From a virus, in IMG/VR virus record IMGVR_UViG_3300036832_001158, positions 1 through 20,427 of that record: DNA of 20,427 nucleotides; one strand, 5' to 3'. Every line of letters begins with the position of its first letter. Position 1 is the first letter of the stretch. A program made the translations under genes and the position numbers. The notes beneath the pieces are model-generated. The model made no database searches and was not told the DNA's origin. It saw only the letters and a program-made list of their open reading frames with translations. Of the stretch, positions 1-20,427 are shown piece after piece.

Positions 1-66
1 GTGTGTTTTGCGCGGGAGCCCGAAAAACTCGGGGAAGCGCCGTGATCGGGCCATGATGGGCGGGTA

Positions 67-360
67 ATGAGCGTGAAAGGCCGGAACGCCGCCGCGATTG
101 AGCGGACCGTCGCGGCACTGCGTTCGGGCGGCCGGATCGAGGAGGTCGACGCCGCCACGGTGGCGTTGGCCCGCCATCTGGCGGCCGCTCTCGACGCCGT
201 CGACCCCGTCGAGTACCCGGCCCAGGTCGCCAGCCTGGCCCGGGCCCAGCTCGGCACCCTTCGCATTCTGAGAGGAGCTGCCGTCGATGCCGACGACGAC
301 GGTCTCGCCGACCTCGTTGCTGCGCTGTCGGGCCCGATGGGCGACGCCCCGGAGTCCTGA
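67..360 (+). CDS. Putative terminase small subunit
   Basis: A 97-residue, mainly helical, acidic protein directly upstream of the large terminase. The small subunit of a tailed phage binds the packaging site of the genome and delivers it to the large-subunit motor. The identification rests on position, size and composition: an N-terminal basic stretch (KGRNAAAIERTV), a central Ala-rich helical region, and an acidic tail (DADDDGLAD). I see no diagnostic motif. The start follows a G-rich stretch (GGGCGGG) a few bases upstream. Its last 74 bases overlap the start of the large terminase gene, so the two are probably translationally coupled. Family assignment is inferred from context; it could be another small protein that precedes terminase. 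Confidence 0.55.
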   Translation: MSVKGRNAAAIERTVAALRSGGRIEEVDAATVALARHLAAALDAVDPVEYPAQVASLARAQLGTLRILRGAAVDADDDGLADLVAALSGPMGDAPES

Positions 361-1711
361 GCGGCCGACGAGCGGCGGCCGCCTCGGCGTCCTGGCGCAG
401 ATCCTGGGATGGCCGTTGATGCCGTGGCAGGCCCAGGTGGCGAACGTGGCCGGCGAGTTGATGCCCGACACCGGCCTGCCGGCTTACCGGGAGGTTCGGG
501 TCACCGTGCCCCGCCAGTCGGGCAAGACGACCCTGATCCTGGTCGTCGAGGTCGACCGGTCTCTGAGCTGGGGGCCGGTGCAGCGCACCCTGTACGCGGC
601 CCAGGACCGCAACAACTCCCGGGCGAAGTGGGAGGAGCAGTGCGAGCTGTTGGGGCGTACCACGCTGCGCCGGGCGTTCATGACGCGCCGCCAGACCGGG
701 CTGGAACGCATGGTGTGGAAGGCGACGGGGTCGACGATCGGGATCACGGCCTCGGAGGGAACCTCGGGGCACGGCCAAACCCTGGACTTGGGGATCATCG
801 ATGAGGCGTTCGCCCAACGGGACGAACGTCTGAGCCAGGCGTTCCGCCCGGCTATGCAGACCCGCCCCGCTGCTCAGATGTGGGTGGTGTCGACGATGGG
901 GACCGAGGAGTCGACGTTCCTGCACGACCGGGTGGACGACGGTAGGGCCCGGGTGGAGTCGGGCGAGCGGCAGGGGGTGGCGTATTTCGAGTGGTCGGCG
1001 GGGGATGACGAGGACCCCGACGACCCGGCCACCTGGTGGGGTTGTATGCCGGCGTTGGGGCGCACGGTGACTGAGGCAGTGGTCCAGGCCGATCATGACG
1101 CCATGGACCCGGGGGAGTTCGCCCGGGCCTACTTGAACCGGCGGACCGGTGGCGGGCGGCCGGTGTTCGACGCCGGTACCTGGCAGGGGTGCCGCGATCT
1201 GGGATCGTCGTTCGCCGGGGTGCCGTGCTTCGCGGTGGATGTGTCGCCGGGTCCGAGCAGGGCGACGGCCATCGGCGTGGCCGGGTGGCGTCCCGATCGG
1301 CGCCCCCACGTCGAGGTCGTCGAGCACAGGGACGGCACCGACTGGGTCCCTGGGCGGCTCAGAGAACTCTCTGAGCGCTGGAATCCGTGGCCGGTGGTCG
1401 TCGACGGGTTATCGCCCGCCCATAGCCTGGTGGACGAAGTGGAGCGGCTCTCAGTGAAGACTGACACGACCACGGCCCGGGAGTACGCGGACGCCTGCGG
1501 CCAGTTCTATGACGCGGTGGTGGGCGGCAAGGTCCGTCACCTCGATCACCCGGTCCTCAACTCGGCAGTCGGCGCCGCCCGTAAACGGGTGATCGGGGAT
1601 GCGTGGGTGTGGGCGCGGCGGACTGACAGCGACGTGTCGCCGTTGGTGGCGGTCACACTGGCCCGGTATGGTCTGGTCAAGGCGGGCGACGGCTCCCCGC
1701 AGATCCTGTGA
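287..1711 (+). CDS. terL: Terminase large subunit
   Basis: ATP-driven packaging motor and headful/cos nuclease acting at the portal of the empty prohead. The 474-residue protein shows a Walker A-like site (TVPRQSGKTTL, about residues 73-83), a coupling region (YAAQDRNNSRAKWEE), a Walker B (LGIIDEAF, about 168-175) followed by a motif-III-like WVVSTMG (about 199-205), and C-terminal nuclease carboxylates (CFAVDVSPG about 314-322; WPVVVDGL near 370). Length fits the actinophage family. The ATG at 287 is chosen because AGAGGAG lies nine bases upstream (271-277), which makes the 74-base overlap with the preceding gene credible; a TTG at 317 is the alternative. The stop overlaps the next start as GTGA. 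Confidence 0.93.
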   Translation: MPTTTVSPTSLLRCRARWATPRSPERPTSGGRLGVLAQILGWPLMPWQAQVANVAGELMPDTGLPAYREVRVTVPRQSGKTTLILVVEVDRSLSWGPVQRTLYAAQDRNNSRAKWEEQCELLGRTTLRRAFMTRRQTGLERMVWKATGSTIGITASEGTSGHGQTLDLGIIDEAFAQRDERLSQAFRPAMQTRPAAQMWVVSTMGTEESTFLHDRVDDGRARVESGERQGVAYFEWSAGDDEDPDDPATWWGCMPALGRTVTEAVVQADHDAMDPGEFARAYLNRRTGGGRPVFDAGTWQGCRDLGSSFAGVPCFAVDVSPGPSRATAIGVAGWRPDRRPHVEVVEHRDGTDWVPGRLRELSERWNPWPVVVDGLSPAHSLVDEVERLSVKTDTTTAREYADACGQFYDAVVGGKVRHLDHPVLNSAVGAARKRVIGDAWVWARRTDSDVSPLVAVTLARYGLVKAGDGSPQIL

Positions 1712-1893
1712 CCGCGCCGAATGCTGTACGTGGGCGCCGTGACGTGCGACGATATGTGTCGGTGCTCGCGCAACTACTCGGGGTCTTGGCGATGGCCGTC
1801 GGGTTCGGCATGCTCGCCGTGTGGGCCGGCCTCGTTGTCGGCGGGCTCGGTCTGGTCGTCGCCGGGACGGTCGCCGAGATCGGGGAACGCTGA
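1708..1893 (+). CDS. Small two-helix membrane protein between terminase and portal
   Basis: A 61-residue protein with a basic N terminus (RGRRDVRRY) followed by two hydrophobic stretches (about residues 18-38 and 40-56) separated by a short turn, so probably a hairpin inner-membrane protein. GTG start overlapping the terminase stop (GTGA); its own stop overlaps the portal start (TGATG), which places it inside the head operon as a genuine translated unit. Short membrane proteins occur at this position in other actinobacterial phages, but their role is not known to me. No function is assigned. Confidence 0.7.
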   Translation: MTAPNAVRGRRDVRRYVSVLAQLLGVLAMAVGFGMLAVWAGLVVGGLGLVVAGTVAEIGER

Positions 1894-3203
1894 TGGGACT
1901 CGGCCGGGTCCTGGTCCGGTCGTCACCGAATCAGCACACGGCGGCCGGGTCGCCGCCGGGGCCGTCGGGGTTCATGGCCGGCCCCGAGCAGACGTTCAAC
2001 CAGGCGCCCAAGGTGCTGCCCCAACCGTCGGAAACCACGGCCCTGTCGGTGCCGCCGTTCTGGCGGGCGTTCATGTACGTGACGGGCACGGTGGGGATGT
2101 TGCCGGTCACGGTGTACCGGGGCACCGACGCCCTTGACCCCCAACCGTCGGTGATCGTGCAACCCGACCCGAACCAGACGCCGATGGCGTTCTGGGCCGG
2201 CTGCGCGGCGTCCCTGACCCTGTACGGCAACAGTGTCTGTCTGATCACCTCGACTGACCGGTCGGGGTGGCCGCTCACCTTGAAACCGATTCACCCCACC
2301 CTGGCCGCGGTCCGGTTCACCGGGAACCCGATGGCCCCGACCATTCAGACTTGGTACGTGGCCGGGCAGATGTACGACCCGTCTGAGATCTGGCACGTCA
2401 AGTCGCATCTGGCCCGGGCCGGGTGGCCGCTCGGCCGCGGGCTGATCGACATGGAGTCCGACGCCATCGCCACCGAGATCGCCCTGCAGGGCTACTCGGC
2501 CAGCTATTTCAACTCCGGGGGGATGCCGTCGGGAATCCTCAAGGTGCACCGCCCCGAGATCACCCAAACCCAGGCCGACGAACTCAAGTCGAACTGGCTG
2601 GCCAAGTTCTCGGGGGCGCCGACCCCCGCCGTGCTCAACGAGCTGACCGACTTCACCCCCGTCGCCTACAAACCGATCGACTCCCAGATGATCGAGTCCC
2701 GCCAGTTCGGCCTGATCGAGGTGGCCAACATGTGGGGAATCCCGGCGTCCAAGCTCGGCGCCTCGGTGGGCGGCGGAACCTACAAGAACGCCGAAATGGA
2801 AGAAGTCCAGGCCCGCAACGACGCCATCATGCCGTGGACGTCGCTCCTCGAGCAGGCCGGGTCGTTGGAGCTGGTGCCCCGCGGCCAGCGGCTGATCTGG
2901 GATCTATCCGCCGCCCTGCGCACCGATACCCTATCCCAATACCAGGCCTACCAGGCCGCTTTGGGCGGCCCCGGCCCGCAGTCGGCGTGGATGCTGGTCG
3001 ACGAGATCCGGGCCAAGGAGAACCTGGACCCCATCGCCGATGTCGAGGCCGAGATCGCCGCGTCGTCGCCGAACACCCCGGCGCCTGACGCCACCCCCCC
3101 GGCGGTGGCGGGCGGCCCACCGGCGGCCAACGTGTTCCCCATGACCCCACCGGCGGCGCCGTTGCCGGCCATGCAGGAACAGATGAAGCAGGGGGGCGCC
3201 TGA
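1893..3203 (+). CDS. Portal protein (HK97-like)
   Basis: Dodecameric ring at the capsid vertex through which DNA is packaged and to which the connector attaches. The 436-residue product has the HK97/PF04860-type features: an early NQAPKVLPQPSE...PPFWRAFMYVTGTVGMLPV helix region, LTLYGNSVC, WHVKSHL, GWPLGRGLIDM, FNSGGMPSGIL and, near residue 295, FGLIEVANMWGIPASKLG. The C-terminal roughly 50 residues are Pro/Ala-rich and likely disordered. The ATG at 1893 overlaps the previous stop (TGATG); the same frame stays open further upstream to 1821, but that stretch duplicates the membrane-protein gene and is rejected. The stop overlaps the protease start in the same TGATG manner, a coupled head operon. 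Confidence 0.92.
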   Translation: MGLGRVLVRSSPNQHTAAGSPPGPSGFMAGPEQTFNQAPKVLPQPSETTALSVPPFWRAFMYVTGTVGMLPVTVYRGTDALDPQPSVIVQPDPNQTPMAFWAGCAASLTLYGNSVCLITSTDRSGWPLTLKPIHPTLAAVRFTGNPMAPTIQTWYVAGQMYDPSEIWHVKSHLARAGWPLGRGLIDMESDAIATEIALQGYSASYFNSGGMPSGILKVHRPEITQTQADELKSNWLAKFSGAPTPAVLNELTDFTPVAYKPIDSQMIESRQFGLIEVANMWGIPASKLGASVGGGTYKNAEMEEVQARNDAIMPWTSLLEQAGSLELVPRGQRLIWDLSAALRTDTLSQYQAYQAALGGPGPQSAWMLVDEIRAKENLDPIADVEAEIAASSPNTPAPDATPPAVAGGPPAANVFPMTPPAAPLPAMQEQMKQGGA

Positions 3204-4087
3204 TGGCCGAATGGTCGACTGCCTACGTCAACGATCTGCCCGACTCGGCGTTCCTGCTCATCGCCCCCGGCGGCACCAAAACCGGGGGGCGGACCGACGG
3301 CGCTCACCGGTTCTTCCCGGTCTACGACGCGGACGGGAAACTGGACGAACCGCACCTGGCCAACGCCCTGGCCCGCATCCCCCAGGCGTCGAAGTTGACC
3401 CCGGCGCAGCGGGCCACGGCCATGGGCAAGGCGAAGGATCTGGCGAGGAGGACCAACGTGTCGGGACCGAAAGGCGAGTACTCGGGCAAGGCCGGGTCGG
3501 GCCGATCGACCAAGCCGGTCGAGATGCTGACCCGCAGCTTTCAGGTGGTCATGGAGCTGCGCTCGGACGGCGATGGGCGCACCGTGCACGGCCGGGCCGT
3601 GCCCTACGACCAGACCGCCGAGATCGGCGGCGGCGGCCGGGAACGGTTCGTCATGGGGGCCTTCGCCCGCCAGATCTCGGCGGGCAACGTCGGGGCCGTA
3701 AAGCTTCACTCGTCGCACTCCTCCCGGCTGTCGGGCGAGTTCCCGGTCGGCAAAACCGTGCACCTTTCCGAGCAACCCGACGGGCTGCACGGGGCGTGGC
3801 AGATCTACGACACCGCCCGGGGCGACGAAGCGTTACAGCTGGTCCGCACCGGGGAGGTGACCGGACTGTCCATCGGGTTCAAGGCGTCGCCCGACGGCAC
3901 CCGGCGGGGAACGGACGGCGCCTACGAACGTTACGCCGCCCACCTCGACCACGTCGTGCTGACCGGCGAACCGGCCTATGCCGGGGCGCAGGTCACCGCC
4001 ATACGTTCTGCCGGTCACCCCATCGGCGGGTACCGAACCGAACTCATCCGCGCCCGCCACATCATCGACCAAGTATTGTCCTCGTAG
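3203..4087 (+). CDS. Prohead protease (HK97/S78-type) with extra N-terminal domain
   Basis: Serine-type maturation protease that cleaves the capsid scaffold domain inside the prohead. The protease domain spans about residues 108-270: TRSFQVVMELRSDGDGRTVHGRAVPY, a His-containing segment AVKLHSSHSSRLSGEF (candidate catalytic His169 or His172), and TGLSIGF with candidate catalytic Ser223, followed by LDHVVLTGEPAY, typical of the family. The first roughly 90 residues are a separate small domain (LPDSAFLLI, GAHRFFPVYDADGKLD, ARIPQASKLTPAQR) that I recall as a stand-alone or fused domain in actinophage proteins (DUF6582-like; recollection only). The ATG overlaps the portal stop (TGATG). 294 residues is longer than a bare S78 protease because of this domain. 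Confidence 0.88.
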   Translation: MAEWSTAYVNDLPDSAFLLIAPGGTKTGGRTDGAHRFFPVYDADGKLDEPHLANALARIPQASKLTPAQRATAMGKAKDLARRTNVSGPKGEYSGKAGSGRSTKPVEMLTRSFQVVMELRSDGDGRTVHGRAVPYDQTAEIGGGGRERFVMGAFARQISAGNVGAVKLHSSHSSRLSGEFPVGKTVHLSEQPDGLHGAWQIYDTARGDEALQLVRTGEVTGLSIGFKASPDGTRRGTDGAYERYAAHLDHVVLTGEPAYAGAQVTAIRSAGHPIGGYRTELIRARHIIDQVLSS

Positions 4088-4208
4088 CGGTCGAACCATC
4101 GGGAACCGAACCCCGCTAGGCGGGAACCGGGCAGGGGTGAACCGACCAGGGCTCCAGAGTCCTGTGTTGCGCGCCCTGCGACCCCCGATTCCCTGCGAGG
4201 TTCCCGAA
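4088..4208 (+). other. Protease-capsid intergenic segment with short repeats
   Basis: This 121-base gap is the longest non-coding stretch in the otherwise overlapping head operon. It holds a perfect 5-bp hairpin with a 3-base loop (CCCGC TAG GCGGG, 4112-4124), two copies of GGGAACCG (4101-4108 and 4122-4129) and a related GTGAACCG nearby. There is no T-tract after the hairpin and no convincing -35/-10 pair. It may tune expression of the abundant capsid protein (mRNA processing, attenuation or a promoter), but that is inference. Confidence 0.4.
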
Positions 4209-5558
4209 ATGCCGAACCGTCTCATGCAACGCCTGGCCGGCGACTACCAGACCCTGGTCGACCAGTACGAAGCCATCTTGAACCGCTGCGCCGACGAGGG
4301 CCGCGACCCCACCGACGAGGAGGCCGGTTTGCTCGACGGGCTCCGCTCCGAGATGCAACCGCTCGGTTCCCGTCTCGTCGAGCTGCGCGAAACCGACGAC
4401 CGCCGCTACGCCGCGGTGCGGGCCATGTCCGACGCCCCCGACCTGCCCGAAACCCGCACGACCGGCCCGCTCGTCCATGTCCGCTCCGAACCCGAGATTT
4501 ACCGCCGCGACCTGCCCGACGGGCAGCGCCGCTCGTTCTTCCGGGACCTCCTCCACGCCCAGCTGGACAACGACACCGAGTGCCGGTCCATGCTTGAGCG
4601 CCACTCCATGATGACCCGGGCGGCGGGCACGACAACCACCGGCGCCGGTGTCGTCCCCCCGACGTGGCTGTTCGAGGAGTTCGCCATTATCGCCCACGGC
4701 GCCCGACCGTGGGCCGACAGCCTGCGCCGCGTCGGGATCACCGACGCCAACCCGGTCAACATCGGCATTCAGCAGTCGCCCGGCGCCGTGGTCGGCGTCC
4801 AGGCGTCGGAGAACGCGGTCCCCGCGGATGGCAACTTCAACGCCAACCTGCTGACCACCTCACCGAAGACCTATACCGGCAAGGTCGACGTGTCCCGCCA
4901 ACTGGTCGACGGGTCCAACCCGGCGGTCGACGGGATCATCTTCGCCGACGTGATGGGCGCCTACAACGAGCAGATCGAGTCGGCGGTCGTGACCGCCTTC
5001 GAGGGTGCCGCCTCCTACGCGGCGACGATCACCTATCCGGGCACCGCCCCCGCGTACACCCTGATCACTGACTGTTTCATCGACGCCGGGGCGTCGATCC
5101 GCAAGCATCGCAAAGCCCCACCCCGGGTGGTGTTGTGTTCTGAGGGGGCGTGGGCATTCATCGCCAAGGAGAAAGACACCGCCGGGCGGCCGGTGGTCGT
5201 CACCGGCTACCACGGACCCATGAACGCCTACGGGCTCGGCGAAGCCATCACCTACGGCCAGGTAGCCGGGGAGGTGAACGGCCTGTCGGTGATCCCGACG
5301 TGGGCGCAGACCGTCGATAACCACATTTTCGTGGCGAAGGTCGACGACTGCCTGCTACTCGAATCCTCGACGTTCAACTTCCGTTACGAGGAGGTGCTCG
5401 GCCCCGAAACGATCCGGCTCGGAGTGTGGGGCTACGCCGCCCCGGTGGTCGGCCGTTACGCCATGGCGATCGCCAAGATCGACGCCGGGACCACGATCCC
5501 CGCCCCGCAGGAAACCGAGGCTGAGACGGCGCCGCCTAACGGCGGGAAGTCGAAGTAA
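4209..5558 (+). CDS. Major capsid protein (HK97 fold) with N-terminal scaffold domain
   Basis: Main shell protein, 449 residues. Residues 1 to about 110 are charged and helical (QTLVDQYEAILNRC, EEAGLLDGLRSEMQPLGSRLVELRE) and fit the delta scaffold domain that the neighbouring protease removes. The body shows TTTTGAGVVPPTWLFEEF, ENAVPADGNFNANLLTTSPKTYTGKVDVSRQLVDGS, an acidic IESAVVTAFEG segment, and a C-terminal FNFRYEEVLGPETIRLGVWGY typical of the family. The ATG at 4209 is preferred over upstream starts in the same frame because GAGG lies eight bases upstream (4197-4200) and the upstream part runs through the intergenic gap and into the protease gene. It is followed by a 15-base gap to the connector. 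Confidence 0.92.
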   Translation: MPNRLMQRLAGDYQTLVDQYEAILNRCADEGRDPTDEEAGLLDGLRSEMQPLGSRLVELRETDDRRYAAVRAMSDAPDLPETRTTGPLVHVRSEPEIYRRDLPDGQRRSFFRDLLHAQLDNDTECRSMLERHSMMTRAAGTTTTGAGVVPPTWLFEEFAIIAHGARPWADSLRRVGITDANPVNIGIQQSPGAVVGVQASENAVPADGNFNANLLTTSPKTYTGKVDVSRQLVDGSNPAVDGIIFADVMGAYNEQIESAVVTAFEGAASYAATITYPGTAPAYTLITDCFIDAGASIRKHRKAPPRVVLCSEGAWAFIAKEKDTAGRPVVVTGYHGPMNAYGLGEAITYGQVAGEVNGLSVIPTWAQTVDNHIFVAKVDDCLLLESSTFNFRYEEVLGPETIRLGVWGYAAPVVGRYAMAIAKIDAGTTIPAPQETEAETAPPNGGKSK

Positions 5559-5573
5559 AGGGGGGTTCGGGCG

Positions 5574-5915
5574 GTGGCGGCGGACTGGCCGACGGTCACC
5601 GATGTGGAGCTGTTGCTCCGCATCGGTGCCAATCCCGACGACGACCAGGTCGTCGCCACCGACCTGGCCGCAGCTATCGCCTGGGTGTCGGGGCGTTGCT
5701 CGCCGCAGTACGTCGACCCCGACGACCCGGCCACCGAGTTCCTCCCCGACCCGCTGTGGACCGTCACCCAGCACGAAGCGGCCCGCCTGTACCGCCGCCG
5801 CGACTCCGTGGACGGCACCGTCGGGTGGGGCGATATGGGCATCGTGCGGATCGGGCCGAAAGACCCCGACATCGAAACGATGATCGCCCAGTACCTGGCC
5901 CTGGTCGTCGGGTGA
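5574..5915 (+). CDS. Head-tail connector protein (gp6-like)
   Basis: A 113-residue protein immediately after the capsid gene. Pattern matches gp6-type adaptors that form a ring under the portal: an N-terminal WPTVTDVELLLRIG helix, VVATDLAAAIAWVSGRCS, and a C-terminal helix VTQHEAARLYRRRDSVDG followed by a short beta region. GTG start, with G-rich AGGGGGG about ten bases upstream. The stop overlaps the next gene (GTGA). Assignment comes from this pattern and position; no catalytic residues are expected. Confidence 0.75.
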   Translation: MAADWPTVTDVELLLRIGANPDDDQVVATDLAAAIAWVSGRCSPQYVDPDDPATEFLPDPLWTVTQHEAARLYRRRDSVDGTVGWGDMGIVRIGPKDPDIETMIAQYLALVVG

Positions 5916-6298
5916 CCTGGAACCGCCAGAGCGTGGCCGACGCCCTCGTCACCATTCTCGGTGCCGCCAACCCCGGCGTCGAGCTGCACGACAGCCCGCC
6001 CATGACCCTCAACCCGATGTGTGTGGTGGTGATGCGCCCCCAGGTCGTCGCCTACGGCCTCGCCGGGATGGGGATCGATCAGGCCACCCTGCCCGTCGCC
6101 ATCGTCGGCGGGACCGAGTCCGAGGACCTGATCGACCAGATCAAAGACGCCTGCCGCAAAGCCGTCGACGCCGACCACTCGTTGGGCGGGGTCGTCACCT
6201 CGTGTGTCTGCGACCAGGAGCGGAACTGGCGGAACGTGACCGGCGCCGGCGGCGTGCAGCTGCTCTACGTCGAACTGGTTTTAGAGATCCGAATGTGA
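5912..6298 (+). CDS. Putative tail terminator / minor head-tail protein
   Basis: A 128-residue protein starting at GTG 5912 inside the stop of the connector gene (GTGA). It begins WNRQSVADALVTIL and has mixed alpha/beta character with a C-terminal strand (GVQLLYVELVLEIRM), the shape of tail-terminator proteins that cap the tail tube at the head end. It lies between the connector and the major tail protein, the usual place for a terminator or stopper. No definitive motif is visible, so a head-closure role is equally possible. Three Cys residues (C47, C81 region and CVC near residue 95) are unusual for such a protein. Confidence 0.55.
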   Translation: MTWNRQSVADALVTILGAANPGVELHDSPPMTLNPMCVVVMRPQVVAYGLAGMGIDQATLPVAIVGGTESEDLIDQIKDACRKAVDADHSLGGVVTSCVCDQERNWRNVTGAGGVQLLYVELVLEIRM

Positions 6299-6311
6299 AA
6301 GGAAACCGCTG

Positions 6312-6992
6312 ATGAGTGATGCCGATGTCCTAGACGCCCCGGTCCTGTTGGCCGACCCGTTGCCGCCCTCCGCCACCGCGCTGGTCATGACCGATGGGTA
6401 CGTCGAGATCAACGGGGTCAACCTGCGCTGCCTCGGCCTGCATTTCGAGGTCAACCCGGAGAACAAGCCGATCGACGTCACGACGTTCTGCGGCATCCAG
6501 GAGTACCCGGGGCCGGTCAAGTGGCACTTCATCGCCAAGTTCGCCCAGTCGTTCGATCCGGGGGCGACCGACGCCACCCTGCGGGCGGCGGTGACCGCTT
6601 ACCAGACGTCAAACACCCCGGCGGTGTTCAAGGTCCGAGGCCACTCCTCCCAGCCCGTCAGCGCCACCAACCCCAGCTTCTCGGGGTACATGACCCCCCA
6701 GCCGTACCGGTACATCGGCGGCGACGCCGGCGCCCTGTCCGAAGTCGACATCGACTGGGTCCTCACCGGGCCGCCGACGGTCGACACCGGGGCCGTCACC
6801 GCGACGGGCGCGACAGCGGGGGCGCCCGGGTTCTACACCCCGTCGGGGGCGTCGGTGCCGGCCAACCTGGCCGCCCTGTCCGGGGTGACCGCCACCCCCA
6901 CCGCGGCGTGGGCTACCGGCCAGTACGTCATCACCGCCGACCTGCTGGCCAACCACTGGTCCGGGTCGGCGTGGGTGACCGGGAAGGCGTGA
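6312..6992 (+). CDS. Major tail protein with C-terminal decoration domain
   Basis: Tail-tube protein, 226 residues. The N-terminal roughly 155 residues contain MTDGYVEINGVNL, VNPENKPIDVTTFCG, GPVKWHFIAKFAQSFDPGAT and a C-terminal VDIDWVLTGPPTV strand, matching the tube fold of actinophage siphoviruses. Residues about 165-226 (ATAGAPGFYTPSGASVPANL...GQYVITADLLANHWSGSAWVTGKA) form an additional domain seen at the ends of many actinophage tail and capsid proteins, probably exposed on the tail surface. The start at 6312 is supported by GAAAGGAAA about eight bases upstream. The stop overlaps the next gene (TGATG). Confidence 0.85.
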   Translation: MSDADVLDAPVLLADPLPPSATALVMTDGYVEINGVNLRCLGLHFEVNPENKPIDVTTFCGIQEYPGPVKWHFIAKFAQSFDPGATDATLRAAVTAYQTSNTPAVFKVRGHSSQPVSATNPSFSGYMTPQPYRYIGGDAGALSEVDIDWVLTGPPTVDTGAVTATGATAGAPGFYTPSGASVPANLAALSGVTATPTAAWATGQYVITADLLANHWSGSAWVTGKA

Positions 6993-7450
6993 TGCCCGCC
7001 GCCACTGTGACGATGGTCGGGGTGGCCGCCCTGGGCCGCGACTGGGCCCGCCTGTGGGCCAACGGCGGGCCGGTCGACAAGGCGATGGCGGCGGCCGGGG
7101 TCGCCGCTGTCGCCCCCATCGCCTCGCTGACCCGCTCCGCCGTCCCCCAGAACTCGGGCCGCTTGGCCGCCACGGTGCGGACCCGCCCTTTGCGGACCGG
7201 CGGGGAGGTCGACATGGGCGACTCGGGGACCCGTTACGCCGGGTGGATCGAGTTCGGCGGTCACCGCCGGGCCCCGCACGAGTCGTACCGCGACTACGAC
7301 TCCCGGGGCCGGTTCCTGTTCCCCTCCGGGCTCGCCGCCCTGTCCGACACCATCGTCACCCGGGACTACACCGCGGCGATCCAGAAAGGCTTCGACGTGT
7401 ACGGCTGGACGAACCCCGACACCGCCCCGGCCGACAGTGTCCATGACTGA
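6992..7450 (+). CDS. HK97 gp10-like head-tail/tail completion protein
   Basis: A 152-residue basic protein with the gp10-family signature: an N-terminal helix (LGRDWARLWANGG), VPQNSGRLAATVRTRPLRTGGEVDMGDSGTRYAGWIEFGG in the middle, and a C-terminal helical segment (LAALSDTIVTRDYTAAIQKGFDVYG). Family members act in head-tail joining or tail completion. The ATG at 6992 overlaps the major tail protein stop (TGATG). Unusually it lies after, not before, the major tail gene. The 3' end overlaps the start of the chaperone gene by 14 bases. Confidence 0.75.
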   Translation: MPAATVTMVGVAALGRDWARLWANGGPVDKAMAAAGVAAVAPIASLTRSAVPQNSGRLAATVRTRPLRTGGEVDMGDSGTRYAGWIEFGGHRRAPHESYRDYDSRGRFLFPSGLAALSDTIVTRDYTAAIQKGFDVYGWTNPDTAPADSVHD

Positions 7451-7784
7451 CCTCGACAGCGGGCTCGGCCCGCTCCCCGAACGGATCACGGTGACCCGGG
7501 CCATGCTGCAACGGGTATTACCGCCCCAACGGCTACAGGACGAGGTCGCCAAGCTTGATGGCCGCCCCTACAAGGAGGTCTACGAGGCCCAGCCGATCCG
7601 CGTCGAAGCGTTCCGGGTCCTGGTGCGGGAATGGCCGCTGCGGGACCCCACGTCGCTGTGGCTGCACGCCTACGACGTCGAGGTCGAAATCCTTGAAGAC
7701 GACCCTACGAACGGCAGCTCGCCGACTCCCGCGCTGCTTTCTGCCGTTACTGGCGGTGCCTCCCCCGCGACATCGACGAGCTGA
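7437..7784 (+). CDS. Tail assembly chaperone, short (G) form
   Basis: The 115-residue product of uninterrupted reading (113 residues if the ATG at 7443 is used). Acidic-rich and Arg-rich with PPQRLQDEVAKLDGRPYKEVYEAQPIRVEAFRVLVREWPLRDP, followed by EVEILEDDP. In long-tailed phages such a protein binds the tape measure protein and prevents its aggregation before tube assembly. It is placed between the tail tube genes and the tape measure, the canonical position. The last 25 residues after DDP (TNGSSPTPALL...) look like poor coding sequence and are probably the tail end reached when frameshifting does not occur. Confidence 0.75.
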   Translation: MSMTDLDSGLGPLPERITVTRAMLQRVLPPQRLQDEVAKLDGRPYKEVYEAQPIRVEAFRVLVREWPLRDPTSLWLHAYDVEVEILEDDPTNGSSPTPALLSAVTGGASPATSTS

Positions 7785-7867
7785 GCGACGTGGACCTGGC
7801 GGCCATGGTCCGGCTCATGCAACGGGAGGCGGCCGAAATCCAGCGGGCAGCCAACAGGCGGCGGTAG
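7437..7867 (+). CDS. Tail assembly chaperone, -1 frameshift (GT) form
   Basis: Reading one base back at about 7703-7706 joins the N-terminal 90 residues to 53 more that end immediately before the tape measure gene. The added part begins YERQLADSRAAFCRYWRC, then RDIDELSDVDLAAMVRLM and a helical EAAEIQRAANRRR, and looks like true protein. The -1 frame has a stop at 7694-7696, so the shift must occur after it. The best slip site is GAC CCT ACG, where a proline tRNA on CCT can re-pair with CCC. An exact 8-bp stem (7710-7717 with 7741-7748) follows at once. The product would be about 143 residues. The frameshift class is well known; this exact site is inferred. Confidence 0.65.
7703..7748 (+). promoter_or_regulatory. 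Candidate -1 ribosomal frameshift signal
   Basis: C CCT at 7703-7706 allows the P-site proline tRNA to slip from CCT to CCC. It is followed by a perfect 8-bp inverted repeat, AACGGCAG (7710-7717) and CTGCCGTT (7741-7748), with a 23-base loop. The spacer between slip site and stem is shorter than in textbook signals, so the structure may act through a shifted stem or pseudoknot. No classical X XXY YYZ heptamer is present. Confidence 0.5.
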
Positions 7868-9652
7868 ATGGCCGGCCCGTCCATCGCCGCCCGGGTCACC
7901 GCTGACACCACCCCGGCCGCTAAAGCGCTCGGCGACGTCGCCGACAAGGGCGCCTCGGCCGCCTCGAAACTGCACTCGGCGTTCGGTGACGCCCTCGGCG
8001 CCCTCAACCAATCCGGGGTGCTCGGCCCGTTCGGCGACGCCCTCGAAGGGGTCAACAAGGCCATCGGTGTCATCGTCGAGCACGCCCACGAGATCGGCCC
8101 GGCCATGCTCGGCGTGGGGACCGCGGTGGCCGGGATCGGCGCCGGGCTCACCGCTTTGGGCTCGAAGGACCAGGCCGCCCACTCCCAGCTCCAGGCCGCG
8201 GTGCAGGCCACCGGGAAGGACTACGACGATTACGCCGACCAGGTCGACGCCGCCATCAAGAAGCAGGAGAACTTCGGGCACTCGGCGTCTGACACCCAAA
8301 ACGCTCTCCAGGTCCTTACCCAAGCCACCGGCGACCCGACCAAAGCGTTGCAATACCTGGGCACCGCCTCGGACCTCGCCGCCGCGAAACACGAATCCCT
8401 GGGCACCGCCGCCACCCAGCTCGGCAAGGCCTACAACGGGTCGACCAAGCTCCTAAAAGAGTTCGGCGACACGGGTGAAAAGGCGGTCGACACCACCTCC
8501 AAGGTTGAGGCGGCGACCAAAGCGGCCACCACCGCGGACGAGGCAGCCGACAAAGCCAAACAGCATCTCGCCGACGTCCACGCCGAACTGGCCGGCAAAA
8601 CGACGCTAACCACCGCCCAGACGATCGAGCTGCGCGACGCCCAGCAGAAGGTGACCGACACCTCGGCGAAGGCGGCCGACGCCCACAAGAAACTGGCCGA
8701 CACCCAGTCGATCGTGGTCAACAAGACCGAGGCGGCGTCGGACAACATGGACGTGCTGACCAACAAGCTCAAAGGGCAAGCATCGGCCGCGGCGGACACC
8801 TTCACCGGGAAACTCGACGCCATGAAAACCCGGTTCGAGGATTCCGCCGCCCAGCTCGGCCAGAAGTACGGGCCGGCGCTCACCGCCGTCGGGTCCGGCC
8901 TGGCCGGCGTCGGCGCCGCCATCCAGGTCGTCACCGCCCTGCACTTGGCGTCGGTGGCCGGCTGGTTGGCCGACGCCGCCGCCGCCGCGGCCGCCGCGGT
9001 GGCCGAAAACCTGGCTTTGCTCGGCATCCCCGTCCTGATCGCCGCGGTGGTCGCCGGTATCGCCTGGATGGTGACCCACTGGCAGCAGGTCAAAGACGCG
9101 GTGATGGACGCCTACAACTGGATCGTCGCCAACTGGCCGTACCTGCTCGGGGTCCTCACCGGGCCGTTCGGCCTGGCCGCCGCCCTCATCTACAAGCACT
9201 GGTCCGATGTCAAGGGCTGGGCTCAGGACGCGTTCAACTTCATTGTCGGGGTGTGGAACGGGCTCGTCGGGTTCTTCACCGGCCTCCCCGGCCGGATGGC
9301 CGGGATTTTCGATCACATGTGGGACGGGATCGGCTCGGCGTTCAAGGGCGCCATTAACGAGGTCATCCGGGCGTGGAACAGCCTCAAGTTCACCACCCCC
9401 CACGTCAAGGTGTTCGGCGTGGACACCCCGTCGGTGACCATCGGCGTCCCCCAGATCCCCACCCTGGCCCAGGGCGGCCTGATGACCTCCGACGGGCTGG
9501 TCTACGCCCACGCCGGGGAGGTCATCTCCCCCGCCCCGCCCGGCGCCGGGCGGGGTCTGCACATCGAAAACGCCACCTTCAACAGCGCGGTCGACGTCGA
9601 CATGCTGTCCAAGCGGCTCGAATTCGCCATCAACGCCGGGGTCCACGTATGA
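7868..9652 (+). CDS. Tape measure protein
   Basis: Sets tail length and is threaded through the tube, then ejected with DNA. The 594 residues start right after the chaperone stop (TAG then ATG). Features: Ala/Gly-rich N terminus with a hydrophobic stretch (LGVGTAVAGIGAGLTAL, about 81-97), a region rich in Ala, Lys, Asp and Thr that is likely coiled coil (about 205-300), and a long hydrophobic block with probable membrane-spanning helices (about 338-410). It is followed by Trp-rich repeats (WIVANWPYLLGVLTGPFG, WSDVKGWAQDAFNFIVGVWNGL) and a C-terminal domain with GLVYAHAGEVISP. No peptidase or lysozyme domain is visible. By the usual length rule the tail would be rather short, about 90 nm (an estimate). 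Confidence 0.93.
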   Translation: MAGPSIAARVTADTTPAAKALGDVADKGASAASKLHSAFGDALGALNQSGVLGPFGDALEGVNKAIGVIVEHAHEIGPAMLGVGTAVAGIGAGLTALGSKDQAAHSQLQAAVQATGKDYDDYADQVDAAIKKQENFGHSASDTQNALQVLTQATGDPTKALQYLGTASDLAAAKHESLGTAATQLGKAYNGSTKLLKEFGDTGEKAVDTTSKVEAATKAATTADEAADKAKQHLADVHAELAGKTTLTTAQTIELRDAQQKVTDTSAKAADAHKKLADTQSIVVNKTEAASDNMDVLTNKLKGQASAAADTFTGKLDAMKTRFEDSAAQLGQKYGPALTAVGSGLAGVGAAIQVVTALHLASVAGWLADAAAAAAAAVAENLALLGIPVLIAAVVAGIAWMVTHWQQVKDAVMDAYNWIVANWPYLLGVLTGPFGLAAALIYKHWSDVKGWAQDAFNFIVGVWNGLVGFFTGLPGRMAGIFDHMWDGIGSAFKGAINEVIRAWNSLKFTTPHVKVFGVDTPSVTIGVPQIPTLAQGGLMTSDGLVYAHAGEVISPAPPGAGRGLHIENATFNSAVDVDMLSKRLEFAINAGVHV

Positions 9653-10551
9653 CCTACTGCACGTCGCCGGCCACGCTGCGCCTGGAGCTGCTCGACACGC
9701 TCGGCAACGTGGTCGACAGCTTGGACCTGATGGACGAAACCAACGGCTACCGGGTGGCGTCGCTCGACGTCGCCTTCCCCACCGTGCGGGCGGTGGTCGC
9801 CGCCCTGCCAACGAGGGACGGCGACTACGACACCACCGCCCTGTTCGGCCCCCGGGTGGTGACCATCGCCGGGTCGCTCATCCCGTCGGCGGCCGGGACC
9901 CGCCAGGCCGCCCTGGCCGCCCTGGCCCACTGGTGCCAACCCCGGCTGCGGCCGAGGCTGGTCTACGCCGTCGACGCCGGCATGCCCCCCCTGGCCCTCG
10001 GCCTGCGCGGCGACCAGATGACCGCTATCTACGACAACCCGGCCGTCTCCGCCTTCCAGGTGTCGTGGGTGGCGCCCGACCCGGTGTCCTACTCCCTCGA
10101 CGTCGACCAGATCACCGTGCAACCCCAGCAGACCTCCGCCCTCGCCGGGCGGGCCTACCCGCTGACCTTCCCGCGCACCTACCCCGCGGCGGGGCCGGGC
10201 GGCTCCGGGCAGGGCAGCATCCAAAATGACGGCGACTACCCAACCTGGCCGACGTTTCGGTTCTACGGGCCGTGCACCGGCCCGGCCGTCTACTGGGTGA
10301 ACCCGACCGGCGGGGCGGTCGTGTTCACCACCGCCCTGTCCGTGGCCACCGGCGACTACCTGGAGGTCGACACCTTCGCCCAAACGGCGCTGATCAACGG
10401 GCTGACCGGCGCCTCCCGGTACTCGTATCTCGATTTCACCCAGACGGTATGGCAGCCGGCCTACGCCGGGATCACCGTCATCCGGTTCGCCCCCGCCACG
10501 TTCTCCGCGCCCTGCCAGCTCGTCGCCCTGTGGAACGACGCCTCCATCTAA
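9649..10551 (+). CDS. Distal tail protein (Dit-like)
   Basis: A 300-residue protein directly after the tape measure, starting at an ATG that overlaps its stop (ATGA). The N-terminal half has the Dit ring pattern: DETNGYRVASLDVAFPTVRAV, RVVTIAGSLI, QAALAALAHWC, FQVSWVAPDPVSYSLD. The C-terminal half (GGSGQGSIQNDGDYPTWPTFRFYG...) is a galectin/carbohydrate-binding-like beta region common to siphovirus distal tail proteins. It forms the hub between the tail tube and the tip, linking the tape measure and the tip genes downstream. Confidence 0.85.
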   Translation: MTYCTSPATLRLELLDTLGNVVDSLDLMDETNGYRVASLDVAFPTVRAVVAALPTRDGDYDTTALFGPRVVTIAGSLIPSAAGTRQAALAALAHWCQPRLRPRLVYAVDAGMPPLALGLRGDQMTAIYDNPAVSAFQVSWVAPDPVSYSLDVDQITVQPQQTSALAGRAYPLTFPRTYPAAGPGGSGQGSIQNDGDYPTWPTFRFYGPCTGPAVYWVNPTGGAVVFTTALSVATGDYLEVDTFAQTALINGLTGASRYSYLDFTQTVWQPAYAGITVIRFAPATFSAPCQLVALWNDASI

Positions 10552-10564
10552 GAAAGGGTCAGCC

Positions 10565-11368
10565 ATGACCGACGTTGAACCGCTGGCCGCCGCCGACTAC
10601 GACGCCCCGCTGTGGTTGCAGGCGCTCACCTACCCGGGCGGCGTCGACCGCGACCTGATCGACGCCGTGTTCACCGCCGCCGGGGTCATCGGCTCCGGCG
10701 ACCTCCTGGTCGCCCCCCGGGGGGCGGGGCCGAACATGAGCGTGGATATCGCCCCCGGCAAAGTGGTGGTGGCCGGCACCGACGTGGCCGGGCAAGGCAA
10801 ATACCTGGGCCGGGTCAAAAACACCATCAACGTGCCCATCTCCGCCGCCCCCGCCGCCGGGCTGACCCGCATCGACCTGATCCACGCCCACATCGCCGAC
10901 GCCACCGTGATCGGCGGCACCCTCAACTCCCTGACCGTCGAAACCCCGGTGGTCGGTACCGCCGCGTCGTCGGGCTGGGTGGCCCCACCGACCCCGGCGT
11001 CGTCGACCCCGCTGGCCCAGATCACCGTGGCCTCCGGGACCGCGGCCATCTCGGCGGCCATGATCACCGACGTCCGCCACTGGCTCTTCGCCTCGACCGC
11101 AACCCTCGTCCAGTCCGGCTCGGCGGTGGCCACCACCGACGCCAGCGGCTACCCGCCCCGCGTCCTGTACCCCACCCCGTACCGGGCCGGCACCATCCCG
11201 GCGGTGGTCGTCATGTCCGGCGACCTGAACAACTGGATCGGTTACGCCGCCATGTACGTCCCCGGCACCGATAACGCCGGGTTTCAGTTCTTCCCCTACG
11301 GCGCCAACGGCCAGGGCCTCGCCAACCGGCCGCTGCGTTACAACTGGATCGCCCAAGGCCAGCTCTGA
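10565..11368 (+). CDS. Minor tail / baseplate protein
   Basis: A 267-residue protein between Dit and the hub-collar protein. The first half has features of actinophage minor tail proteins: ADYDAPLWLQALTYPGGVDRDLIDAVF, a GAGPNMSVDIAPGKVVVAGTDVAGQGKYL beta motif, and RIDLIHAHIADATVIGG. The second half is Ser/Thr/Pro-rich and ends with a beta-rich globular tail (LNNWIGYAAMYVPGTDNAGFQFFPYGANGQG). It probably contributes to the tip or receptor binding; no enzyme motif is seen. The start is supported by AAGAAAGGG upstream. It is followed two bases later by the next start. Confidence 0.65.
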   Translation: MTDVEPLAAADYDAPLWLQALTYPGGVDRDLIDAVFTAAGVIGSGDLLVAPRGAGPNMSVDIAPGKVVVAGTDVAGQGKYLGRVKNTINVPISAAPAAGLTRIDLIHAHIADATVIGGTLNSLTVETPVVGTAASSGWVAPPTPASSTPLAQITVASGTAAISAAMITDVRHWLFASTATLVQSGSAVATTDASGYPPRVLYPTPYRAGTIPAVVVMSGDLNNWIGYAAMYVPGTDNAGFQFFPYGANGQGLANRPLRYNWIAQGQL

Positions 11369-11370
11369 AA

Positions 11371-13116
11371 ATGGCCGCCCCGCAGTGGTCGTTCTACCTG
11401 GCCCGACCGTCGGGCCCGAACATCGGGGCGGCCACCGCGGCGACCACCCGGAAACTGTCGTGGTATCTCGACGCCGCCGCCGTCTGCGCGTTCACCATGC
11501 CCGGCGCCCACCCCCAAACCGCCCAGATCGACGAGCTGGCCGTCGACGTCCTGTGCTCCCGTGACGGGGTGAACCTGTTCCGGGGCCGCGTCGGCGGCTC
11601 GAACGACACGCTGACCGCCGACGCCGACACCACCGCGTTCACCGCCACCGACTACCGGGGGGTGCTGGCCCGGCGGATCATGTGGACCGACGCCGATCGC
11701 TCGTTCCGTCAAGCCGACCAGGCCGACATCGCCTGGCAGTTCATCGCTGACACCCAGGCCGAGGCCGGCGGGAACCTCGGCATCGTGCGGGGGGCGGCGC
11801 CGGCCACCGGGGTGCTGCGGGACCGGGACTACAACCCGGGCCAGAACGTGGCCGACGCGCTCACCAATCTCGGTGACTGCCTGAACGGTTTCGACTGGGA
11901 GATCGACGCCAACCGCAACTTCAACCTCTTCTACCCCCAGAGGGGCCGCCAAACCGGCCTCGTCCTCGCCTACGGGCGAGACATCGTCGAGGTGCACCGC
12001 ACCATCGACCCGACCCGTTTCGCCAACGCCGTGTTCTACACCGGGGCCAATACCACCACCCCGGTGGAGACGGCGGTGACCTCCTTCGATCCCGATATCG
12101 GGCGGTGGGACGAACAGAAATCCGATCCGAGCGTCGTCCTCCAACAAACCGTGACCGACCAGGCCGACGGCGAGCTCGACGCCGCCTCGGTGTTCGACCC
12201 GTCCTTCAGCGTCACCCTGGCCGCCGGGTCGTGGGACCCCACCACCCTGTGGGTGGGCGACACCGCTCAGCTGATCATCCAGGCCGGGCGGCTCAACGTC
12301 AACATGTCCCGGCGCATCATCCAGATCGACGTCACCTTGGACGACGACGGCGGCGAAACCGTGGTCCTGTCGGTGGCCGACGCCGTCCCCGTGCTCACCA
12401 ACCGGCTCACGTCGTATAACACCCGGCTCAACACTGTCGAACGGGCGCTCGGCTACATCCCCGACGCCCCCGTCGGGGCCATGTTCGACTGGCCCGGCTC
12501 CAGCCTGCCGCAGCTGTTCGCTTGGGCCGACGGGTCCGCCCTGTCCCGGGCCGCCTACCCCGACCTGTTCGCGGTGATCGGCACCACCTTCGGGCCGGGG
12601 GACGGGTCGACCACGTTCAACCTGCCCGACTGTCGGGGCCGCATGACCGTCGCCGCCGGGACCAGCGGCGGGCTCACCGACCGGGTCGCCGGGTCGATCG
12701 GCGGCGCCGAAACCGTCTCACTGTCCGGCACCCAAACCGGTACCCACGCCCACGCCATCGCCTCGGTCGCCACCGGTAACGACACCCCCGACCACGGCCA
12801 CAGCTTCAGCGTAACGTCCGGCAACCCCAACCAATCCCACACCCACCAGTACAACGGCTACGCCTTCATCGGCCTGACCCAAGGCGGCTACGGGGTCAAC
12901 ACCGTCGTCGGCACCCAGGCCAACACCAGCACCGAAAGCGTCGAGCACACCCATGTGGTTTCCGGCGCCACCGCCGGCGCCTCCGCCGCCCACCACCATG
13001 TGCAACCGGCCGCCAACACCGACACCGGCGGCACCGTCGGCGCCGCCCACGAAAACATGCCGCCGTGGATCGCGATCGGCAAGGTCATCAAAGTCCTGTC
13101 CGCCCAGAGCGCCTAG
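11371..13116 (+). CDS. Tail hub protein fused to a His-rich collar/fibre tip
   Basis: A 581-residue protein with two parts. Residues 1 to about 345 resemble the hub/minor tail protein of actinophages (ReqiPepy6 gp37-like): RKLSWYLDAAAVC, LLCSRDGVNLFRGRVGG-type strand, a DYRGVLARRIMW motif, and GDTAQLIIQAGRLNVNMSRRIIQI. Residues about 365-430 are a phage tail-collar domain: PVGAMFDWPGSSLPQLFAWADG, LFAVIGTTFGPGDGSTTFNLPDCRG. The C-terminal region has several paired histidines (H459/H461, H475/H477, H490/H492, H526/H528, H541-H543), a pattern known from metal-binding trimeric fibre tips such as T4 gp12, and ends in MPPWIAIGKVIK, a typical collar-protein terminus. It probably carries the receptor-contact tip. 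Fusion to the hub is unusual. Confidence 0.8.
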   Translation: MAAPQWSFYLARPSGPNIGAATAATTRKLSWYLDAAAVCAFTMPGAHPQTAQIDELAVDVLCSRDGVNLFRGRVGGSNDTLTADADTTAFTATDYRGVLARRIMWTDADRSFRQADQADIAWQFIADTQAEAGGNLGIVRGAAPATGVLRDRDYNPGQNVADALTNLGDCLNGFDWEIDANRNFNLFYPQRGRQTGLVLAYGRDIVEVHRTIDPTRFANAVFYTGANTTTPVETAVTSFDPDIGRWDEQKSDPSVVLQQTVTDQADGELDAASVFDPSFSVTLAAGSWDPTTLWVGDTAQLIIQAGRLNVNMSRRIIQIDVTLDDDGGETVVLSVADAVPVLTNRLTSYNTRLNTVERALGYIPDAPVGAMFDWPGSSLPQLFAWADGSALSRAAYPDLFAVIGTTFGPGDGSTTFNLPDCRGRMTVAAGTSGGLTDRVAGSIGGAETVSLSGTQTGTHAHAIASVATGNDTPDHGHSFSVTSGNPNQSHTHQYNGYAFIGLTQGGYGVNTVVGTQANTSTESVEHTHVVSGATAGASAAHHHVQPAANTDTGGTVGAAHENMPPWIAIGKVIKVLSAQSA

Positions 13117-13124
13117 GAGCCGCC

Positions 13125-13310
13125 GTGGAGTACATCGAATCGGGGGAGGATCCCGTTACCGGGCTGCTCCCCAACCTGGCCCAGTTGCGGGCCATGACCC
13201 CCGCCCACCGCCGCGAGCTCGGGGACCTGACCGCAGATTGGGAAGGACCGATGATCGAGGCGTGGCGGAACGACCTCGCCGCCCTCGACGACGACGAGGC
13301 GGGCTGGTGA
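13125..13310 (+). CDS. Small protein of unknown function after the tail tip gene
   Basis: A 61-residue protein starting at GTG 13125, eight bases after its gene neighbour's stop; AGGAG (13115-13119) overlaps that stop region and supports the start. Sequence features: VEYIESGEDPVTGLLPNLAQLRA, helical, with an acidic Ala-rich end (DDDEAGW). No recognised family. Its stop lies two bases before the convergent HNH gene stop, so it marks the end of the tail operon as seen here. Confidence 0.6.
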   Translation: MEYIESGEDPVTGLLPNLAQLRAMTPAHRRELGDLTADWEGPMIEAWRNDLAALDDDEAGW

Positions 13311-13312
13311 CA

Positions 13313-13867
13313 CTAGTGACGAACCCGCTTCGCCTCCCGTATGGCCATACAGGCCCGACACATCCGACTAGCTGGCGCCCCGGGCGGCCGGTACGTGTTG
13401 GCGTCGTCGTAGGGATGCCCGGCGGGGCAGTGAGTCTTATTGGCATTCATCGTCGACGGCACGAACCGGCTGCGCCGATTGTTCTCCCTGTGGGTCACGA
13501 GCGCCATGTGGCGGACGTTGACGCAGCCCCGCACCTCGCAGAGGTGGTCGATCTCCAGGCCGTCGGGGATCGGCCCGCGTTCAAGTTCCCACGCCAGCCG
13601 ATGGACATAGACCCGTGTGCCGCGCCCGCCGCGGCTAGTGACGCCATAGCCATTCCCGTTGGTGGCACCAAGCCACAACCAACAGTCATTCGGTCCACCC
13701 GTTCGGACCCGGCGCCACAACCGCACATCAGCCGGTGTCGGCGGTTTGCCTGTAGGTCGACACAACGGGCAGAGGCGACGACCATCGACGCTCCGGGGCG
13801 TGTCGTCGGTATATGGATGCCCGTTCTTGCAGGTCGTGACGGACTCGGCCCAGCTCTTACGTCCCAA
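13313..13867 (-). CDS. HNH endonuclease with two zinc-binding CxxGH...CxxC modules
   Basis: A 184-residue HNH-family endonuclease on the opposite strand to all its neighbours. The HNH core is VHRLAWELERG...LEIDHLCEVRGCVNVRHMALVTHRENNRR, with the catalytic His in DH and the closing H-x-x-N pattern. It is flanked by two Cys/His modules: N-terminal CKNGHPYTDD...CPLCR (about residues 13-36) and C-terminal CPAGHPYDDANTY...CRAC (about 146-172), each fitting a zinc knuckle. The start is TTG with AGGGGA about seven bases upstream on the minus strand. Free-standing HNH genes of this kind are mobile (homing-like) elements; here it sits exactly between the tail and lysis modules. It could alternatively act in packaging, but it is far from the terminase. 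Confidence 0.85.
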   Translation of the reverse strand: MGRKSWAESVTTCKNGHPYTDDTPRSVDGRRLCPLCRPTGKPPTPADVRLWRRVRTGGPNDCWLWLGATNGNGYGVTSRGGRGTRVYVHRLAWELERGPIPDGLEIDHLCEVRGCVNVRHMALVTHRENNRRSRFVPSTMNANKTHCPAGHPYDDANTYRPPGAPASRMCRACMAIREAKRVRH

Positions 13868-13884
13868 GAAGGAGTCCCCTAAGT

Positions 13885-14658
13885 ATGGCCCTCAACAGAG
13901 TGTGGATTCCAAGCCCGAACTATAATTCACGAAGCGGGAGTGCTGTAAGAATTATAGTCGTCCACACCGCCGAGGGAGCTCTCACTTATCAGTCGTTGGG
14001 AAACTACTTCGCGTCGCCGTCCTCGGGGGTGAGCTCGCATACCGGGATCGATGACACCCCGAACACGGTGGGCGAGTACGTGAACCGGGGCAACAAGGCG
14101 TGGACGCAGGGCAACGCCAACCCCTACTCCGTGGCCACCGAGCTGTGCGCCTTCGCCGCCTGGACGCCGGCCGACTGGGCCGCCCACCCGACCATGCTCG
14201 ACAACTGCCGGCAATGGATCGCCGAGGAGGCCGCCGCCTTCGGGATCCCGGTGCGGAAACTGTCGGCCGCCGAAGCCCAATCCGGGGTGGCCGGGGTATG
14301 CGGCCACGTCGACCTCGGCGCCTCCGGCGGCGGGCATTGGGACCCGGGCCCGTCGTTCCCCTGGGACCGTGTCCTCTACGGCAGCCCAGTCCCCGAACCC
14401 CCCGAGGAGGAACCGACCATGAAAGTGATCGTCAAGTCCGACGGCCGCCAGTACATCACCGACGGCGTCACCAAACGCTACATAGGCGAACCGACCACGG
14501 AGCTGCCCGACCTGCTCACAATGTGCGGCCAAACCTCGGCGATGCCCCTCGCCGACTACACCATCGACCGGATGCCCGAAATCCTGCCGGTGGGGGTGGG
14601 GCAAGAGGAATCGACCAAGGTCGACCTGGAGAACATCGACAGAGGAGCCCAGCAGTGA
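13885..14658 (+). CDS. Endolysin, N-acetylmuramoyl-L-alanine amidase
   Basis: Peptidoglycan amidase for host lysis, 257 residues. The Amidase_2 fold is shown by IIVVHTAEGALTYQSL with zinc ligand His27, GVCGHVDLGASGGGHWDPG with His141 and Asp153 as further metal ligands, and ATELCAFAAWTPADW between them. Residues about 167-178 form a Pro/Glu linker (SPVPEPPEEEP), followed by a roughly 80-residue C-terminal domain (VIVKSDGRQYITDGVTKRYIGEPT...) that is probably wall-binding. The ATG at 13885 is chosen because AAGGAG lies ten bases upstream. Its first 70 bases are unusually A+T-rich and hold a 10-bp palindrome. The 3' end overlaps the next start (GTGA), and an in-frame ATG at 14419 with a strong Shine-Dalgarno site could yield the C-terminal domain alone. 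Confidence 0.88.
   Translation: MALNRVWIPSPNYNSRSGSAVRIIVVHTAEGALTYQSLGNYFASPSSGVSSHTGIDDTPNTVGEYVNRGNKAWTQGNANPYSVATELCAFAAWTPADWAAHPTMLDNCRQWIAEEAAAFGIPVRKLSAAEAQSGVAGVCGHVDLGASGGGHWDPGPSFPWDRVLYGSPVPEPPEEEPTMKVIVKSDGRQYITDGVTKRYIGEPTTELPDLLTMCGQTSAMPLADYTIDRMPEILPVGVGQEESTKVDLENIDRGAQQ
13919..13958. repeat. A+T-rich 10-bp inverted repeat in the start of the amidase gene
   Basis: ACTATAATTC (13919-13928) and GAATTATAGT (13949-13958) are an exact inverted repeat with a 20-base loop. TATAAT appears on opposite strands in the two arms. In this GC-rich region such an A+T-rich palindrome stands out. It could be an mRNA hairpin over the lysin start, a recognition or junction site of the adjacent HNH gene, or a -10 element on the minus strand for that gene; the sequence does not decide. 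Confidence 0.6.
14419..14658 (+). promoter_or_regulatory. Candidate internal translation start in the endolysin gene
   Basis: GAGGAGG (14404-14410) lies eight bases before an in-frame ATG (14419), giving a potential 79-residue product that is just the C-terminal domain (begins MKVIVKSDGRQYI). The Glu codons of the Pro/Glu linker create the same purine-rich run, so it may be coincidence. In some endolysins an internal start makes a separate wall-binding subunit that joins the full enzyme; that is inference here. Confidence 0.45.
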
Positions 14659-14747
14659 CCGAAACCCAGGCGTGGTGGATCATCGCCGAGGTCGGCGTGA
14701 TCGCCCTCATCACCCTGCTCACCTTCCTCCTCGCCCGCCGCCCCTAG
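14655..14747 (+). CDS. 30-residue membrane peptide in the lysis cassette
   Basis: A very short protein (VTETQAWWIIAEVGVIALIT...) starting at GTG 14655 inside the endolysin stop (GTGA), with AGAGGAG (14641-14647) upstream. One hydrophobic helix of about 20 residues spans the middle, with a basic C terminus (LLARRP). It is followed directly by the holin-like gene. Placement and topology suggest a small holin partner or antiholin. Too short for family recognition, but the start signal and the overlap argue it is expressed. Confidence 0.55.
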   Translation: MTETQAWWIIAEVGVIALITLLTFLLARRP

Positions 14748-14939
14748 ATGCCCTGGCGGGTCAAACGCCTGCTCTGGCTGATGGCCTGCGGGTTCGGGGT
14801 CCTCGCCCTGGCCATCGTCGTCCTCGTCCGCGACCGCTCCACCGACACCGAGCTACTCGCCTACATCGGCATCCTCGGCGGGATCGCCATCATCCTCACC
14901 AACCTGCCCACCAACGGCAACCACGACGACCACGATTGA
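14748..14939 (+). CDS. Putative two-helix holin
   Basis: A 63-residue membrane protein beginning one base after the previous stop (TAG then ATG). It has a basic start (MPWRVKRLLWL), two hydrophobic segments (about residues 8-27 and 38-54: LLWLMACGFGVLALAIVVLV and AYIGILGGIAIILTN) and a charged, Asp/His-rich cytoplasmic tail (NGNHDDHD). This is the class II holin layout, and it lies after the amidase. A holin triggers lysis by opening the inner membrane. No sequence family is recognised; function is inferred from topology and position. Confidence 0.6.
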   Translation: MPWRVKRLLWLMACGFGVLALAIVVLVRDRSTDTELLAYIGILGGIAIILTNLPTNGNHDDHD

Positions 14940-14943
14940 ACTG

Positions 14944-14989
14944 CGTCTGTCCTGGCGAGCGCCGTTGCCCCCGGCGCCCGGGACAGACG
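14944..14989. terminator. Large hairpin between convergent lysis and integrase genes
   Basis: CGTCTGTCC (14944-14952) and GGACAGACG (14981-14989) are exact inverted repeats, and GGCG (14954-14957) can pair with CGCC (14975-14978) inside them. The hairpin lies in the 59-base gap between the rightward holin gene and the leftward integrase gene and would terminate both transcripts. There is no U-tract, so it may depend on structure alone or on Rho. Confidence 0.55.
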
Positions 14990-14998
14990 TGCCAACAA

Positions 14999-15973
14999 TC
15001 AGCCGTAGTGGCGGCCTTCCATGATCTCGGCCAGATGCTCCAGATCCAACCCCTGCACGTAGACCTGCGTCGTCTGTAGGGACTGGTGGCCGAGCATCTG
15101 CTGCACCCCGAGCACGTCGTGGTGGGCCTCGTAGACGTCGGTCGCCGCCGTGTGGCGAAGGGCGTGGGTCGACATCCCGTCGCCGGGGGCGTGCTTGACC
15201 CCGGCCCGTTCCATGGCCGCCGCCACCCATCGCCCCAACGTCTCGGGCAGTACCGGCTCACCGTTGCGCTGGTTCGACGGGAAGACCCACCCGGCGTGGT
15301 GGCCGCTCTCCAGCTGCCACGCCCGCAAATACGGGATGACCTGCGACGGAATAGTGACAGCCCGCTCATGGCCGCCCTTGCCTTTTACAAGTACTTTCGG
15401 GGTGGCGGCGAAGAATACGTCCCCCCATTGCAGGTTCGACATTTCGGCTCGCCGTAAACCCATTTGTACACCGAGCATCATCACCAGCTCGTCGCGGGTG
15501 CCGTCACACTGCAATAGGCACTCTTTGACCTGGACCTCGTCGAGGGCCCGGTGCACCGCCCGCGGCACCTTCGGAGCCTTCATCGAGCGCATCGGGTTGG
15601 AGCGCAGATGGTGACTAGCGACCAGCCAGTCGAGAAATTTCATGGCCACGGACCACCGGGTCCGCCGGGTCCCCGGGGCGAGCTGGGACATCGATTCGAG
15701 CCAGTCCTCGATATGGCGTTGCCGAATCTTGGCGGCGTGGCGGGGCATGTATTCGACGAAGCCGTCGAGGACCTGGCCCTGGGTGCGGGCCGTCAAGGGT
15801 CGTATCTCGCCCGTACGGTGGCGAGATTTGATCCAATCCGCCTTCAATCCCCTGACAGTTGCCGTAGCTAAGGGGTTTATCCCATCCTCGGGGTCTTGTA
15901 AAGGGGGGTTGCCACTGGATGTGGCTGTGTGAAGATGAACTGCGCGATGGGGGAAGTGCAGTAAGTCACCCAT
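14999..15973 (-). CDS. int: Tyrosine integrase
   Basis: Site-specific recombinase that integrates and excises the phage genome. The 324-residue product carries a SAM-like core-binding region (about 40-135) and a catalytic domain with Arg174 (GLRRAEM), Lys199 (VKGKGGHER), His270 and Arg273 (HALRHT), His296 (LGHQSLQTT) and nucleophile Tyr305 (QVYVQ). The ATG at 15973 is chosen because it overlaps the repressor stop as TAATG, so the genes are coupled. An upstream in-frame ATG at 16018 would overlap the repressor gene by 46 bases and has no proper ribosome site. The first roughly 40 residues before the core-binding domain are unlike typical arm-binding regions and unusually rich in His. Terminates next to the convergent hairpin. 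Confidence 0.9.
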   Translation of the reverse strand: MGDLLHFPHRAVHLHTATSSGNPPLQDPEDGINPLATATVRGLKADWIKSRHRTGEIRPLTARTQGQVLDGFVEYMPRHAAKIRQRHIEDWLESMSQLAPGTRRTRWSVAMKFLDWLVASHHLRSNPMRSMKAPKVPRAVHRALDEVQVKECLLQCDGTRDELVMMLGVQMGLRRAEMSNLQWGDVFFAATPKVLVKGKGGHERAVTIPSQVIPYLRAWQLESGHHAGWVFPSNQRNGEPVLPETLGRWVAAAMERAGVKHAPGDGMSTHALRHTAATDVYEAHHDVLGVQQMLGHQSLQTTQVYVQGLDLEHLAEIMEGRHYG

Positions 15974-16290
15974 TAGGCTGCCGAATATGCCCTCTGACCT
16001 GCGCAGATCGCAGTACATCTTGAACGTGATCTGATTTCCTCCTCATCACCGTCTGTGCCGACGAGCCAGAGCAGGGGGACGCCGCAGCGCAAGGCCCATA
16101 GACGGATAAGCGAGAGATTCAGGCGGCCCACCCGGTCGGTTTCGTAGCTCCGAAGCGTGTTCCGATGGGTGCCCAGTTCGGCGGCTAGTTGATCCCGAGT
16201 GAGTCCGGCCGCCCGGCGTGCTTTCCCCAGCCGGTCGCCCATCGTCCACTCTGGGATGTCGCCCTTATTCCAGTCGAACACCGATGACAT
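15973..16290 (-). CDS. Cro/CI-type repressor ending in an ssrA-like tag
   Basis: A 105-residue helix-turn-helix regulator. Residues 17-75 match the HTH_3 fold: MGDRLGKARRAAGLTRDQLAAELGTHRNTLRSYETDRVG. Probably the lysogenic repressor: leftward, directly upstream of the integrase, and facing an operator-bearing divergent promoter. The ATG at 16290 has no ribosome site; TAGACT (minus strand, 16303-16298) lies seven bases before it, which suggests a leaderless transcript. The last 25 residues (RSRSRCTAICAGQRAYSAA) are not part of the fold, and the end QRAYSAA resembles the mycobacterial tmRNA tag (as I recall, ...QRDYALAA). A tail of this kind would mark the phage-encoded form for proteolysis. 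Confidence 0.8.
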   Translation of the reverse strand: MSSVFDWNKGDIPEWTMGDRLGKARRAAGLTRDQLAAELGTHRNTLRSYETDRVGRLNLSLIRLWALRCGVPLLWLVGTDGDEEEIRSRSRCTAICAGQRAYSAA

Positions 16291-16303
16291 GTGCACAAGT
16301 CTA
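16291..16303 (-). promoter_or_regulatory. Predicted leaderless repressor promoter with operator half-site
   Basis: On the minus strand, TAGACT (16303-16298) as -10 is followed by seven bases and the repressor ATG, so the mRNA would start at or near the start codon. No good -35 is visible. The sequence between the -10 and the ATG reads TGTGCAC and its complement includes GCACAAG (16293-16299), the same half-site as in the xis operator, which suggests autoregulation. Weak promoter call. Confidence 0.45.
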
Positions 16304-16340
16304 TGCACGGTCGAGTGGAAGAGGGGTGATTCATCAGGTA

Positions 16341-16377
16341 TTGACAGAATCTTGTGCGTTTGCACAAGATGCGAGCC
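16341..16377 (+). promoter_or_regulatory. Rightward early (xis/cro-like) promoter, leaderless
   Basis: A perfect -35 TTGACA (16341-16346), 18 bases, then CAAGAT (16365-16370) as -10, seven bases, and the ATG at 16378. The mRNA is thus predicted to begin at the start codon, common in actinobacteria. The spacer contains the 18-bp operator, so repressor binding would block this promoter. The -10 fits the consensus at only three positions (A2, A5, T6). Confidence 0.65.
16351..16368. promoter_or_regulatory. Repressor operator (perfect dyad)
   Basis: CTTGTGC GTTT GCACAAG is an exact inverted repeat of 7-bp arms around four bases, placed between the -35 and -10 of the rightward promoter. A second half-site GCACAAG at 16293-16299 lies near the repressor start. 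The dyad is typical of a site for a dimeric helix-turn-helix repressor; the likely protein is the adjacent repressor. Confidence 0.75.
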
Positions 16378-16578
16378 ATGGACCTCCTCACCACGCGCCA
16401 GGTCGCTGAGACCCTTGTCCCACCGGTCGACGTTTCGACCATCTCCCGGTGGGTCCAGCTCGGCAAGATGACCGCGGCGGTCCGCCTGCCTGGAAGCGGG
16501 CAGATGCTCTTCGAGCCGGCCGAGGTCGAGCGGGTCGCCGCCGACTGGGCAGCATCCCAGCATTGCCGGGCGTCATGA
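16378..16578 (+). CDS. Excisionase/Cro-like small HTH protein
   Basis: A 66-residue protein divergent from the repressor and first gene of the rightward operon. It has a MerR-like/helix_turn_helix_17 domain: LLTTRQVAETLVPPVDVSTISRWVQLGKMTAAVRL, followed by LFEPAEVERVAADWAA. Such proteins act as recombination directionality factors that bend attP DNA with the integrase, or as Cro-like regulators. The ATG at 16378 is preferred because it is seven bases beyond the predicted -10 (leaderless); starts further upstream (16354) fall inside the promoter. It overlaps the methyltransferase start (ATGA). Confidence 0.7.
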   Translation: MDLLTTRQVAETLVPPVDVSTISRWVQLGKMTAAVRLPGSGQMLFEPAEVERVAADWAASQHCRAS

Positions 16579-17174
16579 CCCGCCAGTGCCAGCACTGCCG
16601 GCACCGGTTCACCCCACGCGAGGGCGGCCCTGGCCGGCTCCAACGCTTTTGCTCGGTCAAGTGTCAGAAGGCGGCGGCCCGGCAGCGGGCCCGGCAGCCC
16701 GCCTACTTCATGAGCAAGACGCCCGAATGGGCGACCCCTCAGGACCTCTTCAACCGGCTCGATGCCACCTATGGCTTCGACCTCGACGTGTGCGCCACGG
16801 CGGAGAACGCCAAGTGCCCTCGTTTCTTCACCAAGGCTGACGACGCCCTACTCCAGCCATGGGACGGCACCTGCTGGATGAACCCGCCCTACGGCCGAGA
16901 GATCGGCTACTGGGTCGCCAAGGCTTATGACAGCGCCCGGGCTGGGGCCACCGTGGTCTGTCTGCTCCCGGTGCGGACCGATACGGTCTGGTGGCAACGG
17001 TTCATCGAACCCCATGCCGCGGTCGAATTCCTCAAGGGCCGGGTTCGGTTTGGAGGTGCTCCGACGGGTGCCCCGTTCCCATCCTGCGTGGCCATATTTC
17101 CACCCCATTTAGCACCCCATTCGAGGCGACCGGAAATAGGGGTGGAAATAGACGCTGACGGTGAGTTGGCGTGA
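16575..17174 (+). CDS. Phage N6-adenine DNA methyltransferase (Dam-like) with N-terminal zinc motif
   Basis: Methylates adenine in DNA using S-adenosylmethionine. The family signature (PF05869-type phage Dam) is clear: EWATPQDLFNRLDATYGFDLDVCATAEN and WMNPPYGREIGYWVAKA with the NPPY catalytic motif at residues 103-106, plus VVCLLPVRTDTVWWQ and GRVRFGG. Residues 5-30 (CQHCRHRF...CSVKC) form a putative zinc-binding knuckle that is extra to the usual domain. The protein is 199 residues. The ATG at 16575 overlaps the xis-like stop (ATGA). The 3' end contains a 12-bp inverted repeat. It may protect the genome against host restriction or regulate expression; the target sequence cannot be read here. 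Confidence 0.88.
   Translation: MTRQCQHCRHRFTPREGGPGRLQRFCSVKCQKAAARQRARQPAYFMSKTPEWATPQDLFNRLDATYGFDLDVCATAENAKCPRFFTKADDALLQPWDGTCWMNPPYGREIGYWVAKAYDSARAGATVVCLLPVRTDTVWWQRFIEPHAAVEFLKGRVRFGGAPTGAPFPSCVAIFPPHLAPHSRRPEIGVEIDADGELA
17095..17150. repeat. Nested repeats in the 3' end of the methyltransferase gene
   Basis: An exact 12-bp inverted repeat TATTTCCACCCC (17095-17106) and GGGGTGGAAATA (17139-17150) has two direct repeats inside and beside it: CACCCCATT (17101-17109, 17113-17121) and GGAAATA (17132-17138, 17144-17150). The stem could fold in mRNA or be a binding site. It overlaps a poorly conserved-looking protein tail. Confidence 0.6.
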
Positions 17175-17527
17175 GCACCGCCCCGACCCCTGACGGGCCG
17201 TCGACGCGGTGGAAGGCCGACCCCACCGTCTTCGCTCTCGACGGTCAGCACTACCGAGTCATGCCGGGCAAGAAGGCCCGCGACGACCTCCGCATCGACT
17301 GGGCCACAACCAACGGGTGGGCGGCGGTCCGCATGGTCACGGTGTTCATGCTCGCCGACTTCTTCTACGAGAACGAGGACTACCTCTTCCCAGTCGGCCG
17401 CTACCGCGGTGGCGCCATGTTCCTCGACGCCGTGAGAGACGCCTGCCTCAACGGGTGGACCGGCGCCGACGAACGCCTCGAGGAGCAGAAGCGAGCGAAA
17501 GAGAGGACTGTGAATGGCACGACCTAA
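17171..17527 (+). CDS. Hypothetical protein in the early operon
   Basis: A 118-residue protein starting at GTG 17171 inside the methyltransferase stop (GTGA). The sequence (RMVTVFMLADFFYENEDYLFPVGRYRGG, GAMFLDAVRDACLNGWTG) has a hydrophobic-aromatic central part that looks globular rather than membrane, and a basic C terminus (EEQKRAKERT). I do not recognise a family. It is placed between methyltransferase and the RecT-like gene, and its end overlaps the next gene by 14 bases, so it is in the same transcript. Confidence 0.6.
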   Translation: MSTAPTPDGPSTRWKADPTVFALDGQHYRVMPGKKARDDLRIDWATTNGWAAVRMVTVFMLADFFYENEDYLFPVGRYRGGAMFLDAVRDACLNGWTGADERLEEQKRAKERTVNGTT

Positions 17528-17735
17528 GCAGGGACCGATCGAGGGATTCCCCCCGCCCACCCATGTCACTTTCACCGGGACCGGTGCCTACCTTGACGGC
17601 CTGGTCCTGGACCTCGACCAGCTGGTGACCGTCACCATCAAAGGCACCGTGGTCATGGTCGGCACCGAGGCCGCCCCCGACGAGGGGACACGCCCCGTCG
17701 TCAAGATCCACGCCGACATGGTCACCATGGCATGA
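17514..17735 (+). CDS. Small hypothetical protein
   Basis: A 73-residue protein with basic start (MARPKQGPIEG) and a beta-rich body (THVTFTGTGAYLDGLVLDLDQLVTVTIKGTVVMVGTEA), suggesting a small OB- or SH3-like barrel; the family is unknown to me. The start at 17514 is supported by AGAGGA upstream. Its stop overlaps the start of the RecT-like gene (ATGA). Small beta-barrel proteins next to recombination genes often bind single-stranded DNA or partners, but that is inference. Confidence 0.6.
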   Translation: MARPKQGPIEGFPPPTHVTFTGTGAYLDGLVLDLDQLVTVTIKGTVVMVGTEAAPDEGTRPVVKIHADMVTMA

Positions 17736-18529
17736 GCACCGCGCTGGCGCCGACCGGGATCGACCGCGTCGACCTGGCGACCCGCACCTGGCAAGCGTCG
17801 TCGTTGCTGCCCGCCCATTTCCGCAACACCGACGGCTCGGTCAAAGTCGCCGACCTCCAGATCGCGTCGCTCACCCTCAACGCCCTCGACATCGACCCGG
17901 TCCGCAACCTGCCCGACGTGTACGTCGTTAACGGCCGGTGCGGGTTGATGGCCGAAGTCCAACGGGCTATCGCGGCCCGGGACGGCTGGGAGCTCGAGCT
18001 CGTCGAAGCGACCCCGATGTCGGCGACGTGGCGGATCCGCCGCCCCGGTGGCCAGTGGAAACTCGCCACCGTCACCATGGCCCAGGCCGTCAAGGCGGGC
18101 TGGACCCGCAACAAGTGCTACGAGACCATGCCGGAACGGATGCTGTCGGCTCGGGCCTGCACGCTGGCCGTGTCGCTCAACGCCCCCGGGATCCTGCGCG
18201 GCATGGCCGACGCCGTCACCGAGCTCGACATGGCCATACCGGCCGAGGGCGACGGGAAACCGACCACCGATGAGCGGGCATTCCTGCGGGCCTGTATCGA
18301 CCGGTTCGGCGACGGCGCCCGGGCGTGGCTGTTCGGGGTGGCCAAATCCGACGAGCTCCCCAACATCGACGGGCCCCGCTTCACCCTCGCCGACCGCGAC
18401 CGCCTGGCCTGGCATCTCCTCAACGCCCAGCAGATCACCGAGCCCGGCGCCGCCCCCGCCGCGCCCGACGAGGGCGACGCCGCCGAACCGGTACCCGCCG
18501 ACGTCCACGACGACACCGAACCGGCATGA
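17732..18529 (+). CDS. RecT-like single-strand annealing protein
   Basis: A 265-residue protein with a RecT-family-like layout: early ALTL...LDIDPVRNLPDVYVVNGRCGLMAEVQRAIAARDG, ATWRIRRPGGQWKLATVTMAQAVKAG, then KCYETMPERMLSARACTLAVSLNAPGI, the last resembling the R/K-rich PxxML.ARA element of actinophage RecT relatives. The C-terminal roughly 40 residues are acidic and Pro-rich (AAPAAPDEGDAAEPVPADVHDD) and likely disordered. Function would be annealing of complementary strands during phage recombination. The match is by pattern memory, so another replication-associated role is possible. The ATG overlaps the previous stop (ATGA), and its own stop overlaps the next start the same way. Confidence 0.55.
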   Translation: MSTALAPTGIDRVDLATRTWQASSLLPAHFRNTDGSVKVADLQIASLTLNALDIDPVRNLPDVYVVNGRCGLMAEVQRAIAARDGWELELVEATPMSATWRIRRPGGQWKLATVTMAQAVKAGWTRNKCYETMPERMLSARACTLAVSLNAPGILRGMADAVTELDMAIPAEGDGKPTTDERAFLRACIDRFGDGARAWLFGVAKSDELPNIDGPRFTLADRDRLAWHLLNAQQITEPGAAPAAPDEGDAAEPVPADVHDDTEPA

Positions 18530-18924
18530 GCGACGCCCTGATCGCCGACGCCGCCCTTATCGACATCGGCTGGTCGGTGTGGTCGGCCAGCATCGTCGAC
18601 GCCAACGGCGAACCGGTCGGCGGAGTGGTGTGCGGCCACGAACGCCACCCCGCCGCCGACCCCGAAACCGGCGAGATCGTCGATCGGGTCTACTACCGGG
18701 TCCGGTCGCCCTACGGCGGGCCGCAGGCGGCCATATCTGACCGGGTCATCGCCGGCGATGACATCAACGTGCCTGATGGGATCGAACCGGTGAACCGGGC
18801 CCGGTGCAACCTGCTCGGCCGGAGGATCTGTGCCGCCCTGGCCAAGCGGTCCGGGCCAATTGGCGGCGCTGAGCTCACTGCCCTGCGCGACGCGATCGCC
18901 CTGCAGCTGGCGTTGAGCTCATGA
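18526..18924 (+). CDS. Hypothetical protein downstream of the RecT-like gene
   Basis: A 132-residue acidic protein with WSASIVDANGEPVGGVVCGHERHPAADPETGEIVDRVYYRVRSPYGG, then a helical C terminus (GPIGGAELTALRDAIALQLAL). No family recognised; an exonuclease or RuvC-like assignment is not supported because no carboxylate motif is clear. It lies between the RecT-like and zinc-finger genes with ATGA overlaps on both sides, so it belongs to the early operon. Confidence 0.6.
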   Translation: MSDALIADAALIDIGWSVWSASIVDANGEPVGGVVCGHERHPAADPETGEIVDRVYYRVRSPYGGPQAAISDRVIAGDDINVPDGIEPVNRARCNLLGRRICAALAKRSGPIGGAELTALRDAIALQLALSS

Positions 18925-19142
18925 GCCCAGGCCGGGTGAAGGTCGAGTACCTGCCACCGGAGTTGGCCCGGAAGATCGTCGCTCGGGCCGGTCGTCAGCA
19001 GCGGGTTCGGGGAAGTACCCGCGACGACGACCGGTCCGAGCGGTGGCAGTGCCATAACTGCGGGGCGGTGTTTAGGTCGTGGTCGGCGGCGGAACGTCAC
19101 GCCAACCAGCCCGGTCACCGCCGGATCGGGTTCCTTCTGTGA
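18921..19142 (+). CDS. Small C2H2-type zinc-finger protein
   Basis: A 73-residue basic protein. The C-terminal part shows CHNCGAVFRSWSAAERHANQPGH, which is C-x2-C-x12-H-x5-H, the classical C2H2 zinc-finger spacing, rare in bacteria but found in phage and actinobacterial small DNA-binding proteins. The N-terminal part has RKIVARAGRQQRVRG (nucleic acid contact likely). It may regulate phage or host genes; target unknown. The ATG overlaps the preceding stop (ATGA), and its stop overlaps the next start (GTGA). Confidence 0.65.
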   Translation: MSPGRVKVEYLPPELARKIVARAGRQQRVRGSTRDDDRSERWQCHNCGAVFRSWSAAERHANQPGHRRIGFLL

Positions 19143-19325
19143 CCGACGTCAAACCCTTGCGAACGACCGGGCAGGGCCTGCACGACGCCAGAGTCAGCCG
19201 GTCCCGCGGTCAGTACGTGCGCGTCATACCGCGGTGGTGCATCCACTGCCGCCGCGATGCCCCGCCCACGCTGGCTGTACTGCTCGGACGAATGCTCAGC
19301 AGCGTCGAGGACCGAGAAACGATGA
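19139..19325 (+). pseudogene. Small zinc-ribbon protein, apparently split by a frameshift
   Basis: Read from GTG 19139, the frame contains RWCIHCRRD (C-x2-C, 19238-19249), but the matching second half, RPRWLYCSDECSAAS (C-x3-C, 19281-19295), lies in the +1 frame, entered by skipping one base near 19256. Joined, it gives a C-x2-C-x10-C-x3-C zinc knuckle and a stop at 19323-19325, just before the next gene. In the original frame no stop occurs until 19981. Explanations: a sequence indel, a genuine mutation, or recoding. The upstream stretch is coding-like with strong G/C third positions. Another possibility is that only the second half is an independent 22-residue peptide. Confidence 0.45.
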
Positions 19326-19337
19326 TGGGGGTGAAAG

Positions 19338-19496
19338 GTGGATCGGCCGATCATGGTCACCGTGCCGCTTGGCGCCGCCCAGCTTCTGGTCGAGATGGCC
19401 GAGGAACTGGCCGAGCTGTCCGAGGGCGAATCGGAGGCGGTCGACGATGTCAGGCACCGCATCGGGCGGGCCATCCGACGGCAGGTCCCGCGGTGA
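19338..19496 (+). CDS. Small acidic helical hypothetical protein
   Basis: A 52-residue protein beginning at GTG 19338 (or ATG 19353): VDRPIMVTVPLGAAQLLVEMAEELAELSEGESEAV, with acidic amphipathic helix character and a basic end (IGRAIRRQVPR). Its stop overlaps the following GTG (GTGA), as throughout the operon. There is only a weak ribosome site; coding support comes from frame-specific third-position GC and the overlap. No family recognised. Confidence 0.5.
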   Translation: MDRPIMVTVPLGAAQLLVEMAEELAELSEGESEAVDDVRHRIGRAIRRQVPR

Positions 19497-19981
19497 GCTG
19501 GCAGGCGGCTCGGGCCGCGCTGGATATCGACTCGATCAACCCGACGGCGAAGTTCGTGCTGGTGGCGTTGTGTCTGCGGGCTGGTGCTGATGGGCGGGCG
19601 TGGCCGTCGGTGGCGACCATCGCGACGGATACCGGGCTCGGTGAGAGCACCGTCCGCCGGGCGCTTGGTCAACTTCACAAAGAGGGACAGATCGCCCTTA
19701 TCCACAGGCCGGGGAGGTCGTCGGTGATGTCGGTGACCCCGCTCGCTCCGAGCGGGGTACCCTGCTCGCTCCGAGACCCCACCCCGCTCGCTGCGAGCAA
19801 GAACCCCGCTCGCTCCGAGCGCCAGAAGTATAAGGAAGAGATCAAGGAAGTAGCGGAGCCCGCCTCGCCCGCGTTGCGGTCGGGCTCCGCTAGCAACGGC
19901 AACGGCCGCGCTCCCGGTGCGCCTGTGGACAAGGCGGTATGGGTCGAACTGGCCGACGGCACCGTGAAGCGGGCGCCATGA
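19493..19981 (+). CDS. Winged-helix replication-initiator-like protein
   Basis: A 162-residue protein starting at GTG 19493 inside the preceding stop (GTGA). Its N-terminal part is a winged helix domain: VSWQAARAALDIDSINPTAKFVLVAL, GRAWPSVATIATDTGLGESTVRRALGQLHKEGQIALI. Such helix-turn-helix proteins in phage early operons often act as lambda O-like initiators. From about residue 82 the coding sequence is a set of GCTCGCTCCGAG repeats (iterons), then a purine-rich stretch. The C-terminal part (NGNGRAPGAPVDKAVWVELADGTVKRAP) is short and probably recruits partners or is flexible. The longer open frame upstream to 19139 overlaps other genes and is rejected. Confidence 0.6.
   Translation: MSWQAARAALDIDSINPTAKFVLVALCLRAGADGRAWPSVATIATDTGLGESTVRRALGQLHKEGQIALIHRPGRSSVMSVTPLAPSGVPCSLRDPTPLAASKNPARSERQKYKEEIKEVAEPASPALRSGSASNGNGRAPGAPVDKAVWVELADGTVKRAP
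19737..19853 (+). other. ori: Candidate phage replication origin: four iterons and a purine-rich A+T stretch
   Basis: GCTCGCTCCGAG occurs at 19741-19752, 19764-19775 and 19808-19819, with GCTCGCTGCGAG at 19786-19797; starts are 23, 22 and 22 bases apart, about two helical turns. Each unit has inner symmetry (CTCG...CGAG). The first is part of a 9-bp dyad (CCCCGCTCG/CGAGCGGGG, 19737-19757). The units are followed at 19824-19853 by a stretch with about 25 purines in 30 bases, A+T-rich for this genome. This matches the lambda ori layout inside the O gene. Function is inferred. Confidence 0.6.
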
Positions 19982-20169
19982 CCGACCGCCACGGCGACGA
20001 CCGGTCCCTGTTCGAGGAGTACGAACCCGAGGCGAAGGCCGATCTTCGTGAGGTGATGTTCGCCATCTGCCGGGAATCGTTGGCCGACGCGGTGGGCCGG
20101 TTCAAGGAGCGCCAGGCCGAGGTCGACGCTGCCCGCTACCGCCATCCCGCTGGAGGCTCGGACCGGTGA
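19978..20169 (+). CDS. Small hypothetical protein after the initiator gene
   Basis: A 63-residue, charged, largely helical protein (MTDRHGDDRSLFEEYEPEAKADLREVMFAICRESLADAVGRFKERQAEVDAARYR). The ATG overlaps the initiator stop (ATGA) and its stop overlaps the next GTG (GTGA). No family recognised. Position after a lambda O-like gene could suggest a helicase-loader or accessory role, but nothing in the sequence shows it. Confidence 0.55.
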   Translation: MTDRHGDDRSLFEEYEPEAKADLREVMFAICRESLADAVGRFKERQAEVDAARYRHPAGGSDR

Positions 20170-20427
20170 GCGCCGATAGTAGGTCTTATGTCAAGTGCCA
20201 CGCCTTCCGCTGCATGGACCCGGCAACCATCCGCTTGCAGTTCGGCAACGACTACAGCTATCAGGACAAGTGGACAGCCGGACTGGACTACTGCCAACGG
20301 TGCGGGATGCGCCTAGCCGACCAGTGGATCGAGCAAGGGCTGCGAATCCTCGTCACGGATCTTGAGTGCGACGAGTGTGGTGAGTTGGTACCGCCGCTCG
20401 AACTTTGGCAGCAAGTTGTAGAGGGCG
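20166..20427 (+). CDS. Zinc-binding Cys-rich protein, truncated by the window end
   Basis: Open from GTG 20166 (GTGA overlap with the previous gene) to the edge, at least 87 residues. It contains CHAFRC, CQRCGMRL and CDECGEL, likely zinc knuckles. Codon use is less G/C-biased at third positions than in upstream genes (gat, cta, gta, gtt, ctt), and it has several non-optimal codons, suggesting a different origin. Family unknown; the C-terminal part is not in the window. Confidence 0.6.
   Translation, partial: MSADSRSYVKCHAFRCMDPATIRLQFGNDYSYQDKWTAGLDYCQRCGMRLADQWIEQGLRILVTDLECDECGELVPPLELWQQVVEG

Follow-up and report, generated by a model that had tools for sequence, protein, structure and literature searches.

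Among integration-dependent repressors, gp33 of phage BPs has been studied experimentally, and Angel, of cluster G, is a relative of BPs (PMC4557955; PMC5559632; PMC9934374). Exchange of the penultimate alanine of the BPs repressor (A135E) stabilises the protein (PMC4557955). The small Gordonia phages of cluster CW have been reported to use integration-dependent immunity as well, and a 37-bp attP in tRNA-Lys has been reported for some of them (PMC5559632).

The locus described here lies in the virus record IMGVR_UViG_3300036832_001158, the 20,427 bases of which are referred to below as the window. On the best explanation, its source is probably an uncultured, temperate actinobacteriophage with a small genome. 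The terminase is closest to those of small-genome Gordonia and Arthrobacter phages (EricDab, 36%; Maggie, 34%), and EricDab (16.7 kb) has its integrase, repressor and excise genes in the same order as the window. Alignments of the integrase lead to related ~20-kb phages in IMG/VR; a single-protein search with the integrase found no close relatives in genome_contigs or viral_contigs, and a prophage search by alignment in genome_contigs returned only integrases of about 24-34% identity, with no prophage, attL or attR.

A preliminary description of this DNA had proposed an integration-dependent switch, and we regard it as likely that the cassette is an immunity switch of the BPs/cluster G kind. 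This is the likeliest reading because of the architecture, the homology, the tail and the composition of the locus. Homology to gp33, gene order and overlap, the -AA end and the constraint at the junction all speak for the proposal, while its argument from tmRNA tags has to be given up.

Repressor, integrase and divergent gene

The cassette comprises the following features.

15973-16290, minus strand: repressor gene, 105 aa, with an Xre-type HTH (residues ~17-76) and the C-terminus AGQRAYSAA (from the ORF, HTH_3, PHROG 2328 and homologues)
15971-15975, minus strand: TAATG, overlap of the repressor TAA and the integrase ATG (read from the sequence)
14999-15973, minus strand: tyrosine integrase, 324 aa, with its ATG overlapping the repressor stop and the end GRHYG (Phage_integrase)
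14943-14990: strong hairpin between convergent genes (-35.4 kcal/mol, z -4.9)
16378-16578, plus strand: excisionase/MerR-like protein, 66 aa (PHROG 66)
16351-16368: CTTGTGC-GTTT-GCACAAG, a putative operator that closely follows a TTGACA hexamer at 16342-16347 (read from the sequence)
16290-16299, minus strand: partial copy of the operator-like site (CTTGTGCACA), covering the repressor start (read from the sequence)

The 105-residue HTH repressor of the preliminary description is readily recovered: the reverse complement of 15973-16290 is an ORF of that length which ends in ICAGQRAYSAA* and matches both HTH_3 (PF01381, E 3.7e-9) and PHROG 2328, transcriptional repressor (1.9e-15). The comparison with BPs-type repressors is likewise upheld by detectable homology to cluster G gp33, since the protein of Angel is 38% identical over 81 aa (E 3e-5) and other cluster G gp33 proteins also match. 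The closest repressor of a named phage is gp19 of the Curtobacterium phage Barebow (40%, E 1e-11). Compared minus the last 22 residues, the nearest homologues are those of the uncultured phages L181 (51%), L182 (51%) and L011 (48%), of Barebow (46%) and of L009 (45%); within the 46-51% homologue range, the repressors of L181, L182 and L011 adjoin related integrases. Homology of the repressor bodies stops near residue 80, and the tails diverge. HTH families are found in most aligned repressors, with HTH_31 in 22 of the 26.

The repressor stands directly upstream of a tyrosine integrase (Phage_integrase, 2.9e-27), and the TAATG overlap of stop and start that had been claimed is present at 15975-15971 on the minus strand, which fits one operon. 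Both genes are contiguous and the record reads straight across them; on the assumption that the switch behaves like that of BPs, it would thus represent the free genome. In some relatives an HNH endonuclease gene splits the repressor from the integrase (L011, 5209-5883; L182, upstream of the integrase).

The hairpin at 14943-14990 sits between the integrase and a convergent gene at 14748-14939 and is probably a bidirectional terminator. This bears on the idea that attP lies elsewhere, for example in the gap at 14940-14998 that had been named as an alternative, and that the cassette operates without integration-linked immunity. The gap does flank the 3' end of the integrase and holds an inverted repeat; it is, however, filled by this single, highly stable hairpin, which separates convergent genes and is most simply read as a terminator, and it is at the opposite end of the integrase that the shift in composition and the DNA word associated with integrases, both described below, are found. 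We consider such a location of attP highly improbable.

On the side of the repressor start, the proposed order of integrase, repressor, divergent operator and xis-like gene stands as far as the genes are concerned, and the product of 16378-16578 (plus strand) matches the excisionase/MerR family PHROG 66 (6.6e-5); the operator itself is putative. It consists of a perfect 7-bp inverted repeat between the repressor and the excisionase/MerR-like gene, and an automatic promoter scan around it found nothing.

The repressor tail and its DNA word

The penultimate alanine is invariant in the aligned repressors (26/26) and the last residue nearly so, the ends seen being AA or AS and nearly all of them AA. 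Only one of the 20 listed genes of the window, the repressor, ends in Ala-Ala, and so do 33 of 477 gene-like ORFs of viral relatives, most of these 33 being repressors and integrases. These counts indicate that the Ala-Ala end of the repressor is not due to chance. Judged by its sequence, the repressor carries the ssrA-like -AA end of a putative degron. The integrases of L008, L009, L010, L011, L012, L015, L169 and L171 also end in AA (GRNYDDAA, GRDYAA and similar), and that of the window in GRHYG; the phage of the window may have lost proteolysis of its integrase.

The QR-Y of the tail resembles mycobacterial tmRNA tags, a likeness to which the preliminary description had drawn attention. QRAY, however, is encoded by a widespread non-coding DNA word, and the host need not be a mycobacterium. 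Since that word spells QRAY, the resemblance would be its by-product. QRxY occurs in no other tail examined, the shared part being the final Ala-Ala only, and support for the putative degron comes from this terminal Ala-Ala only. A likeness to tmRNA tags can thus come from a DNA word instead of tag mimicry. The word has the following loci.

15983-16002 of the window, minus strand: GCAGGTCAGAGGGCATATTC, encoding A97-S103 (AGQRAYS), a copy of a widespread actinobacterial and actinophage DNA word (from pattern counts)
attP regions: L231, L232, L234, L235, L263, L275 and L276
Genome ends: L273 and L278-L283
tRNA-flanking: L242-L253

The window contains exactly one copy, with 0.01 expected. The duplex form of the word is AAAACCGCAGGTCAGAGGCCATTTCC, and its most constant part is the core GCAGGTCAGAGG, often with AAAACC before it. 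When up to two mismatches are allowed, the pattern GCAGGTCAGAGGGCATWTYC has about 53 matches in 296 Actinomycetota genomes, compared with 3 for the reversed control; a related 30-mer matches 752 phage records and 141 plasmids, the phages being almost exclusively those of actinobacterial hosts and most matches falling in unannotated DNA. In Phaded, Kimona, Crossroads, OnionKnight, Holliday, Taj and Wintermute a tyrosine integrase follows the word at a distance of about 100-450 bp, and in such phages the word itself sometimes comes directly after tRNA T-arm sequence. Many other phages carry it within ~50-200 bp of the genome end. In host genomes it is found beside tRNA genes in several cases, in two of which an integrase is also adjacent. 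A literature search on the word found no relevant paper.

Within non-coding DNA, AAAACCGCAGGTCAGAGG(SCATWTYC) is strongly enriched in actinobacteria and in their phages and plasmids, above all upstream of tyrosine integrases, close to phage genome ends and beside tRNA genes. It is conceivable, although we hold it to be quite doubtful, that (AAAACC)GCAGGTCAGAGG(SCATWTYC) represents a conserved actinobacterial host-factor site, present at attP and near the cos ends of unrelated phages, which has moved into the repressor gene here. The IHF sites of lambda offer a parallel for a host-factor site both at attP and near cos. If the idea is true, one DNA segment would serve recombination and also encode the residues next to the degron. 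Hundreds of actinophage genomes contain the word close to integrases and genome ends, and its role can be tested directly.

The repressor-integrase junction as a candidate attachment site

Several features mark the junction of the two genes.

15823-16035: probable attP zone, made up of the final 20 repressor codons and codons 1-50 of the integrase, with a third-position GC of 0.50 where most other genes have ~0.90
15932-15944, plus strand: arm 1 (13 bp) of an inverted repeat, AAGATGWACTGCG, bracketing the repressor/integrase junction
16009-16021, minus strand: arm 2 (13 bp) of the AAGATGWACTGCG pair, bracketing the same junction
16004-16033, minus strand: candidate core region CAGATC-ACGTTCAAGATGTACTGC-GATCTG, the centre of which (16016-16028) matches the frame and position of CTACCARATGG, a word found in relatives

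In the repressor, third-position GC drops from 0.75 (residues 1-81) to 0.40 in the final 20 residues, with the fall at residue ~86; in the integrase it is 0.52-0.56 over codons 1-50 and mostly 0.7-0.95 beyond. The pooled value of the 70-codon junction zone compares with a mean of 0.90 (sd 0.06) in other 70-codon windows, in a comparison that skipped genes with internal stops and whose lowest windows (18325-18331) come from a hand-set gene start. In the repressor tails of the closest relatives third-position GC falls likewise in most cases. A 13-bp inverted-repeat pair like that of the window arises in about 3% of simulated random sequences. Both composition and inverted repeat are signs that the junction is under non-coding constraint.

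Fifteen relatives have an 11-bp word in common, CTACCARATGG, which keeps to a single reading frame and lies 31-61 nt before the repressor stop. In these uncultured phages the word is close to the 3' end of HTH repressor genes that are divergent or unrelated and that precede related integrases; by BLAST, the repressor bodies separate into two or more groups without mutual similarity. Across the relatives, the word keeps T, C, A and G at its third codon positions even though the residues that it encodes differ (S/P, K/R), a sign that it is constrained as DNA. It looks as an in-gene attachment core would and makes, with the -AA tail, a candidate attP core. Extended to 15 bases, it is absent from 246 Actinomycetota genomes. 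Its positions are as follows.

L009 2909, L010 1684, L011 5151, L012 4736, L015 5125
L175 5465, L176 3302, L181 4621, L182 5282, L185 5883
L187 2097, L188 884, L189 4464, L193 5178, L195 3490

CTACCARATGG itself is not in the window. By position and frame, its counterpart there is TTCAAGATGT at 16016-16028, flanked by CAGATC and GATCTG, and we regard 16004-16033 as a weak candidate for the core. If the position of the relatives' word corresponds to the core, integration would cost the repressor about 12-16 residues, where the preliminary description had expected the last 20-30.

The comparison proposed earlier, of an attP core with host genomes and tRNA 3' ends, yielded neither an attB nor a tRNA-type core. 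The attB DNA search gave no convincing match in 396 Actinomycetota genomes and in 247 + 138 further genomes, taken from the class and order around Acidimicrobiia MAGs, and no tRNA, tmRNA or T-arm core was found at the junction by ARAGORN, Rfam or T-arm reading. Two attB candidates were rejected. One, a 26/30 match in a gene resembling DAHP synthase/chorismate mutase, came from two closely similar related loci only and is at chance level; the other, an apparent attB at 15980-16002 (three genomes, one spot), proved to be the widespread DNA word and not an attachment core.

The composition zone, the inverted repeat and the homologous position agree, indirectly, with a putative attP inside the repressor, and an attP at the junction gains weight because the DNA word sits just upstream of the integrase. 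The zone of low third-position GC nevertheless reaches codon 50 of the integrase, and the inverted repeat has its centre at the stop/start overlap, which would allow a crossover at or beyond the stop. This would suit a conventional repressor-integrase operon, with attP in the 5' end of the integrase or at a place that spares the repressor ORF, in which the Ala-Ala repressor is short-lived regardless of integration and only expression and host proteases determine how stable it is. The DNA word, moreover, is outside any repressor gene in Phaded, Taj, Wintermute and OnionKnight. On the other hand, the word shared by the relatives, whose repressors and integrases are homologous, is inside the repressor gene, low third-position GC is located in the repressor tail, and a permanently unstable repressor would mean poor lysogeny. 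An operon of this conventional kind is therefore, in our estimation, unlikely.

Under the integration-dependent switch that we favour, the free phage would make the full 105-aa repressor with its C-terminal Ala-Ala degron, and the instability of this form would favour lytic growth. The integrase would be made from the repressor message, and the observed overlap suggests co-translation. It would recombine an attP at the repressor 3' end or integrase 5' end with a host site, upon which the prophage repressor would lose its last ~12-20 residues together with the degron and become stable. Acting at the CTTGTGC/GCACAAG operators, the stable repressor could then shut off the divergent xis/early promoter and so confer immunity, and integration would at the same time separate the integrase from the repressor promoter.

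Comparison with known systems

If this reading is true, integration-dependent immunity extends to uncultured ~20-kb actinobacterial phages. Among these, L009-L016 and L169-L195 (IMG/VR) resemble the window in their integrases (~30-38%) and in repressors that end in AA, several of them 39-46% identical over the full length; they differ in that the repressor 3' end of fifteen of them includes CTACCARATGG, a word absent from the window. Repressors that are divergent, but stand next to related integrases, have a short DNA word and an -AA tail in common, suggesting that the attachment site moves together with the tail, as one module.

The cluster G phages (BPs gp33/gp32; the sequence of Angel was used) have in common with the window a homologous HTH repressor, the order of repressor followed by integrase, overlapping genes, a divergent xis/cro-like gene and a penultimate alanine at the repressor C-terminus. 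In contrast to theirs, the tail of the window repressor has no antisense tRNA T-arm core, ends in SAA instead of KAS and belongs to a protein of 105 instead of 136 aa; moreover, attP and proteolysis are putative in the case of the window. A T-arm core can be read in the repressors of Angel, Barebow, Rahul, Wizard and L013 and is absent from that of the window. Curtobacterium phage Barebow (18.3-kb genome) has the same gene order in gp18-gp20, but it has a 64-bp gap between repressor and integrase, the T-arm peptide GLEPPTF in the tail and an RAS end, and its integrase is only 27% identical to that of the window. The small-genome Gordonia phages (Rahul, Coeur, EricDab and those of cluster CW) share a related terminase, a similar genome size and the cassette order, whereas a 37-bp core of the tRNA-Lys type is absent from the window. 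The gene order of the window is common to Angel, Barebow, Rahul, PhrostedPhlake, Wizard and EricDab.
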